Shown here: piece by piece, positions 1 to 64,000 of the stretch
Layout: each line of letters opens with the position of its first letter
Position numbering within the stretch: the stretch's first letter is position 1
Source of the DNA: Pseudomonadota bacterium
Lineage (GTDB): Bacteria > Pseudomonadota > Alphaproteobacteria > Rhizobiales > JAKPQE01
NCBI GenBank assembly: GCA_029572955.1
Contig: JAKPQE010000088.1
Span: 1-64,000, forward strand
Length of the DNA stretch: 64,000 nt
Direction: 5' to 3'
Program-made: the position numbers and the translations under genes
Notes under the pieces: model-generated
The model's input: only the letters and a program-made list of their open reading frames with translations
The model's database searches: none
What the model was told of the DNA's origin: nothing

Positions 1-272
1 CGCGCCAGCGTCGAGCGCCGCGAGACGAAATCCTCGGCTTCCTCGACGCTGGCGAGGATCGCCACCACCCGCTCGAAATAGCCCTGACCGGCCTCGGTGA
101 GCGCGATGCGCCGCGTCGTGCGCTGCAACAGGCGGGTGCCGAGCCGTTCCTCGAGGCGCCTGAGGCTCTTGGAGACGACGGCCGGTGAGAGCGATACCTC
201 GCGACCGGCCGCCGATAGGCTGCCGGCGGTCACCACGCGGGCGAAGATTTCCATATCGCTGAGGACGCTCAT
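1..272 (-). CDS. LysR-family transcriptional regulator, N-terminal part (cut by window edge)
   Basis: Only the first 90 codons are in the window; the gene runs off the left edge. The reading starts at ATG 272 and gives MSVLSDMEIFARVV, followed by a winged helix-turn-helix with the LysR pattern (SLSAAGREVSLSPAVVSKSL, then RRLEERLGTRLLQRTTR). LysR proteins bind DNA with this N-terminal domain and sense a small molecule with a C-terminal domain that is not visible here. It is divergent from glcD with 271 bp between the starts, so control of the glycolate oxidase operon, probably in response to glycolate or a related acid, is the natural inference. The family is certain; the target is inferred from position only. 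Confidence 0.88.
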   Translation of the reverse strand, partial: MSVLSDMEIFARVVTAGSLSAAGREVSLSPAVVSKSLRRLEERLGTRLLQRTTRRIALTEAGQGYFERVVAILASVEEAEDFVSRRSTLA

Positions 273-543
273 TCGACCCTCCCTTCTAGGCATTCAGGAT
301 CGGGGAGCCTGTTTTTTATTTATGAGATTTTCCGCACCTTTCGCGGTGACTTTCAATGAGCTTGCGCAATCAGTGCGAAAAAGTCCTGCGCCGCCGCGGC
401 GGTTGGAAAGCGCTGGCGGACGGCCTAGATTTCCCGGGGATCACGTGAGCCGCGCGGATGCGGGGGGCGTGCTTTCGCCGGCCCGTTCCTGTATGAGTGG
501 GCCAGCCCAGAGGTCAAATAAACTAACCACGGGGGATTCGCCG

Positions 544-2040
544 ATGAGCGGCCTCGAGATGCCCGCGCCCGACGAGACGACCCTGATGCATCGTCGCGAG
601 ATCATTGCCGCGCTCGGCAGGATCGTTCCCGGCGACGGGGTCATTGCCGACGAGGCGGCGATGCGCCCCTACGAGAGCGACGGGCTGACCGCCTATCGCC
701 AGATGCCCTTCGTCGTCGTCCTGCCGGAGACCACCGAGCAGGTCTCGCGCATCCTGCAATACTGCTACGAGAACGACGTGAAGGTGGTGCCGCGCGGCGC
801 CGGCACCTCGCTTTCCGGCGGCGCCCTGCCGCTCGCCGACGGCGTGTTGATGAGCATGATGAAGTTCCGCCGCGTGCTCGACATCGACTACGCCAATCGC
901 TGCGCGACGGTGCAGCCGGGCGTCACCAACCTCGCCATCAGCCAGGCCGTCGACCATGCCGGCTTCTACTATGCGCCCGATCCCTCGAGCCAGATCGCCT
1001 GCTCGATCGGCGGCAACGTCGCCGAGAACTCGGGCGGCGTCCATTGCCTCAAATACGGCCTCACCATGAACAACGTGCTCGGTGTCGAGGCGGTGCTGAT
1101 GACCGGCGAGGTGATCCGCCTCGGCGGCAAGCATCTCGACGCCGAGGGCTACGATCTTCTCGCCGTCCTCACCGGCTCGGAGGGGCTCCTCGCGGTCGTC
1201 ACCGAGGTGACCGTGCGCCTGCTCGCCAAGCCGCCCTCGGCCCGCGCCGCGCTGATCGGCTTTCCGAGCGCCGAGGCGAGCGGCAAGTGCGTCGCCGACA
1301 TCATCGCCGCCGGCATCATTCCCGGCGGCATGGAGATGATGGACCGCCCGGCGATCGCCGCCGCCGAGGATTTCATCCACGCCGGCTATCCGCTCGACGT
1401 CGAGGCACTGCTGATCGTCGAGCTCGACGGGCCGGAGGTCGAGGTCGACCATCTGCTCGTCCGCGTCGAGGAGATCGCCGCCGAGAACGGCGCCACCTAT
1501 GTCCGCGTCTCGACCAGCGACGAGGAACGCCTGACCTTCTGGGCCGGGCGCAAGTCGGCCTTCCCGGCGGTCGGCCGCATCTCGCCCGACTATTACTGCA
1601 TGGACGGCACCATTCCGCGCCACCAGCTGCCGACGGTGCTCGCCGCCATGCGCGAGATGAGCGAGCGCTACGGCCTGCGGGTCGCCAACGTCTTCCACGC
1701 CGGCGACGGCAATCTCCATCCGCTCATCCTCTATGATGCCAACGTGCCCGGCGAGATCGAGAAGGCCGAGGATTTCGGCGCCGATATCCTCAGACTCTGC
1801 GTCGAGGTCGGCGGCGTCCTGACCGGCGAGCACGGCGTCGGCGTCGAGAAGCGCGACCTGATGCCGGCGATGTTCGACGAGATCGACCTCGCCCATCAGA
1901 TGCGCGTCAAATGCGCCTTCGACGACAAGCAACTGCTCAATCCCGGCAAGGTGTTCCCGACGCTGCATCGCTGTGCCGAGGTCGGCCGCATGCACGTCTC
2001 CGGCAACAACATGCCGTTCCCCGATATTCCGCGGTTCTAG
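544..2040 (+). CDS. glcD: Glycolate oxidase subunit GlcD, FAD-linked
   Basis: A 498-residue FAD-dependent 2-hydroxyacid dehydrogenase that oxidises glycolate to glyoxylate with GlcE and GlcF at the membrane. The N-terminal half is a PCMH-type FAD-binding domain (about residues 35-215, with PRGAGTSLSGGALP and SIGGNVAENSGG). The C-terminal half is a FAD-oxidase C domain with NVFHAGDGNLHPLI and GGVLTGEHGVGVEKR, typical of GlcD and D-lactate dehydrogenases. The ATG at 544 has a GGGGG ribosome site just upstream and gives the usual family length of about 499; the frame is open much further upstream but that extension has no family resemblance. It is first in glcDEF. The TAG stop is immediately followed by a tandem palindromic repeat array that separates it from glcE. 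Confidence 0.95.
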   Translation: MSGLEMPAPDETTLMHRREIIAALGRIVPGDGVIADEAAMRPYESDGLTAYRQMPFVVVLPETTEQVSRILQYCYENDVKVVPRGAGTSLSGGALPLADGVLMSMMKFRRVLDIDYANRCATVQPGVTNLAISQAVDHAGFYYAPDPSSQIACSIGGNVAENSGGVHCLKYGLTMNNVLGVEAVLMTGEVIRLGGKHLDAEGYDLLAVLTGSEGLLAVVTEVTVRLLAKPPSARAALIGFPSAEASGKCVADIIAAGIIPGGMEMMDRPAIAAAEDFIHAGYPLDVEALLIVELDGPEVEVDHLLVRVEEIAAENGATYVRVSTSDEERLTFWAGRKSAFPAVGRISPDYYCMDGTIPRHQLPTVLAAMREMSERYGLRVANVFHAGDGNLHPLILYDANVPGEIEKAEDFGADILRLCVEVGGVLTGEHGVGVEKRDLMPAMFDEIDLAHQMRVKCAFDDKQLLNPGKVFPTLHRCAEVGRMHVSGNNMPFPDIPRF

Positions 2041-2316
2041 AGCATCGGGCCGAAAAGTGGGAACCGGTTTTCGGACAAACCCGATGCGAAACGAGAAGTC
2101 AGAGCAAAGAGCATCGGGCCGAAAAGTGGGAACCGGTTTTCGGACAGACCCGATGCGAAACGAGAAGTCAGAGAAAAGAGCATCGGGCCGAAAAGTGGGA
2201 ACCGGTTTTCGGACAAACCCGATGCGAAACGAGAAGTCAGAGAAAAGAGCATCGGGCCGAAAAGTGGGAACCGGTTTTCGGACAGACCCGATGCGAAACG
2301 AGAAGTCAGAGAAAAA
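2041..2316. repeat. Repeat array A: four 69-bp copies of a nested palindrome
   Basis: Four tandem copies begin at 2041, 2110, 2179 and 2248. Each has outer arms GCATCGGG / CCCGATGC and inner arms CCGAAAA / TTTTCGG, so a transcript can fold into a two-tier hairpin. Each copy ends with a unique tail (CGAAACGAGAAGTCAGAG plus AAAAG or CAAAG). The first copy touches the glcD TAG stop. Copies within the array are nearly identical, which indicates local amplification. The same core occurs at 25376-25602 and 26774-26984 with different tails. Several frames stay open through the repeat, but the peptides are not conserved protein. Confidence 0.95.
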
Positions 2317-2369
2317 CGTATGGTTCATCTCCGGCGTATTTGGCACCGAGGCACGAGAGGCTCCAGATT

Positions 2370-3587
2370 ATGAAGACCATGAAGCCCAGTGACGAGGCCG
2401 AAGTCGTCGCCGCGATTCTCGAGGCCAATGTCGAGCGCCGGCCGCTGGAGATCCGCGGGGCAGGCTCCAAGCGCGCGATCGGCCGCCCGGTCGAGGATGC
2501 GGGCCTGCTCAACCTCTCCGGCCTTGCCGGCATCACCCTCTACGAGCCGGACGAACTGGTGCTGTCGGCCGGGGCGGGCACGCCGATCTCGAAGATCCAT
2601 TCGGCGCTGGCCGAAAAGGGCCAGGAACTCGCCTTCGAGCCGATGGACTACGGCCCGCTGTTCGGCCGCAAGCGCGGTGCCGGCACCATCGGCGGCGCGC
2701 TCGCCGCAAATCTCTCCGGCCCGCGCCGCATCAAGGCCGGCGCCGCCCGCGACCACTTCCTCGGCATGAAGGCGGTCTCCGGCCGCGGCGAGGCCTTCAA
2801 GGCCGGTGGCCGCGTCATGAAGAACGTCACCGGCTACGACCTGTCGAAGGGCGTCGCCGGCTCCTGGGGCACGCTCGTCGCGATGACCGAGGTGACGGTC
2901 AAGGTCATGCCGCGCGCCGAGACCGAGGCGAGCCTCGTCTTCCTCGGCTTGCCCGACGAGGCGGCGAGCGCGGCGATGTCGACGGCGCTCGGCTCGCCCT
3001 TCGAGATTTCCGCCGCCGCGCATCTGCCGGCACCGAGCCTTTCCGGGCTTTCGCTGAAGGCCGGCCTCGATGTCGGCAAGGCGCTGACCGTGCTGCGCAT
3101 CGAAGGCTTTGCCCCCTCCGTCGCGAACCGCGTCGAGGCGACCCGGGCGCTCCTCGAGGCCCATGGTGGCGCCGAGCTTCTGACCGAGGCGCAGTCGCGC
3201 GCCCTCTGGCTCGACATCCGCGACGTCAAGGCCTTCGCCGGCGGCGAGACGCCGGTTTGGCGCATCTCGACGGCGCCGACCGAGGGCTGGAAGGTCGCAG
3301 CCGCGATTGCCCGGGAGACCGAGGCCCGCGTCACCTATGACTGGGGCGGCGGCCTAATCTGGCTGAACCTCGCCGAGAGTGGGGACGCCGGCGCGGCCCT
3401 CGTGCGCGGTGCGCTCGCCCGGCACGGCGGCCATGCGACCCTCATCCGTGCCTCCGAGGACCTGCGCGCCAGGGTACCGGTGTTCCAGCCGCAGCCGCGC
3501 GGCCTCGCGGTCATCGCCCAGCGCTACAAGGCGAGCTTCGATCCGCGCGGCATTCTCAATCCCGGCCGCATGTACGAAGGGATGTGA
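2370..3587 (+). CDS. glcE: Glycolate oxidase subunit GlcE, FAD-binding
   Basis: A 405-residue FAD-binding subunit of glycolate oxidase. It carries a PCMH-type FAD domain, seen as RRPLEIRGAGSKRAIGRP near the N-terminus, ELVLSAGAGTPISKI, and GTIGGALAANLSGPRR with GRVMKNVTGYDLSKGVAGSW around residues 110-170. The C-terminus FDPRGILNPGRMY is the usual end of GlcE. The ATG at 2370 lies after a GAGAGG ribosome site and starts at the family-like MKPSDEAEVVAAI. Translation upstream in this frame would run through the palindromic repeats and is rejected. It is separated from glcD by array A (329 bp between the genes) and followed by glcF after 4 bp, so the repeats sit inside the operon. Confidence 0.94.
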   Translation: MKTMKPSDEAEVVAAILEANVERRPLEIRGAGSKRAIGRPVEDAGLLNLSGLAGITLYEPDELVLSAGAGTPISKIHSALAEKGQELAFEPMDYGPLFGRKRGAGTIGGALAANLSGPRRIKAGAARDHFLGMKAVSGRGEAFKAGGRVMKNVTGYDLSKGVAGSWGTLVAMTEVTVKVMPRAETEASLVFLGLPDEAASAAMSTALGSPFEISAAAHLPAPSLSGLSLKAGLDVGKALTVLRIEGFAPSVANRVEATRALLEAHGGAELLTEAQSRALWLDIRDVKAFAGGETPVWRISTAPTEGWKVAAAIARETEARVTYDWGGGLIWLNLAESGDAGAALVRGALARHGGHATLIRASEDLRARVPVFQPQPRGLAVIAQRYKASFDPRGILNPGRMYEGM

Positions 3588-3591
3588 GGCG

Positions 3592-5055
3592 ATGCAGACC
3601 AACTTCAGCCCCGAGCAGCGCGCCGACCCGAAGATCGCCGAGGCCGAGGCGATCCTGCGGAAATGCGTCCATTGCGGCTTCTGCACCGCGACCTGTCCGA
3701 CCTTCCTCGTCATCGGCGACGAACTCGACAGCCCGCGCGGCCGCATCTACCTCATCAAGGACATGCTCGAGAAGGGCGGCCACGCGACCGGCGAAGTCGC
3801 GCGTCATCTCGACCGCTGCCTCACCTGCCTCTCCTGCATGACGACCTGCCCGTCGGGCGTCGACTACATGCACCTCGTCGACTATGCCCGGGTGCGGGTC
3901 GAAAAGAGCCACAGGCGCCCCCTGGCCGACCGGGCGATGCGGGCGCTGCTCGCCTTCGTGCTGCCCTATCCGACGCGCCTGCGCGCCGCGCTCGCCGCCG
4001 CCGTCTACGGCGCGCCGCTGAAGCCGCTGCTGGCCAGGCTCCCCGGCGGCTTCAAACGCCTCGCCGCGATGCTCGATCTCGCGCCGCGGCCGATGGCGCC
4101 GCGCGTGCCGACCGAGGCGGCCGGCACCTACGCCGCGCTCGGCACCCGCCGCGGCCGCGTCGCGCTGCTTGCCGGCTGCGCCCAGCCGGTGCTGACGCCC
4201 GAGGTCAATCAGGCGACCATCTCGCTCCTCACCCGCAACGGCATCGAGGTGGTGCAGTCGCCGAAGGCCGGCTGCTGCGGCGCGCTCGTCCACCACATGG
4301 GCCGCGAGGCGACCGCCCTCGATCAGGCACGCCGCAATGTCGACGCCTGGACCGCCGAGATCGAGAATGGCGGTCTCGACGCCATCCTCATCACCGCGTC
4401 CGGCTGCGGCACGACGGTCAAGGACTACGGCCACATGCTGCGCCTCGATCCGGCCTATGCCGAAAAGGCGGCGCGCGTTTCGGCGCTCGCCAAGGACGTC
4501 AGCCAGTATCTCGCGACGATCGATCTGCCGCCGCCGGCGGTCGAGACCGGCTTCACCGTCGCCTACCACTCGGCCTGTTCCATGCAGCACGGCCAGCGCA
4601 TCCGCCGCGAGCCGAAGCTGCTCCTGGAGAAGGCCGGCTTCGTCGTCCGCGACGTGCCCGAGGGTCACATCTGCTGCGGCTCGGCCGGCACCTACAACGT
4701 CATGCAGCCCGAGATCGCCCGCAAGCTGCGCGACAGGAAGGTCGGCAATATCGAGAGCCTCGCCCCCGACATCATCGCCACCGGCAATGTCGGCTGCGCC
4801 ATGCAGATCGGCTCGGGAACCGCGATCCCGGTGGTCCACACGGTCGAACTCCTCGACTGGGCCGATGGCGGCCTGATGCCGCAAAGCCTCGTCGAGGCGG
4901 GGCTGGCCAAGCGGCGCATGACCGAGCGCGCCGCGGCGCAGGCGGCCGCCGAGCGCGAAGCCCGCGCGGCGGCGGAGGCGGCCGAGGAGGCGGCGGCGGA
5001 AGCCGCGGTCGGCGCTGCCGAGGCCGAGCCCGGGAGGGCGCCGGAGACCGCCTGA
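3592..5055 (+). CDS. glcF: Glycolate oxidase iron-sulfur subunit GlcF
   Basis: A 487-residue electron-transfer subunit of glycolate oxidase. Two [4Fe-4S] motifs are visible, CVHCGFCTATCP (about residues 25-36) and CLTCLSCMTTCP (about 80-91), followed by two cysteine-rich CCG domains (AGCCGALVHHMG and HICCGSAGTYN) that place it in the HdrD/GlcF family. It passes electrons from the flavin subunits toward the quinone pool. The start ATG follows the glcE stop by 4 bp. The protein is longer than usual because of a C-terminal tail of about 45 residues made almost wholly of Ala, Glu and Arg, which is probably a charged helix and is not part of the catalytic fold. A strong terminator follows. Confidence 0.95.
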   Translation: MQTNFSPEQRADPKIAEAEAILRKCVHCGFCTATCPTFLVIGDELDSPRGRIYLIKDMLEKGGHATGEVARHLDRCLTCLSCMTTCPSGVDYMHLVDYARVRVEKSHRRPLADRAMRALLAFVLPYPTRLRAALAAAVYGAPLKPLLARLPGGFKRLAAMLDLAPRPMAPRVPTEAAGTYAALGTRRGRVALLAGCAQPVLTPEVNQATISLLTRNGIEVVQSPKAGCCGALVHHMGREATALDQARRNVDAWTAEIENGGLDAILITASGCGTTVKDYGHMLRLDPAYAEKAARVSALAKDVSQYLATIDLPPPAVETGFTVAYHSACSMQHGQRIRREPKLLLEKAGFVVRDVPEGHICCGSAGTYNVMQPEIARKLRDRKVGNIESLAPDIIATGNVGCAMQIGSGTAIPVVHTVELLDWADGGLMPQSLVEAGLAKRRMTERAAAQAAAEREARAAAEAAEEAAAEAAVGAAEAEPGRAPETA

Positions 5056-5078
5056 GGTTGCCCCCGGTTCGGACATGG

Positions 5079-5110
5079 AAAGGCCGCGCCGGATCTCCGG
5101 CGCGGCCTTT
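5079..5110. terminator. Rho-independent terminator after glcF
   Basis: A perfect 14-bp stem (AAAGGCCGCGCCGG / CCGGCGCGGCCTTT) with an ATCT loop and T or A tracts on both sides. It lies between the converging glcF (+) and L,D-transpeptidase (-) genes, so it can serve both. Confidence 0.85.
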
Positions 5111-5185
5111 GCCGTCTTCGCGTCGTTGTTGCCCGCCCGAGGTCGCGGGCGCGGCGGGCAGGGGCCGCTGCCGGCCCCTGCCGCG

Positions 5186-5998
5186 TCACATGACGATCAC
5201 TTTGGTGCCGACGCCGACGCGGCCATAGAGGTCGATGACGTCCTCGTTGCGCATGCGGATGCAGCCCGAGGAGACCGCCTTGCCGATCGACCAGGGCTCG
5301 TTCGAGCCGTGGATGCGATAGAGCGTCGAGCCGAGATACATGGCCCGCGCGCCGAGCGGGTTGGCGGGGCCCCCTTCCATGCGCGCCGGCAGGCCGGGCT
5401 TGCGCTCGCGCATCTCCGGCGGCGGAACCCAGGCCGGCCACTCGGCCTTGCGGGTGATCTTGTGGGTGCCGGCCCATTCGAAGCCGGGTCGTCCGACACC
5501 GACGCCGTAGCGCCGCGCCCGGCCGCCGTCCTCGACGAGATAGAGGTGGCGCGAGCCGGTATCGATGACGATGGTGCCGGGCGTCTCGCCGCCGTCATAG
5601 TCGACTTCGGTCGGCAGGAACTGCGGGTCGACTTCGCGGCCGCTCGCCTTGGCCTTCTTCGGCGTCGGCGTCGGGGCTGCCGGCCGCGGCGCGAGCGCCG
5701 AGACCTCCGCCGCGCCGCTCGAGGCGCGGATGCGCACCCGGCCCGGGGCCAGCGGCGGTTCCGCCGCCGAGGGCGCGACGCGCACGCCGCCGTCACGCAG
5801 CTCCGGTGCGACGACGGACTGCCGGCTCGGACCGAAGCGCACGCTCGGCCGCAGCTGCATCAGCCAGGGATCGGTGAGATCGTTGGAAAGCCGGATGTTC
5901 GGCTTGGGGCGGTAGCGATTGTCGGAAGCGTCGGCCTCTGCGGCCAATGCCGTTGCCGCCACCGCGATCGAAAGGGCAGTGAGGATCGTTCGTTTCAT
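5186..5998 (-). CDS. L,D-transpeptidase (YkuD domain), secreted
   Basis: A 270-residue periplasmic enzyme. The N-terminus MKRTILTALSIAVAATALA is a signal peptide. The C-terminal YkuD domain (about residues 140-270) contains GTIVIDTGSRHLYLVEDG at its start and ends with HGSNEPWSIGKAVSSGCIRM, which holds the catalytic His and Cys of the HG..SxGCxRM signature. Such enzymes make 3-3 cross-links in peptidoglycan or attach outer-membrane proteins to it; which one cannot be told here. The region between the signal and the domain is Pro/Ala/Lys-rich and probably a flexible linker. ATG 5998 is chosen because it starts a clear signal peptide; the open frame extends 65 codons upstream without one. Confidence 0.9.
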   Translation of the reverse strand: MKRTILTALSIAVAATALAAEADASDNRYRPKPNIRLSNDLTDPWLMQLRPSVRFGPSRQSVVAPELRDGGVRVAPSAAEPPLAPGRVRIRASSGAAEVSALAPRPAAPTPTPKKAKASGREVDPQFLPTEVDYDGGETPGTIVIDTGSRHLYLVEDGGRARRYGVGVGRPGFEWAGTHKITRKAEWPAWVPPPEMRERKPGLPARMEGGPANPLGARAMYLGSTLYRIHGSNEPWSIGKAVSSGCIRMRNEDVIDLYGRVGVGTKVIVM

Positions 5999-6243
5999 CG
6001 ACGTACTCGGTACAGGTTTCGTCGTGTTGCGAGACGGGCGACACACTCCGCCCGCGTGACGAAGACACCGTGCCGGCGATCCCGCGGACCATTGCCGAAG
6101 GCGGCCGGACACTCTTCGCTCGCCTCGACGATAGGGAGCGATTTCCAACCGAATGGTGAATCGTTTGAATATGCGCCGGCTCTGGCGCGTCAACTTATCA
6201 TTATGGTTTGCAAAGGGTTTTTTGGAGTGGTTAACGACAGGTG

Positions 6244-6263
6244 AAAGGCCGTCCGGCGGCCTT
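6244..6263 (-). terminator. Terminator after the first DUF2927 gene
   Basis: Read on the minus strand, AAGGCCG-CCGGA-CGGCCTT is followed by T and C residues. It starts 6 bp past the stop of the gene ending at 6269. Confidence 0.6.
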
Positions 6264-6268
6264 GGCCC

Positions 6269-7027
6269 TCAGCGCTTCTTGGCCCCGCCGCGCTGCTGCA
6301 GCTGCACCAGCCGCTTGCGGGTGTCGGCGATGATCGCCGGCAGCATCTTGCGCGTCTCGGCGCGGCTCATACCCGGCCGCACGCGCTTGTCGTAGAGCAT
6401 GTTGAGGATGTACCAGTCGAACACCCCGAACGTGTCGACGCCGCTGTAGTCGTTGAAGATGCTGTATTTCAGCCGCCAGTCGTCGTTGACCGGGCCGAGG
6501 CTCTGCAGGATCTCCTCGACGAGGCAGTGGTTGAAGGCGCGCGCCGTCTCGTTGGCGACGATGTAGACGAAGGCGAGTTCGATCTTGTAGTTCGACGCCG
6601 CGACGATCGCCGAACAGTCGTTCGACTGCAGGAAGCGGGTGTCGTAGTTCGGCGGCAGCGTATCGCGGATGATCGAGCGGTAATTGCCGCGATCGACCAG
6701 GAACACCACCATATTGGCGGACTTGTCCGAGTTGACGCGGCGGATGCTGAGGTTGCGCACGCTCTTGTTGACCAGCTTCACGAAGTCGTTGAGCGTCCGC
6801 TCGCGATTGGTGCTCGAGGCATTGACGACGAAAAGCTTGACCGGGCCGGCGTATTTCTTGACGCGCAGCTTGTCGGCGCGCGAGCCGCCGCCTTCCGAGC
6901 CGAACACCGTGCGCTCGAAACCGTCGATCAGCTGGTCATCGGAAAAATCGGCCGCCCTTTCGGCGGCCGCGATGCTTGCCGTGCTCCAGAGGAGAACCGC
7001 CAGGACGTAGAGAACGAGACGTCGCAT
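6269..7027 (-). CDS. DUF2927 family secreted protein (paralog 1)
   Basis: A 252-residue protein of unknown function. MRRLVLYVLAVLLWSTASIA is a signal peptide. The body carries the DUF2927 pattern: FERTVFGSE, KKYAGPVKLFVVN, then HCLVEEILQSLGPVNDD and YSIFNDYSGVD, ending RPGMSRAETRKMLPAI. The CLVEE..Q.LGP.ND block resembles a metzincin-like helix region but lacks an HExxH, so no activity is claimed. The ATG at 7027 has a GAGGAGC ribosome site. A paralog sharing the same blocks lies just upstream (7127-7873), so this is a tandem duplication. Family membership is firm; function is unknown. Confidence 0.83.
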   Translation of the reverse strand: MRRLVLYVLAVLLWSTASIAAAERAADFSDDQLIDGFERTVFGSEGGGSRADKLRVKKYAGPVKLFVVNASSTNRERTLNDFVKLVNKSVRNLSIRRVNSDKSANMVVFLVDRGNYRSIIRDTLPPNYDTRFLQSNDCSAIVAASNYKIELAFVYIVANETARAFNHCLVEEILQSLGPVNDDWRLKYSIFNDYSGVDTFGVFDWYILNMLYDKRVRPGMSRAETRKMLPAIIADTRKRLVQLQQRGGAKKR

Positions 7028-7126
7028 GCCGTAGCTCCTCGATGTCACGCGAAATGCGATGATCGGAGTGTGCGCCGCCGCTTGTTCTGCGGCAAGAAAA
7101 ACCGTCCGCCAAGATGAACGGCGCCG

Positions 7127-7873
7127 TCAGCGCAGATGTCGCCGCACGTCTTCGAGAACCTGCGGCAGGACCGCCCGTGCCTCGGCCTTCGACATGCCGG
7201 GCCGGACGCTCGGGTGGTAGAGCATGTTGAGGACGAAGCGGTCGTGCCGCGTCAGCCGCGACAGGCGCGAGCCGTCGTTGAAGACGCTGTGGGCGAGGCT
7301 GCGATCGTCGTTGAGCGGGCCGAGCCCCTGCAGGGTCTCCTCGACGAGGCAGCGCCGGAACAGGAACTCGCCCTCGTCGGAGACGATCACGGCCGACGAG
7401 GTGCGGATGCCGTTCCGGTCCGAGCGCACCCGCACCATGCAGGCGCCGACGCTCGAGGCGCCACGATCGCCGAACACCTCGCTGCGCACGACGCGATCGT
7501 AGTCCGCCCGGTCGACGACATAGAGATGGAAGTTGGCGGCCTCGGCCTTTGAGACGACGGCGATGTCGAGGCCGCGGATGGCGCGGCGGGTCTCGGCGAT
7601 GAAGCCCGTGACGGCGGCGCGCCGGTTCCGCGTCGCCCGATTGTCGACGAACACCCGGACCGGGCCGGTATACTTCTTCACATAGAAGGCGCCGCCATTG
7701 CTCGATGCGTATTCGAGACCGAACACAGTCTTCTCGAAGCCGGCGAAGAGTTCCTTGTCGCCATAACGCTTCGGCTCACCGGCCGCCGCGCCGGACGCGC
7801 CCGCGAGCATCGCCGCGAGGGCGACGACGACGGCCAGTCGGCCATGGTTCCGGGGCGATGCCATGCGACCCAT
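7127..7873 (-). CDS. DUF2927 family secreted protein (paralog 2)
   Basis: About 248 residues, paralogous to the gene at 6269-7027: GFEKTVFGLE, VKKYTGPVRVFVDN, RCLVEETLQGLGPLNDD, HSVFNDGSRLS and RPGMSKAEARAVLPQ match block for block. A hydrophobic stretch (LAVVVALAAMLAGASGAAAG) is a signal peptide. Three starts are possible: GTG 7909, ATG 7873 and ATG 7864. An AAGGAG lies 3 nt before 7873 and 12 nt before 7864, so either ATG may be used. The two paralogs are 99 bp apart and could be co-transcribed, but they have diverged widely outside the shared blocks. Function unknown. Confidence 0.82.
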   Translation of the reverse strand: MGRMASPRNHGRLAVVVALAAMLAGASGAAAGEPKRYGDKELFAGFEKTVFGLEYASSNGGAFYVKKYTGPVRVFVDNRATRNRRAAVTGFIAETRRAIRGLDIAVVSKAEAANFHLYVVDRADYDRVVRSEVFGDRGASSVGACMVRVRSDRNGIRTSSAVIVSDEGEFLFRRCLVEETLQGLGPLNDDRSLAHSVFNDGSRLSRLTRHDRFVLNMLYHPSVRPGMSKAEARAVLPQVLEDVRRHLR

Positions 7874-8216
7874 CCGCTCCTTCTCGGGACCCGCGACATA
7901 CGTTCGCACGGCCCGTTCGCCAAGAGGGTACGCATGTCGGCGAGGGCGTCAACGGTCGTCGGCGGGTGCCGAAAACCTTTCCGGATGTCGCCGAAAAGGC
8001 TGAATTTCGAAGAAAAACCTCGGACCGGGTCCGGGGTGTCGATCGTTCAATTAGTACTTTGTAAACCATGTTCTTTCTTAAATCGTTAACCGAAGCCCCC
8101 GAGGAGTCTCTGAAAAGAGCGATGATGCGCCGCCTCACCCAGACCCGTTCGAGCAGCCGTCCTTGCCATGGCATCGGCGCTCGGCGGGACCGCGCCGCGG
8201 CCCGGGGGTCGGCGGG
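7874..8216. other. Intergenic region between divergent genes
   Basis: 343 bp without a supported gene. It must hold the promoter of the DUF2927 genes (minus) and of the receptor-like gene (plus). An AT-richer stretch at about 8040-8095 (ATTAGTACTTTGTAAACC, then TCTTAAATCGTTAACCG) is the likeliest promoter zone. No RNA gene or strong hairpin was seen. Confidence 0.5.
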
Positions 8217-9131
8217 ATGAACCGCTCCAGCCCTCCGGCACGGGCGCTCGGAGCGATTGCCCTTTCCGCCGCGCTCATCCTCGTCGGCCTCGCCGCAGCG
8301 ATCTCCCAGTTCGGGCCGATCGGCCTTGCCGGCGGGCTCGCCCTCGTACCGCTCGCCGTTGCCGCCAATGGGCTCGTCGCCTTCGACCGGCACCTCGCCA
8401 AGGCGACCGAGGCCTGCCGGTTGGCGGCCAACAACGGTCGTGGCGCCGACTTCGCCGGTCTCGAGGATGCCGAGGAGTTCTACACGCTGATGGCCGCGGT
8501 CGAACGGCTCGCCCGCCGCGCCGCCCAGCCGGCCGACAGTTTCCGCCCGGTCGTCGACGAGGCGATCCGCGTCTGCCATGCCGCCGCCGCCGGCGAGCTC
8601 GATCACCGCATCGTCGGCGTCAAGAGCGGCCGCGCCGTCTGCAACGACCTTGCCCGCGCGGTCAATCGCCAGCTCGACGTCGCCGACGTCTTTGCCCGCG
8701 AACTCGAGGCCGTGATGGCGGCGCTCGCCGCCGGCCGCGCCGGCCGCCGCTTCGCCGCGGGCGGTCTTGCCGGCCGCCATGCCGAGCTTGCCGCCGCGAT
8801 CAACCGGGTCGTCGACCGCGTTGCCGCCGAACGGGCCGCGGGCGAGCGTCGCACCGGCGACAACGATCCGGTCGTCGGCGCCATGCTGCGCGACCTCCAT
8901 CGCGCCGCCGCCGCCCTCGGCACGGCCATGCACGCCCTGCCGGCGAGCGTCCGTGCCGACGCCGCCGCGCGCACCCCGGCCCGCCAGCCGCACGCGGTCG
9001 GCCGCTGGAGCGAGATCGCCGAGATCACCCGGGTGCTCGCCGACCGTGCCGAACTCGTTGCCGGGGGCCTCGATCGCGAGCCGGCCGCCCTCGGCGAGGG
9101 CCAGCGCCCGCGCGATCGCCGCGCTGCCTGA
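8217..9131 (+). CDS. Receptor-like membrane protein lacking a signalling hairpin
   Basis: About 304 residues. Two hydrophobic helices (about residues 10-30 and 35-57) anchor it in the membrane. The cytoplasmic part has a HAMP/MCP-linker character: AAAGELDHRIVGVKSGRAVC, then a second AALAAGRAGRRF..GLAGRHAELAAAINRVVDR, i.e. repeated heptad helices in the style of the linker between HAMP and signalling domains of chemoreceptors. The conserved MCP tip (Q.NLLALNA.IEAARAG) is absent and the gene simply ends in an Arg/Ala-rich tail. It lies 155 bp before cheZ, so a chemotaxis or signalling role is likely. ATG 8217 is preferred over upstream starts because it begins just before the first helix and has a GGGGG nearby. 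It could also be a decayed MCP gene. Confidence 0.65.
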   Translation: MNRSSPPARALGAIALSAALILVGLAAAISQFGPIGLAGGLALVPLAVAANGLVAFDRHLAKATEACRLAANNGRGADFAGLEDAEEFYTLMAAVERLARRAAQPADSFRPVVDEAIRVCHAAAAGELDHRIVGVKSGRAVCNDLARAVNRQLDVADVFARELEAVMAALAAGRAGRRFAAGGLAGRHAELAAAINRVVDRVAAERAAGERRTGDNDPVVGAMLRDLHRAAAALGTAMHALPASVRADAAARTPARQPHAVGRWSEIAEITRVLADRAELVAGGLDREPAALGEGQRPRDRRAA

Positions 9132-9286
9132 ATTCCTCCTGTTTTGCCGGCTTTCCGAGAACAGATTGTTAAGGACGAGCCTTTACGGTTTTTGCGGAAA
9201 CCGTGGCCCGCGGCCAGACCTGCGGCCGTCGGCGGGGTGCGAGGGCGGCGTACCCCGAGGCAGTTCGTCGCGTCAGGGAGATTTGA

Positions 9287-10033
9287 ATGCCGGAGCGCAA
9301 TCGCAAGCTCTTCAAGATCGAGACCTATCTGCAGTCGGCCGACGAGCCTGCCGCCGGCTCGGGCCCCGATCCGCGCGCCGGCGCGCGACACGGAGAGATC
9401 ATGGCCGAGTTCGCCGCGATCCGCCGCCTGCTCGAGGCGCGGTCGGAGGGCGAGGGCGAGGTCAACCAGACGGCGGCGCTTCTTGCCGAGCTGCGCCGCG
9501 AGCTCGGCGAAGCCTCCAAGCTGAAGACCGAACTCGACGCGATCACCGACGCCATCGATCGCACCAAGCGCGAGATCGCCTCGCTGCACCAGACCAATTT
9601 CGATTCGACCGAGATGGGTCGCGTCACCGACCAGCTCGACGCCATCGTGCTCGGCACCGAGAACGCGACGGAATCGATCCTCGCCGCCGCCGAGCACATC
9701 GACGAGGTCGCCGGCAACCTGCACGCCAAGCTGAAGGGCGACGATCAGGGCATGGTCTCGGACATGCAGGATTCGGTCGTGCGCATCTTCGAGGCCTGCA
9801 ATTTCCAGGATCTCACCGGCCAGCGCATTTCCAAGGTCGTCAAGGCGATGCACTTCGTCGAGGCGCGGGTCGAGCGGATGATCCAGATCTGGGGCGGCAT
9901 CGACAGTTTCTCCGGCATCGACGGCGAGAAGCCGCAGGCCGCCGAGGGCGATCATGCTCTCCTCAACGGCCCGGCGCTCGAGGACGAATTCGGCGTCGCC
10001 AGCCAGGACGATATCGACGCGCTCTTCGCCTGA
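9287..10033 (+). CDS. cheZ: Chemotaxis protein CheZ, CheY-P phosphatase
   Basis: A 248-residue all-helical protein that dephosphorylates CheY-P and so resets the flagellar switch. The catalytic block is FEACNFQDLTGQRISKV (about residues 164-180), where D and Q of FQDLTGQ correspond to the catalytic Asp and Gln of E. coli CheZ. A long hairpin-forming helical region precedes it (EFAAIRRLLEAR through IDRTKREIASL). The last ten residues, SQDDIDALFA, are the CheY-binding tail; they look strikingly like the FliM N-terminal CheY-binding motif. The start ATG follows a GGGAG. It sits with a receptor-like gene upstream and no other che genes in the window. Confidence 0.92.
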   Translation: MPERNRKLFKIETYLQSADEPAAGSGPDPRAGARHGEIMAEFAAIRRLLEARSEGEGEVNQTAALLAELRRELGEASKLKTELDAITDAIDRTKREIASLHQTNFDSTEMGRVTDQLDAIVLGTENATESILAAAEHIDEVAGNLHAKLKGDDQGMVSDMQDSVVRIFEACNFQDLTGQRISKVVKAMHFVEARVERMIQIWGGIDSFSGIDGEKPQAAEGDHALLNGPALEDEFGVASQDDIDALFA

Positions 10034-10099
10034 CGCCGCTTCACGCGACGTCCCGGGCTGCTATCCTTGCCCCGGCACATCCGCCGCGGAAGGGGAGTC

Positions 10100-10732
10100 A
10101 TGTCGAAACCCGATCTCATCGCCGGTCCGGACGGCCGGGCGCGCTGCTTCTGGTGCGCCGGCGACCCGCTCTATCATGCCTATCACGACGAGGAATGGGG
10201 CCGGCCGGTCGCCGACGACACCCGGCTCTATGAAAAGCTCTGCCTCGAGGGCTTCCAGTCGGGGCTCTCCTGGCTGACGATCCTCCGGAAACGCGAGAAT
10301 TTCCGCTGCGCCTTTTCCGGCTTCGACATCGATGCGGTCGCCGAATTCGGCGAGGCGGACGTCGCCCGGCTGCTCGGCGATGCCGGCATCGTGCGCCATC
10401 GCGGCAAGATCCAGTCGGCGATCAACAATGCCCGCCGGGCCCGCGCGCTGCGCGACGAGGCCGGCTCGCTCGCCGCTTTCGTCTGGCGCTTCGAGCCAGA
10501 TCCCGCCGCCCGCCCCGGGCGCCTCGACCGGGCGACCCTTGCCGCTCTCGCCAAGACCGCGGAATCGACGGCGCTCGCCAGGGAGCTGAAGAAGCGCGGC
10601 TGGAGCTTCGTCGGGCCGACGACGGTCTACGCCTTCATGCAGTCGGTCGGCCTCGTCAACGACCATATCGACGGCTGCCTCGTGCGCGACGCGGTCGAGC
10701 GGGACCGGAACGCCTTCGTCCGGCCGAAATAA
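10100..10732 (+). CDS. tag: DNA-3-methyladenine glycosylase I
   Basis: A 210-residue base-excision repair enzyme that removes 3-methyladenine from alkylated DNA. Family marks: RCFWC and [10 protein letters not shown] near the N-terminus, [31 protein letters not shown], and NDHIDGC near the C-terminus. The first Cys, the His of the N-terminal block and the His and Cys of HIDGC are the zinc ligands of the Tag family. The ATG at 10100 has an AGGGGAG site at good spacing; the open frame begins 11 codons earlier without one. It is followed by a bidirectional terminator shared with ald. Confidence 0.94.
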
Positions 10733-10734
10733 GA

Positions 10735-10756
10735 ACGCCGGCCCGAGGGCCGGCGT
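10735..10756. terminator. Bidirectional terminator between tag and ald
   Basis: ACGCCGGCCC / GGGCCGGCGT stem with a very short GA loop, directly after the tag stop and 43 bp past the ald stop. The two genes converge here. Confidence 0.65.
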
Positions 10757-10799
10757 CGAGTTTCGCATCGCGGTTGTTGTCGTTGGAAGCCGGGGATCG

Positions 10800-11918
10800 T
10801 CAGAGACCGAGGAAGGTTTCCGGCGCGGTGAAGGGGAGGCCGAGCGCCGAGGCGACCGCCTCGTGCGTGACCTTGCCTTCGTGCACGTTGAGGCCGGCCC
10901 TGAGGTGCGCATCGTCGGCCAGCGCCTTCTTCCAGCCCTTGTCGGCAAGCGCGAGGGCGAAGGGCAGGGTGGCGTTGTTGAGCGCGAAGGTCGAGGTGCG
11001 GGCGACCGCGCCCGGCATGTTGGTGACGCAGTAGTGGACGACGTCGTCGACCACATAGGTCGGCTCGGAATGGCTCGTCGGCCGGCTCGTCTCGCAGCAG
11101 CCGCCCTGGTCGATGGCGACGTCGACGATGGCCGCGCCCGGCTTCATCTTCCTGACGATCTCGGCCGAGACGAGCTTCGGCGCCGCCGCGCCCGGCACCA
11201 GCACCGTGCCGATCACGAGGTCGGCGTAGGGCGCGTGATGCTCGATCGCGTCGCGGGTCGAATAGACGGTGCGCACGGCATTGCCGAACTGGGCGGCGAT
11301 GCGGCGCAGGGCCTCGAGGTTGCGGTCGACGACGGTGACGTTGGCGCCCATGCCGACGGCGATGAGCGTCGCATTGGTGCCGGCGACGCCGCCGCCGAGA
11401 ACCAGCACCTCGGCCGCCGGAACGCCGGGCACGCCGCCGAGCAGCACGCCGCGGCCGCCGCGTTCTTTCTCGAGGCACGCCGCGCCGACCTGCGGCGCCA
11501 TGCGGCCGGCGACCTCCGACATCGGGGTCAGCAGCGGCAGCGTGCCGATCGGGCTCGTCACCGTCTCGTAGGCGATGCAGGTCGCGCCGGACTTGACGAG
11601 GTCCTCGGTCTGCTCGGGATCGGGCGCGAGGTGGAGATAGGTGAAGAGCACCTGGCCCTTGGAAAGGCGGGCGCGCTCGACGGCGAGCGGCTCCTTGACC
11701 TTGACGATCATCTCGGCGCTGGAAAACACCGCCTCGGCATTCGGCAGGATCTTCGCGCCGACCGCCTCGTAGTCGGCGTCGCTGAGCCCCGCGCCGAGGC
11801 CGGCGCCGGTCTCGACCACCACCTCGTGGCCGCGGTCGGTCAGCTCGCGCACGCTGCCGGGAACGAGGCCGACCCGGTATTCGTGATTCTTGATTTCCTT
11901 GGGCACGCCGATCCGCAT
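10800..11918 (-). CDS. ald: Alanine dehydrogenase
   Basis: A 372-residue NAD-dependent L-alanine dehydrogenase converting alanine to pyruvate and ammonia, or the reverse. It starts with the family signature [16 protein letters not shown] and holds the second signature [20 protein letters not shown] (nucleotide-binding, about residues 170-190). Length is exactly the family norm. A second ATG four codons upstream (11930) is unlikely, because the GGAGAG inside that stretch is the ribosome site for 11918. It is divergent from an Lrp-type regulator 179 bp away, the standard arrangement for Lrp/AldR-controlled alanine catabolism. Confidence 0.95.
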
Positions 11919-12071
11919 GGGGCTCTCCATCGCCGCTTGTTCGCAAACCGCCGCACCGGCGGCAGCGCGTTTTCCTCTCCGCTCGAAGGATTATGGGGCG
12001 CCGGCGATGCAATTTCCTGTCAAACGCAGCTTGCCTTCGCGATGTCGATTGGAGAAAATTCGACGATCAAA

Positions 12072-12093
12072 GCAATTTGTCGAAGGAAATTGC
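12072..12093. promoter_or_regulatory. Candidate Lrp-type operator before the regulator start
   Basis: A perfect inverted repeat GCAATTT-N8-AAATTGC ends 4 bp before the regulator ATG at 12098. The half-site GCAATTT also occurs at 12009-12015, about 91 bp from the ald start. AT-rich dyads of this form suit Lrp/AsnC proteins, so autoregulation and ald control are inferred. Confidence 0.55.
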
Positions 12094-12097
12094 GCCA

Positions 12098-12556
12098 ATG
12101 AAGCTCGATGGTCGGGATCGTGCGATTTTGCGCCTCTTGCAGGCCGATGGACGCATCGCCAATGTCGAGCTCGCCGAGAAGGTGTCGCTGTCGCCGTCGG
12201 CGTGCCTGAGGCGCGTCCGGCTGCTCGAGGAAAGCGGCCTGATCGAGGGCTATACGATGCGCCTCGACCAGCGCCGGGCCGGTTTTCCAGGCAATGCCTT
12301 CGTCCAGGTGACGCTCGACCAGCAGGGCCGCCAGACGCTCGATCGCTTCGAGGAGGCGGTCCGGAAGGTGCCCGAGGTGCTCGCCTGCTATCTGCTCGCC
12401 GGCCAGGCCGACTACATGCTGCATCTCGTCTATCGCGACGCCCCGGACCTCGAACGCCTGCACACCGAGATCCTGACCCAGCTGCCCGGCGTCGTCCGCC
12501 TGCAATCGACGATGGCGCTGCGCACGGTCAAGCGCACGACCGAGCTGCCGGTGTGA
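12098..12556 (+). CDS. Lrp/AsnC-family transcriptional regulator
   Basis: 152 residues. The N-terminal helix-turn-helix reads LDGRDRAILRLLQADGRI, then LAEKVSLSPSACLRRVRLLE, typical of Lrp. The C-terminal RAM domain (about residues 65-150) has the QVTLDQQG strand, EVLACYLLAGQADYMLHLVY and the closing TELPV. Divergence from ald and the palindrome at its own start point to alanine- or leucine-responsive control of ald. ATG 12098 is chosen because it begins the canonical LDGRDR; the open frame upstream has no family match. Confidence 0.92.
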   Translation: MKLDGRDRAILRLLQADGRIANVELAEKVSLSPSACLRRVRLLEESGLIEGYTMRLDQRRAGFPGNAFVQVTLDQQGRQTLDRFEEAVRKVPEVLACYLLAGQADYMLHLVYRDAPDLERLHTEILTQLPGVVRLQSTMALRTVKRTTELPV

Positions 12557-12703
12557 GGCGATGCGGCGCATGTCGGATTCGGTTTGGGACAGAGCCCTGA
12601 GACATCGGCAAGAATATCGGCAAAATGACCGGCAATTCCAATCGGAGTTACTATTTTAACAGTCTGTATTATATTGAAAAAATATGAGAGAGAGATCGGC
12701 AGT

Positions 12704-13879
12704 ATGACCGGCATTTATTCCATGGAGCCGATGCTGCCCGCCACAACGCGGGAGCTCGAGGACAAGGCGGTCGAGTTGATCGCGGCGGCAAGCGCGTTCG
12801 CTGCGCGTCTCAATCCGATTCTCGGCGCGTCCATTGGCGACCTCGTCCGTTCGATGAACTGCTACTACTCGAACCTGATCGAGGGGCACAACACGCACCC
12901 GATCGACATAGACCGGGCGCTCGCCGACGATTATTCGGCCGAGCCGGAAAAGCGCGATCTCCAGCGCGAAGCCCGAGCACATATCGAAGTGCAAAGGATG
13001 ATCGATCGCGATGCGATGCCGGGGCCGGTCGTCTCCGAAGACGGCATTCGCTGGATTCATCGCGAGTTCTGCACCCGTCTGCCATCCGATCTGCTTGTTG
13101 TCCGTGATAGTCGGAACAGGAAAAGTGCGCCGGTCGAGCCCGGAGAATTCCGCAAGGGCTTCGTCAAGGTGGGCCGGCACGAAGCACCGGAACCGGCAAA
13201 CCTCGGGTTGCTGCTGAGCCGGTTTACGGAAGCCTACGATCCGGCCCGTCTGTCGCGCATCCAGCGCGTGATCGCAGTTGGCGCCTCGCATCACCGGCTG
13301 GTCTGGATCCATCCCTTTTCAGATGGCAACGGCCGTGTCGCAAGGCTGTTCTCCCATGCCGTGCTGCGTGATCTCCACATCGGATCGGACCTGTGGTCGG
13401 TATCACGGGGCCTCGCCCGCAGTGTCGAGGACTACAAGCGCCTGCTCGCCGCAGCGGATGAGCCGAGGCACGGCGATCTCGACGGGAGGGGCAATCTCAC
13501 CGAACGCGGACTTGTCGCGTTCTGCGACTTCTTCCTGTCGTGTTGCCTCGATCAGGTGCGCTTCATGGAGGGTCTCGTGGAACCGCGCGAATTGCTCGGC
13601 CGCATGGAGGTCTGGTGCGCGGAGGAAGTGCTTTCCGGGCGCCTGGCCAAGGGAAGCTGGCCGCTGCTACGCGAGGCGGTGGTGGCAGGCGAATTTCAGC
13701 GCAGCATGGCCGCCACGCTGACAGGCTATCGAGAGCGGCAGGCGCGTACCGTCCTTGCCGGCCTCCTCGACAGGCGACTGCTCGTCTCGGCGACGCCGAA
13801 GGGCAAGGTTCGGCTCGGGTTTCCGATCGATGTCGTGGAGCGGTGGTTGCCGTTGCTCTACCCGGCGGGTATTTCGTGA
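12704..13879 (+). CDS. Fic family protein, probable AMP-transferase with built-in inhibitory helix
   Basis: 391 residues. The Fic active-site loop HPFSDGNGRVAR lies near residue 205 and has every conserved position. Near residue 58, SNLIEGHNT matches the inhibitory helix [S/T]xxxE[G/N], and its N-terminal place makes this a class II, self-inhibited Fic. Such proteins usually transfer AMP from ATP to a target hydroxyl. The C-terminus looks like a winged helix (TGYRERQARTVLAGLLDRRL), common in Fic proteins that bind DNA or a partner. ATG 12704 follows GAGAGAGAG; a TTG ten codons earlier is weaker. The 100 bp upstream are strikingly AT-rich and contain a near-copy of the start region. The target is unknown and no antitoxin partner is adjacent. 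Confidence 0.88.
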   Translation: MTGIYSMEPMLPATTRELEDKAVELIAAASAFAARLNPILGASIGDLVRSMNCYYSNLIEGHNTHPIDIDRALADDYSAEPEKRDLQREARAHIEVQRMIDRDAMPGPVVSEDGIRWIHREFCTRLPSDLLVVRDSRNRKSAPVEPGEFRKGFVKVGRHEAPEPANLGLLLSRFTEAYDPARLSRIQRVIAVGASHHRLVWIHPFSDGNGRVARLFSHAVLRDLHIGSDLWSVSRGLARSVEDYKRLLAAADEPRHGDLDGRGNLTERGLVAFCDFFLSCCLDQVRFMEGLVEPRELLGRMEVWCAEEVLSGRLAKGSWPLLREAVVAGEFQRSMAATLTGYRERQARTVLAGLLDRRLLVSATPKGKVRLGFPIDVVERWLPLLYPAGIS

Positions 13880-13892
13880 GGATTACCGATCC

Positions 13893-14822
13893 TCACACCG
13901 CCCCGCCGCCGGCGGTCTTCAGCCAGGCCGCGCCGCAGGCCTTGGCGAGTTCGCGCACCCTGAGGATATAGCTCTGCCGCTCGGTCACCGAGATGACGCC
14001 GCGCGCGTCGAGCAGATTGAAGATGTGGCTCGCCTTGATGCACTGGTCGTAGGCCGGCAGCGCCATCAGATGACGCTCGCCCTCGTCGCCTTTTTCGATC
14101 AGCGCCTTGCACTCGACCTCGGCCTCGCGGAAGCGGCGGAACAGCATCTCGGTGTCGGCATGCTCGAAATTGTGCCGGGAATATTCCTGTTCGGCCTGCA
14201 GGAAGACGTCGCCATAGCTCACCTTCTCGGCGCCGTCGCGGCCGTTGAAGTTGAGGTCGTAGACGTTCTCGACGCCCTGCACATACATGGCCAGGCGCTC
14301 CAGGCCATAGGTCAGCTCGCCCGAGACCGGCGCGCATTCGAAACCGGCGACCTGCTGGAAATAGGTGAACTGCGAGACCTCCATGCCGTCGCACCAGCAC
14401 TCCCAGCCGAGGCCCCAGGCGCCGAGCGTCGGGCTCTCCCAGTCGTCCTCGACGAAGCGGATGTCGTGGATCTCGGGGTCGATGCCGATCGCGTAGAGGC
14501 TCTTCAGGTAGAGCTCCTGCAGGTCGGCCGGCGACGGCTTCAGGATCACCTGGAACTGGTAGTAGTGCTGCAGCCGGTTCGGGTTCTCGCCGTAGCGGCC
14601 GTCCTTCGGCCGCCGCGACGGCTGCACATAGGCGGCGTTCCAGTGCTTCGGGCCGAGCGAGCGCAGGGTGGTCGCCGGATGGAAGGTGCCGGCGCCGACT
14701 TCCATGTCGTAGGGCTGCAGGACGACGCAGCCGTAATCGGCCCAATAGCGCTGCAGGGTGAGGATCAGGCCCTGGAACGAGCGCGAGGGATGCATGTGCG
14801 GCGGCAGGCTGTCGGCGGTCAT
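13893..14822 (-). CDS. glyQ: Glycyl-tRNA synthetase alpha subunit
   Basis: 309 residues; the catalytic subunit of the alpha2beta2 glycyl-tRNA synthetase. Family blocks: [20 protein letters not shown] at the N-terminus, [36 protein letters not shown], and [23 protein letters not shown] 14822 gives the family length; ATG 14849 would add nine residues. The beta subunit glyS lies 13 kb away on the other strand (27488-29722), so the two are not co-transcribed here. It converges on the Fic gene with 13 bp between stops, so one may read into the other. Confidence 0.95.
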
Positions 14823-14911
14823 GGCGCGAGGGTCCGGCGTTGGGGACATCAGGCGCGCCGGACGGTAGTCGGCCGGGCCAAAGGGGTCAAGCACGCCGAT
14901 CGACGGGCGGT

Positions 14912-15508
14912 TCAGTCGACCATGATGCGGGCGCAGCTCGGCTCGTGTCCGCGCAGTGCGCGCTCGAACACCGATAGCGCCGCGGCGATGCCCTCGGCCT
15001 CGTTGCGGCAGCGCTTCTCGACGGCCCGCATGCGTTCGTAGAGCGCGTCGATTTCCTCGATGCAATCGGGATTGGGCACCGAGAGGTCCGAATGGTATCC
15101 GATCACCAGCCCGGCCTCGTCATGCACCGGCGAGACCCGCGCCAGCGCCCAGAAATGGTCGCCCGAGGCGCACATGTTGGCGAGGAAGAAGGTGAAGGGC
15201 TCGTTCGCCCTCAGGTGGTTCCACAGCTTGCGGAAGATCGCGCCCGGCATCATCGGATGGCGCAGCAGCGAATGCGGCGCGCCGATCGCTTCTTCGCCGG
15301 CGAGCCCGAGGAGGCGCAGATAGTCGTCGCTGATATAGGTGATGCGGCCGAAGAGATCGGTCTTGGAGACGAGGACCGCATCCGCCGGAATGGTGCGCTC
15401 CTCGCCGGTCGGCACGACATAGGCGCAAAGCCGGCGCGTCAGCGAGCCACGGCCGACGACCGGGGTGCTCACCGACATCAGCGCGTTGGAATCGATGACC
15501 TGGGTCAC
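14912..15508 (-). CDS. PAS-domain protein, aerotaxis-receptor-like
   Basis: 198 residues with one PAS domain (about residues 40-140): [20 protein letters not shown], then the Aer-like [19 protein letters not shown] and [20 protein letters not shown]. The RHPxMP motif is characteristic of the Aer/MCP PAS subfamily that binds FAD or senses redox state. There is no membrane segment, MCP domain or kinase; the C-terminal 50 residues are helical ([20 protein letters not shown]). It could be a free-standing sensor that docks to another chemotaxis protein. The start is GTG 15508 with weak ribosome support; ATG 15478 is possible. Confidence 0.8.
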
Positions 15509-15750
15509 GGGGGGAGCTCGCGGATGAGGATGCCGTAGGATGTATTGGACCGTACTGTGGTTAAATAGCTGTTAACGAGTGTCCGGCATTTGCCGCGACA
15601 AGCATGGCGGGCACTCGCGGCGCGCTCCGGCCGCGGCGAGTTGTCGCCCGATGTCCTGATTTTGCGATCACATTCAATTTTATCGATCTGTTTTACGGAA
15701 TCGGAAGCCTTCCGTGATTAAGTCCTTCCACTTTCGAGGAAGGTTTTTCC

Positions 15751-17010
15751 GTGATGCCGAAGACCTGTGACCTGCTTGGGCGCTTCCGGCGCGACGCTGG
15801 CGCCAGCGCCGCCGTTCTGTTCAGTCTCGCCCTCGTGCCGGTTCTCGGCCTGACCGGCGCCGCTGTCGACTATTCGAACTACGAGCGGGCCCGCAGCCAT
15901 CTGCAGGACGCCGTCGACAGCGCGGCGCTCGCCGCGGCGCGGGCCACCGGCGGCGATTTCAGCGAACCCATGCTCGCCACCATCGAGGAGACGGCACGCG
16001 TCTACGTGCGGCAGAATAACCACGACGGCGAGGAAGAGGTCGCGGTGGCGATCGACCCGGCCGAGCGTGCGGTGACCGTGACGGCGACGCTGCATCTGAA
16101 GACGCTGATCGCCCATTTCATCGGCGTCGACGAGTTCGTCTTCGGCGCCGAGGCGACGGCGCGGCTCGATGGCGCGAGCGATCCGATCTGCATCCTCGCG
16201 CTCGATCCGACCCTCAAGAAGGCGATCGAGTTCACCGGACCTTCCGAGGTGCGCGCTCCCAATTGCGCCATCCACGCCAATTCGGTCGCCGACAACGCGC
16301 TGTTCAAGCGCGGTCCGGGCACTGTCGAGGCGGCGAGCGTTTGTGCCGTCGGCGGTCACGACGGCGAGTTCGCTCCGGTTCCGACCGGCCATTGCCGCGC
16401 GGTCCTCGATCCGTTCCCCTGGCTCGAGATCCCCGAGGCGAAGGGCACCTGCGACGCGGTCGACCTGCGCGTCGATGCCGGCCCGGCGACGCTGAAGCCG
16501 GGGCACTATTGCGGCGGCATCGAACTGCGCAAGGGCGCCGAGGTGACGCTGGAGCCGGGCGTCTATCTCCTGTCCGACGGCCCGCTCGACCTGACCGCCC
16601 ATTCGAGCCTTGCCGGCGAGGGCGTCACCTTCGTCTTCCACGGCAAGGACGGTTTTCTCAACGTCCACGCCCACGGCGATATCGACGTCAAGGCGCCGAC
16701 CGAGGGGCCGCTCGAAGGCTTCGTGATGGTCGAGGACCGCGCCTCGTCGGAAGCCTCGCGCAGCTTCGTCCATGGCGACGGCTCGGTGCGGATCGTCGGA
16801 ACGATCTACCTGCCGAACCACGAGATGCGCTTCTATGGCAGCGGCGCGCTCAACGAGGATGCCGAGCAGATGGCGATCATCGCCAACAACATCGGCTTCA
16901 AGGGCGACTCGTCGAGCACCTTCATGACGACCATCAATGCCGACTACGCGAAGGCCGGCTTCGAGCAGCCCGTCGCGCGCATGCCGGTGACGGCGGCGCT
17001 GGTCCACTGA
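15751..17010 (+). CDS. TadG-like pilus-assembly / secreted protein
   Basis: 419 residues. After a short charged start (GRFRRDAGASAAVLFSLALV, then PVLGLTGAAVDYSN), one membrane helix is followed by SHLQDAVDSAALAAARATG, the signature of the Tad (Flp pilus) N-terminal domain found in TadE/TadG. The rest (about residues 150-419) looks like an extracellular beta-rich domain with regular strands (VTLEPGVYLLSDGPLDLTAH, SLAGEGVTFVFHG). It would be anchored by the N-terminal helix and face outward. A GGAAGG lies 7 bp before GTG 15751; ATG 15754 is the alternative. No other tad genes are in the window, so this may be an orphan surface protein. Confidence 0.78.
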   Translation: MMPKTCDLLGRFRRDAGASAAVLFSLALVPVLGLTGAAVDYSNYERARSHLQDAVDSAALAAARATGGDFSEPMLATIEETARVYVRQNNHDGEEEVAVAIDPAERAVTVTATLHLKTLIAHFIGVDEFVFGAEATARLDGASDPICILALDPTLKKAIEFTGPSEVRAPNCAIHANSVADNALFKRGPGTVEAASVCAVGGHDGEFAPVPTGHCRAVLDPFPWLEIPEAKGTCDAVDLRVDAGPATLKPGHYCGGIELRKGAEVTLEPGVYLLSDGPLDLTAHSSLAGEGVTFVFHGKDGFLNVHAHGDIDVKAPTEGPLEGFVMVEDRASSEASRSFVHGDGSVRIVGTIYLPNHEMRFYGSGALNEDAEQMAIIANNIGFKGDSSSTFMTTINADYAKAGFEQPVARMPVTAALVH

Positions 17011-17023
17011 GAGGGAAGGGCGC

Positions 17024-18025
17024 CTAGAGCCAGCGCTTCCAGCGGGCGAGGAAGATGCCGCCGACGGCGATCGCGGCGAGCACGATGCTGACGCCCCAGA
17101 AGGCGCCGGCCGAGCCGGCGCCGGGAATCCCGCCGACATTCATGCCGAGCGCGCCGACGATCAGGTTGAGCGGCAGGAACACCGCCGCCGCCACCGACAG
17201 CACCAGCATGCGCTGATTGAGGACCTCGGCCCGCTTGTCGGTGATCTCCTCCTGCAGGATCGAGGCGCGGTCGTGGATCATCGACAGTTCCTCGGAAAAC
17301 CGCGTGACGTGATCGGCCGCCTCGCGCAGGCGGTTGCGGTCCGGCGCCGCGAACAGCGTCTGCGCCTCGATCGCCAGCCGGTCGAGCGCCATGCGCTGCG
17401 GCGCGATGAAACGATGCAGGCCCGTCGCCTGGCGGCGCGCCTCCGACAGCCGCCGCCGCAGGCTGGCGAAGGCATCGGTCGCCACCTCGTCCTCGAGGTC
17501 GTCGATCTGCTCGGAAAGCTCCTCGATCACCGGCTCCATGGCATTGGCGATGCGCAGTGCCAGCTCGGCGACGAACTCGCCGGTATTGGCGATCACGCGC
17601 CCGCGTGCGACGGCGGTGCGCAGATCGTCGAGCGCGTGCATCTCGCGATAGCTGACCGAGAGGATGCGATGCGCCTCGATCCACAGGCGCACCGAGACGA
17701 GGTCGTCAGGTTCGGCGCCGGGCGTCACGTTGACGCCGCGCAGGTTGAGCAGGAGCCCCTTCGGATAGCTGTCGCAGCGCGGCCGGGTCTCGGCGGCGAC
17801 GAGCGCGGCGGGACGGCTGCGCCCGAGGCCGGCCCAGTGGCTCAGCGCCTCGCGCGCCGCCTCGTCCGGCGCGTGCAGGTGCACCCAGAGGAAGGCCGCT
17901 TCCCCGGGGCCGCCATTGTTCCCCGCCTTCTGCCAGACGGCGATGATCTCCGGCTCCGCAATCGGATGGGCTGCGCCGTCGGCATCGAAGACGAGGGCGG
18001 AAAGCCCGCTGGCCATTTCGATCAT
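17024..18025 (-). CDS. CorA-family divalent cation transporter (ZntB-like)
   Basis: 333 residues with the CorA fold: a long cytoplasmic helical funnel (LRIANAMEPVIEELSEQIDD, DRASILQEEITDKRAEVLNQ) and two C-terminal membrane helices. The pore signature GALGMNVGGIPG contains the invariant GMN. ZntB exports or imports zinc, CorA moves magnesium; the post-GMN sequence with VGGIPG is more like ZntB. ATG 18025 is preferred: GAGGTGCCG precedes it and MIEMASG begins the conserved part, while GTG 18031 is the other option. It converges on the TadG-like gene with 13 bp between stops. Confidence 0.88.
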   Translation of the reverse strand: MIEMASGLSALVFDADGAAHPIAEPEIIAVWQKAGNNGGPGEAAFLWVHLHAPDEAAREALSHWAGLGRSRPAALVAAETRPRCDSYPKGLLLNLRGVNVTPGAEPDDLVSVRLWIEAHRILSVSYREMHALDDLRTAVARGRVIANTGEFVAELALRIANAMEPVIEELSEQIDDLEDEVATDAFASLRRRLSEARRQATGLHRFIAPQRMALDRLAIEAQTLFAAPDRNRLREAADHVTRFSEELSMIHDRASILQEEITDKRAEVLNQRMLVLSVAAAVFLPLNLIVGALGMNVGGIPGAGSAGAFWGVSIVLAAIAVGGIFLARWKRWL

Positions 18026-18518
18026 CGGCACCTCGCGCGCGAAAAGGAGACGTGCATGCCCGCGTCAGCCATAGACCGGCGCGCTGCCATTTACCAGTAC
18101 GCCCGATCGCCGCCAGCAATTCGAGGCCGACGGCACCGTCTTGCCGCGGAAACAGGTTCGGCGTTTTCGGTATTGGCGCCGAGACTATCGGGCAAACAGG
18201 CCGGCGACATGCGGTGATGTCTGGTGACGAGAAGTGTCAACTGTAGAAAATACCGATGTAGAAACTTGCTAATACGGAAATCCGTTCTTTCGAAAAGTGA
18301 CAAAATGTCTGGTTTCCGAACAGGAAGTCTGATCGTCCGAAGCGAGTATAAAGAAGATGGTGAATAATATTTGAGTATGGAAAGTTAATGACGATGATTT
18401 TGAGTGTCGATGAAAAGTTGTGCATCCCTAATAACGATTTCTTGAACGCCGGATTATTAATCCGACGGAAAGAATTGTCGTGCCAAAAGGGCCCTGATAA
18501 AAAAGCACGGGGGCACCG
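18026..18518. promoter_or_regulatory. AT-rich intergenic region before the CZB chemoreceptor
   Basis: 493 bp between divergent genes with no supported ORF. From about 18230 to 18480 the G+C drops well below the surroundings (for example GTATAAAGAAGATGGTGAAT, then AATATTTGAGTATGG). The region must hold the promoters of the CorA-family gene and the receptor. An atypical composition this long may also mark an old insertion. No RNA gene was recognised. Confidence 0.5.
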
Positions 18519-19910
18519 ATGCTGGGCTTTGCAAGCGCGCGCCGGACATCCGGCAACACCTATATGCCGGATCATAGTAATCATTCGCACGATACTGAAC
18601 CGCAGTTGGATCTCCGCCGTCTGGCCGACGCCCTGGAGACGCTGGCGGCAGGTCACCAGCCGTCGCTCGACGACGTGCCCGAGCCCGTCAGGGGTTCGCT
18701 GGCGCTGCTCGCCCGGCGCATGTCGGAGCGCGACCGCGCCGATCTCGCCCACGCCGTCGACTTCTCGATGCAGGCGAGCGAGACCATGGTCGCGGCGGCC
18801 CGGATCACCGGCGAAGTGCGCACCATCGGCCAGAAGACCGGCAGCATGTCGGCGGCGATCGAGGAGCTGAACGCCTCGATGAACCAGATCGCCGGCTTCG
18901 CGACGACCTCGTCGGAAGAGATGACCCGCGCCGCGACGCTGATGCGCGAGGGCGCGCATTCGGTCGCCTCGGCGACCGGATCGATCGAGACGATCTCCGG
19001 CTCGGTGAACGGCATGGCCGGCAAGGTCGATGCCCTCGAGGACGCCTCCGAGCAGATCGCCGAAATCCTCGGCACCATCGACGCCATCGCCAAGCAGACC
19101 AATCTCCTCGCCCTCAACGCCACCATCGAGGCGGCGCGGGCCGGCGAGGCCGGGCGCGGCTTTGCGGTCGTCGCCAGCGAGGTCAAGGCGCTCTCGGCCC
19201 AGACCAGCCGGGCGACCGAGGACATCAGCGAACGGATCGAGCGGCTGAAGGCCGACGTCGGCGAGCTGCTCTCCTCGATGATCGCGGCCAACGAAGCGGT
19301 TGCCGAAGGCCGCACCGTCACGGCCGCCGCCAACGAACAGATCGCCGCCGTCAACGACCTCGTCGCGGCCAATGCCGAGCGCCTGTCGGAAGTCTCCACC
19401 GTGGTCGCCGAGCAGGCCGCGGCGACCGACGAGCTGTCGCACGGCGTCGCCGAGATCGTGCGCGGCGTCGAGGAAGTCGCCGATCTCGCCGAGCTGACGA
19501 TCGGTGCCGTCGGCGCCACCGAGATGCTGGTCAACGAGCAGCTCAAGACCTTCGACAACCGCGAGATCAAGGACTTCGTGCTGTTCCGCGCCAAGTCCGA
19601 CCATGTCCTGTGGAAGAAGATCCTTGCCGAGATGATCGTCGGCATCAAATCGGTCGATGCCTCGGGCCTTTCCGATCACCACGGCTGCCGCCTCGGCAAG
19701 TGGTACGACGAGGTCAGGGATCCCTCGATCCGCAACCATCCGGCCTTTGCCAGGCTGGCCGGCCCGCACGCCGCGGTCCACACCCACGGCAAGGCGGCGG
19801 CGGCGCTCCACGCCCGCGCCGATCTCGCCGGCGCGACCGCCGAAATCAAGGAAATGGAAAAGGCCTCGATCGAGGTCGTGCACCTGCTCGACGAGCTGAT
19901 CGCCCGCTGA
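18519..19910 (+). CDS. Soluble methyl-accepting chemotaxis protein with CZB zinc domain
   Basis: 463 residues, no membrane helix. The MCP signalling domain (about residues 90-340) has the conserved tip [20 protein letters not shown] and [12 protein letters not shown]. The last 110 residues form a CZB chemoreceptor zinc-binding domain: [28 protein letters not shown] and HAAVHTHGK supply the usual His, Cys, His, His zinc ligands. CZB receptors sense zinc, oxidants or pH. The first 85 residues have no known sensor fold. Start 18519 has CGGGGGCACCG upstream; ATG 18564 (MPDHSNHSH) is possible. A second CZB receptor with two further domains lies at 38272-40248. Confidence 0.92.
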
Positions 19911-19978
19911 GCGATCGAAGCACCGGAACCGGGGGCGTGGTCGATGTCGGCCGCGCCCCGTTTCGTTGGTACGGTCGC

Positions 19979-20884
19979 TCAGAGCCGGTAGCCGTGTTCG
20001 GCAAGGAAGGCGGCGAGCGCCTCGGGGAAGGTGAGGCGGATCGACTGGCCTTGCGGGCACGAACCGTCGGGCTGCGGCCGCTTGCACGTCTCGAGGCCCC
20101 AGTCGGAGCTCCGGTCGTAGCTCTTCAGCATCGTCGCCCAGGCCTCGGCGCCTTCGCCGACGAGGCTCTTGGACGCCACCCAGCCGGCGAGGTAGCCGTT
20201 CGAGCGGCGGATGTCCTGATCCGTGCCCCAGCTTTCGAGCCCGGCGAGATGGTCGCGCATCAGCCGCTCGTAGCGCGGCTCGCGGCTGACGTCGCGCAGC
20301 TTGCGGCCCTCGAGGCGCTTCACCGTCAGCGGCGCGGCGCTGCAGGCATAGCAATCGAAGGCGTAGTAGAAGGCGTTGTCCGGCAGCACCAGCTCGCCCC
20401 GGCCGTCGCCGTCCGCATCGCTGACGACGTTCTCCCCGCCGCCGTCGAAATCGCCGGCCTCGACCGCCTCCCAATGCTTGCCGGTGCCGTCGCTGACCGC
20501 GATCTGGACGTTGGTGCAGCAATGGGCGCCGCCGCTGAAGCTGGTGAACACCACCTCCGGATAGGGGTTCGAGGGGTCCATCTCGACGATCGTCGCCTCG
20601 CCCGGCGGCACCTCCCAGCCCGGCGCCATGCCGTTGACGCGCAGCACCTCCTTGCCGCCCGATTCGACGACGAGCACCGGTGTCGCCATGTCGTCGACGG
20701 TCTTGACGAGGATGTAGGCCGAGACCCCGTCCATGGAGATCGCCGGCGCGCCCGGGCCGTCGCCGATGCTGGTCGTCGGCCAGTCGGCAGCCTGCGCCGC
20801 CATGGGGAGCAAAGCCGCCACGGCGAGCAGCGCTGCCGCGAGCACCGCCATCCGCGCAAGTCTGCGCCATGCCGCCGATGCCAT
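19979..20884 (-). CDS. Secreted protein with calcium-binding-like repeat (unknown function)
   Basis: 301 residues. MASAAWRRLARMAVLAAALL starts a long signal peptide ending near AAQAA. The mature part contains VEAGDFDGGGENVVSDADGD followed by GRGELVLPD, a DxDxDG-type calcium-binding loop as in FG-GAP/VCBS repeats, and several Cys (GAHCCTN, FDCYACSAAP, ETCKRP, GSCPQG) that could form disulfides in the periplasm. The GGGGGAGG six bases before ATG 20884 fixes the start. Not recognised beyond this; the FG-GAP likeness suggests a periplasmic or surface binding protein. Neighbour to an APH/kinase fusion gene with 94 bp between them. Confidence 0.72.
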   Translation of the reverse strand: MASAAWRRLARMAVLAAALLAVAALLPMAAQAADWPTTSIGDGPGAPAISMDGVSAYILVKTVDDMATPVLVVESGGKEVLRVNGMAPGWEVPPGEATIVEMDPSNPYPEVVFTSFSGGAHCCTNVQIAVSDGTGKHWEAVEAGDFDGGGENVVSDADGDGRGELVLPDNAFYYAFDCYACSAAPLTVKRLEGRKLRDVSREPRYERLMRDHLAGLESWGTDQDIRRSNGYLAGWVASKSLVGEGAEAWATMLKSYDRSSDWGLETCKRPQPDGSCPQGQSIRLTFPEALAAFLAEHGYRL

Positions 20885-20978
20885 GTCGAACCTCCCCCTG
20901 CCCGAACCCTGCCGCATGATTGACCGCACGCGGGGTCGCTGGCAAGCGCCGCGCCGCCGCTCCGTCGGTGCGCCTCGG

Positions 20979-22571
20979 TCAGTGGGTTCCGGTATCGCCC
21001 GCAATGGCCCGCAAGGCCGCTGCCAGCGTCGTCTCGAAGGCGTTGCCGGCATCGATCCGGTGCCAGTCGAGACTGCCGAGATCGTAGCGCAGCTGGCGCA
21101 GGACGATCTCGCGATCGGCATCGGAAGCATCGCCCGTGCGGGTCTCGACGCGGTCGATCAGCACCTCGGCCGGGGCATCGAGCCAGATGCCGATGAACGG
21201 CGCCTCGACCGCCTCGGCGACCCGGGCCAGCGCCTGGCGCTCGTCCTCGCGGGCAAAGACCGCATCGAAGATCACCGCATGGCCGGCGGCGAGCACGGCC
21301 CGCGCCTTGTTGCAGAGGCGATGGTAGACCGCCGTCGTCACCTCCGGCTCGTAGGCGTCGCGCGGCAGCTTGTCGATGTCGGGCACGCCGAACATCGCCT
21401 TGCGTTCGAGGTCGGAGCGCAGCAGCACCGCGCCGGGCGGCCGGCCGAGACCGGGGGCGAGATGGCGGGCAAGGGTCGACTTGCCCGAACCCGAGAGCCC
21501 GCCGATGCCCACGAGCAGCGGCTCGAGCGGTTCGAGCAGCATTTCCGCCGTCTCGAAATAGCGCACCGCCTCGCGCTCGCAGTCCTCGCGCGCCGCGCCC
21601 TGGAGCCGCGGCGCCCGCGCCGCCTCGACCATGGCGCGGATCGCCGCGCGCAGCATCATGTAGAAGGGCAGGGCGACGAGACCTTCGAGGTCCGCCTCGC
21701 GTCGCGTCAGGTGCAGATAGCGGTTGAAGACGAGGTTGGCCTCGTCGGCCATGTCGCGCTCCCAGAGATCCATCAGCAGGAAGGCGAGGTCGTAAAGCAC
21801 GTCCGAGGTGGCGATGCGATCGTCGAATTCGATCGCGTCGAAGAGCACCGCGCGGCCCTCGAACAGGGCGATGTTGCGAAGGTGGCAGTCGCCGTGGCAG
21901 AGCCGCACGAGGCCCTGCCGGCCGCGCGCCTCGACGACCGGCGAGAGACGGGCGAGATGGGCGCGCGCGCTCGCCGACAGCTCGTGCACGCGGGCCGGCG
22001 GAAAGAGGTCGGGTCGGGCAAGGAACGCCGCCTCGTTGTCCTCGATGTAGCGGCCGACATCGGCGAGCCACGCCGCGGCATCGCGCACCGGGGCGGCGGC
22101 ATGGGCGGCCGCGACGATCTCGGCAAGGTCGAGCACCAGGCCGGCGTCGAGCCCCTTTTCCTCGGCGACGACATCGAGCGTCGTCTCGAAGCGGCGCATC
22201 AGCAGCGCCCATTCGACCGGCTCGCCCGGGCCGCCGAAACCGAGGCTGCCGTCGGCGCGGCGCACGATCGGCTCGACCGAGAGATAGATGCCCGGCGCGT
22301 TGGCGCGGTTGACCTCGATCTCGTGGACGAGGGCGGCGTGACGCTTGTCGAGCGTCGAGAAATCCATGAACGGGAAGGCGACGGCGCGCTTGACCTTCAG
22401 CGCCTTGTCGGCGCCGAGAAAGACCACGGCGCCGTGCGTGTCCGCCCGTTCGAGCGGGCCGCTGGCGCCCCAATTGCGCGGATCGGCGAGGAACGCGAAT
22501 ACCTCGCTCTGGTCCGTGTCGCCTTCGCCTGCCGTGGAGACGGCACCCCCCCTCGGCTCGCGTCCGCTCAT
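20979..22571 (-). CDS. Fusion of aminoglycoside-phosphotransferase-like domain and P-loop kinase
   Basis: 530 residues with two parts. The N-terminal 330 residues are a protein-kinase-like fold of the APH family: VVFLGADKALKVKRAVAFPF holds the ATP-lysine region, and RLCHGDCHLRNIALFEGRAV with LFDAIEFDDR holds the catalytic HGDCHxxN and Mg-binding D. The C-terminal 170 residues are an AAA_33/zeta-like P-loop kinase with GIGGLSGSGKSTLARHL (Walker A) and VIFDAVFARE. Fused proteins of this plan are widespread in proteobacteria and their substrate is unproven; aminoglycoside resistance should not be assumed. ATG 22571 is preferred (GAGGACAGGAG upstream). Confidence 0.85.
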   Translation of the reverse strand: MSGREPRGGAVSTAGEGDTDQSEVFAFLADPRNWGASGPLERADTHGAVVFLGADKALKVKRAVAFPFMDFSTLDKRHAALVHEIEVNRANAPGIYLSVEPIVRRADGSLGFGGPGEPVEWALLMRRFETTLDVVAEEKGLDAGLVLDLAEIVAAAHAAAPVRDAAAWLADVGRYIEDNEAAFLARPDLFPPARVHELSASARAHLARLSPVVEARGRQGLVRLCHGDCHLRNIALFEGRAVLFDAIEFDDRIATSDVLYDLAFLLMDLWERDMADEANLVFNRYLHLTRREADLEGLVALPFYMMLRAAIRAMVEAARAPRLQGAAREDCEREAVRYFETAEMLLEPLEPLLVGIGGLSGSGKSTLARHLAPGLGRPPGAVLLRSDLERKAMFGVPDIDKLPRDAYEPEVTTAVYHRLCNKARAVLAAGHAVIFDAVFAREDERQALARVAEAVEAPFIGIWLDAPAEVLIDRVETRTGDASDADREIVLRQLRYDLGSLDWHRIDAGNAFETTLAAALRAIAGDTGTH

Positions 22572-22730
22572 GGCTCCTGTCCTCAACCGCCTTGCCCGAT
22601 CTTCGATCAGGTGCTAGGGCGTGGCGTTGATCAAGGTCAATGCCGGCCGTGACCCAAGTGTCACGGTTGAGAGTGTCGTCGCGTGGCGTTCGCGCACCCC
22701 GCAGACGCAAGGAACGGGGGGAAGGAAGTT

Positions 22731-23108
22731 ATGGCCGAGAACGTGCTGAAGAAAGTCCGCCTCAACATGGCGCGCACCAAGGAATTCCCCGTCGGCAGCG
22801 CCCTGCACGGCTACGAGTTTGTCGCCCCCCTCGACGAGACGGGTCATATCGACGCGGACAGCTGGAAGAAGCACCGCGACAAGTGCCGCGTGCGCCGTTT
22901 CTGGGGCAGCGAGGAAGACGAGGTCGGTCATCTCGTGCACAAGCCGGGCGGCAGCTGGGCGTTCCATTACGACATCGACGGCGACGACGACGACGAGGCC
23001 GGCTACAAGTTCGGCGCCCACGCTTTCGTGCCGGGCGAATACGTCTCGATCCGCGACGAGGACGGCGACCTCATTCCCTTCGTCGTGGTGCACATCGAAA
23101 ACATGTGA
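22731..23108 (+). CDS. Conserved hypothetical protein, acidic, 125 residues
   Basis: A small soluble protein (MAENVLKKVRLNMARTKEFP, then VGSALHGYEFVAPLD) with a very acidic middle (DIDGDDDDEAGYKFG) and a strand-rich end (EYVSIRDEDGDLIPFVVVHI). GAAGGAAG lies just before ATG 22731. Proteins like this occur in rhizobial genomes without a known role. No catalytic motif is seen. It is followed 134 bp later by a small heat-shock gene, which could imply a stress link, but that is inference only. Confidence 0.7.
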   Translation: MAENVLKKVRLNMARTKEFPVGSALHGYEFVAPLDETGHIDADSWKKHRDKCRVRRFWGSEEDEVGHLVHKPGGSWAFHYDIDGDDDDEAGYKFGAHAFVPGEYVSIRDEDGDLIPFVVVHIENM

Positions 23109-23242
23109 CCTCCCGCCATCGGCGGTCGAGACGCGAACCCGCCCCTTTATCGGGGGCGGGCGGCTCCCCACATATTCATCAGAAGGTTTCGGGGCGTGCT
23201 CCCGGAGCGGAGTGTCGCCCCGCCGAGTGTGAGGAGGTCGAC

Positions 23243-23695
23243 ATGAAGACCACGCTTCCTTCGTTCTTCTCCCGCGAGACCGAGCCGTTCCGTTCGCTGC
23301 AGCGCGAGGTCGAGCGGGTATTCCACGATTTCGGACGTCTGCCCGGCGTGTTCGGCAAGGGCGAGATGCCGGCGATGAACGTCGCCGAGAACAGCGACGG
23401 CGTCGAGGTCACCGCCGAGCTGCCCGGATGCGCCGAGGCGGACATCGACGTCACGCTGGTCGGCGACGTCCTGACCATCAAGGGCGAGAAGAAGGTCGAG
23501 ACCGAAGACAAGAAGAACGACTACCACGTCTTCGAGCGCGCCTACGGCTCGTTCCGCCGCGACGTCTCCCTGCCTTTCGCCGCCGAGTCCGACAAGGTCA
23601 CGGCGACTTTCGACAAGGGCGTCCTCAAGGTCGTCGTTCCGCGCCCGGCCGAGGTCGCCGCGAAGACCGCCAGGATCGCGATCGGCAAGGCCTGA
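23243..23695 (+). CDS. Small heat-shock protein, Hsp20/alpha-crystallin family
   Basis: 150 residues. The alpha-crystallin domain covers about residues 43-145: PAMNVAENSDGVEVTAELPG, then the strands TIKGEKKVETEDKKNDYHVF, ERAYGSFRRDVSLPF and FDKGVLKVVVPRP, the last holding the conserved GVLxV motif. The N-terminal 40 residues (FRSLQREVERVFHDFG) are the oligomerisation arm. Such proteins hold unfolding proteins in a foldable state during heat stress. GAGGAGG precedes ATG 23243. A strong terminator follows. Confidence 0.93.
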   Translation: MKTTLPSFFSRETEPFRSLQREVERVFHDFGRLPGVFGKGEMPAMNVAENSDGVEVTAELPGCAEADIDVTLVGDVLTIKGEKKVETEDKKNDYHVFERAYGSFRRDVSLPFAAESDKVTATFDKGVLKVVVPRPAEVAAKTARIAIGKA

Positions 23696-23745
23696 ACGTC
23701 GCCGCGCGATTGCCGGGTGGCGATTGCCGGATGCCGGCACAAACG

Positions 23746-23779
23746 AGGCGGCCCTCCCCGGGGTGGGGAGGGCCGCCTT
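23746..23779. terminator. Bidirectional terminator between hsp20 and DUF1344 genes
   Basis: A 14-bp perfect stem, AGGCGGCCCTCCCC / GGGGAGGGCCGCCT, with a five-base loop and a T after it, lying between two converging genes. Confidence 0.8.
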
Positions 23780-23803
23780 GTCGATTTCAGTACGAGCGCG
23801 CCG

Positions 23804-24058
23804 TTACTCGGTCGTCTCGATGTTGTTCAGCAGCTTCTTGCCGTCGACGACATCGTAGAACACCAGCACCTTGGTGCCGGGGTCGAGACCGTCGACGTTG
23901 AACTCGTCCGGGATGGCGAACTGGCTGCCGTCGGCGAGCATCAGGATGCCCTTTTCGGTGTCGATCTTCTTGATGGTGCCATGCATGTCGTCGGCGTTGG
24001 CGCCGGTTGCGAAGGCGGCCAGTCCGAGGAGGACTGCGGAAAGGATCCATTTGCGCAT
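23804..24058 (-). CDS. DUF1344 family small secreted protein
   Basis: 84 residues: a signal peptide (MRKWILSAVLLGLAAFATGA) and one DUF1344 domain, DMHGTIKKIDTEKGILMLAD followed by GSQFAIPDEFNVDGLDPGTK. The family is short, periplasmic and typical of rhizobia and Brucella; its function is unknown, but the fold looks like a small beta-barrel. GGAG lies 11 bp before ATG 24058. The same frame is open far upstream as an antisense shadow of aroC and ribB; that extension is rejected. Confidence 0.85.
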   Translation of the reverse strand: MRKWILSAVLLGLAAFATGANADDMHGTIKKIDTEKGILMLADGSQFAIPDEFNVDGLDPGTKVLVFYDVVDGKKLLNNIETTE

Positions 24059-24286
24059 GTGGGCTTTGTCTCCGACGGTCCTTGTCGGTGGACCGGATTT
24101 GGGGGTCACGCTCATCGAATCGTATCGCTGTGGCGGAATTTCGACCAGCTTTGACGATCGGTCCATGTTTTTTGACGGTTGAGGACCACCGGCAGGGGTG
24201 TTTTTGCAATCCGGGCGTTTGACCGCCGCGCGGAAGCGACTTAAGAACCCCTGTTCGTCACGACAAGATCTTCTCGGCACTGGTAG

Positions 24287-25375
24287 ATGTCGCATAACAG
24301 CTTCGGCCATCTCTTCCGCATGACCACCTGGGGCGAGAGCCACGGCCCGGCGATCGGCTGCGTCGTCGATGGCTGTCCGCCGCGCATCCCGATCACCGAG
24401 GAGGAGATCCAGCTCGATCTCGACCGTCGCCGGCCGGGCCAGTCGCGCTTCACCACGCAGCGCCGCGAGCCCGATCAGGTGCGCATCCTGTCGGGCATCA
24501 TGCAGGAGACGCCGGACGGGCCCTGGCTGACCACCGGCACGCCGATCTCGCTCGTCATCGAGAATGTCGACCAGCGCTCCAAGGACTATTCCAATATCGC
24601 CGGCGCCTATCGCCCGGGTCACGCCGACATCACCTACGACGCCAAATACGGCATCCGCGACCATCGCGGCGGCGGCCGGTCCTCGGCCCGCGAGACGGCG
24701 ATGCGTGTCGCCGCAGGCGCGATCGCGCGGAAGGTGGTGCCGGGCCTGCGCGTCCGCGGCGCCCTCGTGCAGGTCGGGCCGCACGCCGTCGACCGGTCCC
24801 GCTGGCACTGGGACGAGGTCGCGCGCAACGACTTCTTCTGCCCCGACCCCGAGATGGTCCCGGTCTGGACCGACTATCTCGATGCCATCCGCAAGGACGG
24901 CTCCTCGATCGGCGCCGTCGTCGAGATCGTCGCCGACGGCGTGCCCGCCGGCCTCGGCGCGCCGATCTACGGCAAGCTCGACCAGGACATCGCCTCGGCG
25001 CTGATGTCGATCAACGCCGTCAAGGGCGTCGAGATCGGCGACGGCTTCGCCACCGCCATGCTGCGCGGCGAGGACAATGCCGACGAGCTGACCATCGAGG
25101 ACGGCCGCCCGGTCTATCTGTCCAATCACGCCGGCGGCATTCTCGGCGGCATCGCGACCGGCCAGCCGATCGTCGCCCGCTTCGCCGTCAAGCCGACCTC
25201 GTCGATCCTCATTCCGCGCCGCACCGTGACGCGTGAGGGCGAGGAGACAGAGATCGTCACCAAGGGGCGCCACGACCCCTGCGTCGGCATCCGCGCCGTG
25301 CCGGTCGGCGAGGCGATGCTCGCCCTGGTGCTGGCCGACCACTATCTCAGACATCGCGGCCAGATCGGCGCCTAG
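24287..25375 (+). CDS. aroC: Chorismate synthase
   Basis: 362 residues; the last enzyme of the shikimate pathway, converting EPSP to chorismate with reduced FMN as cofactor. Signatures: [16 protein letters not shown] at residues 16-31, [16 protein letters not shown], and [20 protein letters not shown] leading into [18 protein letters not shown]. The C-terminal block ending HYLRHRGQ is intact. The start lies on the first conserved Met. The stop TAG directly abuts repeat array B, which separates it from ribB, an FMN-precursor gene. Confidence 0.97.
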
Positions 25376-25602
25376 AGCATCGGGCCGAAAAGTGGACACC
25401 GGTTTTCGGGGAAACCCGATGCGGACGAGAACAAGTGCATCGGGCCGAAAAGTGGGCACTGGTTTTCGGGGAAACCCGATGCGGACGAGAACAAGTGCAT
25501 CGGGCCGAAAAGTGGGCACCGGTTTTCGGGGCAACCCGATGCGGACGAGAACGAGCGCATCGGGCCGAAAAGTGGACACCGGTTTTCGGGGGCACCCGAT
25601 GC
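25376..25602. repeat. Repeat array B: four 60-bp copies of the nested palindrome
   Basis: The period is exactly 60 bp. Each copy has outer arms GCATCGGG / CCCGATGC and the inner CCGAAAA..TTTTCGG; the tail between copies is GGACGAGAACAAGT or GGACGAGAACGAGC. It begins flush with the aroC TAG. Inner arms match array A, but the linker is different and shorter. Confidence 0.95.
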
Positions 25603-25666
25603 GAAAGAAGAACAGGAACGGCGGTCGATGCGCTTGCGCCAGCCGCCTCATGCCAAGGAGCAGCGC

Positions 25667-26773
25667 ATGACCACCGACCTCAACCGGGTCATCGAAGCCA
25701 TCCGCGCCATCGAGGCCGGCGAGATCGTCGTCGTCACCGATGACGACGACCGGGAGAACGAGGGCGACCTCATCATGGCGGCCTCGCTCGCCACCCCGGA
25801 GAAGATCGCCTTCATCGTCCGCCACACGAGCGGCATCCTGTGCACGCCGCTGACCCGCGAGGAGGCGCGCCGGCTCCACCTCGAGCCGATGGTCGCCGAC
25901 AACGACGCCCCGCTCGGCACCGCCTTTACGATCACCGTCGACTATCGCCATGGCCTGACCACCGGCATCTCCGCCGCCGAGCGCTGCGACACCGTCCGCG
26001 CTCTCGCCAACCCGAATTCGGGTGCCGGCGATTTCGTCCGCCCCGGTCACATCTTCCCGCTCATCGCCCGCGAGGGCGGCGTCCTCATGCGCTCCGGCCA
26101 CACCGAAGCGGCGGTCGACCTTTGCCGTCTCGCCGGGCTCTCCCCGGTCGGCGTCATCTGCGAACTCGTCAACGACGACGGCACGGTCAAGCGCGGCACC
26201 CAGGTCGAGGCCTTCGCCAGGGAACATGGCCTGAAGCTCGTCTCGGTCGCCGACCTCATCGCCTATCGCCAGCGCAAGGAACATCTGGTCGAGCGCGTCG
26301 ACACCTTCCCGATCGAGACCTTCGCCGGCCCGGCGACGGGCATCTCCTATTCGACGCCGTGGGATCCGATGCAGCACCTCGCGATCGTCTTCGGCGACAT
26401 CCGCGACGGTCGCGGCGTGCCGGTGCGCCTGCAGCTCGAATCCGTCGTCGACGACGTGTTCGGCCGGAATGGCGGCCTGCGCTCGGTGATGGATCGCATC
26501 GCCAAGGGCGGCCGCGGCGTCGTCGTCTATCTGCGCGAAGGCTCGACCGGCGTTGCCAGGGGCCCGAACATGCGCCCGCGCGAGAAGGAATCCGAGGAAC
26601 ACGGCTCGGCCCAGGCGCGCCAGGACGAGTGGCGCGAGATCGGCCTCGGCGCCCAGATCCTGAAGGATCTCGGCATCGGCTCGATCCGCCTGCTCGCCTC
26701 GCGCGAGCGCCGCTATGTCGGCATTTCCGGCTTCGACATCGAGATCGAGGCAACCGAGATCCTCGACGGGTAA
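25667..26773 (+). CDS. ribB: 3,4-dihydroxy-2-butanone 4-phosphate synthase with dead GTP cyclohydrolase II domain (RibBX type)
   Basis: 368 residues. The N-terminal 205 residues are RibB, which makes the four-carbon precursor of riboflavin from ribulose 5-phosphate: VVTDDDDRENEGDLIMAA, the SGILCTPL block and GHTEAAVDLCRLAGL are intact. The C-terminal 155 residues resemble GTP cyclohydrolase II (HLAIVFGDI, DLGIGSIRLL), but the zinc-binding Cys block is gone (no Cys after residue about 175) and the domain cannot be active as RibA. Such RibB-plus-inactive-RibA proteins are known in proteobacteria as RibBX. AAGGAG precedes ATG 25667. It is bracketed by repeat arrays B and C. Confidence 0.93.
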   Translation: MTTDLNRVIEAIRAIEAGEIVVVTDDDDRENEGDLIMAASLATPEKIAFIVRHTSGILCTPLTREEARRLHLEPMVADNDAPLGTAFTITVDYRHGLTTGISAAERCDTVRALANPNSGAGDFVRPGHIFPLIAREGGVLMRSGHTEAAVDLCRLAGLSPVGVICELVNDDGTVKRGTQVEAFAREHGLKLVSVADLIAYRQRKEHLVERVDTFPIETFAGPATGISYSTPWDPMQHLAIVFGDIRDGRGVPVRLQLESVVDDVFGRNGGLRSVMDRIAKGGRGVVVYLREGSTGVARGPNMRPREKESEEHGSAQARQDEWREIGLGAQILKDLGIGSIRLLASRERRYVGISGFDIEIEATEILDG

Positions 26774-26984
26774 CGCGTCGCCCCGAAAAGTGGGAACCGG
26801 TTTTCGGACAAGGTGGCGCGGAGAAAGACGCGTCGCCCCGAAAAGTGGGAACCGGTTTTCGGACAAGGTGACACGGAGAAAAACGCGTCGCCCCGAAAAG
26901 TGGAAACCGGTTTTCGGACAAGGTGACGCGGAGAAAGACGCGCCGCCCCGAAAAGTGGAAACCGGTTCTCGGACAAGGTGACGC
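26774..26984. repeat. Repeat array C: four 55-bp copies, compensated outer arms
   Basis: Copies start at 26774, 26829, 26884 and 26939, immediately after the ribB TAA. The inner CCGAAAAGTGG and CCGGTTTTCGG are the same as in arrays A and B. The outer arms are GCGTCGCC and GGTGACGC (copy 1: GGTGGCGC), which still pair using G-U wobbles. Copy 4 carries GTTCTCGG and a GCGCCGCC arm, so it has begun to decay. Confidence 0.93.
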
Positions 26985-27108
26985 GGCGTCTCCGGCGCTC
27001 CACGACTCTCGCGGCGGCAACAGAGTGTTCACGCTGCAAGATGGCGACGAATGCGCGCCGATGCCCTATCTTGGCGGCATCGGACCGCAATCCATGGGAG
27101 CAGATCGA

Positions 27109-27348
27109 ATGAGTGAACCTGTCGTCGCCGCCAAGTCCCCCTTCGAGGTCGAGGTCGAGGCGGGCAAGTCCTATGCCTGGTGCGCCTGCGGCCATTCCAA
27201 GAGCCAGCCCTATTGCGACGGCTCGCACAAGGGAACGGGAATGGTGCCGAAGGTCTTCAAGGCCGAGAAATCGGAGACGCTCTGGCTGTGTGGCTGCAAG
27301 CAGACCAGGAACGGCCCGCACTGCGACGGCAGCCACAACGACCTGTGA
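27109..27348 (+). CDS. CDGSH iron-sulfur domain protein (two domains)
   Basis: 79 residues with two CDGSH motifs, CACGHSKSQPYCDGSH and CGCKQTRNGPHCDGSH, each of the form CxC..C..H that binds a labile [2Fe-2S] cluster through three Cys and one His. MitoNEET-like proteins of this type move or sense iron-sulfur clusters and redox state. GGGAG lies 8 bp before ATG 27109. Array C lies upstream; the gene may have its own promoter in the 120 bp between. Confidence 0.92.
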   Translation: MSEPVVAAKSPFEVEVEAGKSYAWCACGHSKSQPYCDGSHKGTGMVPKVFKAEKSETLWLCGCKQTRNGPHCDGSHNDL

Positions 27349-27487
27349 GGTCGCACCTCTTGCATCGCGACGCGCCGGCGACCCCGGCGCGTCTGGCGTT
27401 TCCGCGCCGCGGGGCGTCTGCGCCTCGTTGAGGGGATGACAATTCCCGCCGGACGGGCTACCAACCTTGCCGCTGACGGAGGGAAAA

Positions 27488-29722
27488 ATGCCCGATCTTC
27501 TTCTCGAACTTTTCAGCGAAGAGATTCCGGCGCGCATGCAGGCGCGCGCCGCCGAGGACCTGAAGAAGCTCGTCACCGACGGGCTGGTCGCCGGCGGCCT
27601 CCACTATGACGGCGCCCGCGCCTTCGCGACGCCGCGCCGCCTCGCCCTTGCCGTCTCCGGCCTGCCGGCCAAAAGCCCGGACATTTCCGACGAGCGCAAG
27701 GGTCCGCGCGTCGGCGCCCCCGAAAAGGCACTGGAAGGCTTCCTGAAGGCCGCCGGGCTCGCCTCCATCGACGAGGCGACAATCGTCTCCGACGACAAGA
27801 AGGGCGACTACTACGTCGCGATCATCAACAAGCCGGGCCGCGCCGCCACCGGGATCGTCGCCGAGCTCGTCCCCGATGTCGTGCGCCGCTTCCCCTGGCC
27901 GAAGTCGATGCGCTGGGGTGCCGGCCAGCTGCGCTGGGTGCGCCCGCTCCAATCGATCCTTTGCACCTTCGGTACCGACACCGAGGAGCCGGAAGTCGTC
28001 GCCTTCGAGGTCGAGGGCCTGATGTCGGGCAACACGACCCGCGGCCACCGTTTCCTCAGCCCCGGCGAAATCACCGTCAAGCGCTTCGACGATTACGTGA
28101 CGAAGCTCGAAGCGGCCAGGGTCGTGCTCGATCCGGAGCGCCGCCGCGACATCATCCTCAACGACGCCCGTGACCTCGCCTTCGCGCAAGGGCTCGATCT
28201 CGTCGAGGACATGGGCCTTGCCGACGAGGTCGCCGGTCTCGTCGAGTGGCCGGTCGTGCTGATGGGCGGTTTCGAGGAAGCCTTCCTCGAGCTGCCGCCG
28301 GAGGTCATCCGCACGACGATCCGCGCCAACCAGAAGTGCTTCGTCACCCGCAAGCACGGCACCGACAAGCTCGCCGCCCGCTTCCTGCTCGTCTCCAACA
28401 TGGCGGCGAAGGACGACGGCAAGGAAATCGTCGCCGGCAACGAGCGCGTCGTGCGCGCCCGCCTGTCCGACGCCCGCTTCTTCTGGGAGACGGACCTGAA
28501 GACCCCGCTCGCCGATCGCGTCGCCAGGCTCGACGGCATCGTCTTTCATGAAAAGCTCGGCAGCCAGGGCGAGCGCGTCGGCCGCATCGAGCGCCTCGCC
28601 CTCGACCTCTCGGCCAAGACCGGCGCGAGCCGGGTCGACGCCGGCCGTGCCGCCCGCCTCGCCAAGGCCGATCTCGTCACCGAGATGGTCGGCGAGTTCC
28701 CCGAGCTGCAGGGCCTGATGGGCCGCTACTACGCGACCGCGCAGGGCGAAACGCCGGCCGTCGCCGCCGCCATCGAGGCCCATTACAAGCCGCAGGGGCC
28801 CTCCGACGCGGTGCCGGCCGAGCCGGTGGCGATCACTGTTGCCCTTGCCGACAAGCTCGATCTGCTCGCCGGCTTCTGGGCCATCGACGAAAAGCCGACC
28901 GGCTCGAAGGACCCTTATGCGCTGCGTCGCGCCGCCCTCGGCGTCATCCGCATCGTGCTCGCCAACAAGGTGCGGCTCGATCTGCGCGATGCCGCCCTCG
29001 TCGCCCTGCGCCAGAACCTCCTTGCCGTCCTGCGCGAGAAGGGCGAGGACCTCGTCGAGCGCGTGCCGTCGATCGCCGGCCTCGCCGGCGACCGTCTCGC
29101 CGCCGACTTCGCCGAATATCTCGCAAGGGCCGAGGCGGCGATCCTCGATCGCGCCGCCCATTTCCCCGAGATGCCCTGGGAGACCGGGCTGCTCGACGAT
29201 TTGATGGCCTTCTTCGCCGACCGGCTGAAGGTGCAGCTGCGCGAGGAGGGCGCCCGCCACGACCTCGTCGATGCGGTCTTTGCCCTTGCCGACCAGAACG
29301 ACCTCGTCCTCGTCACCGCCCGCGTCGCCGCCCTCGGCCGCATGCTCGACAGCGAGGACGGCGCCAATCTCCTTGCCGGCTATCGCCGCGCCGCCAACAT
29401 CCTCAAGGCCGAGGAAAAGAAGGACGGCGAGGGTGCCTTCGCCGGCGAGCCGAGCTCGGCGCTTCTGAAGGAGCCGGCCGAGATCGCCCTTGCCGAGGCG
29501 CTGGCGCTCGCCCGCCGCGCGGTCCGCGCCGCCGTCGAGGTCGAGGACTTCGAGGCTGCGACCGCGGCGCTCGCCCGCCTGCGCGGCCCGGTCGACGACT
29601 TCTTCGACAAGGTGCTGGTGAACGCCGAGGATCGCGAGGTCCGCTTCAATCGCCTGAAGCTGCTCGCCGCGATCCGCGAGGCAACGCTCGCCGTCGCCGA
29701 TTTCTCGAAGATCGGCGGCTGA
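27488..29722 (+). CDS. glyS: Glycyl-tRNA synthetase beta subunit
   Basis: 744 residues, close to the family norm. N-terminal [17 protein letters not shown] is the GlyS start; [30 protein letters not shown] and [18 protein letters not shown] with [14 protein letters not shown] are family blocks; an HD-like helical part and the C-terminal anticodon-binding DALR-like region ([18 protein letters not shown]) follow. It supplies tRNA binding and completes the alpha2beta2 enzyme with GlyQ, which is encoded far away. GGAGGG precedes ATG 27488; seven more codons upstream are not needed. Confidence 0.96.
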
Positions 29723-29816
29723 AGCATCGACGCAGGCTGGGACTTTCCGTCGCAGGCCGAATGCGCGATGATCGGGGCCGGCCCGCCCGGGCCGGCAAAA
29801 GGGAACGGCGACAGCG

Positions 29817-29981
29817 ATGCTCGACGAGACGGGCGACCACGGCATCCTCTCCCGCAAGGGCATCGTCGCCATGGGTTTGGCGGCGCTGGCGCTTGCCGGC
29901 CTCGGCCTCGGCCTCTGGGCGCGCTATGGCGGCCTCGTCTTTTTCGACATGCTCTCGCGCTCCTTCGCGAGCTGCTTCTGA
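29817..29981 (+). CDS. Small single-helix membrane protein (54 residues)
   Basis: A 54-codon frame (start MLDETGDHGILSRKG) with one strong membrane helix (VAMGLAALALAGLGLGLWAR, about residues 17-37) and a C-terminal part YGGLVFFDMLSRSFASCF. An Asp/Glu-rich N-terminus precedes the helix. Codon third positions are GC-rich as in the neighbours, which supports translation. The ribosome site is weak (AGGGA about 13 bp away). Similar short tail-anchored proteins occur in related bacteria; function unknown. Uncertain but more likely a gene than not. Confidence 0.55.
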   Translation: MLDETGDHGILSRKGIVAMGLAALALAGLGLGLWARYGGLVFFDMLSRSFASCF

Positions 29982-30251
29982 GGCGCGCCGGCGCCGTCGC
30001 GCCGATTTCGTAAACAACCCGTAAATCTCTGATTCTTGCTGGTTTTCACGCCTTTTTAACCGCGCCATACGATAACGGCGGTGGCGCGCAGGTAGCGTAT
30101 CGCGTGCTTCCGGTGCGTATCATCCGGACCTGGCCGGCGACGGGCTGCGTATCCGCCCGCGCCGGCTTCAGTATTTTTGGGCCTCCCCGCGACGACATGC
30201 TTGCAAGCCCGGCCCCGGCTGGCTATCGCTCGCCCTTCGAATGAGGGCGCG

Positions 30252-31013
30252 ATGGCACGATCCGAGAGAGGCAAGACGCGGCTCGACCAGTTGCTCGTCG
30301 CGCGCGGGCTGATGGAAAGCCGGTCGCGTGCGCGTGACGCGATCCTGCGCGGCTGCGTTTCGCTCGCCGGCCGGCCGGTCGCCAAGCCCGGTCTCGAGGT
30401 CGCCGAAGATGCCGAGATCGCCGTCGCGGATCCCGCCGGCGGCTATGTCTCCCGTGCTGCGCTGAAGCTCGCCGCCGCGCTCGATGCCTTCGGCTTCGAC
30501 CCGAAGGGCCGTGTCGCCCTCGACGTCGGCGCCTCGACCGGCGGCTTCACCGAGCTGTTGCTGGAACGCGGCGCGACGCGCGTCTACGCCGTCGATGTCG
30601 GCCACGGCCAGCTCGCCGCCCGCCTTGCCGACGATGCCCGCGTCGTCTCGCGCGAAGGCGTCAATGCCCGCGCGCTGTCCGAGGCGGACGTACCCGAGCC
30701 GGTCGGCGCCATCGTCGTCGACGTCAGCTTCATCTCGCTCGCCCTCGTCCTCGAGCCGGTACTGGCCCGCGCCGATGAGGCGGCCTTCGCCGTCCTTCTC
30801 GTCAAGCCGCAGTTCGAGGTCGGCCGCGAGGCGCTTGGCAAGGGCGGCATCGTCAGGGACCCGGCCGACGCCGACGCCGCGCTCGAGCGCATCGCCGATC
30901 TCGTCGCCAGACTGCCGGGCTGGCGCGTCGTCGGCCGCATGGCCTCGCCGATCGCCGGCGGCGACGGCAACCGCGAATTCCTCCTTGGAGTGGAACGATG
31001 CGCGAAACCGTGA
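30252..31013 (+). CDS. tlyA: TlyA family rRNA methyltransferase / hemolysin-like
   Basis: 253 residues. An N-terminal S4 RNA-binding domain (RLDQLLVARGLMESRSRARD, about residues 9-65) precedes an FtsJ-like methyltransferase: VALDVGASTGGFTELLL is the SAM-binding motif I, and VDVSFISLALVL and LVKPQFEVGRE hold catalytic-site residues. TlyA 2'-O-methylates rRNA; the historic hemolysin name does not imply toxicity. GAGGG precedes ATG 30252. It overlaps the next gene by 16 bp, so both RNA methyltransferases are translated together. Confidence 0.92.
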   Translation: MARSERGKTRLDQLLVARGLMESRSRARDAILRGCVSLAGRPVAKPGLEVAEDAEIAVADPAGGYVSRAALKLAAALDAFGFDPKGRVALDVGASTGGFTELLLERGATRVYAVDVGHGQLAARLADDARVVSREGVNARALSEADVPEPVGAIVVDVSFISLALVLEPVLARADEAAFAVLLVKPQFEVGREALGKGGIVRDPADADAALERIADLVARLPGWRVVGRMASPIAGGDGNREFLLGVERCAKP

Positions 31014-32227
31014 CCATCACCCGCCTCGGCCATCGCGGCGACGGCATCGCCGAGACCGATGCCGGTCCGGTCTTCGTGCCCTTCACGCTCGAAGGCGAGA
31101 CGGTCGAGATCGAACGCGCCGGCGAGCGCGGCCAGCCGCATGCGATCCTGAAGCCGTCGCCGGAGCGCGTCGAGCCGGTCTGCCGTCACTTCGGCGAATG
31201 CGGCGGCTGCGCCCTCCAGCATCTCGGCGAGGCGCCCTATCGCCGCTTCAAGCGCGATCTCGTCGTCGCCGCGCTCGCCGATCGCGGCATCGTCGCCGAC
31301 GTCGGCGAGACGGTGGCGGTGCCGCCCGCCTCGCGCCGCCGCGCCGTGCTCTCGGCGGTGCGTGGCCGGGCCGGCCTCGTCGTCGGTTTCCAGAAGCGTC
31401 TCAGCCACGACATCGTCGCCCTCGCCGAATGCCCGGTGATGGCCCCGGCGATCGTCGCCGCCCTGCCGGCGCTGCGCGACCTTGCCGCCCGCCTGACGCT
31501 CGCCAAGGGCGGCGGACGCATCGCCGTCCTCGACACCACCTCCGGCCTCGACGTCGCGGTGGAGGATTGCCGGCCGCCGCGCCCGGCCGAGGTCGGCGCG
31601 CTCACCCGCCTTGCCATGGAGAGGGGCTTTGCCCGCCTGACGGTCGCCGGCGAGACGCTGATCGAGATCCGCCCGCCGCTGCTCGAAATCGCCGGCATCG
31701 CCGTCGTGCCGCCGCCCAGCGGCTTTGTCCAAGCGGCGCGAGCGGCCGAGACGGCGCTCGCCGAGCTGGTCGTCGCCGGGACGGGCAAGGCGCGCAAGGT
31801 CGTCGATCTCTTTTCCGGCCTCGGCACCTTCTCGCTGCCGCTCGCCCGAAAGGCCGCCGTCCACGCCGTCGACGGCGACGCGCCCTCGCTAGCCGCCCTC
31901 GAGCGGGCGCTGCGCGGCGTTTCCGGCCTCAAGAAGGTGACGACCGAAAGGCGCGACCTCTTCCGCCGCCCGCTGCAGGTCAAGGAACTCGAAAAGTTCG
32001 AGGCCGCCGTCTTCGATCCGCCGCGCGCCGGGGCGAAGGAGCAGGCGGTCGAACTCGCCAAGGCGAGACTCGGCGCGATCGTCGCCGTCTCGTGCAATCC
32101 GGCGACCTTTGCCCGCGACGCGGCAACGCTCATCGCCGGCGGCTGGCGCCTCGACCGGGTGACGCCGGTCGACCAGTTCCTCTGGAGCCCGCACGTCGAG
32201 CTCGTCGCGACCTTCTCGCGCCCCTGA
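30998..32227 (+). CDS. RNA uracil-5 methyltransferase, TrmA/RlmD family with iron-sulfur site
   Basis: 409 residues. A TRAM-like domain opens it (VTITRLGHRGDGIAETDAG), then CRHFGECGGCALQH (about residues 62-75) gives the Cys ligands of the [4Fe-4S] cluster of the RlmD/RumA group, with a fourth Cys near residue 148 (AECPVM). The C-terminal methyltransferase has VVDLFSGLGTFSLPLA (SAM site), FDPPRAGAKEQ and the catalytic VSCNPATFARD, with the nucleophilic Cys in SCNP. It makes 5-methyluridine in rRNA or tRNA; which one cannot be told. The start overlaps tlyA. Confidence 0.92.
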   Translation: MRETVTITRLGHRGDGIAETDAGPVFVPFTLEGETVEIERAGERGQPHAILKPSPERVEPVCRHFGECGGCALQHLGEAPYRRFKRDLVVAALADRGIVADVGETVAVPPASRRRAVLSAVRGRAGLVVGFQKRLSHDIVALAECPVMAPAIVAALPALRDLAARLTLAKGGGRIAVLDTTSGLDVAVEDCRPPRPAEVGALTRLAMERGFARLTVAGETLIEIRPPLLEIAGIAVVPPPSGFVQAARAAETALAELVVAGTGKARKVVDLFSGLGTFSLPLARKAAVHAVDGDAPSLAALERALRGVSGLKKVTTERRDLFRRPLQVKELEKFEAAVFDPPRAGAKEQAVELAKARLGAIVAVSCNPATFARDAATLIAGGWRLDRVTPVDQFLWSPHVELVATFSRP

Positions 32228-32231
32228 GGCG

Positions 32232-33131
32232 TCAGTCGGCCGCGTCGGCGAAGAACGGCAGGAAGGTCTCGATCACCGCCGCCGGGTTTTCCTCCATGGC
32301 GAAATGGCCGCTGTCGCAGGAGGCGTCGCTGATCGTCCCGGCCCAGCCGGACCAGAGCTCGGCCGGCCGGCCGGTGCGGGCGGGAAAGCCGGTGCGCGCC
32401 CAGAGGAACCGCAGCGGCGCGGCGATCCGCCGGCCGGCGGCGCGGTCGGCCTCGTCGGCGACGCGGTCGTAGGTGGCGCCGGCCCGATAGTCGGCGCACA
32501 TCGCGGCGATGCGGGCCGGGTCGCGTGCCTGGGCGCGGTAGCTTTCGAGCGCCTCCGGCGGAAAGACGGCGAGCGACTTCGCCTTGGTCCAGCTCTTCAG
32601 CGTCCAGTCGATGTAACCGACCGGATCGGCGCCGATCATCCGCTCGGGGAGGGGAGCCGGCTGGGCAAGGAAGGTCCAGTGATAGGCCGCCATCGCCAGC
32701 TCGGCGTCCCAGGCGGCCCAGAAATCGCCGGTCGGCACGATCTCGACGATGCCGATGCGGGCGACCCGCTCGGGATGGTCGAGCGCCAGCCGGTAGGTCA
32801 CCCGTGCGCCGCGGTCATGGCCGAGGATATTGGCCCGCTCGATGCCGAGGGCGTCCATCAGGGCGACGATGTCGCGCGCCATGGTGCGTTTCGCATAGAC
32901 CGTGTGGCCGGCATCGTCGGCCGGCGCGTCGCTCTCGCCATAGCCGCGAAGGTCCGGCACGACGACCCGGAAATGCCGGGCGAATTCCGGCGCGACGCGC
33001 GACCAGGTCATGCCGGTCTGCGGATAGCCGTGAAGGAGGATGAGCGGTGCGCCGGCGCCCGCTTCCTGCACCGACAGCGTGACGTCGCCGACGGCGACGC
33101 GGCGGCGGGCAAAGCCCGGGATCGTGGTCAT
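32232..33131 (-). CDS. Alpha/beta hydrolase, haloacetate (fluoroacetate) dehalogenase type
   Basis: 299 residues. ILLHGYPQTG supplies the oxyanion turn; ILGHDRGARVTYRLALDHPE carries the nucleophile Asp106; HWTFLAQPAPLPERMI (His151, Trp152) matches the halide pocket of fluoroacetate dehalogenases; CDSGHFAMEENP holds the catalytic His276. This pattern is diagnostic of the family, which hydrolyses haloacetates. The usual third acid (Asp in the strand after the nucleophile, LDILPT) is Glu130 here (VEIVPT). GGGAGGACGCC precedes ATG 33131. The real substrate is unproven. The gene stands alone between the methyltransferase and flhA. Confidence 0.85.
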   Translation of the reverse strand: MTTIPGFARRRVAVGDVTLSVQEAGAGAPLILLHGYPQTGMTWSRVAPEFARHFRVVVPDLRGYGESDAPADDAGHTVYAKRTMARDIVALMDALGIERANILGHDRGARVTYRLALDHPERVARIGIVEIVPTGDFWAAWDAELAMAAYHWTFLAQPAPLPERMIGADPVGYIDWTLKSWTKAKSLAVFPPEALESYRAQARDPARIAAMCADYRAGATYDRVADEADRAAGRRIAAPLRFLWARTGFPARTGRPAELWSGWAGTISDASCDSGHFAMEENPAAVIETFLPFFADAAD

Positions 33132-33230
33132 GGCGTCCTCCCTCGGCAGCCTCGTGCGGCTGCCGCGCGGCCATTGAACGGCAAATGCGGGGAGGGCGTC
33201 CAGCGCCTTCGCGCCGGCGACGACGAGTGC

Positions 33231-35372
33231 TCAGACGGCGCCGACCGTCTTCAGCCGGGTGCGCGGGTGCACCTCGCCCTGGCTCATGACAGTGGTCTGG
33301 GCACGGAAGCGCTCGACGATCGAGCGCACGAAGGGGCGGGCCGTGCCGCTCGTCAGGAGCACCGGGATTTCGCCCTGCCTGGCGGCGTCCTCGAAGCGGT
33401 CGCGCACGGCGATGATGAATTCCTGCAGCTTGGAGGGCGGCATGGCGAGCTGGCGCTCCTCGCCCTCGCCGGTGAGGCTTTCGAGGAACGCCTGCTCCCA
33501 TTTCGGGGTGAGGGTGATGAGCGGCAGGTAGCCGTCCGGCGACAGGTTCGCCGCGCAGATCTGGCGGGCGAGGCGGCCACGCACATGTTCCACGATCGCC
33601 GCCGGCGAGCGCGCGAAGCCGACCGCCTCGGCAATGCCCTCGAGGATCGTCGGCAGGTCGCGGATCGAGATGCGCTCGGCAAGCAGGCCCTGCAGCACGC
33701 GCTGGATGCCGGAGACCGAGATCTGCGAGGGCACGATGTCCTCGATGAGCTTCTGCACGTCCTTCGGCAGGTCCTTCAGCAGCTTCTGCACCTCGGCATA
33801 GGACAGGAGGTCGGCCATGTTGGCCTTGATGACCTCGGTGAGGTGGGTCGAGACGACGGTCGAGGGATCGACCACCGTATAGCCGTTGATCTCGGCCTCG
33901 TCGCGATAGGCCGCTTCCACCCAGGTGGCCGGCAGGCCGAAGGTCGGCTCGGTGGTGTGCAGGCCCGGCAGGCCGACCTGGCCGCCGTTCGGATCCATCA
34001 CCATGAAGAGGTTGGCGTGCACCGTGCCGCGCCCCGCCTCGACCTCCTTGACCTTGATGACGTAGGTGGTGCCGTCCATCTGCATGTTGTCGAGCAGGCG
34101 CACCGACGGCATGACGAAGCCGAGGTCGCCGGCGAGCTGGCGGCGCAGCGCCTTGATCTGGTCGGTGAGCCGGTCGCTGCCGTCCGGCGAATTGATCAGC
34201 GGCAGCAGCGAATAGCCGAGCTCGATCCTGAGGTCGTCCATCCGAAGGACCGAGGAGATCGGCTCCTCGACCGGCGCCGACTGCTCGGCCTGGACGGCCA
34301 TCGCCGTCTCCATCAGCTGCTGCGCCGTGGTCTCGCGCCGCTTCTTCTCGATCGTGAAGGCAAGGCCGCCGGCAAGGCCTGCGAGCGCGAGGAACGGGAT
34401 CATCGGCATGCCCGGCAGGACGGAGAGCACGGTCATGACGAAGGCCGACATGCCGAGCGCCTTCGGATAGCCGGAGAGCTGGGCGACGAGCGCCTTGTCG
34501 GCGGCGCCCGAGACGCCGGCCTTGGAAACGAGGAGGCCGGCGGCGGTCGACACGATCAGCGCCGGGATCTGCGAGACGAGGCCGTCGCCGACCGTCAGCA
34601 GCGTGTAGGAATGGCCGGCCTCGGCCAGCGTCAGCTCCTGCTGCACGACGCCGATGACGATGCCGCCGATGACGTTGATGAAGGTGATGAGCAGGCCGGC
34701 GATGGCGTCGCCGCGCACGAATTTCGAGGCACCGTCCATGGCGCCGAAGAAGGCCGATTCGTCCTCGAGCGCCTTGCGCCGCGAGCGCGCCTCGCCCTCG
34801 TCGATGAGGCCGGAGGAAAGGTCGGCGTCGATCGCCATCTGCTTGCCGGGCATGGCATCGAGGGTGAAGCGCGCCGCGACTTCCGCGATGCGGCCCGAAC
34901 CCTTGGTGATGACGACGAAATTGACGATGACGAGGATGCCGAAGACGATGATGCCGATGATGAAATTGCCGCGCATCACGAAGTTGCCGAAGGCCTCGAT
35001 GACGTGGCCGGCGGCGCTCGGTCCCTCGTGGCCATAGGCCAGGATCAGGCGGGTCGAGGCAAGGTTCAGCGCAAGGCGCAGCATCGTCGCGATGAGCAGC
35101 ACGGTTGGGAAGGCCGAGAACTCCAGCGGCGCATGGATGAACAGCGACGTCATCAGGATCAGCACGGAAAAGATGATCGAGACGGCGAGGAAGACGTCGA
35201 GCATCATCGCCGGCAGCGGCAGGATGAGCACGACGAGAATGGTCATGACGCCGAGGGCGAGGGCGATGTCGCCGCGCCGGAGCACGTCGATGATCGAGCC
35301 GATGGAGAGCATCGAGCGCGCGCTGCCGGCCCCTGCGCCCTGGCCAGCCGGTCCTGCGGTGACGTCGGTCAT
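33231..35372 (-). CDS. flhA: Flagellar biosynthesis protein FlhA (export gate)
   Basis: 713 residues. The N-terminal half has eight membrane helices from about residue 40 to 330 and the FHIPEP signature RFTLDAMPGKQMAIDADL. The C-terminal half is the cytoplasmic nonameric ring domain (for example TEVIKANMADLLSYAEVQKL). FlhA is the core of the flagellar type III export gate that uses the proton gradient. The frame is open 34 codons upstream; ATG 35372 (MTDVTAGPAG) begins the family-like sequence. It is the only flagellar structural gene in the window and stands without a visible operon partner. Confidence 0.95.
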   Translation of the reverse strand: MTDVTAGPAGQGAGAGSARSMLSIGSIIDVLRRGDIALALGVMTILVVLILPLPAMMLDVFLAVSIIFSVLILMTSLFIHAPLEFSAFPTVLLIATMLRLALNLASTRLILAYGHEGPSAAGHVIEAFGNFVMRGNFIIGIIVFGILVIVNFVVITKGSGRIAEVAARFTLDAMPGKQMAIDADLSSGLIDEGEARSRRKALEDESAFFGAMDGASKFVRGDAIAGLLITFINVIGGIVIGVVQQELTLAEAGHSYTLLTVGDGLVSQIPALIVSTAAGLLVSKAGVSGAADKALVAQLSGYPKALGMSAFVMTVLSVLPGMPMIPFLALAGLAGGLAFTIEKKRRETTAQQLMETAMAVQAEQSAPVEEPISSVLRMDDLRIELGYSLLPLINSPDGSDRLTDQIKALRRQLAGDLGFVMPSVRLLDNMQMDGTTYVIKVKEVEAGRGTVHANLFMVMDPNGGQVGLPGLHTTEPTFGLPATWVEAAYRDEAEINGYTVVDPSTVVSTHLTEVIKANMADLLSYAEVQKLLKDLPKDVQKLIEDIVPSQISVSGIQRVLQGLLAERISIRDLPTILEGIAEAVGFARSPAAIVEHVRGRLARQICAANLSPDGYLPLITLTPKWEQAFLESLTGEGEERQLAMPPSKLQEFIIAVRDRFEDAARQGEIPVLLTSGTARPFVRSIVERFRAQTTVMSQGEVHPRTRLKTVGAV

Positions 35373-35646
35373 GTCGCTCGCCTCGATCCTTCGGCCGCGT
35401 CCGGCCTCACGGGATGTCGCCTGTCGTCGTGTCCGGCTCGTTGTCGGCGGCCGGCGGGCGTTCGAGCCGGCCACGCAAACCGGCGCCGCCGCCGGACGAG
35501 AGGCGGACCCGCGCCACTAGGCAGAATTTGCCGGGCACATGGTTAGCGAATGGTTAACGCGGCCCCCGCCGCGCCCCTGCCGGCGCCGAAAACCGCCTTT
35601 TGTCTCCATGAGTTGGGAGAAACTGGCCAAACCGGGGGAGGCTTCC

Positions 35647-36126
35647 TTGCGCAACCGTCGTCTCGCTCTTGGAGCTATCCTTGCCGCGGCGTTTGCCGGC
35701 GGCCTCGCGGCGCTGGATTCGGCGACGGCCGGCGAGCGCGTCACCGGTTACTGGATGTGCAAGGCCGGCGCCTGGATCATGAACGGCGATCCGGGCTATC
35801 CGATGCCGACGAAACCCTGCGGCTGGAAGGCCGAGATTCCGAAGGACGAGCCGACCTGCGCCCTGAAAGGCGGCGAGTGGCGCCGCTTCGGCCTCTCGCC
35901 ACGGCCGATCTGCGTGATGCCGGCGCGTGACGCCGGCAACGTCTGCGCCGACAATGGGGAATGCGAGGGGCTTTGCCTTGCCGACCTCGGCCGCGACGAG
36001 TTTTTCAACGAGGGCAACAGGCCGCCGATCGAGACCCGCGGCCGCTGCTCGAAGACCGTCCAGGTCGTCGGCTGCATCGCCCCGGTCGAGAAGGGGCTGG
36101 TGAAGCACCGGCTGTGTATCGATTGA
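35647..36126 (+). CDS. Secreted cysteine-rich protein (unknown function), TTG start
   Basis: 159 residues if translated from TTG 35647, which lies 5 bp after a GGGGGAGG ribosome site and directly begins a signal peptide (RNRRLALGAILAAAFAGG). The ATG at 35608 in the same frame would add 13 residues in front of it and has no ribosome site. The mature protein has ten Cys (YWMC, KPCGW, PTCALKGG, PICVMP, NVCADNGECEGLC, GRCSK, VGCIA, LCID), an even number that suits five disulfides in the periplasm. Trp- and Gly-rich N-terminus. Not recognised. No function is claimed. Confidence 0.72.
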   Translation: MRNRRLALGAILAAAFAGGLAALDSATAGERVTGYWMCKAGAWIMNGDPGYPMPTKPCGWKAEIPKDEPTCALKGGEWRRFGLSPRPICVMPARDAGNVCADNGECEGLCLADLGRDEFFNEGNRPPIETRGRCSKTVQVVGCIAPVEKGLVKHRLCID

Positions 36127-36376
36127 GGGGGCTGGTCGGTTGTTGTCCGATCACGGCGAACGGCATTGGCGGCAAGAGTCCAGGCAGATGTCCGATCCAG
36201 GGCGGACCTTCGGCCTTGTCGCATCGAACTACCGTTCCCCGCCCATGACGGCCGTCGAACGGACTCTTTTTGAGCGACGACGATCGGTTCAAGCTCTCCC
36301 CATCCCCCCTCGTCCCCTGCGCCCCGGCGTGCTATCTCCCGCGCGACGTCAATGATGATCGCTGCCGACAGGACCC

Positions 36377-38190
36377 ATGGCCCCGCCGCTTCTCCATCTT
36401 CGCAACATTCGTCTCGACCATGGCGGCCGGCCGCTGCTCGATGGTGCCGAGCTGTTCGTCGCTTTAGGTGAGCGGCTCTGCCTCGTCGGCCGCAACGGCT
36501 CGGGCAAGTCGACGCTCCTGAAGATCGCCGCCGGCATCATCGAGGCCGACAAGGGCGAGGTCTTCGTCCATCCCGGCGCGACCGTGCGCTACCTGCCGCA
36601 GGAGCCGGACCTTTCCGGCTTTTCGACGACGCTCGCCTTCGTCGAGGCCGGGCTCGCCCCCGGCGACGACCCGCACCGCGCCCGCTACCTGCTCGAGCAC
36701 CTCGGCCTCACCGGCGAGGAGGATCCGGCCAACCTTTCCGGCGGCGAGGCGCGCCGCGCCGCGCTCGCCCGCGTGCTCGCCCCCGAGCCCGACATCCTCC
36801 TCCTCGACGAGCCGACCAACCATCTCGACCTGCCGGCGATCGAATGGCTCGAGGACGAGCTGAAGCGCGGCCGCTCGGCCCTCGTCCTCATCAGCCACGA
36901 CCGCCGCTTCCTCGAAAACCTGTCGCGCGCCGTCGTCTGGCTCGATCGCGGCATCACCCGCCGGCTCGACCGCGGCTTTGCCGCCTTCGAGGGCTGGCGC
37001 GACGACGTCCTCGCCCGCGAGGAGGAAGAGCGCCACAAGCTCGACCGCAAGATCGTCATGGAGGAGGACTGGCTGCGCTATGGCGTGACGGCGCGGCGCA
37101 AGCGCAACGAGCGCCGCCTGCGCCTGCTCAACGAGATGCGCCAGAGCCGCCGCAGCGAGCGCCGCGCCGAGGGCACGGTGAAGATGGCCGCTTCCGAGAG
37201 CGAAGCCTCCGGCAAGCTCGTCATCGAGGCCGTCGGCGTCATGAAGAGCTATGACGGCCGGCCGATCGTCGCCGGCTTCTCGACCCGCATCCAGCGCGGC
37301 GACCGCGTCGGCATCGTCGGCCCAACGGCGCCGGCAAGACGACGCTGATCGAGCTCCTGACCGGCCAGCGCCCGCCCGATGCCGGCACGGTCAAGCTCGG
37401 CGCCAGCGTCACCTCGGTGAGCCTCGACCAGCGCCGCGAAAGCCTCGATCCGGCCGCCACGGTCGCCGAGACGCTGACCGGCGGGCGCGGCGACACGGTG
37501 ATGCTGCCGGACGGGCCGAAACACGTCATGAGCTACATGAAGGACTTCCTGTTCGAGCCGGCGCAGGCGCGCCAGCCGGTCTCGGCGCTCTCGGGCGGCG
37601 AGCGCGGCCGCCTGATGCTCGCCCGGGCGCTGGCCAAGCCCGCCAACCTCATCGTCCTCGACGAGCCGACCAACGACCTCGACATGGAAACCCTCGGTCT
37701 TCTCGAGGAAATGCTCGCCGACTATCCGGGCACGGTGCTCGTCGTCAGCCACGACCGCGATTTTCTCGACCGCGTGGTGACGAGCGTCGTCGTCTCGGAA
37801 GGCGCCGGCCGCTGGGTCGAATATGCCGGCGGCTATTCGGACATGCTTGCCCAGCGCGGCGCCGACGTCGCCGCGAGGGCCGCCGCGACCAGGCAGCCGA
37901 AGGCGAAGCCGGCCGAGGAGCCCGCCGCCGAGCGGCCGCAGAAGGAACAGAAGCGCCGCCTGACGATGAAGGAGATGGAGGCGCTGAAGACGCTGCCCGG
38001 CCGCATCGACAAGCTCCATGCCGAGATCGCCCGGCTCGACGCGGTCTTGGCCGACGCCGATCTCTATGCCCGCGATCCGGCCCGCTTCGAGAAGGCGGCG
38101 AAGGCCCATGACAAGGCCGCGGCCGAACTTGGCCAGGCCGAGGAGGAGTGGCTGCGCATCGAGATCCTGCGCGAGGAACTGGGGCTGTAG
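36377..38190 (+). pseudogene. ABC-F ATPase (Uup-type), frameshifted in the second Walker A
   Basis: Two reading frames together code one 604-residue ABC-F protein. The first (36377-37348) has a complete first ABC domain: VGRNGSGKSTLLKI, LSGGEARRAALA, LLLDEPTNHLD, LVLISHDRRF. In the second domain the Walker A should read GPNGAGKTTL, but a run of C at 37321-37323 has three C where four are needed, so the frame breaks at GIVGP. The second frame (from about 37324, open to 38190) resumes exactly with NGAGKTTL and continues to ALSGGERGRLML and VLDEPTNDLDMETLG. The C-terminal coiled helix is Uup-like. Either a sequencing error or a recent single-base loss. ABC-F proteins act on ribosomes, not in transport. 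Confidence 0.85.
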
Positions 38191-38207
38191 CGCTCCTTCG
38201 CGGGGAG

Positions 38208-38254
38208 CAGACGAAAGCGGCCGGAGCGGTTCCCCGTTCCGGCCGTTTCGTCTG
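38208..38254. terminator. Bidirectional terminator, long stem
   Basis: CAGACGAAA-(G)-CGGCCGGA pairs with TCCGGCCG-TTTCGTCTG: a 17-bp stem with one bulged G and a 12-base loop, lying between the converging ABC-F and chemoreceptor genes. Confidence 0.75.
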
Positions 38255-38271
38255 TCTGCGTGGTCGCAGGC

Positions 38272-40248
38272 CTACTCGGCCGCGACGACCCGCTCGATAT
38301 TCGCCTTCACGGCCGGCTCGGCGAAGCGCACGCCACCGGCCTTGCCGTCGGACCACACGGTCGTGCCGCTGCAGCAGTTGTCGCCGCCGACGACGCGCAC
38401 CTGCTTGCCGATATCGGCCGGCGACAGGCCCTCGATGCGGGCGCCACCCTGCGAGATGTCCTGGATCCGCACCTCGCGCTGCTTGCCGTCGACTTCCACG
38501 GTGGCCTGCCGGCTGACCGCGGTGCGGCGGAACTGGCGCCGGTCGAGTTCGGCGAAGTCCTCGTTGAGGATGTTGGAGAGGTCGTCGAGGCCGGCCAGAA
38601 CCTCGTGGCTCGCGTCGGTCAGCTTGCGCAGCTCGTCGATCGCCGCGTCGGTGTTGCCGGCGGCATGGGCGGCAAGGCAGGCCTTCGCCGTCGCATGCAC
38701 CCGGCGGTGCGGTTCGGCGAGGTTCTTGTAGGGCTCCAGTTCCTTGATCTGGGGCAGGCTGAGGGAATCGTACCACTTGCCGAGGCGGCAGTTGTGGTGG
38801 TCGGGCACGGCTCCGGTCTCCCAGTTGTCGCGGCCCATCAGCGTGTCGACGACGCGCTTGCGGAACAGCACGTGGTCGATCTTGGCCATCTCGCAGAGCG
38901 CCCGGTGCGAATCCGGCCGGAACCAGGTCTTGGCATTGTCCGAGAAGCGCGTGTTGCTCTCGTGCAGCTTGGTCGACATCACCCCGAGCAGGTCCTCGTT
39001 CTCGCCCGCCGTCGCGGCGACCTGATCGATGTTGCGGGCGATCTCGGCGCTGGTGTCCTTCTGCTGGTGCAGGATGCTGGAAATGTCGACCATGCGGTCG
39101 GAGACGTTGCGCACCTGGGTGGCGACGAGGTCCATCGTCTCGGCGGCGGTGGTGATCGCCTTGTCGCCCTCGGCGACCGCCGCGTTGGAGCGCTGCATGG
39201 TGGTGGTGATGACGCTCATGCCGTCGCGCAGCGAGGCGATGCGTCGGGCGATGTCCTCGGTCGATTTCGAGGTCTGGTTGGCAAGGCCCTTGACCTCCGA
39301 GGCAACGACCGCGAAGCCCTTGCCCATCTCGCCGGCGCGCGCCGCCTCGATCGTCGCGTTGAGGGCGAGAAGGTTGGTCTGCTCGGCGATGCCCTCGATG
39401 ACGCTGAGGATCTGGCCGATCTGTTCCGAGGCGCTCGACAGCTCGTCGACGCTCGCCGCCGTCTCCTCGACCGCGTCGGTGATGTTGAGCATTGCCTCGC
39501 GCACCTGCATGACCGCGTTGCGGCCGGCCGTCACGGTGCCGTCGGTCGAACGCGCATCCTCGGCCGCGCCCTCGCTGTTGCGCGAGATTTCCTCGACCGA
39601 GGCGACGAGTTCGGCCGCCGCCGAGGAAATCGTCTGGGCGTTCATCGAGACGGTGCGGGTGTTGCGGGCGAGATGGGCGAGCTCCAGCGCCACCTGGTTC
39701 ACGTCGGCGACCGAGCCGGCGAGGTTCTTCAGGTTGCGGAGGTCGCCCTCGCGGGTGACTTCGCGCTCCTTCTCGGCGAGAACGCCGCTCTCGTAGACCG
39801 AGTTCGAGAGGATCATGTCCATAAAGGTGCGCATGATCAGCGCCTGCAGCGCCTCGGCGATCTTGCCCGGGCGCATGCGGTATTTCGCGGTGACATGCGG
39901 GATGAGACGCACCAGCATCCAGGCATAGGCCGCCATGTACCAGCTCGACGACAGTTCGATGCGGGCGTGGGTCTTGCCGATCGAGACCGCGCGGGCCTCG
40001 TAATCGTCCGGCAGCCGGTCGCGGAACAGTACGTCCCAGTGCTCCATCTGCGCCGACTTCAGGTGTTCGACATGGCCGGCACCCTGGAATTTGCCGCCGA
40101 GTTCGGGGATGTCCTGGAGCAGGCCGTAGAAGTCGGACAGATGCTTCGGCATATGCCGGCTGATGTCCCGCCAGAGGGCTTCCGGCTTCTCGTTCATGAC
40201 GCCGGCCGACCGCATGAAGGCCATGATCTGGCTGATATTCTGATCCAT
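38272..40248 (-). CDS. Globin-coupled chemoreceptor with CZB and PilZ domains
   Basis: 658 residues, no membrane helix. Four domains in order: a globin-coupled sensor (about residues 10-155; [10 protein letters not shown] and [20 protein letters not shown] with the proximal haem His at 94); an MCP signalling domain (about 200-440; [19 protein letters not shown] at the tip, then [12 protein letters not shown]); a CZB zinc domain (about 455-560; His459, Cys487 in [10 protein letters not shown], His514, His518); and a PilZ domain (about 570-655; RRQFRR and DISQGGARI match the RxxxR and [D/N]xSxxG c-di-GMP motifs). It should sense oxygen through haem, zinc or oxidants through CZB, and cyclic di-GMP through PilZ, and steer swimming. 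Confidence 0.93.
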
Positions 40249-40488
40249 TGGCTGACTGCCCCGTTGGATTTTTCTCAGGTCAAGGACCGCATGCAGGACG
40301 CGGCGGCGCCGACATGACGTCTTGTCTTGTTCGGAAGGCTAGGTCGCCAATACTAACGAGTGGTTATTGACCGCTTGACGTCGGCTAGGAATTACACCGG
40401 CTGAACTGTTTTCCCGGCCGTATTTCGCAAGGAAATAGTTGCGTTTGAAATCAAGTAAATGTGGCGAGGCAAAGGTTTTCGTCCCGCC

Positions 40489-43400
40489 TCAGCCGACGAG
40501 GCCGCGGTCGACGACTTGCAGGCGACTGCGCCCGTTGCTTTGCTTCTCGATGCGGACCTGCACCGGGATACGCTCGTGCATCGCCTCGACATGGCTGATC
40601 ACGCCGACGCGCCGTCCGCGGCTCTGCAGCGCTTCGAGCGCCTCGATCGCGGTGCCGAGCGAGCGCGCGTCGAGCGATCCGAAGCCCTCGTCGATGAAGA
40701 GGGTGTCGACGAAGCCGGCACGACCGTCGAGCGCGGCAAGGGCGAGCGCCAGCGCCAGCGAGGCGAGGAACCTCTCGCCGCCCGAAAGCGACTGGGTCGA
40801 GCGCACCTCGTCGCCCATGTCGTGGTCGATGACCATCAGGCCGAGTTCGCCGGCGCCGGTTCGCTCCAGCCCGTAGCGCGGGTTGAGGGTCGAGAGCTGC
40901 TGGCTGGCGAGCGCCACCAGCATGTCGAGCGTCACCCCTTGCGCGAATTTGCGGAACTTGGTGCCGTCGGCGGCCCCGATGGCGGCATCGACCGCGGCCC
41001 AGACCTCGTGCTCGGCGGCGAGCCGCTCGCCGTCGCGGGCAAGCGTCTCGGCCTTCGCCCGCGCCTCGGCGTCGCGCCGCCGCGCCTCGCGGATCTCGCC
41101 GGCCCGCTCGCCGAGGCCGGCGACCGCCTCGTCGATACCGGCAAGTTCGGCCTGCGCCGCCTCGGCCGCGATCTCGGGGGCGGGCAGGGCGGCATGGGCC
41201 GCCTGGCGGGCGCCGGCGCTCGCCATCACCGCCTCGGCCCGGGTCACCGCGTCGTCGAGGGTCCTGAGGCGGGCGCGAAGGGCAGGCGCTTCCTCGCGCC
41301 CGGCGGCGATCAGCGCGACGGCCGCCTCGCGGCCGAGCCCGGCGGCGGCGAGCGCCGCGCCGGCCCGTGTCTGCGCCTCGCCTTCGGCCGCCACCGCCTC
41401 GATGCGTCCCGTCTCGGCCCGGGCCGCCTCGTCGCGGGCGGCGGCAAGGCCGGCTTCCGCCCGGGTCTTCGTCTCGTCGGCGACCCGCCGCGCCTCCTCC
41501 GCATCGAGGGTCGCCTGATGCAGCCGGCGGCGCACGACGGCAGTCGCCTCGCCACCGAAGACCTCGGCCCGCTCGGCGGCGATGCCGGCCCGCTCGGCCT
41601 CCGCCTGCGCCAGCCGTGTCGCGGCGCCCTCTGCGACCTCGCCCTGATGCCGTGCCGCTTCGGTGGCTTGCGCGAGGTCGCGTTCGAGGCCGCGCAGTGC
41701 CCCGTCGGCGGCGAGCCGCTGCGCCGAAAGCGCCTCGTACTCCGAGACGCCAGCCTCGAGACGGGCAAGCGCCGCGGCCGGGTCGGCAAGGATGACCGCC
41801 GGCGCCTCGCCGCGCTGGGCAAAGAAGCGGACGAGCGCCGACCGCGCCTCCGCCTCGCGCTCGCGGCGGCCGTCGCGTTCCTTCTCGGCCGCAACCGAGG
41901 CCGTCTGCCGGCGCGCGAATTCGTCCTGGGCCGCCGCAGCCGCGCCGCGCAGCTGCGCGAGGCGATCGCCGGCGCGGTCCGCCTCGCTCCGCAGTCGCCC
42001 CGTCTCCGCTTCGAGGCGTGCGATCTCGTCGAGGCGGGCCGCTGTCGCGGCGGTTGTCTCGGCGAGAGCGCGTCGCAGCGCGGCAAGGCTTGTAGCAGCC
42101 TCGTCCGCCCCGAGAGGGCCGGGTTCGAGGCCGGCGGCGATCGCCCTTTCGGCAAGGGTTGCCGCGACCGCCGGGAACGCCTCTGCGCCGGCGTCGCGGC
42201 GCTGCCGCGCGGTCTCCTCGGCGCGTGCCGCGGTCTCGGCCCGCGCTTGCCCCCCGGCGAGCGCCCGTTCGGCGGCAAGGTGACGTTTCTGCGCCTCGGC
42301 AAGGTCGGTATCTGCCGCCTTTCGCGCCGCGCCGAGTTTTTCGGCAAGGCCGTCGAGGGCGCTTGCCTCATGAAGGACGTGGTCGCGCGCGCCGCAGACC
42401 GGGCAGGGTTCGCCATCGACGAGCTCGGCCCGGAGGCGCGCCGCCGCGTCGGAGGCCGCCGCTTCGGCGAGCGCCGCGCCGCTGCGTGCCTCGAGCGCCC
42501 GCGCCTCGGCCGTGGCCAAAGCCTGGGCCGCCGCCTCGGCTTCGCTCGTCGCCGCCGCCAGCGCCGCGGCGGCGCCGGTCCGCTCGGCGATGGCGCCTGC
42601 AAGCTCGGTCTCGGCGCGCCGCAGATCGCCCAGCAGCCTTTCGGCCTCGGCAAGGGCGGTGGCGGCAAGGCCGAGCCGGTCGCGGGCGGCGCGCGTCGCC
42701 GCGGCATCGAGCGCGCCGAGCTCCCGCTCGGCATCGCTGAGGTTTGCCCGCGCCGTGGCGATCGCCGCCTCATCGGCGGCAATTGCGGCTTTCAGCGTCT
42801 CGTGCCGGGTCGCGGCATCGGCCGCCGCAGTGGCAGCCGCGCCGGCGGTGGTCTCGGCCGCGACGCGCCGCTCGTGCGCCGCCCCGGCGCCGGCGACGAT
42901 CTCGCGCGCTTCGTCGATGCGCCCCGCCATGCCGGCAAGGGCAGCCCGTGCCGCGAGCGCTTCGGTGAGCCGCACGAGGTTCGCCCGACAAGCATCGAGC
43001 TGCGTCTTCGTTGCCGCCAGCCTGGCGTCGGCCTCGGCGCGTGCCGTCCTCGCCGTCCCGGCGGCATCGGTCGCGCGTTCGACGGCACCGACAGCGCCGT
43101 CGAGCCGGGTATCGAGCCGGGCGGCCTGATCGAGCGTCGGCCCGGCCTCGCGGTAGCTCTCGGCCGCCGCATGATGCGCCTCGAGCGCCGCGCCGGCCGC
43201 CTCGGTCGCCTCGGCGAGCGTCGTCTCCGCCGCGGTGACGGCGCCGGCCGCTTCCGCCGCGCGGCCCCGCGCCTTTGCCCCTGCCGCGATCGCCCGCCTT
43301 TCGGCGTCGAGCACCGGGGCAAGGCCGGCAGCGGCCTCGATGGCGGCAAGGCGTACCCGATCCCCGTCCGCTTCGGTATGGGCAGCTTTCGCCGCATCGA

Positions 43401-44235
43401 GCGCGTCGCCGGCGCCGGCAAGCTCGGCCGCGAGCGCCGCGCTCTTGGCGTGATGATCGAGGATGGCGGCAAGATCCGCGCGTCGGGTGGCGTGGCCGCG
43501 CCGGGCATCTTCGATCGAGGTTGCTTCCTCGGCGAGCGCTGCCCGCGCCGTCTCGTCCATCAGGCCGAGCGCCTCGCGCCGGCGCGACAGTTCATCGAGG
43601 CCGGCGCGCAGCTCGCGCCGGATGTCGAACACCCGCTTCGAAACCCGGGCATAGATCTCGGTGCCGGTGACCTTTTCGAGAAGGTCGGCGCGGTCGCGGT
43701 CCTCGGCCTTGAGGAAGGCGTCGAACTCGCCCTGGGCCAGCAGCACCGTGCGCCGGAACTCGTCGAAGGTGAGGCCGATCCGGCGCACCACTTCCGCCTC
43801 GACCTCGCGGATGCCGGCGGCGATCGGCTCGCCGGCATCGTCGAGGATCGCCCGTTCCACCTTCTGCAGCCGCCCGTCCGGCCGGGCCCGCGCCCGGCGC
43901 ACCGCCCAGGTGGCGGTCAGCCGCTCGCCGCCGACCTCGAAATCGACCTCGGCGCGGCCCTCGACGGCGCCCCGGCGCAGGATCGAGACCGGCGCGCTCG
44001 AACTGATCGTGTCCTCGCCGACGTCGCGGATCGCATCGGCGCGGCCGTCGCGCAGCCGCGGCACGGCGCCGTAAAGGGCAAGGCAGAGGGCGTCGAGCAC
44101 CGTCGACTTGCCGGCGCCGGTCTCGCCGGTGATCGCGAAGATGCCCGCCCCGGCGAGCGGCTCGTCGGAGAAATCGATGGCGAAATCGCCGGCAAGGCTC
44201 GCGAGATTGCGGCCGCGGATGGCAAGGAGCCTCAT
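40489..44235 (-). CDS. sbcC: Exonuclease subunit SbcC (SMC-like ATPase)
   Basis: 1248 residues. The N-terminus RLLAIRGRNLASLAGDFAID and ITGETGAGKSTVLDALCLAL hold the Walker A; the C-terminus TQSLSGGERFLASLALALAL and LFIDEGFGSLD are the ABC signature and Walker B. Between them are two long coiled coils with a zinc hook near residue 610 (GEPCPVCGARDHVLH, CxxC), which joins two SbcC molecules. With SbcD it cuts hairpins and broken ends in DNA and removes protein-blocked ends. ATG 44235 overlaps the sbcD stop by 4 bp (ATGA). The frame stays open upstream inside sbcD; that is a shadow. Confidence 0.95.
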   Translation of the reverse strand: MRLLAIRGRNLASLAGDFAIDFSDEPLAGAGIFAITGETGAGKSTVLDALCLALYGAVPRLRDGRADAIRDVGEDTISSSAPVSILRRGAVEGRAEVDFEVGGERLTATWAVRRARARPDGRLQKVERAILDDAGEPIAAGIREVEAEVVRRIGLTFDEFRRTVLLAQGEFDAFLKAEDRDRADLLEKVTGTEIYARVSKRVFDIRRELRAGLDELSRRREALGLMDETARAALAEEATSIEDARRGHATRRADLAAILDHHAKSAALAAELAGAGDALDAAKAAHTEADGDRVRLAAIEAAAGLAPVLDAERRAIAAGAKARGRAAEAAGAVTAAETTLAEATEAAGAALEAHHAAAESYREAGPTLDQAARLDTRLDGAVGAVERATDAAGTARTARAEADARLAATKTQLDACRANLVRLTEALAARAALAGMAGRIDEAREIVAGAGAAHERRVAAETTAGAAATAAADAATRHETLKAAIAADEAAIATARANLSDAERELGALDAAATRAARDRLGLAATALAEAERLLGDLRRAETELAGAIAERTGAAAALAAATSEAEAAAQALATAEARALEARSGAALAEAAASDAAARLRAELVDGEPCPVCGARDHVLHEASALDGLAEKLGAARKAADTDLAEAQKRHLAAERALAGGQARAETAARAEETARQRRDAGAEAFPAVAATLAERAIAAGLEPGPLGADEAATSLAALRRALAETTAATAARLDEIARLEAETGRLRSEADRAGDRLAQLRGAAAAAQDEFARRQTASVAAEKERDGRREREAEARSALVRFFAQRGEAPAVILADPAAALARLEAGVSEYEALSAQRLAADGALRGLERDLAQATEAARHQGEVAEGAATRLAQAEAERAGIAAERAEVFGGEATAVVRRRLHQATLDAEEARRVADETKTRAEAGLAAARDEAARAETGRIEAVAAEGEAQTRAGAALAAAGLGREAAVALIAAGREEAPALRARLRTLDDAVTRAEAVMASAGARQAAHAALPAPEIAAEAAQAELAGIDEAVAGLGERAGEIREARRRDAEARAKAETLARDGERLAAEHEVWAAVDAAIGAADGTKFRKFAQGVTLDMLVALASQQLSTLNPRYGLERTGAGELGLMVIDHDMGDEVRSTQSLSGGERFLASLALALALAALDGRAGFVDTLFIDEGFGSLDARSLGTAIEALEALQSRGRRVGVISHVEAMHERIPVQVRIEKQSNGRSRLQVVDRGLVG

Positions 44236-45470
44236 GTCGCCGCCTCCTCGAGCGCCCGGGCGAACGCGGCGAGATGGGCGGCCTCCGGCTCGGTGCCGTG
44301 CGCGGCGCGGAAGGCGGCGCGGAAAAGGTCCTCCGGCGCGCAGTCGGCGAGCCGCACCGGCACCGCCGCCGGCGTCGCGACCTCGGCCTGCGGCCGTGCG
44401 ACGTCGATCGCGACGATGCGCACCGGATAGTCGGCGGCGATCTCGTCGACCATCGCGTGGAGCGTCGGCGCCGGGCCGTCGAGCGCGATCATCACCTGAA
44501 CGAAGGGCCGGTCGCGTTCGGCAAGGTCGCTGTCGAGGGCGAGCGCGGCGAAGGCCTCGGCAAGCCCGTCCGGGGCGACGCGACCGGTCGCGGGTACGCG
44601 CAGGAATTCGACCGGGCGCGGGATCTCGAGATGCTCGGCGTCTACCGTGCCGGCGTCGAGGGTGACGAGGCTGACGCCGTGCCGGTAGCCCTGTTCGGCC
44701 GCCGACATCGGGAACGGCGCGCCGGCATAGCGGATGGTGTCGCGGCCGACCGGCTGCGGCTTGTGGAGGTGGCCGAGGGCGACATAGGCGAGCGTCCCGG
44801 GAAAGACCGAGGCCGGCACCGCGTGCTCGCCGCCGACGAGGATGCGCCGCTCGCTCGCCGATTCGGAGAGCGCCGCGCCGCCGACATGGAGATGGCCGGT
44901 GGCGACGAGCGGCAGATCGCCGATCGCGGCCCGCGCCGCCTCGACATGGGTGGCATAGACCCGCGCGACGGCGGCGGCGATCGGCGAGGGCGCGCCCGCC
45001 TCGGGCGCCGCGCCGAGCCCCGGCAGGTCGGCGGCCCTGAGATAGGGGATGGCGAGGACGCAAGCGCCGACATCGCCGGCGGCGTCGGTGATCGGCACGA
45101 GATGGCGGGAAAGGTCCGGCGCCGCGTCGCGGGCCCGGACCGAGCCGACGGCGTGCACGCCGGCGCGGGCATAGAGGGCGCGCGGCACCTCGATTCGGCC
45201 GGCCGAATCGTGATTGCCGGCAACGAGCACGGTGGTGAGCGAGGGCCGGGCCGCCTTCAGCCGGTCGAGCGTCTCGATCAGCAGCCGTTCGGCATCGGCC
45301 GAGGGGTTCTGGTGGTCGAAGATGTCGCCGGCAACGACGAGGCCGTCGACCTCGCGCTCGGCGACGATCGCAACGAGCGCGTCGAAGAAGCGGGCATGCT
45401 CGTGGGCGCGGTCCCAGCCCGCGAGCTGGTGCCCGAGATGCCAGTCGGCAGTGTGCAGGAGGCGGATCAT
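44232..45470 (-). CDS. sbcD: Exonuclease subunit SbcD (Mre11-like nuclease)
   Basis: 412 residues. Metallophosphatase motifs in order: LLHTADWHLGHQ, VVAGDIFDHQNPSADAERL, VLVAGNHDSAGRI, ATGHLHVGG and LGHLHKPQ, giving the two Mn ligands. The C-terminal capping domain follows (EIPRPVEFLRVP). It is the nuclease partner of SbcC and is translated first. ATG 45470 directly begins the MIRLLHTADWHLGH signature. It lies 43 bp past the end of the soeC gene and probably has its own promoter there or shares the upstream transcript. Confidence 0.95.
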   Translation of the reverse strand: MIRLLHTADWHLGHQLAGWDRAHEHARFFDALVAIVAEREVDGLVVAGDIFDHQNPSADAERLLIETLDRLKAARPSLTTVLVAGNHDSAGRIEVPRALYARAGVHAVGSVRARDAAPDLSRHLVPITDAAGDVGACVLAIPYLRAADLPGLGAAPEAGAPSPIAAAVARVYATHVEAARAAIGDLPLVATGHLHVGGAALSESASERRILVGGEHAVPASVFPGTLAYVALGHLHKPQPVGRDTIRYAGAPFPMSAAEQGYRHGVSLVTLDAGTVDAEHLEIPRPVEFLRVPATGRVAPDGLAEAFAALALDSDLAERDRPFVQVMIALDGPAPTLHAMVDEIAADYPVRIVAIDVARPQAEVATPAAVPVRLADCAPEDLFRAAFRAAHGTEPEAAHLAAFARALEEAAT

Positions 45471-45513
45471 CGCCTCCCGTGTCTGCCGCTTTGGCGCCCC
45501 GACTGCAATCCTT

Positions 45514-46494
45514 TTATGCGATCGACTGGTAGTAGATGTTCTGCGGGTGGTTCGCCTCGGCAAAGAAGAACCAGCGCTCGACGAGCAGTCCCGCCGCCTG
45601 GATGGCGACGGCGAGGAACAGCGGCTCGGGCCGCTCGATGGCGATCGCCACGATCGTCAGGGCGAAGGGCACGAGGAAGGCCGTGACGAGGAAGCCCCAG
45701 CGCGCCGACTTCAGGAACAGCGGCGACTTGCCGTGGAAGAACTCGCGGGTGTTGAACGAGCCGCCCATGGCGCCCTGCGTCTTCTGCGCGATCTGGCGGT
45801 GGTGCACGCCGATGGCGGTCTGCAGCGTCGACTTCGGCCGGAGCCGCAGATTGCGGATCAGCGAGGCGATCCGCGTGCCGGTGGCCAGAACGAGCAGCAG
45901 AGCCGACAGGCCGCCGAAGAAATAGGTGAGGTCCGGCTGGACGATCGAGGCGAGCACGGCCGTGAACAGGAAACCCGAGGCGCCGCCGATCAGGATGTAG
46001 TTGATGACCGTCAGCGGCGTGTGCCACTCCTGCAGGAACTTCAGGCTCGCATAGATCATCGCCGTGCACACGAAGAGCACGAAGGCGAGCACCGTGCCGA
46101 TCGCCACGATGACGAGCGACAGCGTCACCGGCGGCGCGCCGATGCGCTCGATGATCACCGGGTTCCACTCGAAGAAATGGACGAGCAGATAGAGGAACAC
46201 CGCGCCCATGAAGGCCGGCAGGGCGATGACCTCGCGCGACAGCCACGAGGTGCGCCACTTGGTGGCCGTGCGCCAGGCCCGCTCCGGCCGGCCGAGATGG
46301 AAGAACGAGGCAAAGAGCCCGCCGGTCAGGAAGGCGAGCGCGACGAACGCCCCGGCGGCGTTGAAATAGGACTGCGGCGGCATCGGCAGGAGATCGAAAT
46401 AGGCGTAGATCTCCGCCGTCGCGAGCGCGAGGAAGGTGCCCTGGCCGAAGCCGAGGAGCACGGTGAGGAAGATGACGGAAAACGCGGGATGCAT
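45514..46494 (-). CDS. soeC: Membrane anchor of sulfite-oxidising molybdoenzyme (DmsC family, SoeC-like)
   Basis: 326 residues with about eight membrane helices (for example VIFLTVLLGFGQGTFLALAT, and VIIERIGAPPVTLSLVIVAI). The family is the DmsC-type quinone-reactive anchor. Its size, its place after a 243-residue iron-sulfur protein and a 978-residue catalytic subunit without a Tat signal, and the order A-B-C match SoeABC, the cytoplasmic sulfite dehydrogenase of Allochromatium and marine Roseobacters. A GGAGGCGAG lies before ATG 46494. It would pass electrons from SoeB to the quinone pool. It follows soeB by 19 bp. The alternative, a DMSO- or polysulfide-reductase anchor, cannot be fully excluded. 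Confidence 0.8.
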   Translation of the reverse strand: MHPAFSVIFLTVLLGFGQGTFLALATAEIYAYFDLLPMPPQSYFNAAGAFVALAFLTGGLFASFFHLGRPERAWRTATKWRTSWLSREVIALPAFMGAVFLYLLVHFFEWNPVIIERIGAPPVTLSLVIVAIGTVLAFVLFVCTAMIYASLKFLQEWHTPLTVINYILIGGASGFLFTAVLASIVQPDLTYFFGGLSALLLVLATGTRIASLIRNLRLRPKSTLQTAIGVHHRQIAQKTQGAMGGSFNTREFFHGKSPLFLKSARWGFLVTAFLVPFALTIVAIAIERPEPLFLAVAIQAAGLLVERWFFFAEANHPQNIYYQSIA

Positions 46495-46513
46495 GGGTTT
46501 CTCGCCTCCAGAC

Positions 46514-47245
46514 TCACCAGGGCATGACATCGTCGAGCGTCGGCTCGTTGATGTCCGGCTTGGGCATGTACTCTTCCTTCTTCAGCGGATTGTCGGCGCG
46601 CACCAGCTCGTCCTCGTGCAGGTGCAGGCGCATCTTGCGCCGCGGAAGATAATGATTGGCGGGCTTGGTGCCCCATTCCGGCATCAGCTCGAAGCCGCCC
46701 TGCTCGCGAATGGCGCGCGAGACCTCCGATTCGGGATCGTGGATGTCGCCGAAGAGCCGCGCGCTTGCCGGGCAGGAGAGCACGCAGGCCGGCCGGCGCT
46801 CACGCTCGGGCAGGTTCATGTCGTAGATGCGGTCGACGCAGAGGGTGCACTTCTTCATCACCTTCTGGTTCTCGTCGAGCTCGCGCGCGCCGTAGGGACA
46901 GGCCCAGGAGCAGTACTTGCAGCCGATGCACTTGTCGTAGTCGACGAGCACGATGCCGTCCTCGGCCCGCTTGTAGGAGGCCCCGGTCGGGCAGACCGGC
47001 ACGCAGGGCGGCTCCTCGCAATGCAGGCACGACTTCGGGAAGTGCACCGTCTCGGTATTCGGATAGACGCCGACCTCGAAGGTCTGCACGCGGTTGAAGA
47101 ACGTGCCGGTCGGGTCCTTGCCGTAGGCGTTGAAATCGCTCAGCGGACCGGAGAGACCGGAGGTGTTCCACTCCTTGCACGAGGTCACGCAGGCGTGGCA
47201 GCCGACGCACACATTGAGATCGATGACGAGCGCGAGCTGGGTCAT
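46514..47245 (-). CDS. soeB: Iron-sulfur subunit of sulfite-oxidising molybdoenzyme (SoeB-like)
   Basis: 243 residues with sixteen Cys in four groups: 13-16-19-23 (CVGCHACVTSC), 73-76-81-85 (CLHCEEPPCVPVC), 106-109-112-116 (CIGCKYCSWACPYGA) and 133-136-154-158. That is four [4Fe-4S] clusters, the DmsB/PsrB plan that wires a molybdoenzyme to a membrane anchor. No signal peptide. It overlaps the catalytic gene by 4 bp (ATGA, 47242-47245). Function in sulfite oxidation is inferred from the neighbours; the electron-transfer role is firm. Confidence 0.85.
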   Translation of the reverse strand: MTQLALVIDLNVCVGCHACVTSCKEWNTSGLSGPLSDFNAYGKDPTGTFFNRVQTFEVGVYPNTETVHFPKSCLHCEEPPCVPVCPTGASYKRAEDGIVLVDYDKCIGCKYCSWACPYGARELDENQKVMKKCTLCVDRIYDMNLPERERRPACVLSCPASARLFGDIHDPESEVSRAIREQGGFELMPEWGTKPANHYLPRRKMRLHLHEDELVRADNPLKKEEYMPKPDINEPTLDDVMPW

Positions 47246-50178
47246 GACCGCTCTCCCGTGTGGCTCATGTCGAATTCCGAGCTGCCGCCGAAGAGGGCCT
47301 GCCAGAGCTTGGGCCGCTTGCGCACGCCCGGCGGCGTCGTCATCGGCTTGAACTGCGGCGAGGTCTGCTCCGGCTCGGCCGCATCGGCCTTGTAGATCCG
47401 CACCCGGACGTCGAACCAGGCGGCCTGGCCGGTCACCGGGTCGGAGTTCGAGCAGCGCGTGCCGGTCACCGGCTCGGGCGGCAGTTCCTCGGAGATGAGG
47501 TGGTTGAGCAGGAAGCCCTTCTGGCTCTCGTTGGCGTCGGGCGAGAGGTTCCAGGCGCCGGACGCCTTGCCGATGGCGTTCCAGGTCCACACCGTGCCCG
47601 GTTCGACCGCCTCGGAGAAGCGGCACATGCAGCGCACCTTGCCCCACTGCGACTCGACCCAGATCCAGTCGCCGTCGTCGATGCCGAGGCCCTTGGCGAG
47701 CTTCGGATTGACGTAGAGATAGTTGTGGGCGTGGATCTGGCGCAGCCAGGCGTTCTGCGAATCCCAGGAATGGTACATCGCCATCGGCCGCTGGGTGATC
47801 GCGTTCAGCGGATACTTGGCTGTGTCGGTGCGCTGCGATTCCAGCGGCTCGTAGTAGAAGGGCAGGGGATCGAAGAAGGTCTCGACCCGCTTGCGGAGGC
47901 GCTGCGGCGGCAGCCGCGAGATGCCCTTGCCCTGCGCCGCGAGACGGAAGCTCTGCAGCACCTCGGAATAGAGGTGGATGAGGATCGGCTCGGCATAGCG
48001 CGTCAGGCGGTGGCGCTGCGCCCAGTCGAGATAGCCGCGGTTCCAGTTGCGCATGTACTGGTAGGAGCGCGGCAGCTCGTAGTGATAGTGGCAGTCGTTG
48101 GCCGCGTACATTTCCCACTGGCGCGGATTGGGCGCGCCGCGCAGGGTCTTCTCGCCGCCATTGCCGCGCCAGCCCGACAGGAAGCCGATGCCGGAGCCCG
48201 GCTCGGTCTCGTAATTGATGATGAAGTCGGGATAGTCGCGGAATTTGCGCCGCCCGTCGGCATGGACGAAAGCCGGCAGCTTCAGCCGCGAACCGATCTC
48301 GATCAGCACCTCCTGGAACGGCTTGCAGTCGCCGGTCGGCGGCAGCACCGGGACGCGCACGGAATCGACCGGGCCGTCGAACTCGGAAATCGGCCGGTCG
48401 AGCAGGCTCATCACGTCGTGCCGCTCGAGATAGGTCGTGTCCGGCAGCACGAGGTCGGCGAAGGCCACGGTCTCCGACATGAAGGCGTCGGCGACGACGA
48501 TGAACGGGATCTTGTAGTCGCCGTTCTCGTCGCGGTCGGCCATCATGTCGCGCACGTTGACCGTGTTCATCGACGAGTTCCAGGCCATGTTGGCCATGAA
48601 GATCAGCAGCGTGTCGATCTTGTAGGGATCGCCGCGCCAGGCATTGGTGATCGCGTTGTGCATCAGGCCGTGCACCGCGAGCGGATATTCCCACGAGAAC
48701 GCCTTGTCGAGGCGCACCGGCTCGCCGTCGTCGTCGACGAAGAGGTCGTCCGGGTCGGCCGGCCAGCCGAGCACCATGCCGTCGAGCGGCGTGTTCGGCT
48801 TGACCGCGAGCGGGGTCGAGGGCGTCTTCGGGCAGGGCGGGATCGGCCGCGGGAACGGCGCCTTGTGGCGGAAGCCGCCGGGCCGGTCGATCGTGCCGAG
48901 CACGGTCATCAGGATCGACAGGGCGCGGATCGTGTGGAAGCCGTTGGAATGGGCGGCAAGGCCGCGCATCGCATGGAAGGAGACCGGGTTGCCGGTCATC
49001 GTCTGGTGCTCGTGGCCCCAGGCGTCGGTCCACGCAATCGGCAGCTCGATGCGCTGGTCGCGGGCGACGACGCCCATCTCGTGGGCGAGGCGCCGGATCG
49101 TCTCGACCGGAATGCCGGTGATCCCGGCGGCCCATTCGGGCGTGTATTCGGCAACGCGCTCCTTGAGGAGCTGGAACGCCGGCTTGACCGGCGTGCCGTC
49201 CTTCAGCGCGAACTCGCCCATCAGGAACGGATCGACGCCTTCGGCATGCGAGAGCACCGGCCGGTCGGCCTCGCGGTCCCACCACAGCTTGTTCTGCGGG
49301 TCGAAGCAGCCTTCCTCGACCGGCACCTCGGTGCGCACGAACATGCCGTATTCGGACGACTTCTCGTCCATGTTCACCAGCTCGGCCGAGTTCGTGTACT
49401 TGACGAGGAAGTCGCGGTCGTAGAGGCCGAGCGCCAGGATCTCGTGGATGAGGGCGAGGAAGAGGGCGCCGTCGGTGCCCGGCTTGATCGGCACCCACTC
49501 GTCGGCGATCGCCGCATAGCCGGTGCGCACCGGATTGATGGCGATGAAGCGGCCGCCGTTGCGCTTGAACTGGCTGAGCGCGATCTTCATCGGGTTGGAG
49601 TGATGGTCCTCGGCGGTGCCGATCATCACGAAGAGCTTGGCGCGGTCGAGGTCCGGGCCGCCGAACTCCCAGAACGAGCCGCCGATCGTGTAGACCATGC
49701 CGGCCGCCATGTTGACCGAGCAGAAGCCGCCATGGGCGGCGTAGTTCGGCGTGCCGAACTGCTTGGCAAAGAGGCCGGTCAGCGCCTGCATCTGGTCGCG
49801 GCCGGTATAGAGCGCGAACTGCTTGGGGTCGGTCGCGCGGATGTTGCCGAGCCGCTCCTCGAGGATCTGGAAGGTCTCCTCCCAGCTTATCGCCTCGAAC
49901 TTGCCTTCGCCGCGCACGGCGCCCGCCTTGCGCTTCAGGGGCTTCGTCAGGCGCGCCGGCGAATACTGCTTCATGATGCCCGAGGCACCCTTGGCGCAGA
50001 TCACGCCCTTGTTCAGCGGGTGGTCCGGATTGCCCTCGATGTAGCGGACCTTGCCGTCCTTGAGGGTGACGCGGATGCCGCAGCGGCAGGCGCACATGTA
50101 GCAGGTGGTGTCGAGCTTGCGCTCGCCGGTACGGTCTTCAGAGGGGATCGGCTCGTCTGCCCGATAGGTCGGTGCCAC
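47242..50178 (-). CDS. soeA: Molybdopterin oxidoreductase catalytic subunit, SoeA-like sulfite dehydrogenase
   Basis: 978 residues, Mo-bis-MGD enzyme of the DMSO reductase family. The N-terminal [4Fe-4S] site is C26-x2-C29-x3-C33 (TTCYMCACRCGIR) and C61 (ICAKGASG). A likely Mo ligand is Cys153 in HGGFCSVNMAAG. There is no twin-arginine signal, so it works in the cytoplasm, unlike DMSO, polysulfide or tetrathionate reductases. The lack of a His after the Mo Cys argues against formate dehydrogenase. Length, absence of a Tat signal and the soeA-B-C order fit the sulfite-oxidising SoeA. A GTG start at 50178 is preceded by GGGAGGAACAGAC; the long open extension upstream has no family match. It is downstream of the hydrogenase operon. 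Confidence 0.82.
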   Translation of the reverse strand: MAPTYRADEPIPSEDRTGERKLDTTCYMCACRCGIRVTLKDGKVRYIEGNPDHPLNKGVICAKGASGIMKQYSPARLTKPLKRKAGAVRGEGKFEAISWEETFQILEERLGNIRATDPKQFALYTGRDQMQALTGLFAKQFGTPNYAAHGGFCSVNMAAGMVYTIGGSFWEFGGPDLDRAKLFVMIGTAEDHHSNPMKIALSQFKRNGGRFIAINPVRTGYAAIADEWVPIKPGTDGALFLALIHEILALGLYDRDFLVKYTNSAELVNMDEKSSEYGMFVRTEVPVEEGCFDPQNKLWWDREADRPVLSHAEGVDPFLMGEFALKDGTPVKPAFQLLKERVAEYTPEWAAGITGIPVETIRRLAHEMGVVARDQRIELPIAWTDAWGHEHQTMTGNPVSFHAMRGLAAHSNGFHTIRALSILMTVLGTIDRPGGFRHKAPFPRPIPPCPKTPSTPLAVKPNTPLDGMVLGWPADPDDLFVDDDGEPVRLDKAFSWEYPLAVHGLMHNAITNAWRGDPYKIDTLLIFMANMAWNSSMNTVNVRDMMADRDENGDYKIPFIVVADAFMSETVAFADLVLPDTTYLERHDVMSLLDRPISEFDGPVDSVRVPVLPPTGDCKPFQEVLIEIGSRLKLPAFVHADGRRKFRDYPDFIINYETEPGSGIGFLSGWRGNGGEKTLRGAPNPRQWEMYAANDCHYHYELPRSYQYMRNWNRGYLDWAQRHRLTRYAEPILIHLYSEVLQSFRLAAQGKGISRLPPQRLRKRVETFFDPLPFYYEPLESQRTDTAKYPLNAITQRPMAMYHSWDSQNAWLRQIHAHNYLYVNPKLAKGLGIDDGDWIWVESQWGKVRCMCRFSEAVEPGTVWTWNAIGKASGAWNLSPDANESQKGFLLNHLISEELPPEPVTGTRCSNSDPVTGQAAWFDVRVRIYKADAAEPEQTSPQFKPMTTPPGVRKRPKLWQALFGGSSEFDMSHTGERS

Positions 50179-50580
50179 GTCTGTTCCTCCCGCGCCACGC
50201 GCGCTCGTTCGTCGCCGCAAAGGCGGCAAAACCGTCAAGGGGAACATATCGGACGCTGTCGCCGGCCGTCCGGCGTCGCGCCACAGGTTGCGTGTCGCGA
50301 ACCGCCACCGGTACCGGCACCTGATGCCGACTTCCCCCCGCCGCAATTCTTCGGTCGGTCTTTTGCGCCGGCCGTTTTCACCTCGCCGGGCGGTCGTGCC
50401 TGCCGCGCCGGACCTGCGAATTAATATCCGTATATACTAATATTCCAAACGATTGAAGTGCGTCATTGGCCGCGTCCGGTCGTTCTCGAGAAGGAGGGTG
50501 AACGGCGCGCCAGGCCCTGCCGTGGCAAGACCTTGGCGCCCGTCCGCGCCGTCCTTCGGGCAGCTTTCGGTGACGATGCT
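50179..50580. other. Intergenic region between hydrogenase operon and soeA
   Basis: 402 bp without a gene. The half near soeA is GC-rich with no clear site. An AT-rich pocket at about 50419-50456 holds a striking dyad (listed separately). It is the most likely promoter or operator region for soeABC. Confidence 0.55.
50423..50444. promoter_or_regulatory. AT-rich dyad upstream of soeABC, possible operator
   Basis: AATAT-CC-GTATATAC-TA-ATATT: outer arms AATAT/ATATT and a perfect central 8-bp palindrome GTATATAC, 22 bp in all, about 245 bp before the soeA start. Nothing around it is AT-rich. Dyads of this kind suit ArsR- or Rrf2-type repressors, but no binding protein is identified. The heptamer ATATTAG in it also occurs upstream of the hydrogenase operon (57080-57086). 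Confidence 0.45.
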
Positions 50581-50829
50581 TCAGGGCGCGACGGGCTGGC
50601 CGCAGGCGGTGCAGAAGCGCGCTCCGGCCGGCAGGGCGGCGCCGCATTTGGCGCAGTGGCCGGCCTTGCCCGCAAGGGGCGGCGGCGTGCCGGAAACGAG
50701 ATCGCGCTCGGCATCGTAGACGCCGTCCATCATGAATTCCGCCGGCCGCTCCGTGCCCGAACGGTAGACCGCGGCCTTGCCGCCGAAGCGCAGGATGCCG
50801 AGCTTGGCCAGAATATCGAGGATGCCCAT
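50581..50829 (-). CDS. Zinc-ribbon protein at the end of the hydrogenase operon
   Basis: 82 residues: MGILDILAKLGILRFGG at the start, a middle acidic stretch, then a zinc ribbon CAKCGAALPAGARFCTACG (two CxxC, about residues 59-77). It is the last gene of the hydrogenase operon, 60 bp after hynL, with a strong hairpin between. Zinc ribbons of this type often sit on small accessory or regulatory proteins. Its role in hydrogenase assembly or regulation is inferred from position only; it matches no hyp or hup gene I recognise. Confidence 0.75.
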   Translation of the reverse strand: MGILDILAKLGILRFGGKAAVYRSGTERPAEFMMDGVYDAERDLVSGTPPPLAGKAGHCAKCGAALPAGARFCTACGQPVAP

Positions 50830-50857
50830 GGTGGGATGTCCGGGCCGGGGCGGGTGC

Positions 50858-50879
50858 GGGGCCGCCCGGAGGCGGCCCC
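50858..50879 (-). other. Strong hairpin between hynL and the zinc-ribbon gene
   Basis: GGGGCCGCC-CGGA-GGCGGCCCC, a perfect 9-bp GC stem with a tetraloop, no T run. In the transcript it would stabilise hynL mRNA or lower expression of the last gene. Confidence 0.6.
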
Positions 50880-50889
50880 GACCGCGTTG

Positions 50890-52638
50890 CTATTCCACCG
50901 CGATCTGCATCAGCTCCTCGCCGTCGGGGTCGACGACGTGGACCGCGCAGGCGATGCACGGATCGAAGCTGTGGATGGTGCGCTGGATCTCCAGCGGCTG
51001 CTTCGGATCGGCGAGGGCGTGACGGTCCATCAGCGCCGCCTCGTAGGCGCCCGGCTGTCCGGTCGCGTCGCGCGGACCGGCGTTCCAGGTCGAGGGCACG
51101 ACGGCCTGATAGTTGTCGATGAGCCCGTCCTTGATGACGATGTAGTGGGCGAGGGCACCACGCGGCGCCTCCATGAAGCCGACGCCGCGGGCCTCCTTCG
51201 GCCAGGTCGAGGGATCCCAGAGCTCGGCATTGTGCACGGCGACATCGCCGTCCCTGATGTTGCCGATGAGGGTGTCGAGCCAGCCGGCCATCTGGTCGAC
51301 GACGATCTTGGTCTCGAGCGTGCGCGCCGCGGTGCGGCCGAGCGTCGAGAACAGCGCCTCGATCGGCAGGTCGAGCTTGCCGAGCGCCATCGTCGCGAGT
51401 TCCCGGGTCTGCTCGTGGCCCTTGGCATAGAGCATCAGCACGCGGGCGAGCGGGCCGACTTCCATCGCCTTGCCGCGCCAGCGCGGCGCCTTCAGCCAGG
51501 AATAGTCCTTCTCGACGTCGAGCTGCTCGTAGGGCGGCTTCGGCCCGGTGAAGGCGAAGCTGGTCTCGCCGTCATAGGGGTGCAGGCCCTTCTCCTTGCC
51601 GACCGAATAGTCGTACCAGGAATGCGAGACGAACTCCTGCAGCTGCTCGGGGTCGTTCGGATCGACGGGGAGGATCTCGTTGAGGTTCCGCCCGATGATC
51701 GCGCCCGACGGGATCAGCCAGGACGAGGGATCGTCCATGCCCTTGGCCGGGAAGTCGCCGAAGGTCAGGAAGTTGCCGAGGCCTTCGCCGCGCGCGAACC
51801 AGTCCTTGTAGAACGAGGCGACGGCCAGCGTGTCCGGCACGTAGACCTCGTCGACGAAGGCCTGCATCTTGGCGATCGTGTTGCGGATCTCGCCGAGCCC
51901 GACGATGTTGGTCGCGGTCGCCGCCACCGCGCCGCTCATCGAGGCCGGGCTCGAGCTGATCGGCGACGGCGCGCCGCCGACGAGGAAGTTCGGGTGCGGG
52001 TTCTTGCCGCCGAAGATCGTGTGGATCTTGACGACGTCGCGCTGCCAGGCGAGCGCTTCCAGATAGTGCGCGACGGCGATGAGGTTGACCTCGGCCGGCA
52101 GTTTGTATTCCGGGTGGCCCCAGAAGCCGCCGGCGAAGATGCCGAGCTGGCCGGCCTCGACGAACTTCTTCACCTTGGCCTGCACGTCGGCGAAGTAGCC
52201 CGGGCTCGACTTCGGGAACTTCGAGATCGACTGGGCGATCTCGGAGGCGGCCTTCGGATCGGCCGACAGCGCCGAGACGACGTCGACCCAGTCGAGGGCA
52301 TGCAGATGGTAGAAGTGCATGACGTGATCGTGCACGTACTGGGCCGCGATCATCAGATTGCGGATCAGCTGGGCGTTCGCCGGGATCGGATAGTTGAGCG
52401 CGTTTTCCACCGCCCTGACCGAGGCGATGCCGTGCACGAGGGTGCACACGCCGCAGATGCGCTGGGCGAAGGCCCAGGCGTCGCGCGGGTCGCGCCCTTT
52501 GAGGATCAGCTCGATACCGCGCACCATGGTGCCGGACGAATAGGCGCTGGTGATCGCGCCGGCCTCGCCGGTTTCGGCCTCGATGCGCAGATGGCCCTCG
52601 ATCCGCGTGATGGGGTCGACAACGACACGATTGTTCAT
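50890..52638 (-). CDS. hynL: [NiFe] hydrogenase large subunit
   Basis: 582 residues carrying the Ni-Fe active site. The N-terminal pair is C62 and C65 in QRICGVCT; the C-terminal pair is C561 and C564 in DPCIACAVH. The protein continues 15 residues past His567 (VVDPDGEELMQ and so on): this tail is cut by the maturation protease after nickel is inserted, so the protein is a genuine Ni-Fe type and not a nickel-free homolog. The order hynS-isp1-isp2-hynL matches group 1e (Isp-type) uptake hydrogenases, as in Thiocapsa and Allochromatium, linked to sulfur metabolism and the quinone pool. Here an extra gene precedes hynL. Confidence 0.95.
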   Translation of the reverse strand: MNNRVVVDPITRIEGHLRIEAETGEAGAITSAYSSGTMVRGIELILKGRDPRDAWAFAQRICGVCTLVHGIASVRAVENALNYPIPANAQLIRNLMIAAQYVHDHVMHFYHLHALDWVDVVSALSADPKAASEIAQSISKFPKSSPGYFADVQAKVKKFVEAGQLGIFAGGFWGHPEYKLPAEVNLIAVAHYLEALAWQRDVVKIHTIFGGKNPHPNFLVGGAPSPISSSPASMSGAVAATATNIVGLGEIRNTIAKMQAFVDEVYVPDTLAVASFYKDWFARGEGLGNFLTFGDFPAKGMDDPSSWLIPSGAIIGRNLNEILPVDPNDPEQLQEFVSHSWYDYSVGKEKGLHPYDGETSFAFTGPKPPYEQLDVEKDYSWLKAPRWRGKAMEVGPLARVLMLYAKGHEQTRELATMALGKLDLPIEALFSTLGRTAARTLETKIVVDQMAGWLDTLIGNIRDGDVAVHNAELWDPSTWPKEARGVGFMEAPRGALAHYIVIKDGLIDNYQAVVPSTWNAGPRDATGQPGAYEAALMDRHALADPKQPLEIQRTIHSFDPCIACAVHVVDPDGEELMQIAVE

Positions 52639-52651
52639 CTTGGGTCTCCCT

Positions 52652-53110
52652 TCACGCCTTGAGGAATTCGCCGAGGAGGCGGTACTGCGCTTCGTTCTCG
52701 CGCACCGCGGTCCCGTCCTCGTCGATGGCGACGCTGGTCCGCGCCATGCGCGCGTTCACCGCCGCCTGCCAGGCCGGATTGCCCGACTTGACGTGTCCCG
52801 GCGGCGCGACGCAGGCAGCGGCGGCGCGGGCGACGAAATAGGCCGCCTGCTCCTTCCAGTCCCCCTCCGCTCCGCAGCGCGTATGCCAGTCGATGCTGGC
52901 CCGCCGGGCCCCCTGGAATGCTGCCGCCAGGGCTTCGTCCGAACCGCCCTTGGCGGCCACCTCGACGGCGCCCGCTACCCGTTCGTCTTCGATCAGCGGC
53001 AGCACCGCGCGCACGAACAGGGCTCCCGCCTTGCGCTGGTCGGCGAGCGCCAGACCATCGAGTGCCTGGCGGAAGGCGGCTTCGTTCTTGATCTCGGCCA
53101 TCGTTCTCAT
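52652..53110 (-). CDS. Unknown protein within the hydrogenase operon
   Basis: 152 residues, soluble and helical (FRQALDGLALADQRKAGALF, then VRAVLPLIEDERVAGAVEVA). It has two Cys (HTRCGAEGDW and AACVAPP) and no motif I recognise. The ATG at 53110 overlaps the isp2 stop (ATGA), and hynL begins 13 bp after its stop, so it is locked into the operon and co-translated. In the known Isp-type operons isp2 is followed directly by hynL, so this gene is an addition. It may help HynL folding or targeting or may be a small chaperone. Not assigned. Confidence 0.7.
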   Translation of the reverse strand: MRTMAEIKNEAAFRQALDGLALADQRKAGALFVRAVLPLIEDERVAGAVEVAAKGGSDEALAAAFQGARRASIDWHTRCGAEGDWKEQAAYFVARAAAACVAPPGHVKSGNPAWQAAVNARMARTSVAIDEDGTAVRENEAQYRLLGEFLKA

Positions 53111-54381
53111 CCTTCGGCCTTGCCGGTCTCGACCAGATGCTCGGCGAGGAGCTCGGTGAGGCCGATAACGGGAATGTCCATGTTGTTCTCTTCGAGGCCT
53201 TCTTCGAGCTGGATGCGGCAGTTGGCGCAGGCGGTGATCAGCTTGTCGGGCTTGACCGCCTCGAGCTGCCGCTTCTTGGCGTTGAAGGCGGTGAGCTTCA
53301 GCTCGCCCGCTTCCTCGATCGCCGAGACGCCGCCGCCGGCGCCGCAGCACCAGTTCATCTTGCCGGCCTCGGGCATGTCGACGAAGTCCTTGACGACCAT
53401 CTTGACGAGCCGGCGCGGCTGCTCGAGGACGCCGCCGCGGCGCACCAGCTGGCACGGGTCGTGGAAGGTCATGCGCTCTTCCTCGAAGCCCTCGGTCTTC
53501 AGCTTGCCGGCGGCCCTGAGCTCGTCGAGCACCTCGAGAATGTGGCGCGCCTTGAACTTGTACGGCCGGCCGATGAGGTTCGGGCCGTCCCAGCGCAGCG
53601 CCGTATAGGCATGGCCGCATTCCGGGCTGATCACCGTCTTGACGCCGAGCTTCTCGGCGGCCGCGACGATGCGCGAGACGAGTTCGCGGGCAATGTCGGA
53701 CGAACCGATCTGGATGCCCGAATTGGTCGCCTCGAAGGCTTGGCTGGAGAGCGTCCAGGAAACGCCCGCCTCGCTGAAGATGCGGGCGATCGCCTCGAGA
53801 TATTCCGGATAGTTCATGATCTCCATCGACGACATCAGCACCAGGTAGTCGGCGCCGTCCTTGTCGACGGGGATCTGGAGCCCGGTGTCGTTCTCGACAT
53901 GGCCGATCTGGGCGGCGACCGCCTTCCAGGTCACGCCCATCGGGCTGCCGATCTTGACGGCGCGGGTCGAGGCGCCCTTGAGGCCGTCCGGCGAATAGCC
54001 GGCCGCCACCATGCCTTCACGCTGCTTGCGGATCATGCCGGCGATGTCGTTGCCGACCGGGCAGACCATCGAGCAGCGGCCGCACAGCGAGCAGGCGTTG
54101 TAGGTCAGCTCCTGCCATTCGGCGAGCAGTTCCTCGGTTACCTTCGGCGCGAGGCCGACGAGCAAGGCGAGCTTGCCGAAGAGCGTATATTCGCTCCACC
54201 AGACGCGGCGCAGCGGCTCGAGCTTGTGGATCGGCGTGTAGCGCGGGTCGCCCGTCTCGTTGAAGAACAGGCAGGCATGGGCGCACAGCCCGCAATGGAC
54301 GCAGCTCGACAGATAGGCGGAGACCGCTCCGTCGATCTGCTCCTTGAAGGCGTTGATCGCGATTTTCGCACGGTCGGTCAT
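53107..54381 (-). CDS. isp2: Isp2: HdrD-like iron-sulfur protein of Isp-type hydrogenase
   Basis: 424 residues. Two [4Fe-4S] motifs (C27-C30-C33-C37 in CVHCGLCAHAC, and C97-C100-C103-C107 in CSLCGRCSMVC) are followed by two CCG-type cysteine domains (HDPCQLVRRGG, NWCCGAGGG, CANCRIQLEEG), the layout of heterodisulfide reductase HdrD. In Isp-type hydrogenases Isp2 receives electrons from the membrane cytochrome Isp1 in the cytoplasm. The substrate of such Hdr-like parts is not settled; a disulfide or sulfur compound is often proposed. It overlaps isp1 by 4 bp on one side and the unknown gene by 4 bp on the other. Confidence 0.9.
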   Translation of the reverse strand: MTDRAKIAINAFKEQIDGAVSAYLSSCVHCGLCAHACLFFNETGDPRYTPIHKLEPLRRVWWSEYTLFGKLALLVGLAPKVTEELLAEWQELTYNACSLCGRCSMVCPVGNDIAGMIRKQREGMVAAGYSPDGLKGASTRAVKIGSPMGVTWKAVAAQIGHVENDTGLQIPVDKDGADYLVLMSSMEIMNYPEYLEAIARIFSEAGVSWTLSSQAFEATNSGIQIGSSDIARELVSRIVAAAEKLGVKTVISPECGHAYTALRWDGPNLIGRPYKFKARHILEVLDELRAAGKLKTEGFEEERMTFHDPCQLVRRGGVLEQPRRLVKMVVKDFVDMPEAGKMNWCCGAGGGVSAIEEAGELKLTAFNAKKRQLEAVKPDKLITACANCRIQLEEGLEENNMDIPVIGLTELLAEHLVETGKAEG

Positions 54382-55037
54382 GATTGCACCCCTTTGCGGC
54401 CGAAGGCCGAGCCGGTGTACCAGCGCGACAGGAACAGCGTGAACGTGTGCATCAGCTTGGTGAACGGGAAGACGACGAGCAGCAGCTCGACGCTGAGGAT
54501 GTGGAGCGCCAGCATCAGCTCGTAGCGCAAGAGCAGATGGTGGAACGCCATGTAGCCGGTCAGCAGCGGCAGGAAGGTCGCCGTCCAGGCGACGTAGTCC
54601 TCGAAGCCGGTGAGGAACCTCAGCACCTTGTCGCGCATCCGGTTGACGAGGATCGCGACGAGCGCGCCGATCGCCGCGACGGTCGCGAAGTCGACGACCG
54701 GCGTCGGCAGGTTCGGCCAGGAAAGGCCGGTGGTGTCGCGCACCAGCGCGATGTGCGGGGCCAGGAAGACGAGCGCCACGAACAGGCCGATATGGAACAC
54801 ATAGCCGGCGATGATCGTGAAGGCGCTGCGCTTGAAGGTGCCGGCTTCGGGAACCGAGCGCGAGAACACCGTCTTGAACCCGGCGCCGGTGCCGCTCTGG
54901 CGCGGCTCGGAGAAGTCGGTCTTGCGGCCGAGCACCAGGATCTCGACGAAGCGGATGAAGAGCCCGGCAAAGAAGATGGCGACCGCGATCTGGAACAGCG
55001 GGCCGCGCACGAAGTCTAGGAAGGCGACCGTTGTCAT
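54378..55037 (-). CDS. isp1: Isp1: NarI-like cytochrome b of Isp-type hydrogenase
   Basis: 219 residues with about five membrane helices. His residues in helices (GYVFHIGLFVALVF, LTGYMAFHHLLLRYELMLA and ALHILSVELLL) are candidate haem-b ligands. The protein resembles the gamma subunit of nitrate reductase. It links the periplasmic HynSL to the cytoplasmic Isp2 and the quinone pool. ATG 55037 overlaps the hynS stop by 4 bp, and its stop overlaps isp2 by 4 bp. Placement fits the family order. Confidence 0.9.
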   Translation of the reverse strand: MTTVAFLDFVRGPLFQIAVAIFFAGLFIRFVEILVLGRKTDFSEPRQSGTGAGFKTVFSRSVPEAGTFKRSAFTIIAGYVFHIGLFVALVFLAPHIALVRDTTGLSWPNLPTPVVDFATVAAIGALVAILVNRMRDKVLRFLTGFEDYVAWTATFLPLLTGYMAFHHLLLRYELMLALHILSVELLLVVFPFTKLMHTFTLFLSRWYTGSAFGRKGVQS

Positions 55038-56128
55038 GACGATTTCTCCAGATTGTCGACCGTCACCGTGTGATGGTTCTTGGCCGCGTCCTTCTTGATC
55101 GCGCGATGCAGGGCGCCGGCGGCAAGGCCGGCCGCCGCGCCGATGCCGGCCGCGACCGCCGCCGTCGGCGTGATGTCGCGCAGCGGCGTCGACAGCGGCC
55201 GGTAGAAGCCGCCCTTGTCCCAGAAGTCCGGCTCGGAACAGCCGAGGCACCCGTGGCCGGACTGGATCGGGAAGGAGACGCCGCCGTTCCACTTCAGCGT
55301 GGCGCAGGCGTTGTAGGTGATCGGTCCCTTGCAGCCGACCTCGAACAGGCACCAGCCGGAGCGGGCGCCCTCGTCGTCGAAGTCCTTGGCGAAAAGGCCG
55401 CGCTCGTAGAACGGCCGGCGATAGCAGCGGTCGTGGATCGATTCGCCGAAGAAGGCGAGAGGCCGGCCGAGCGTGTCGAGATCGGGCAGTTTGCCGAACG
55501 ACAGCAGGTAGGCGATCGTGCCGGTCATCGCTTCCGGGATCGGCGGGCAGCCCGGGATGTTGATCACCGGCTTGCCCTTGACGAGTTCGGAGATCGCCAC
55601 CGCCCCGGTCGGATTGGGGTTGGCGTGCGGGATGCCGCCATAGGCCGCGCAGGTGCCGACGGCGATCACGGCGAGGCTGTCTGCCACCGTCTCCTCCAGC
55701 ATCTGCAGGTTGGAGATGCCGGCGATCGTCGAATAGATGCCGCCGTCCTTCACCGGCACCGAGCCGTCGACGACCACCACGTACTTGCCCTTGTTCTCGG
55801 CCATGGCGGCCTCGCGGGCGTGCTCGGCGGCCTCGCCCGAGGCGGCCTGCAGCGTGTGGTGATAGTCGAGCGAGATGAAATTGAAGATCAGGTCTTCGAG
55901 GGTCGGGCTGAACGAGCGGGTGATCGACTCGGTGCAGCCCGTGCACTCCTGGAAGCTGAGCCAGATCACCGACTGGCGCTTGGCTTTCGCCAGCTCCTCG
56001 GCCATCGCCGGCGCCATGCCCGGCGGCAGCGCCATCAGCGTGGCGAGCCACGAGGTGTATTTGAGGAATGCCCGTCGCGATATCCCACGCGCGGCGAGCA
56101 TCTCACCGAGGGTCTCATGGGCCGGCAT
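55034..56128 (-). CDS. hynS: [NiFe] hydrogenase small subunit, Tat-exported
   Basis: 364 residues. The N-terminus has a twin-arginine signal (ISRRAFLKYTSWLATLMALP), so the HynSL dimer is exported to the periplasm. Iron-sulfur ligands: CTGC (residues 62, 65; proximal cluster), GTCAAYGG, PGCPP, HDRCYRR, GWCLFEVGCKG and HGCLGC. The C-terminal helix (AAVAAGIGAAAGLAAGALHR) anchors it to the membrane. ATG 56128 begins the Tat region; the frame is open upstream in another gene and is not used. It overlaps the hupH-like gene by 14 bp. Confidence 0.95.
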   Translation of the reverse strand: MPAHETLGEMLAARGISRRAFLKYTSWLATLMALPPGMAPAMAEELAKAKRQSVIWLSFQECTGCTESITRSFSPTLEDLIFNFISLDYHHTLQAASGEAAEHAREAAMAENKGKYVVVVDGSVPVKDGGIYSTIAGISNLQMLEETVADSLAVIAVGTCAAYGGIPHANPNPTGAVAISELVKGKPVINIPGCPPIPEAMTGTIAYLLSFGKLPDLDTLGRPLAFFGESIHDRCYRRPFYERGLFAKDFDDEGARSGWCLFEVGCKGPITYNACATLKWNGGVSFPIQSGHGCLGCSEPDFWDKGGFYRPLSTPLRDITPTAAVAAGIGAAAGLAAGALHRAIKKDAAKNHHTVTVDNLEKSS

Positions 56129-56570
56129 CTGGTCGGTCCTCCTTGATGGCGTCCGTCGCCCCGGCGGACGCGGTTCCGAGTGTGTCGCCGAGCCGCCGCG
56201 CAGCCGCGGCGATATCGGCGGGATGACTGAGAAGAATTTCGGGAATCCGGGTGATTTCGAGCACTTCCGCCGCGATGCGGTCGTCGCTGCCGTAATGGCG
56301 CACCCACCACACCCCGGCATGGCCGGTCTCGGCAACCGTGCTGCGGCCGACGACGGCGATCTCGGCAACGACTTCGCCGGCGCCGAGCAGTTCCTCGAGC
56401 GCCGCCTTGTCGGCCTCCGTCAGCGGCAGGCCGGCAAGGTCGATGCGGCCCGTCTCGCCGGTCTCGGCGAGCCCTGCGAGCAGCGCCGCCGCCTCGGCGA
56501 CGATCGCCCGCACGAGGCTACCGGAACCCGTCGTTTCGCCGGCGCAGGTGATGGGCAGGCTCTCGTTCAT
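56115..56570 (-). CDS. hupH: HupH/HyaF-like hydrogenase assembly protein
   Basis: 151 residues. The sequence LPLTEADKAALEELLGAGEV, then VAEIAVVGRSTVAETGHAGV and WWVRHYGSDDRIAAEVLEIT, ends with the RIPEILL block of the HupH C-terminal domain (PF04809 type). HupH/HyaF proteins help assemble the small subunit or protect its clusters. It is shorter than usual HupH, holding mainly the C-terminal domain. It overlaps the upstream protease gene by 4 bp (ATGA) and the downstream hynS by 14 bp, so it is inside the operon. Confidence 0.8.
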   Translation of the reverse strand: MNESLPITCAGETTGSGSLVRAIVAEAAALLAGLAETGETGRIDLAGLPLTEADKAALEELLGAGEVVAEIAVVGRSTVAETGHAGVWWVRHYGSDDRIAAEVLEITRIPEILLSHPADIAAAARRLGDTLGTASAGATDAIKEDRPDAGP

Positions 56571-57052
56571 GCGCCCCACCTCCTGACAATTTCGATGACG
56601 GTGTCGCAGGCCGCCGGGATCGCCGCCGCCACTGCCGGCGTCGGCGTGAGCCCCCATTCGGTCGACTGCGGCTGCACGGTGACGAGTGCGCATTGCCGCG
56701 GCGCCCGGCCTGAAAGCAGGGCGGCGTCCATGAGGTCGGCGAGCGCCACCTCGTGCACGGTCTTCTTGCGGCCGCCGATCTGTCTGGAAAAAGCTTCGCC
56801 CTCGAAGGAGCGCACGTCACCAGGCGCGGCGTCGACATCGCCCGCGTCGACGACGATCAGCCCGTCAGCGTCCTCGATTTCAGGCAGGAGAGCGAGCCCG
56901 AGAGTGCCCCCGTCGAATAGCGCGACCGACTCACCAATGTCCTCGCGCGTCCTGAGCTTGTCGACGACATGAATGCCCACGCCATCGTCGGTCAGGAGAC
57001 TGTTGCCGATACCGAGTACGACGACCCTTCTATTTTGGTTGTTCCGGGTCAT
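56567..57052 (-). CDS. hynD: Hydrogenase maturation protease (HyaD/HynD type)
   Basis: 161 residues. VVVLGIGNSLLTDDGVGIHV opens the family fold; VDAGDVDAAPGDVR and KKTVHEVALADLM follow. The three nickel-sensing positions (E16, D62, H93 in E. coli HybD) read Asp in DDGVG, Asp in VDAGD and His in TVHEV, so one is Glu to Asp, a change seen in other family members. It cuts the 15-residue tail of HynL. It is the first gene of the hydrogenase operon; the 158 bp before it hold the promoter. Confidence 0.9.
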   Translation of the reverse strand: MTRNNQNRRVVVLGIGNSLLTDDGVGIHVVDKLRTREDIGESVALFDGGTLGLALLPEIEDADGLIVVDAGDVDAAPGDVRSFEGEAFSRQIGGRKKTVHEVALADLMDAALLSGRAPRQCALVTVQPQSTEWGLTPTPAVAAAIPAACDTVIEIVRRWGA

Positions 57053-57210
57053 GACGACCGCTCCCTCAAGCAGTCACACATATTAGAATGAGAATGCGAC
57101 CGGCCTTCCTTGATGCAGGTCAAGCTTTGCCGGTTGATTTCTTTGCCGGCTGCCGGAAAGCGGGCGCGAGGCCGCCCCGCCGCCCGCCGCCCGTCGACTG
57201 TCGCCGTCTT

Positions 57211-58434
57211 TCAGCCGACGAGGCTGATGACGAGGAGGCCGGCGGCGGTGATGGCGCCGAGCACCGGCACGATCACCGGCACCGAAATCGATGGCGTCGC
57301 TGTCGGGATCCTGCCGAGCTTGATCTTGATGAGGCTGAGATTCACGAAGACGAAGATCGTGAGGATGATCTGCGACGTCCATTCGGCGAGGATGGCGATC
57401 GGAAAGCCGAGCGCGAGGACGAGCGTCGCCGCGCCGATCAGCGCCGTCGCGTTGAGCGGCGTGCGCGTCACCGGACTGACCGCGGACAGGAACTTCGGCA
57501 GCGCGTCGCGTGCCGAGAGCCCGTAGAGCACCCGCGAGGCCATCACGATCTGCACCATGATGCCGTTGACGGTGGCGACGATCGCGATCAGCGCGACGAC
57601 CGGCGCGCCGAAGCCGATGCCCTTTGCCGCGAGGAGGGCGATCGGCGCCTCGGTGCCCGACAGTTCCTCGCGCGACAGGGCGAGCACCGTGACGGTGGCG
57701 ACGAAGAGATAGAGGACGAGCGAGACGAGGAGGGTGATGGCGATCGCCCGCGGCACGACGCGCGGCGGGTCCTCGACCTCCTCGATGACATTGTCCATGT
57801 CCTCGAAGCCGATGAAGGCGAAGAACGCGATCACGCTGCCGATGAGGATCGCCTCGACGCCCGGCCCGCCCTCGAGGCTGAACACATGCGGCAGCCCGGC
57901 GAGGATTTCCGGCTGCACCGCGACGACGCCGCCGGCGACCGCGACGAGGCCGAGGATCTCGACGACCGTCATGATGCTGGCGACGAGCACCGATTCGACG
58001 ATGCCCCAGGCGGCGATCGCCGTCAGCCCGACGACGAGCACGCTCACCACCAGCCAGGACGGCAGGTCGACCAGCGTGCGGATGTAGCCGGCGGCCCCGA
58101 GCGCGATCGCCGCCGAGGAGACGAGGCCGGCGCCGGCGACCATCAGGCCCATGATCAGCCCCATCGATTTCGAATTGAAGCCGACCTCGACATAGACCGC
58201 CTCGGCCGCCGCGTGCGGCAGCCGCGTCGCGAGCTCGGCAAAGGACAGCGCCGAGAATCCGACGACGACGCCGGCGACGAGGAAGGAGAGCGGGGCGTTC
58301 TTGCCGGCGACGACGCCGACCTCGCCGACGAGCACGTAGATGCCCGCGCCGATCGTCACGCCGAGCCCGTAAAGGACGAGGAGCGGCAGGTTGAGGCCCC
58401 GCTTGAGGGAGACCTTCTGGGTCCCGTTGCTCAT
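57211..58434 (-). CDS. APC superfamily amino-acid/polyamine permease
   Basis: 407 residues with about twelve membrane helices. The N-terminal helix holds GLGVTIGAGIYVLVGEVGVV, the APC substrate-site helix; FIGFEDMDNVIEEVEDPPRV is the conserved APC region in the cytoplasmic loop; PRAIAITLLVSLVLYLFVAT follows. The substrate cannot be told from sequence alone. GAGGTGGTC precedes ATG 58434. It is not linked to the hydrogenase genes functionally, since it is transcribed in the same direction but separated by 1.2 kb from the tRNA and 158 bp from hynD. Confidence 0.87.
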   Translation of the reverse strand: MSNGTQKVSLKRGLNLPLLVLYGLGVTIGAGIYVLVGEVGVVAGKNAPLSFLVAGVVVGFSALSFAELATRLPHAAAEAVYVEVGFNSKSMGLIMGLMVAGAGLVSSAAIALGAAGYIRTLVDLPSWLVVSVLVVGLTAIAAWGIVESVLVASIMTVVEILGLVAVAGGVVAVQPEILAGLPHVFSLEGGPGVEAILIGSVIAFFAFIGFEDMDNVIEEVEDPPRVVPRAIAITLLVSLVLYLFVATVTVLALSREELSGTEAPIALLAAKGIGFGAPVVALIAIVATVNGIMVQIVMASRVLYGLSARDALPKFLSAVSPVTRTPLNATALIGAATLVLALGFPIAILAEWTSQIILTIFVFVNLSLIKIKLGRIPTATPSISVPVIVPVLGAITAAGLLVISLVG

Positions 58435-58757
58435 GACCACCTCGACGTTGCGGTCCGCCGGCCTTGCCGAAAGGGAGGGCGGAAATGAACGTGCCTTGCC
58501 CTCGAAGATGAGGCCGCGGAGGCCGTCGCCGCAAGCCCCCCGCGTCCCTCCGCCGCGACGTTTTTGTGGTCCCGGAGGGTGCCCGCGACGACCGCCGGCC
58601 GCCGCTGCGATGCCCCGGCGATCACTGCCGCACCGGCCTTCGCCGCCGGTTTCTGCGGATCTGCGGCGGCCGAAAGGGCCGCAAAACCAATCCTGAAAAA
58701 GGTGGCAGAGAAGCCTTGCCATTTGCGCCACGGCACCGTATATCCAGCACCGCGTTT
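58435..58757. other. Intergenic region between permease and tRNA-Lys
   Basis: 323 bp without a gene. The right end holds the tRNA promoter (separate entry). The rest, 58435-58700, is GC-rich with no hairpin or ORF that I can support. Confidence 0.5.
58716..58744 (+). promoter_or_regulatory. Sigma-70-type promoter of tRNA-Lys
   Basis: TTGCCA, a spacer of 17 bp, then TATATC, with the tRNA starting 13 bp after the -10 box. Spacing and both boxes are near consensus. Confidence 0.7.
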
Positions 58758-58833
<76 letters not shown>

Positions 58834-58927
58834 AACGCTTCCTGATAAAAATCAATGACTTGTGATGATTTTTCCGGGCCGTGAAAACGGTCCGAAACGT
58901 GAACATGCGACCGATTTAAAAAGTCGC

Positions 58928-58947
58928 AAAGTCGCACATGCGACTTT
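58928..58947. other. Inverted repeat between tRNA and integrase region
   Basis: AAAGTCGCA-CA-TGCGACTTT, preceded by a second copy of the left arm at 58920-58927 (AAAGTCGCA overlap). It lies in the 95-145 bp after the tRNA, where a recombinase or excisionase site could be. Role unknown. Confidence 0.4.
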
Positions 58948-58977
58948 TCCGTTCTGCGGGTGTTCATGGCGCCCATG

Positions 58978-59000
58978 AAAAAGCCCGCCGAAGCGGGCTT
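58978..59000 (-). terminator. Terminator of the minus-strand phage operon
   Basis: Read on the minus strand: AAGCCCGC-TTCG-GCGGGCTT followed by a T run. It ends the integrase-side transcript 19 bp after the last small gene and prevents read-through into the tRNA. Confidence 0.85.
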
Positions 59001-59018
59001 GTGTTGGCACACTGCGTA

Positions 59019-59276
59019 TCAGCGAGGAATTTGGTAGATCTGGTGTACCGATGCCATAAGCGCAAGAGAAAGGGGGTTGAGTGTTGCCGTCTCCAACTCT
59101 TCCCACCTGACGAGTTTCCTGACTCGGAAAAAGTAGCGTTTGGCTTCGATCGACACGCCAGCGGTCGTGACAGTGATTTGCACGATCAGCTCGATATTCT
59201 CCTGCTCAAGAATGAAGGCGTCGTTCGCGGCCTCCATGAGATATCGGAGTGGGGTGCAAATGGTATTTTCTGTCAT
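59019..59276 (-). CDS. Small low-GC gene next to tRNA (unknown)
   Basis: 85 residues (MTENTICTPLRYLMEAANDA, then FILEQENIELIVQ), no recognised domain. G+C is about 52 percent, well below the surroundings. Its ATG (59276) overlaps the stop of the preceding gene (59273) as ATGA, so both are translated together. It ends directly before the terminator. The position between the integrase and the tRNA fits accessory cargo of a mobile element. Function unknown. Confidence 0.65.
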   Translation of the reverse strand: MTENTICTPLRYLMEAANDAFILEQENIELIVQITVTTAGVSIEAKRYFFRVRKLVRWEELETATLNPLSLALMASVHQIYQIPR

Positions 59277-59617
59277 ATCCCTCTCCACCAATCGAGGATC
59301 GCCATGGCGGCGGCGTCGGCCATGTCGCCGTTGCGGCTGACATAGTGGCGGTCCTGCACGCTGGCCGCCGTCGCCAGGCCATGGCCGGCGAGGGCGGCGC
59401 CCTGCGCCTGGGTGGCGCCGCGGCTGTAGGCGGCCTGCTTTTCCCTCATGTTGTCCTGATGCGACCACTCAGCCTGAATGGCACTGTCGATGTCCGGGAT
59501 CTCATCAACCCAGTAATGAACAGTTTCCTTGATCGTAATCTTCTCCGAAGGTGTTGAGTTTTCATCGGTATATATCGGTCTAGGTGGGATCGGATAATAG
59601 GTAGTCTTCCAAGCCAT
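59273..59617 (-). CDS. Unknown N-terminus fused to a second copy of the integrase tail
   Basis: 114 residues. The first 60 (MAWKTTYYPIPPRPIYTDEN, then STPSEKITIKETVHYWVDE) are low-GC (42 percent in part) and not recognised. Residues 62-111 (AAYSRGATQAQGAALAGHG and so on, to ILDWW) are 44 of 50 identical to the C-terminus of the integrase upstream, including the catalytic His (GH) and Tyr (RHYV). The gene begins at the base after the integrase stop (TGAATG). It looks like an old element end joined to a small gene, or a remnant of duplication. It could be a fusion peptide or a dead piece. Confidence 0.65.
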   Translation of the reverse strand: MAWKTTYYPIPPRPIYTDENSTPSEKITIKETVHYWVDEIPDIDSAIQAEWSHQDNMREKQAAYSRGATQAQGAALAGHGLATAASVQDRHYVSRNGDMADAAAMAILDWWRGI

Positions 59618-60862
59618 TCACCTCTCCCACCAATCGAGGATTGCCAGCGCGGCGGCGTCGGCCATGTCGCTGTTGCGGCTGACGTAGTGCCTGTCCTGCA
59701 CGGTGGCCGCCGTCGCCTGGCTGTGGCCGGCGAGGGCGGCGCCCTGCACCTGGGTCGCGCCGCGGCTGTAGGCGGCGCTCAGCGCCGTGTCGCGCATGTC
59801 CTGGTCCGTCAGGTCCGCGAGCGAGGGGCAGGCGCCCTGCGCCTCCTGGCGGACGGCGGCGAAGGCCTTGCGATAGCGCTCGGCCGTCCAGGGCCGGCGC
59901 ACGGCCTCGTCGAGGAAGACGCGCGGGCTGTCGATGCCGAGCGCCTTGCGGCGGGTCTCGGCGGCGGCGAGGCGGGCAAGGAGCGGCGGCACGAGCACGA
60001 CGTCGACGAGCTGGCCACCATCCTTGCGGCGGCGCGACTTGCCCTGGCGGACGACGACGCGGCCGCCGGCGATCTGCGGCCGGGTCAAGAGGAGGCGATC
60101 TTCCTGGCGCTGGCTGGTGAACAGGCCAAAGAGCATGACGTCGGCGACGTCGTCGCGGCCGAGGCGGGCGGCGGCGGCGAGCATGGCGGCGATCTCCTCG
60201 CGGGTCGCGGCGCGCTGGCGCCCGCGCGGCGTTTCCATGCCGAGTTCCTTGAACGGGTTGGCCTTGACGCGGCCGTCGCGCCGGCCCCAAGAGAAGGCCG
60301 AGCGCAGCGTCGTGAAGATGCTGGCGGCAGAGGATGCGCCGAGGGCGGCAAGGGTCGCCTCATAGGCGCGGTTTGCGGTGGCGGCATCGACGGCGTCGAC
60401 GTCCATCGCCCAGATCTTCGGCAGATGCTCGGCGACGCGGCGGGCGCGCTCGGCGTACCATTTCTGGGTTTTTGGCGCATTGCGGGCGAAGCGGGGCGAG
60501 GCCTTCCAGTCCTCGACCATCTCGGCGGTCGTGTAGACGAGCGCCGGCTGGCGCGACGACGCCTTGCGCCGGCGGGGCGGCGCCTTCGCCTTCTGCTCCT
60601 GGCGGGCGGCGTCGATCTCGGCGGCGCGACCGGCGGCCCAAAGCAGCGTCGCCTCGAGGGGCAGCCAGTTGCCGGCGTCGTCCTTCAGGTCCTCGGCGGC
60701 AAAGCCAAGGGCGCGGACCGTCGGCCCCGGATTGAAGCGCGGCCGGCCGTCACGCCAGTCGACATGCCGGATGGCGACGGTGATCTTCCCCATGGCGTTC
60801 ACCCCGAGGCGGCTTTTCGGGGAGGTTACACGGCGCGCGGGAGGGACGGCAAGGCGGGGCAT
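59618..60862 (-). CDS. Tyrosine recombinase / integrase of the tRNA-Lys element
   Basis: 414 residues from ATG 60862, which lies 7 bp after GGAGG; ATG 60793 (MGKITVAIRHVDWRDGR) would give 391 and is a fair alternative. The C-terminal catalytic domain contains the active-site set: Arg252 in SQRQEDRLLL, Arg357 in QDMRDTAL, His380 in LAGHSQATA and Tyr393 in RHYVSRN. Position 354 (usually His of HxLR) is Asp. It would cut and join the element at the tRNA-Lys 3' end. It is transcribed toward the tRNA with the small genes behind it. Confidence 0.88.
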   Translation of the reverse strand: MPRLAVPPARRVTSPKSRLGVNAMGKITVAIRHVDWRDGRPRFNPGPTVRALGFAAEDLKDDAGNWLPLEATLLWAAGRAAEIDAARQEQKAKAPPRRRKASSRQPALVYTTAEMVEDWKASPRFARNAPKTQKWYAERARRVAEHLPKIWAMDVDAVDAATANRAYEATLAALGASSAASIFTTLRSAFSWGRRDGRVKANPFKELGMETPRGRQRAATREEIAAMLAAAARLGRDDVADVMLFGLFTSQRQEDRLLLTRPQIAGGRVVVRQGKSRRRKDGGQLVDVVLVPPLLARLAAAETRRKALGIDSPRVFLDEAVRRPWTAERYRKAFAAVRQEAQGACPSLADLTDQDMRDTALSAAYSRGATQVQGAALAGHSQATAATVQDRHYVSRNSDMADAAALAILDWWER

Positions 60863-60864
60863 GG

Positions 60865-61524
60865 CTAGGCCTCCGGCATCCGGTCGATGTTGCGGTGGTA
60901 TGGCTTGAAGGTGGTCGCCACGACCCACGGGTTATCGTCCCATGTGCGGCCTAGGTGTTTGCCGTTGATGGCGTCCCAGAGCGCAGCGAATGCGTTGGCC
61001 GCCGTTCTGAAGTAGCCGCCGAACCTGACCGCTGCTTTCGATACTGCTGCATCGTAGTAGCCACGGCCGGTGCGCAGTCGCTCTATTCCCTCGGCCTTCG
61101 CATCACCCTCGCTGATGTCCTGTAATCGCTGCACTCGGACGGCTGAGACGCCGAGTGTCAGGCGGGACGCCCGGCGCGGCATGTGGATGGACGGGTGTAT
61201 CTTGAGGAGGCTGGCGTCGTGCCGTTCGGAGATTGACGGCAGCGGCCCATCCGCCATGTAGTGCGGCGGCCAGCTACAACCTGAGTCCGCGAAGGCTTCA
61301 CGCACCCACAGGCGATCGCCGACTTGGTACGGCGCCAATCTACCGGTCCCCGTGTCGTGATATTGGCTTTCGAATACGACGTGCATCTTTCCGATATTGT
61401 CGACGACAGTGCCGGCAAACGAAAATCCTTCCGGAATGCGCAGCACCCGCCGCGTCTGCGTCTTGCGCCCCTCGATGATGGCCCGGACCATCGGGCCGGA
61501 AAAGAGGATCGGACGGTCGATCAT
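60865..61524 (-). CDS. Phage ASCH-like protein
   Basis: 219 residues beginning MIDRPILFSGPMVRAIIEGR, then KTQTRRV. This start is typical of phage-encoded ASCH-superfamily proteins (also annotated as morphogenesis or hypothetical), which may bind RNA or nucleotides. YQVGDRLWVREAFADSG and LGVSAVRVQRLQDISEGDAK are other family blocks. The start overlaps the preceding stop (TGATG). Family likeness is good; function unproven. Confidence 0.78.
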   Translation of the reverse strand: MIDRPILFSGPMVRAIIEGRKTQTRRVLRIPEGFSFAGTVVDNIGKMHVVFESQYHDTGTGRLAPYQVGDRLWVREAFADSGCSWPPHYMADGPLPSISERHDASLLKIHPSIHMPRRASRLTLGVSAVRVQRLQDISEGDAKAEGIERLRTGRGYYDAAVSKAAVRFGGYFRTAANAFAALWDAINGKHLGRTWDDNPWVVATTFKPYHRNIDRMPEA

Positions 61525-61751
61525 CACTCGGCCTTCTTCGCGATCCACATGGTGCAGCGTTCATTGCCGAGGCGGTCGGCCGAGCGCGGGATCAGCATGT
61601 TGATGATGTCTTCCGCCGGGCTGTCGCGGTCGTAGTTGTGAAAGATCTGGATGGCCCAGACGGCGCAGCCGCCGTCGTCCCAATGGGCGCAGCTTGCGCA
61701 GTGGCGGCAGACGTAATCCTCGCCCTCGCTGCCATTCGAAAAATAGCCCAT
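61524..61751 (-). CDS. Small cysteine-rich phage protein
   Basis: 75 residues with a Cys cluster VCRHCASCAHWDDGGC (residues 14-29), which could bind zinc or an iron-sulfur cluster, and a further Cys (ERCTMW). The rest has no recognised motif. Its stop overlaps the next start (TGATG). It is part of the compact early-phage operon. Confidence 0.65.
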   Translation of the reverse strand: MGYFSNGSEGEDYVCRHCASCAHWDDGGCAVWAIQIFHNYDRDSPAEDIINMLIPRSADRLGNERCTMWIAKKAE

Positions 61752-61752
61752 C

Positions 61753-62127
61753 TCACTCGGCCTCCTTCTTGGTGGTGGCGCGATCGAGGCGTTCGATCTC
61801 GGCGAGGATGAGAGCGCCGGCCTTGACGAGCATGCGGCGGCTGTCCGGCCACGGCTTCCACCATTGCCAGGACCACGGCCAGAAGTTCAACAGGAAGCGG
61901 TCGGCCTCGGTGCTCACGCGCCGGAGCCGTGGATGGCAGGTGTCGGCAAGTAGTTCGGTCGACCAAGTAGAGGCTATCGCGTAGCATCCTGCGGCAGATG
62001 CCAACTGTCCTTTGTCGTTGTTGGCGCGGTCGTGCCCTGGCGTCATGCCCTCGTCGATGACCTGACGATCGCGTTCGGCGATGACGTCGCGGGCGGCTCT
62101 CGAAAGGACTTCCATCTCAATCATCAT
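61753..62127 (-). CDS. Prophage hypothetical protein with Trp-rich middle
   Basis: About 124 residues: SRAARDVIAERDRQVIDEG, then a His/Asp stretch and the block LNFWPWSWQWWKPWPDSRRM, ending LVKAGALILAEIERLDRA. This layout is frequent in prophages of alphaproteobacteria and has no known role. The start is uncertain among ATG 62127, 62124 and 62115. It overlaps the gene upstream in the operon by 11 bp. Confidence 0.65.
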   Translation of the reverse strand: MMIEMEVLSRAARDVIAERDRQVIDEGMTPGHDRANNDKGQLASAAGCYAIASTWSTELLADTCHPRLRRVSTEADRFLLNFWPWSWQWWKPWPDSRRMLVKAGALILAEIERLDRATTKKEAE

Positions 62128-62332
62128 CCCGGTCGCTCTTGATGGTGGCGGCCATGGCGCGGATGAACTTGCGGCCAAGGTCGGTCAATGCGTAGTTGAA
62201 GAAATCGTCGTGTTGAATATCGACGACCCCTTGCTTGGCGATCTCGTTGATCAATGTGCCGAGCGTTCTGACGTCCTGAATATCTGCGGCGACGTCGGTC
62301 AAGCTGACATTCACAGAGACAAAGTCGACCAT
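62117..62332 (-). CDS. Small low-GC phage gene (unknown)
   Basis: 71 residues (MVDFVSVNVSLTDVAADIQD, then VRTLGTLINEIAK). The C-terminal part, LTDLGRKFIRAMAATIK, looks like a small winged-helix end. G+C is below 50 percent in part. GGAGTGAG lies directly before ATG 62332 inside the previous gene's end. Unknown function. Confidence 0.6.
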   Translation of the reverse strand: MVDFVSVNVSLTDVAADIQDVRTLGTLINEIAKQGVVDIQHDDFFNYALTDLGRKFIRAMAATIKSDRDDD

Positions 62333-62333
62333 C

Positions 62334-62597
62334 TCACTCCTCCCCGCCGGCCATGCCGAGGGCATGGAGATAGAGATCGAGGAGGCTTTCGGCCTCGTCG
62401 CGCGCGTCCTTGTCGAGGCGGCGGATGCGCAGCACTTCGCGCATGGTCTTGACGTCGAAGCCCGTTCCCTTGGCCTCGGCGAAGACGTCGCGGATGTCGT
62501 CGGCGATCGCCTTCTTCTCCTCCTCGAGGCGCTCGATGCGCTCGATGAAGCTCCGGAGCTGGGCGCCGGCGACGCCGCCGGTGTTGGTGGTGGTCAT
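62334..62597 (-). CDS. GapR / DUF2312 family DNA-binding protein
   Basis: 87 residues: [20 protein letters not shown], then [19 protein letters not shown] and a closing [14 protein letters not shown]. This is the GapR (DUF2312) fold, a helical tetramer that clamps overtwisted DNA ahead of moving polymerases in Caulobacter. A phage-borne copy may help replication or shape element DNA. Length and all conserved blocks match the family. ATG 62597 is the first family residue. Confidence 0.88.
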
Positions 62598-62672
62598 GGG
62601 GTTGGTCCTGCTGAAAAAGGTGGGCCGGTACGAGAGACGAAGCCCGGCCTCGAGTCGGGAGGGAGTTCGGAG

Positions 62673-62933
62673 TCAGTCGACCATCGGGTTGGTCGCGCCG
62701 ACCGTCGGGTCGCCTTCCAGCGCGCAGCGCGCGGCCATGGTGGCGACCTGAACAGCCTCGACACGAACCGCGTCCCAATCGATTTCCTTGCCTTCGGCAA
62801 AATGAAGGAGAGCCTTTGCGAGCTCGCCGACTTCTTCCGTCAGGGCAGCGAGATTGGGGTTCGGCCGAGGGTATTTCTCGGTTGCCCGCTTGTGCTCGGT
62901 GAAGACGTCGCCGAGGAAGTCCTGGATCGTCAT
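62673..62933 (-). CDS. MazG-like nucleotide pyrophosphohydrolase
   Basis: 86 residues, one MazG-like all-alpha domain: ALTEEVGELAKALLHF holds the ExxE Mg motif and VRVEAVQVATMAARC the second acidic helix. Phage MazG proteins hydrolyse (d)NTPs or ppGpp and can help the phage in starved hosts. ATG 62933 starts MTIQDFLGDVF; longer frames upstream lack a match. Confidence 0.78.
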   Translation of the reverse strand: MTIQDFLGDVFTEHKRATEKYPRPNPNLAALTEEVGELAKALLHFAEGKEIDWDAVRVEAVQVATMAARCALEGDPTVGATNPMVD

Positions 62934-62947
62934 GGCTTGGGTCCTTC

Positions 62948-62975
62948 TGGATCCCCGCCTTCGCGGGGATGACGG
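62948..62975. repeat. REP-like hairpin element
   Basis: GGATCCCCGC-CTTC-GCGGGGATGACGG: an 8-bp perfect stem ATCCCCGC/GCGGGGAT with a tetraloop. This motif is a common dispersed REP-like sequence in alphaproteobacteria. It lies just upstream of the MazG-like gene. Confidence 0.7.
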
Positions 62976-63070
62976 TGGAAGTGAAGAAGTGGCGAGCGCG
63001 GCCGGGCGATACGCGGCGCGGGGGAGGCAGGTCGCGCCATTCGCCCGGCCCTCCCGGCCCGCCGCGGGGA

Positions 63071-63433
63071 TCAGGTGTCGGGGGTCGGCATCAGCGCGGC
63101 GACCGTCGGCCAATCGCGCTGCAGGTAGGCGGCGAGGAATTCGCGCAGGTCGTCATCGTCGTCGATGACGGTCGCGGCGGCGATCGCCTCACGGGCCGAA
63201 CAGGGCGGCGTCATGGCGCGCGCGGCGCCGGCGGCTTCTTCGAAGGTGTCGAAGCGGCCGGTGCATTCCTCGAACAGGCATCTGGAAATCGGGTGGTCTA
63301 TTCCCCCGGCAGGAGTGCAGACCAAGGCGTCGTAGAACGCGATGTCGACATGGACGACGGCGAGGGGAAGGAAGCGCAGGCTGCCCTTCTCCCAGCTTTC
63401 CAGCAGCGTGTAGAACAGGATCTGCCTAGCCAT
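63071..63433 (-). CDS. Phage hypothetical protein (tandem paralog 1)
   Basis: 120 residues. The middle CTGRFDTFEEAAGAARAM, then TPPCSAREAIAAA, is shared with the gene immediately upstream (63426-63788), so the two are a tandem duplication. The N-terminal halves differ, the C-terminal parts are both acidic (DDDDDLREFLAAY). Two conserved Cys (CTG, PPC) may pair or bind metal. Unknown function. Confidence 0.7.
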   Translation of the reverse strand: MARQILFYTLLESWEKGSLRFLPLAVVHVDIAFYDALVCTPAGGIDHPISRCLFEECTGRFDTFEEAAGAARAMTPPCSAREAIAAATVIDDDDDLREFLAAYLQRDWPTVAALMPTPDT

Positions 63434-63788
63434 GATCGGGCTCCCTGGCGTCGAGGTATTCGCGCACCGTAGCGAAGTCGCCCAGAGTCCAAGCCTCGAG
63501 GAAAAAGCGTATGTCTTCGCTGTCGGCTATTTCAGCGGCGAATTCGATCGCCTCACTGGCTGAACAGGGCGGCGTCATGGCGCGGGCGACGCCGGCGGCT
63601 TCTTCGTGGCTGTCGAAGTGCCCCGTGCAAAGTTCGGTACTGACGACGAGCCAGCCGCTTTCGCCGTCCCGCTCGACGACGCCGAAGTGGAGCCCGAAAA
63701 GGGTGGCTCGAACGGCGACGACTTCGAACACGTAGCGCTCGCCATCCTGCCGTTCCCGCAGGGTCCATGTGGGTCTCCGCCTAGCCAT
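63426..63788 (-). CDS. Phage hypothetical protein (tandem paralog 2)
   Basis: 120 residues, paralog of the gene at 63071-63433: CTGHFDSHEEAAGVARAM, then TPPCSASEAIEFA. The N-terminus (RPTWTLRERQDGERYVFEVV) is different, so only the module from about residue 55 is duplicated or conserved. It overlaps the next gene by 8 bp. Unknown function. Confidence 0.7.
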   Translation of the reverse strand: MARRRPTWTLRERQDGERYVFEVVAVRATLFGLHFGVVERDGESGWLVVSTELCTGHFDSHEEAAGVARAMTPPCSASEAIEFAAEIADSEDIRFFLEAWTLGDFATVREYLDAREPDHG

Positions 63789-64000
63789 CGGTCTTCTCCC
63801 CGGCGCTCAGCCGCGCGACGGCGATGGTGATGTTTTCAAGGGCGGCGAGCGCCGCGCCAAGGTCGTTCGCCAGGCTTTCGGCGAGGCCGGCAAAGCGGCC
63901 CTCGATGGCACCGAGGCGCTCCTCGATGTCGATGATCTTTTCCCGTTGGGTGATCGTCCGGGTGGCCGGGGCCTGCCGGGCGCGGCAGGAGCAAAGGTCG
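63781..64000 (-). CDS. Partial coiled-coil protein at window edge
   Basis: The C-terminal 72 codons of a gene that starts beyond 64000. Read from the edge: TITQREKIIDIEERLGAIEG, then a helical stretch ending SAGEKTDG. The heptad spacing suggests a coiled coil, as in small phage scaffold or lysis-associated proteins. It overlaps the following gene by 8 bp (stop 63781, next ATG 63788). Confidence 0.6.
   Translation of the reverse strand, partial: DLCSCRARQAPATRTITQREKIIDIEERLGAIEGRFAGLAESLANDLGAALAALENITIAVARLSAGEKTDG

Follow-up and report, generated by a model that had tools for sequence, protein, structure and literature searches.

A gene encoding a 658-residue chemoreceptor is located on the reverse strand of contig JAKPQE010000088.1 from a Pseudomonadota bacterium (order Rhizobiales, assembly GCA_029572955.1), within the 64,000-nucleotide stretch analyzed here and herein referred to as the window. 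Protoglobin, MCP, CZB, and PilZ domains were found in this protein, in that order (Table 1). All four exceed the Pfam curated cut-offs, and the best stretch of the MCP signal domain covers residues 268-412. No transmembrane segment was evident in a 19-residue Kyte-Doolittle scan of the protein (highest mean, 1.17), and no PAS domain was matched in the Pfam search. Thus, the initial annotation was right in placing globin, MCP, CZB, and PilZ on one soluble receptor. The residues that it named, including His94, His459, Cys487, His514, and His518 as well as RRQFRR (570-575) and DISQGG (597-602), all lie where it had put them. Its reading of RRQFRR needs one refinement: R574 is variable, and the conserved RxxxR pair is formed by R571 and R575. 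A long open reading frame (38260-40317) overlaps the gene on the forward strand. Codon-usage gene calling favours the reverse-strand receptor over this frame, and homology settles the choice. An artefact of chance or of overlapping frames was ruled out by the Pfam domains, the gene calling, and the homologues.

Table 1. Coordinates of the receptor gene, its domains, and other genes in the window.
Feature	Position	Strand	Evidence and remarks
Four-domain soluble chemoreceptor gene	38272..40248	-	ATG start, 658 aa; Pfam, codon-usage gene calling
Protoglobin domain, residues 26-154	39787..40173	-	Pfam PF11563, E 2.4e-23; haem pocket with Tyr41 (distal) and His94 (proximal)
MCP signalling coiled-coil hairpin, approx. 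residues 166-412	39013..39753	-	Pfam PF00015, E 3.8e-40
CZB domain, residues 459-524	38677..38874	-	Pfam PF13682, E 6.4e-13; His459, Cys487, His514, His518
PilZ domain, residues 569-646	38311..38544	-	Pfam PF07238, E 9.6e-9; R571xxxR575, D597xS599xxG602
FlhA (flagellar export)	33231-35474		
Second soluble MCP-CZB receptor	18519-19910	+	463 aa, without globin or PilZ
ABC-F type ATPase gene	36377-38190	+	Two ABC domains and ABC_tran_CTD; split into two frames
Molybdopterin oxidoreductase with DmsC-like membrane anchor	45514-50346	-	
NiFe hydrogenase large subunit, Fe-S/CCG protein	50890-54381	-	

An AlphaFold2 model built from 39 aligned window and locus proteins had a mean pLDDT of 83.8 and a pTM of 0.50. 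The folds of the individual domains are credible; their relative placement in the model is not trusted, because the pTM is only 0.50.

The N-terminal part of the receptor is predicted by sequence and model to be a haem-binding globin of the globin-coupled-sensor type. All 34 globin-bearing homologues in the alignment of relatives retain Tyr41, His94, Q67, H70, G91, and W103 without exception. His94 aligns with His123 of HemAT, and Tyr41 with the region of HemAT Tyr70. Modelled residues 2-153 superimpose on the globins of AfGcHK (Z 18.9, rmsd 2.0, 150 residues aligned) and HemAT (Z 17.1, rmsd 2.5, 146 aligned). Two Cohaesibacter paralogues (L064 and L069) have a globin-like N-terminus from which the haem His and the distal Tyr are both missing; these proteins are therefore probably haemless. 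The PilZ-bearing relatives without haem globin carry a different, helical N-terminus, which is a domain of 130-160 residues in L007, L054, L062, L065, and L073; no Pfam match for it was found in the three relatives checked. For the modelled domain of L007, Foldseek gave no significant match, and the structure that it matches best is 3zta, a stressosome entry (Z 10.1, rmsd 3.5, 119 aligned). Possibly, this is a haemless RsbR-like globin fold, although the Z score falls short of what can be trusted for helical proteins.

The columns of the MCP hairpin tip are invariant among relatives. The modelled coiled coil resembles MCP structures and is co-linear with Tsr, residues 216-436 falling onto 300-520 (221 residues aligned). 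In the Tsr register, four of the five methylation positions are Glu or Gln in the receptor (E213, E220, Q409, and E418), and the ungapped alignment with Tsr would assign it to the 36-heptad class of MCPs. The four CZB ligands, forming a 3His/1Cys pattern, are likewise invariant in the alignment. A PDB sequence search with the receptor gave neither a CZB nor a PilZ match, and CZB was absent among the fold matches listed for the whole 658-residue query. Identification of CZB thus rests on Pfam, and that of PilZ on Pfam and Foldseek.

The C-terminal domain is a predicted c-di-GMP receptor domain with intact binding-site residues. Both the RxxxR motif (R571/R575) and the D/NxSxxG motif (D597/S599/G602) are present. 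Across 28 PilZ-bearing proteins, R571, R575, G602, G614, W632, and G639 are invariant (28/28), with a conservation of 0.45 for the mean PilZ column. The second motif is complete in all 22 PilZ-bearing proteins outside Hyphomonadaceae, while in six Hyphomonadaceae members, Ponticaulis and others (L056, L057, L058, L060, L071, and L074), its Ser is replaced by Gly or Asn and RxxxR is kept. In the model, the strands of the PilZ beta-barrel lie within residues 576-642. The C-terminus was matched by Foldseek to c-di-GMP-bound PlzA (E 5.5e-4), MapZ (8.9e-4), and VCA0042 (1.3e-3). The receptor PilZ also contains a C625-C626 pair, and a Cys-Cys or Cys-x-Cys loop was found in L031, L032, L033, L062, L054, and L007; this loop is possibly redox- or metal-related.

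A scan of the genome contigs found 44 related loci. Of 52 aligned proteins, Pfam at an E-value of 0.01 assigned protoglobin to 37, CZB to 49, and PilZ to 16, and the alignment reveals a PilZ-like tail in further members. The globin-MCP-CZB-PilZ arrangement recurs, which the initial annotation had not noted: a full-length match from globin to PilZ was found in 18 of a sample of 397 genomes of the order, representing 8 family codes (at least eight families) and 10 genus codes. The four-domain receptor also occurs in Hyphomonadaceae. Pinisolibacter aquiterrae B13 (L032) is one culturable, non-pathogenic relative that carries the gene. In the phylum sample, such a match was found in only 2 of 398 genomes, which indicates that the architecture is lineage-restricted. 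A one-off fusion or an assembly chimera was ruled out by the recurrence in eight families.

In the tree of the core, globin and PilZ occur together in 23 proteins, and at least 5 changes in globin presence and at least 10 in PilZ presence are needed. Distances between PilZ domains are correlated with those between cores (Mantel r 0.70 for 22 thinned rows; p 0.0005, the lowest attainable with 2000 permutations), and the PilZ of a NIT-HAMP-MCP-PilZ receptor from the same genome is a distant outsider to the PilZ domains of the family. Because PilZ diverges with the core and the other MCP-PilZ protein falls outside, one old MCP-CZB-PilZ fusion with subsequent repeated loss of PilZ is the history favoured by these sequences. 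Independent gains of PilZ are not favoured, the PilZ domains being closer to one another than to that of the other MCP-PilZ receptor and co-varying with the core. In several Stappia relatives, the sequence stops just past what is left of the beginning of PilZ, for example LERRR; no PilZ pseudogenes were found downstream of the PilZ-less relatives. The repeated losses in close relatives suggest that PilZ is dispensable in many hosts.

Partial counterparts of the receptor are known. Globin-coupled MCPs, such as HemAT of Bacillus subtilis and Atu1027 of Agrobacterium tumefaciens, are likewise soluble and combine an N-terminal protoglobin having a proximal His and a distal Tyr with an MCP output; in Atu1027, His100 is required for aerotaxis (PMC10851874). 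Unlike the receptor, they have no reported CZB or PilZ. Aer and Tlp1 of Azospirillum brasilense also join an MCP to a C-terminal PilZ, through which aerotaxis is modulated; with Aer, aerotaxis relies on this domain (PMC6406031). However, both are membrane-anchored with no CZB reported, and Aer has a FAD-PAS domain instead of globin; neither the N-terminal FAD-binding PAS nor the membrane anchor of the Aer family was found in the receptor. Chemoreceptors of the TlpD/McpA type are soluble MCPs with the same C-terminal 3His/1Cys CZB but have no PilZ, and no globin has been described for TlpD or McpA. In the TlpD structure, the CZB site is coupled to the kinase interface (PMC12871147). In Salmonella, McpA acts through its CZB to attract cells to sites rich in O2, and according to a 2026 preprint, CZB domains themselves mediate O2-directed attraction via zinc bioavailability (PMC13370339). 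Globin-MCP-CZB and MCP-CZB-PilZ proteins of Hyphomicrobiales are further counterparts. Their core is homologous to that of the receptor and their CZB is the same; each also shares one of the two remaining modules with it, globin or PilZ, but is without PilZ or without the haem globin.

No account of the four-way combination was found in the literature searched, which lies mostly outside subscription journals. To this extent, the earlier view of the combination as unstudied stands. Its novelty is smaller than that view implied, since an effect of c-di-GMP on aerotaxis is already known for Tlp1 and Aer (PMC6406031, PMC13401364) and a 2021 tabulation of ligand-binding domains in CZB chemoreceptors already includes globin (PMC8262984). 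The receptor thus seems to be conserved, lineage-restricted, and undescribed as a whole, with pairwise precedents for each addition.

Taken together with these precedents, the domains make it rather probable that the protein is a HemAT-type cytoplasmic aerotaxis receptor with a zinc/redox input through CZB and a c-di-GMP reset through PilZ. O2 bound to the globin haem (proximal His94, distal Tyr41) would change the hairpin and hence the activity of CheA, the 3His/1Cys site would supply the zinc/redox input, and c-di-GMP on PilZ would reset the sensitivity of the receptor, so that the oxygen response would vary between the motile and the sessile state. Ligand binding, the direction of each effect, and cross-talk between the inputs are predicted here from sequence, structural models, and analogy. 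Globin, CZB, and PilZ should cluster at one end, because both termini of the MCP hairpin lie away from the kinase-binding tip. A broader reading, offered tentatively and as somewhat less probable than its negation, is that direct O2 binding, zinc/redox state, and c-di-GMP meet at one hairpin end of this single soluble receptor as a three-input gate. The gate would be retained in a lineage in which PilZ and the N-terminal sensor are swapped or lost so as to change when cells follow oxygen.

The role of PilZ is the part of this scheme most readily read otherwise. On an oxygen/zinc receptor, it could be a domain for structure, dimerisation, or partner docking (CheR/CheB-like recruitment) instead of a c-di-GMP sensor, as would suit its place among the least conserved and often lost domains and the missing Ser in Hyphomonadaceae. 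This is unlikely given the invariance of R571, R575, and G602 against the far lower PilZ average and the motif kept complete in every PilZ-bearing row outside Hyphomonadaceae. Doubt about the globin carries still less weight: that it senses NO, CO, or redox rather than O2, or binds no haem, leaving CZB as the main input, is improbable. The swapping of globin for other N-termini in related MCP-CZB proteins, the Cohaesibacter paralogues described above, and the binding of CO and NO by globin-coupled sensors (PMC13401364) are all consistent with it, but the proximal His, distal Tyr, and four further residues do not vary in any globin-bearing member.

The output was considered as well. MCP-like arrays may have alternative outputs, and the receptor might drive biofilm formation or second-messenger control and not a swimming bias. 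This is very improbable in view of the chemotaxis genes of the host and the flagellar export gene that the window also carries. The host genome, a draft that is 98.7% complete in 182 contigs, encodes one CheW and a 900-residue frame that is presumably CheA and has two CheW-like stretches, as well as CheR, 10 GGDEF domains, and 7 EAL domains. Thus, every partner needed by the aerotaxis model with its c-di-GMP reset is encoded. Four PilZ matches in three frames, three CZB proteins, and five protoglobin matches were found in this genome. Two of the protoglobin matches are simpler globin-MCPs, so the principal oxygen receptor may be a protein other than the four-domain one, and oxygen sensing in the host is likely redundant.

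Should all three ligands bind, the receptor would be a compact natural system in which one chemoreceptor combines O2 and redox/zinc with internal c-di-GMP, and the relatives missing a single module could serve directly for comparison. The receptor is relevant, too, to the proposal of zinc-mediated oxygen taxis by CZB (PMC13370339), because here CZB is paired with a predicted direct oxygen sensor; oxygen may accordingly be read twice, directly and via zinc.

Other combinations of the same modules occur in this genome. The window contains the second soluble MCP-CZB receptor, and two NIT-HAMP membrane receptors are also encoded (L127, 800-3148, and L075, 1797-4250). The C-terminal module is PilZ in one of these and CZB in the other, with the same sensor in both. 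No conserved operon partner was found: in the short flanks examined, the window neighbours do not lie beside any homologue. The neighbouring ABC-F gene is split by what looks like the loss of a single base close to position 37320, in its second Walker A region; this is either a sequencing error or a real disruption. Close to the receptor, the molybdopterin oxidoreductase and hydrogenase genes make up a block for redox chemistry, either anaerobic or sulfur/hydrogen-based.

Follow-up and report, generated by a model that had tools for sequence, protein, structure and literature searches.

In the window, by which we mean the whole stretch of 64,000 nucleotides analysed here, the gene next to a phage integrase encodes a small protein that starts with an unrelated sequence and ends with the C-terminus of the integrase. 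The locus raises the question of how a piece of a recombinase came to close an unrelated small gene, and whether this piece is part of a working protein, a recombination site or the trace of an exchange between phages.

A second integrase end behind the integrase gene

On the minus strand, read toward tRNA-Lys(CTT), the order is integrase, 114-codon open reading frame (ORF) and 85-codon ORF (Table 1), which makes two integrase-cargo junctions within one genome, the second of them provided by a copy of the integrase tail. The original prediction had stated that residues 62-111 of the 114-residue protein are identical to the integrase C-terminus at 44 of 50 positions, including the catalytic His and Tyr, that the N-terminus is unrelated and of low G+C, and that a start codon stands at once behind each tail (TGAATG and ATATGA). 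The alignment bore out the identity, the first 61 codons have a G+C of 0.47 against 0.73 around them (0.735 in the tail copy and 0.736 in the integrase tail), and both junctions were found as described.

At the DNA level, the two tails are in frame with each other at a spacing of 342 bp, and their local alignment score of 118, compared to a maximum of 26 in 300 Markov shuffles, shows that the match is not due to chance. Over the 50 codons they differ, by the counting method used, by 6 synonymous and 7 non-synonymous changes; the resulting dN/dS of 0.34 comes from a weak test (p 0.08) that does not separate the models. The homology begins sharply at a GCCGCC codon pair, upstream of which the similarity is not significant (shuffle fractions of 0.14 and 0.28); an extension back to the QDxR motif of the integrase, for which the cargo has QDNMR, was likewise rejected as not significant. 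On the other side it reaches as far as the following start codon, its last bases being interrupted by an indel, and runs into a GGAGAGG stretch resembling a ribosome-binding site ahead of cargo gene B; the start of this gene and the stop of the fused ORF share the sequence ATGA. Judged from the assembled sequence, an assembly error is unlikely, as the two sides of the joint have no long word in common.

The copied part carries GH(S) and (H)Y at the positions where related integrases have their conserved His and Tyr. The fused protein lacks the full catalytic set, since it begins past the second Arg motif and His and Tyr alone remain; because it is without the catalytic Arg residues, it is probably a by-product and not a recombinase.

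The integrase itself matched the PHROG integrase family phrog_1 (E 1.6e-22) over residues 82-410, which covers the catalytic domain by the criterion used, and did not reach Pfam PF00589; a survey by PF00589 (61 genomes, among the matches listed) gave no lead. R252, K275, R357, H380 and Y393 are invariant among nine aligned integrases, and we take them to be the catalytic Arg, Lys, (H/Q)xxR, His and Tyr of a tyrosine recombinase. The true start is probably near 60793 and not at 60862, as relatives begin at the Met of M(G/A)K... Distant relatives, 31-40% identical, were detected at E 1e-40 in 13 of 397 genomes of the order, including this one; this genome alone matched at 1e-50 in the class sample (1/385), and the phylum sample (2/398) returned it together with one genome found already. 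Relatives were absent from the phage and plasmid collections searched.

Table 1. Features at the integrase end of the prophage (window positions).
Feature	Position	Strand	Remark
tRNA-Lys (anticodon CTT), integration target	58758..58833	+	ARAGORN
attL core, 51-bp repeat	58788..58838	+	common to attR at G000:C40:65800-65850 (reverse)
Prophage, attL side	58839..64000	.	continues to the end of contig C129 (67696), then on C40 to attR
13-nt motif AAATCAATGACTT	58849..58861	+	
Cargo gene B	59019..59276	-	85 aa, without credible homologue
Fused ORF, N-terminal part of cargo A plus integrase tail copy	59273..59617	-	114 codons, 114 aa
Second copy of integrase 3' end	59285..59434	-	150 nt, 91% identical
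Cargo gene A, remaining part	59435..59617	-	61 codons, G+C 0.47, without credible homologue
Tyrosine integrase	59618..60862	-	stop TGA abuts ATG of fused ORF
Integrase 3' end, counterpart of the copy	59627..59776	-	

The prophage and its attachment sites

The attachment sites that the original prediction had proposed to look for at tRNA-Lys do exist: the tRNA gene is restored at one end of the element and its 3' part is found as a 51-bp direct repeat at the other, this being the one further copy of the tRNA 3' part in the genome, on contig C40, where there is no tRNA gene. The end of the window's contig (C129) and the reverse complement of the C40 end overlap by 19 identical bases, from which the element would measure about 8.86 + 29.59 kb, i.e. 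about 38.4 kb. The families assigned by PHROG between the two sites comprise repressors, primase, terminase, head-tail adaptor, tail proteins, internal virion protein and endolysin; judging from this gene content, the element is a temperate phage integrated in tRNA-Lys(CTT).

The att search found the two outer sites alone and no inner att site between the tail copies. Comparison of the tRNA pattern with one genome of the same family (G001) gave no match, and no empty site was seen there. The 13-nt motif beside attL occurs inverted (AAGTCATTGATTT) on the element side of attR; such an inverted pair flanking the att core may possibly represent arm-type integrase sites.

On the host side, a NiFe hydrogenase cluster (50890-57052, minus strand; large subunit, Fe-S/cysteine-rich protein, small subunit and HycI-type maturation protease) adjoins the tRNA, and is followed by an amino acid permease at 57211-58434. 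Within the phage, beyond the window, a 113-aa ORF (L020:9949-10290, i.e. C129:65948-66289) consists of repeats of about 14 residues (KAEIAEKQRAYYEAN-like) and has no Pfam match.

Integrase ends and cargo genes in related phages

A profile built from nine integrases retrieved 104 relatives from IMG/VR, of which 80 were kept; leaving out 9 loci with under 150 nt downstream gave 71. As some loci are near-identical (L040/L041, L096/L098/L101/L107, L014/L076), the counts are not of independent phages. An ORF of at least 50 codons begins between -25 and +30 of the integrase stop in 45/80 loci, and in 30/71 an ORF of at least 60 codons (ORFs open to the contig end also accepted) overlaps the integrase stop by 4 nt, counted back from the end of the stop codon, compared to 10.8 expected from shuffled downstream DNA. 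The cargo varies widely between phages: when 92 proteins were compared all against all, matches were few except among near-identical phages. Judging by this excess of overlapping ORFs and the divergent cargo, phages of this integrase clade usually have a slot for a variable gene, coupled to the end of the integrase. In this gene layout the ribosome-binding site and the overlapping start codon of the cargo lie within the last ~25 nt of the integrase gene, which would couple translation of the cargo to that of the integrase.

In 85 loci (the 71 viral loci, 13 genome loci and this phage), we then matched the terminal 24 nt of the integrase gene to the ends of the ORFs behind it, using as control the integrase ends of other phages; pairs of integrases that agree at 16 or more of these 24 positions were excluded from the swap. 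Three loci showed a copy of the integrase end, at 19/21 (L077), 18/21 (L056) and 17/21 (L082) compared positions, against a maximum of 15 in 6,914 comparisons with swapped ends. In all three, the copy is in frame in the first gene behind the integrase and contains that gene's own stop, and a further ORF starts at the copy with the same 4-nt overlap. The copied part is about 20-27 nt, about 8 residues, without His and Tyr. With an identity of about 31-45% among these integrases and to the one studied here, the joints are taken to be separate events. The copy best matches the end of its own phage's integrase in L056 and L082, with a tie between own and relative in L077, so that an origin from two phages is not proved for them.

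The ungapped test misses the copy in this phage, because of the indel, and that in L088, which is not at an ORF end; for both, the evidence is the alignment score against shuffles. L088 contains a 60-nt remnant of the integrase end (score of 35, compared to at most 19 in 1,000 shuffles), which is out of frame, lies behind several small genes and is preceded by a repeat of the start of another cargo gene. This stretch (L088:5585-5671, with the cargo-start remnant MTTPRYAD... followed by the integrase tail remnant) forms a second mosaic scar, far behind the integrase. L092 was borderline, with 13 positions and a control fraction of 0.005. A tail match of 38 aa and 32% identity in L089, with the frame broken by stops and 2.4 kb behind the integrase, was omitted as chance. 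The 13 genome loci had no tail copy, two weak matches in them being chance-like (L009, 28% over 50 aa; L016, 38% over 21 aa), and a search with close relatives of L077 and L056 gave no new case. Among unrelated tyrosine recombinases in the same sample of relatives, 0/20 had such a copy; the difference from the 4/85 counted here (this phage, L056, L077 and L082) is not significant.

The right edge of the homology is the start of the next gene and the left edge varies, from 150 nt here to about 20-27 nt in the relatives, as would result if integrase-cargo junctions were preserved intact and the second breakpoint fell at random.

Cargo presence and absence could be followed in three IMG/VR loci (L043, L046 and L050) with integrases 99.3-99.7% identical. 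The common next gene, 76-90% identical, is directly behind the integrase in L046; in L043 and L050 it is separated from the integrase by an additional gene (216 or 171 codons), the edges of which lie at AGGAGAA-like ribosome-binding motifs before the next start. No tail copy is present in L043 and L050, so short common motifs at ribosome-binding sites may suffice.

A different arrangement was observed in L091 (4776-5324, plus strand) and L095 (4719-5285, plus strand) from IMG/VR, where a protein of 182-188 aa between the integrase and the contig end joins an N-terminal domain like that of the integrase itself (WRxGRPRF) to a MUG113/T5orf172 domain, which is presumably GIY-YIG-like. Both loci end, in the translations, near a tRNA-like sequence, in which ARAGORN finds no tRNA gene. 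A further scan found the fusion in these two loci alone, a match in L117 covering the nuclease-like part only. We speculate that the fusion might aim a nuclease-like domain at the arm sites of the integrase. The integrase pieces behind integrases thus look like two kinds, scar-like tail copies and an N-domain fusion resembling a real gene.

Origin of the joint and comparison with known systems

The fused protein was found in 1/150 genomes searched, i.e. in this genome alone, and the searches run gave none in IMG/VR (by peptide patterns), phages or plasmids. A conserved protein was thus rejected, and the wide conservation that the original prediction had named as evidence against itself did not occur. 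Neither cargo A (61 aa) nor cargo B gave a credible homologue in the 297 genomes searched for each; five weak matches per cargo gene outside this genome (E 0.009-0.09 for A, 0.02-0.09 for B) were taken as chance. Likewise, the searches found no phage that could be a parent, carrying either integrase-cargo A or integrase-cargo B, and the nearest integrases are about 40% identical.

We consider it probable that the locus is a chimeric joint, derived from two related phages and situated where a temperate phage has a slot between its integrase gene and its attachment site. Two phages, one with integrase-cargo A and the other with integrase-cargo B, would have recombined in such a way that cargo A lost its 3' part and received, in its place, the second integrase's tail with cargo B behind it; the resulting order would be integrase, truncated cargo A, integrase tail and cargo B. 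The likeliest route would start from two related prophages integrated in tandem at the same tRNA-Lys, with a deletion that removes everything from a point within the tRNA-proximal integrase to a point within cargo A; a deletion between tandem prophages at the tRNA would give exactly the order observed in the element (tRNA, cargo B, tail, part of cargo A, integrase). Recombination between free phage genomes would lead to the same product, and we make no firm choice between the routes; there is no junction microhomology at this joint to identify one. The in-frame tail would have been retained because it carries the translation start of cargo B. We read the tail copy as a scar that also provides the region where translation of the next gene starts, rather than as a recombination site.

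A local duplication in a single phage, in which slippage, template switching or gene conversion copied the integrase 3' end behind an inserted low-GC gene, appears rather unlikely. It would agree with the fact that no second parental phage is known and with the copies in L056 and L082, which fit the integrase end of their own phage best; on the other hand, the copy here has diverged by 9%, with both synonymous and non-synonymous changes, and plain tandem duplication would not yield the order seen with two unrelated cargo genes. A tandem duplication of tail plus cargo is rejected outright, since cargo A and B are not copies of each other.

More doubtful still is a general reading in which, within this integrase clade, the last 25-150 nt of the integrase gene, comprising a homology arm, a ribosome-binding site and a start codon, act as a reusable module by which the cargo so bounded is added, removed and swapped; if true, this would be an array-like storage of accessory genes needing no dedicated recombination sites. 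We regard as very unlikely that cargo plus integrase-end copy is a unit exchanged repeatedly by homologous recombination between the tail repeats: the in-frame cases do have the order repeat-cargo-repeat in direct orientation, and a cargo gene can be present or absent in near-identical phages, but no two different integrases were seen to be followed by one and the same cassette with its tail, and L043 and L046 differ without a tail repeat. That the fused protein functions, e.g. with its C-terminal segment entering or blocking the integrase tetramer, is highly improbable, as it is not conserved and the copied part in the relatives is about 8 residues without His and Tyr, in spite of the intact ORF and a tail dN/dS below 1.

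The chimeric joint also bears on the stepwise gain of cargo that the original prediction had proposed, with recombination in or near the integrase 3' end. The comparison of element ends that it had called for gave the same kind of joint in relatives and cargo presence/absence behind a 99.7% identical integrase, both of which support recombination at this place, by which cargo may be gained or lost; the earlier reading of cargo gain by recombination at the integrase end is broadly right. A joint of this origin explains how part of a recombinase can come to close a small protein unrelated to it, a case in which automatic annotation might wrongly report an integrase, and it marks a concrete slot for harvesting unknown small phage genes, possibly defence or counter-defence genes.

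In SSV-type integrases attP lies inside the gene, and a 3' remnant is left at the other end; a split of the integrase by attP of this type is ruled out here, as the att core lies elsewhere. In the accessible part of a report on attP inside a repressor gene, a 3' gene remnant is likewise described at the other prophage end (PMC9934374). The locus resembles such attP-in-gene systems, as far as these excerpts go, in the 3' gene fragment near an att site, and differs in that the integrase is whole and that the tail copy, at a distance of about 450 bp from the att core, contains no core itself. Tandem prophages at one att site are described in the available portions of two reports (PMC9934374, PMC8112680); two phages at the same att site are the substrate of the deletion proposed above, and, in contrast to those portions, the tail of the second integrase and cargo B alone would remain here, with no inner att site. 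The excerpts of the literature covered by our search contained no report of integrase 3'-end copies closing cargo genes, which does not show absence from print.

The successive addition of genes beside a tyrosine recombinase gene recalls integron gene cassettes; unlike these, the repeated element is integrase coding sequence and not a recombination site. Morons and module-boundary mosaicism involve small genes of odd composition, gained or lost at a fixed site of the phage by illegitimate or short-homology recombination. The genes here are likewise small, unrelated, compositionally odd and at a fixed place, whereas the joint repeatedly brings the integrase 3' end along with the ribosome-binding site and start of the next gene. 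In mechanism, the locus is a variant of known phage mosaicism, which can be recognised here from the integrase end left behind and from its recurrence. How temperate phages take up accessory genes and leave the neighbouring genes intact is usually inferred from faded scars; here the scar can still be read, and it recurs in distant members of one integrase clade.
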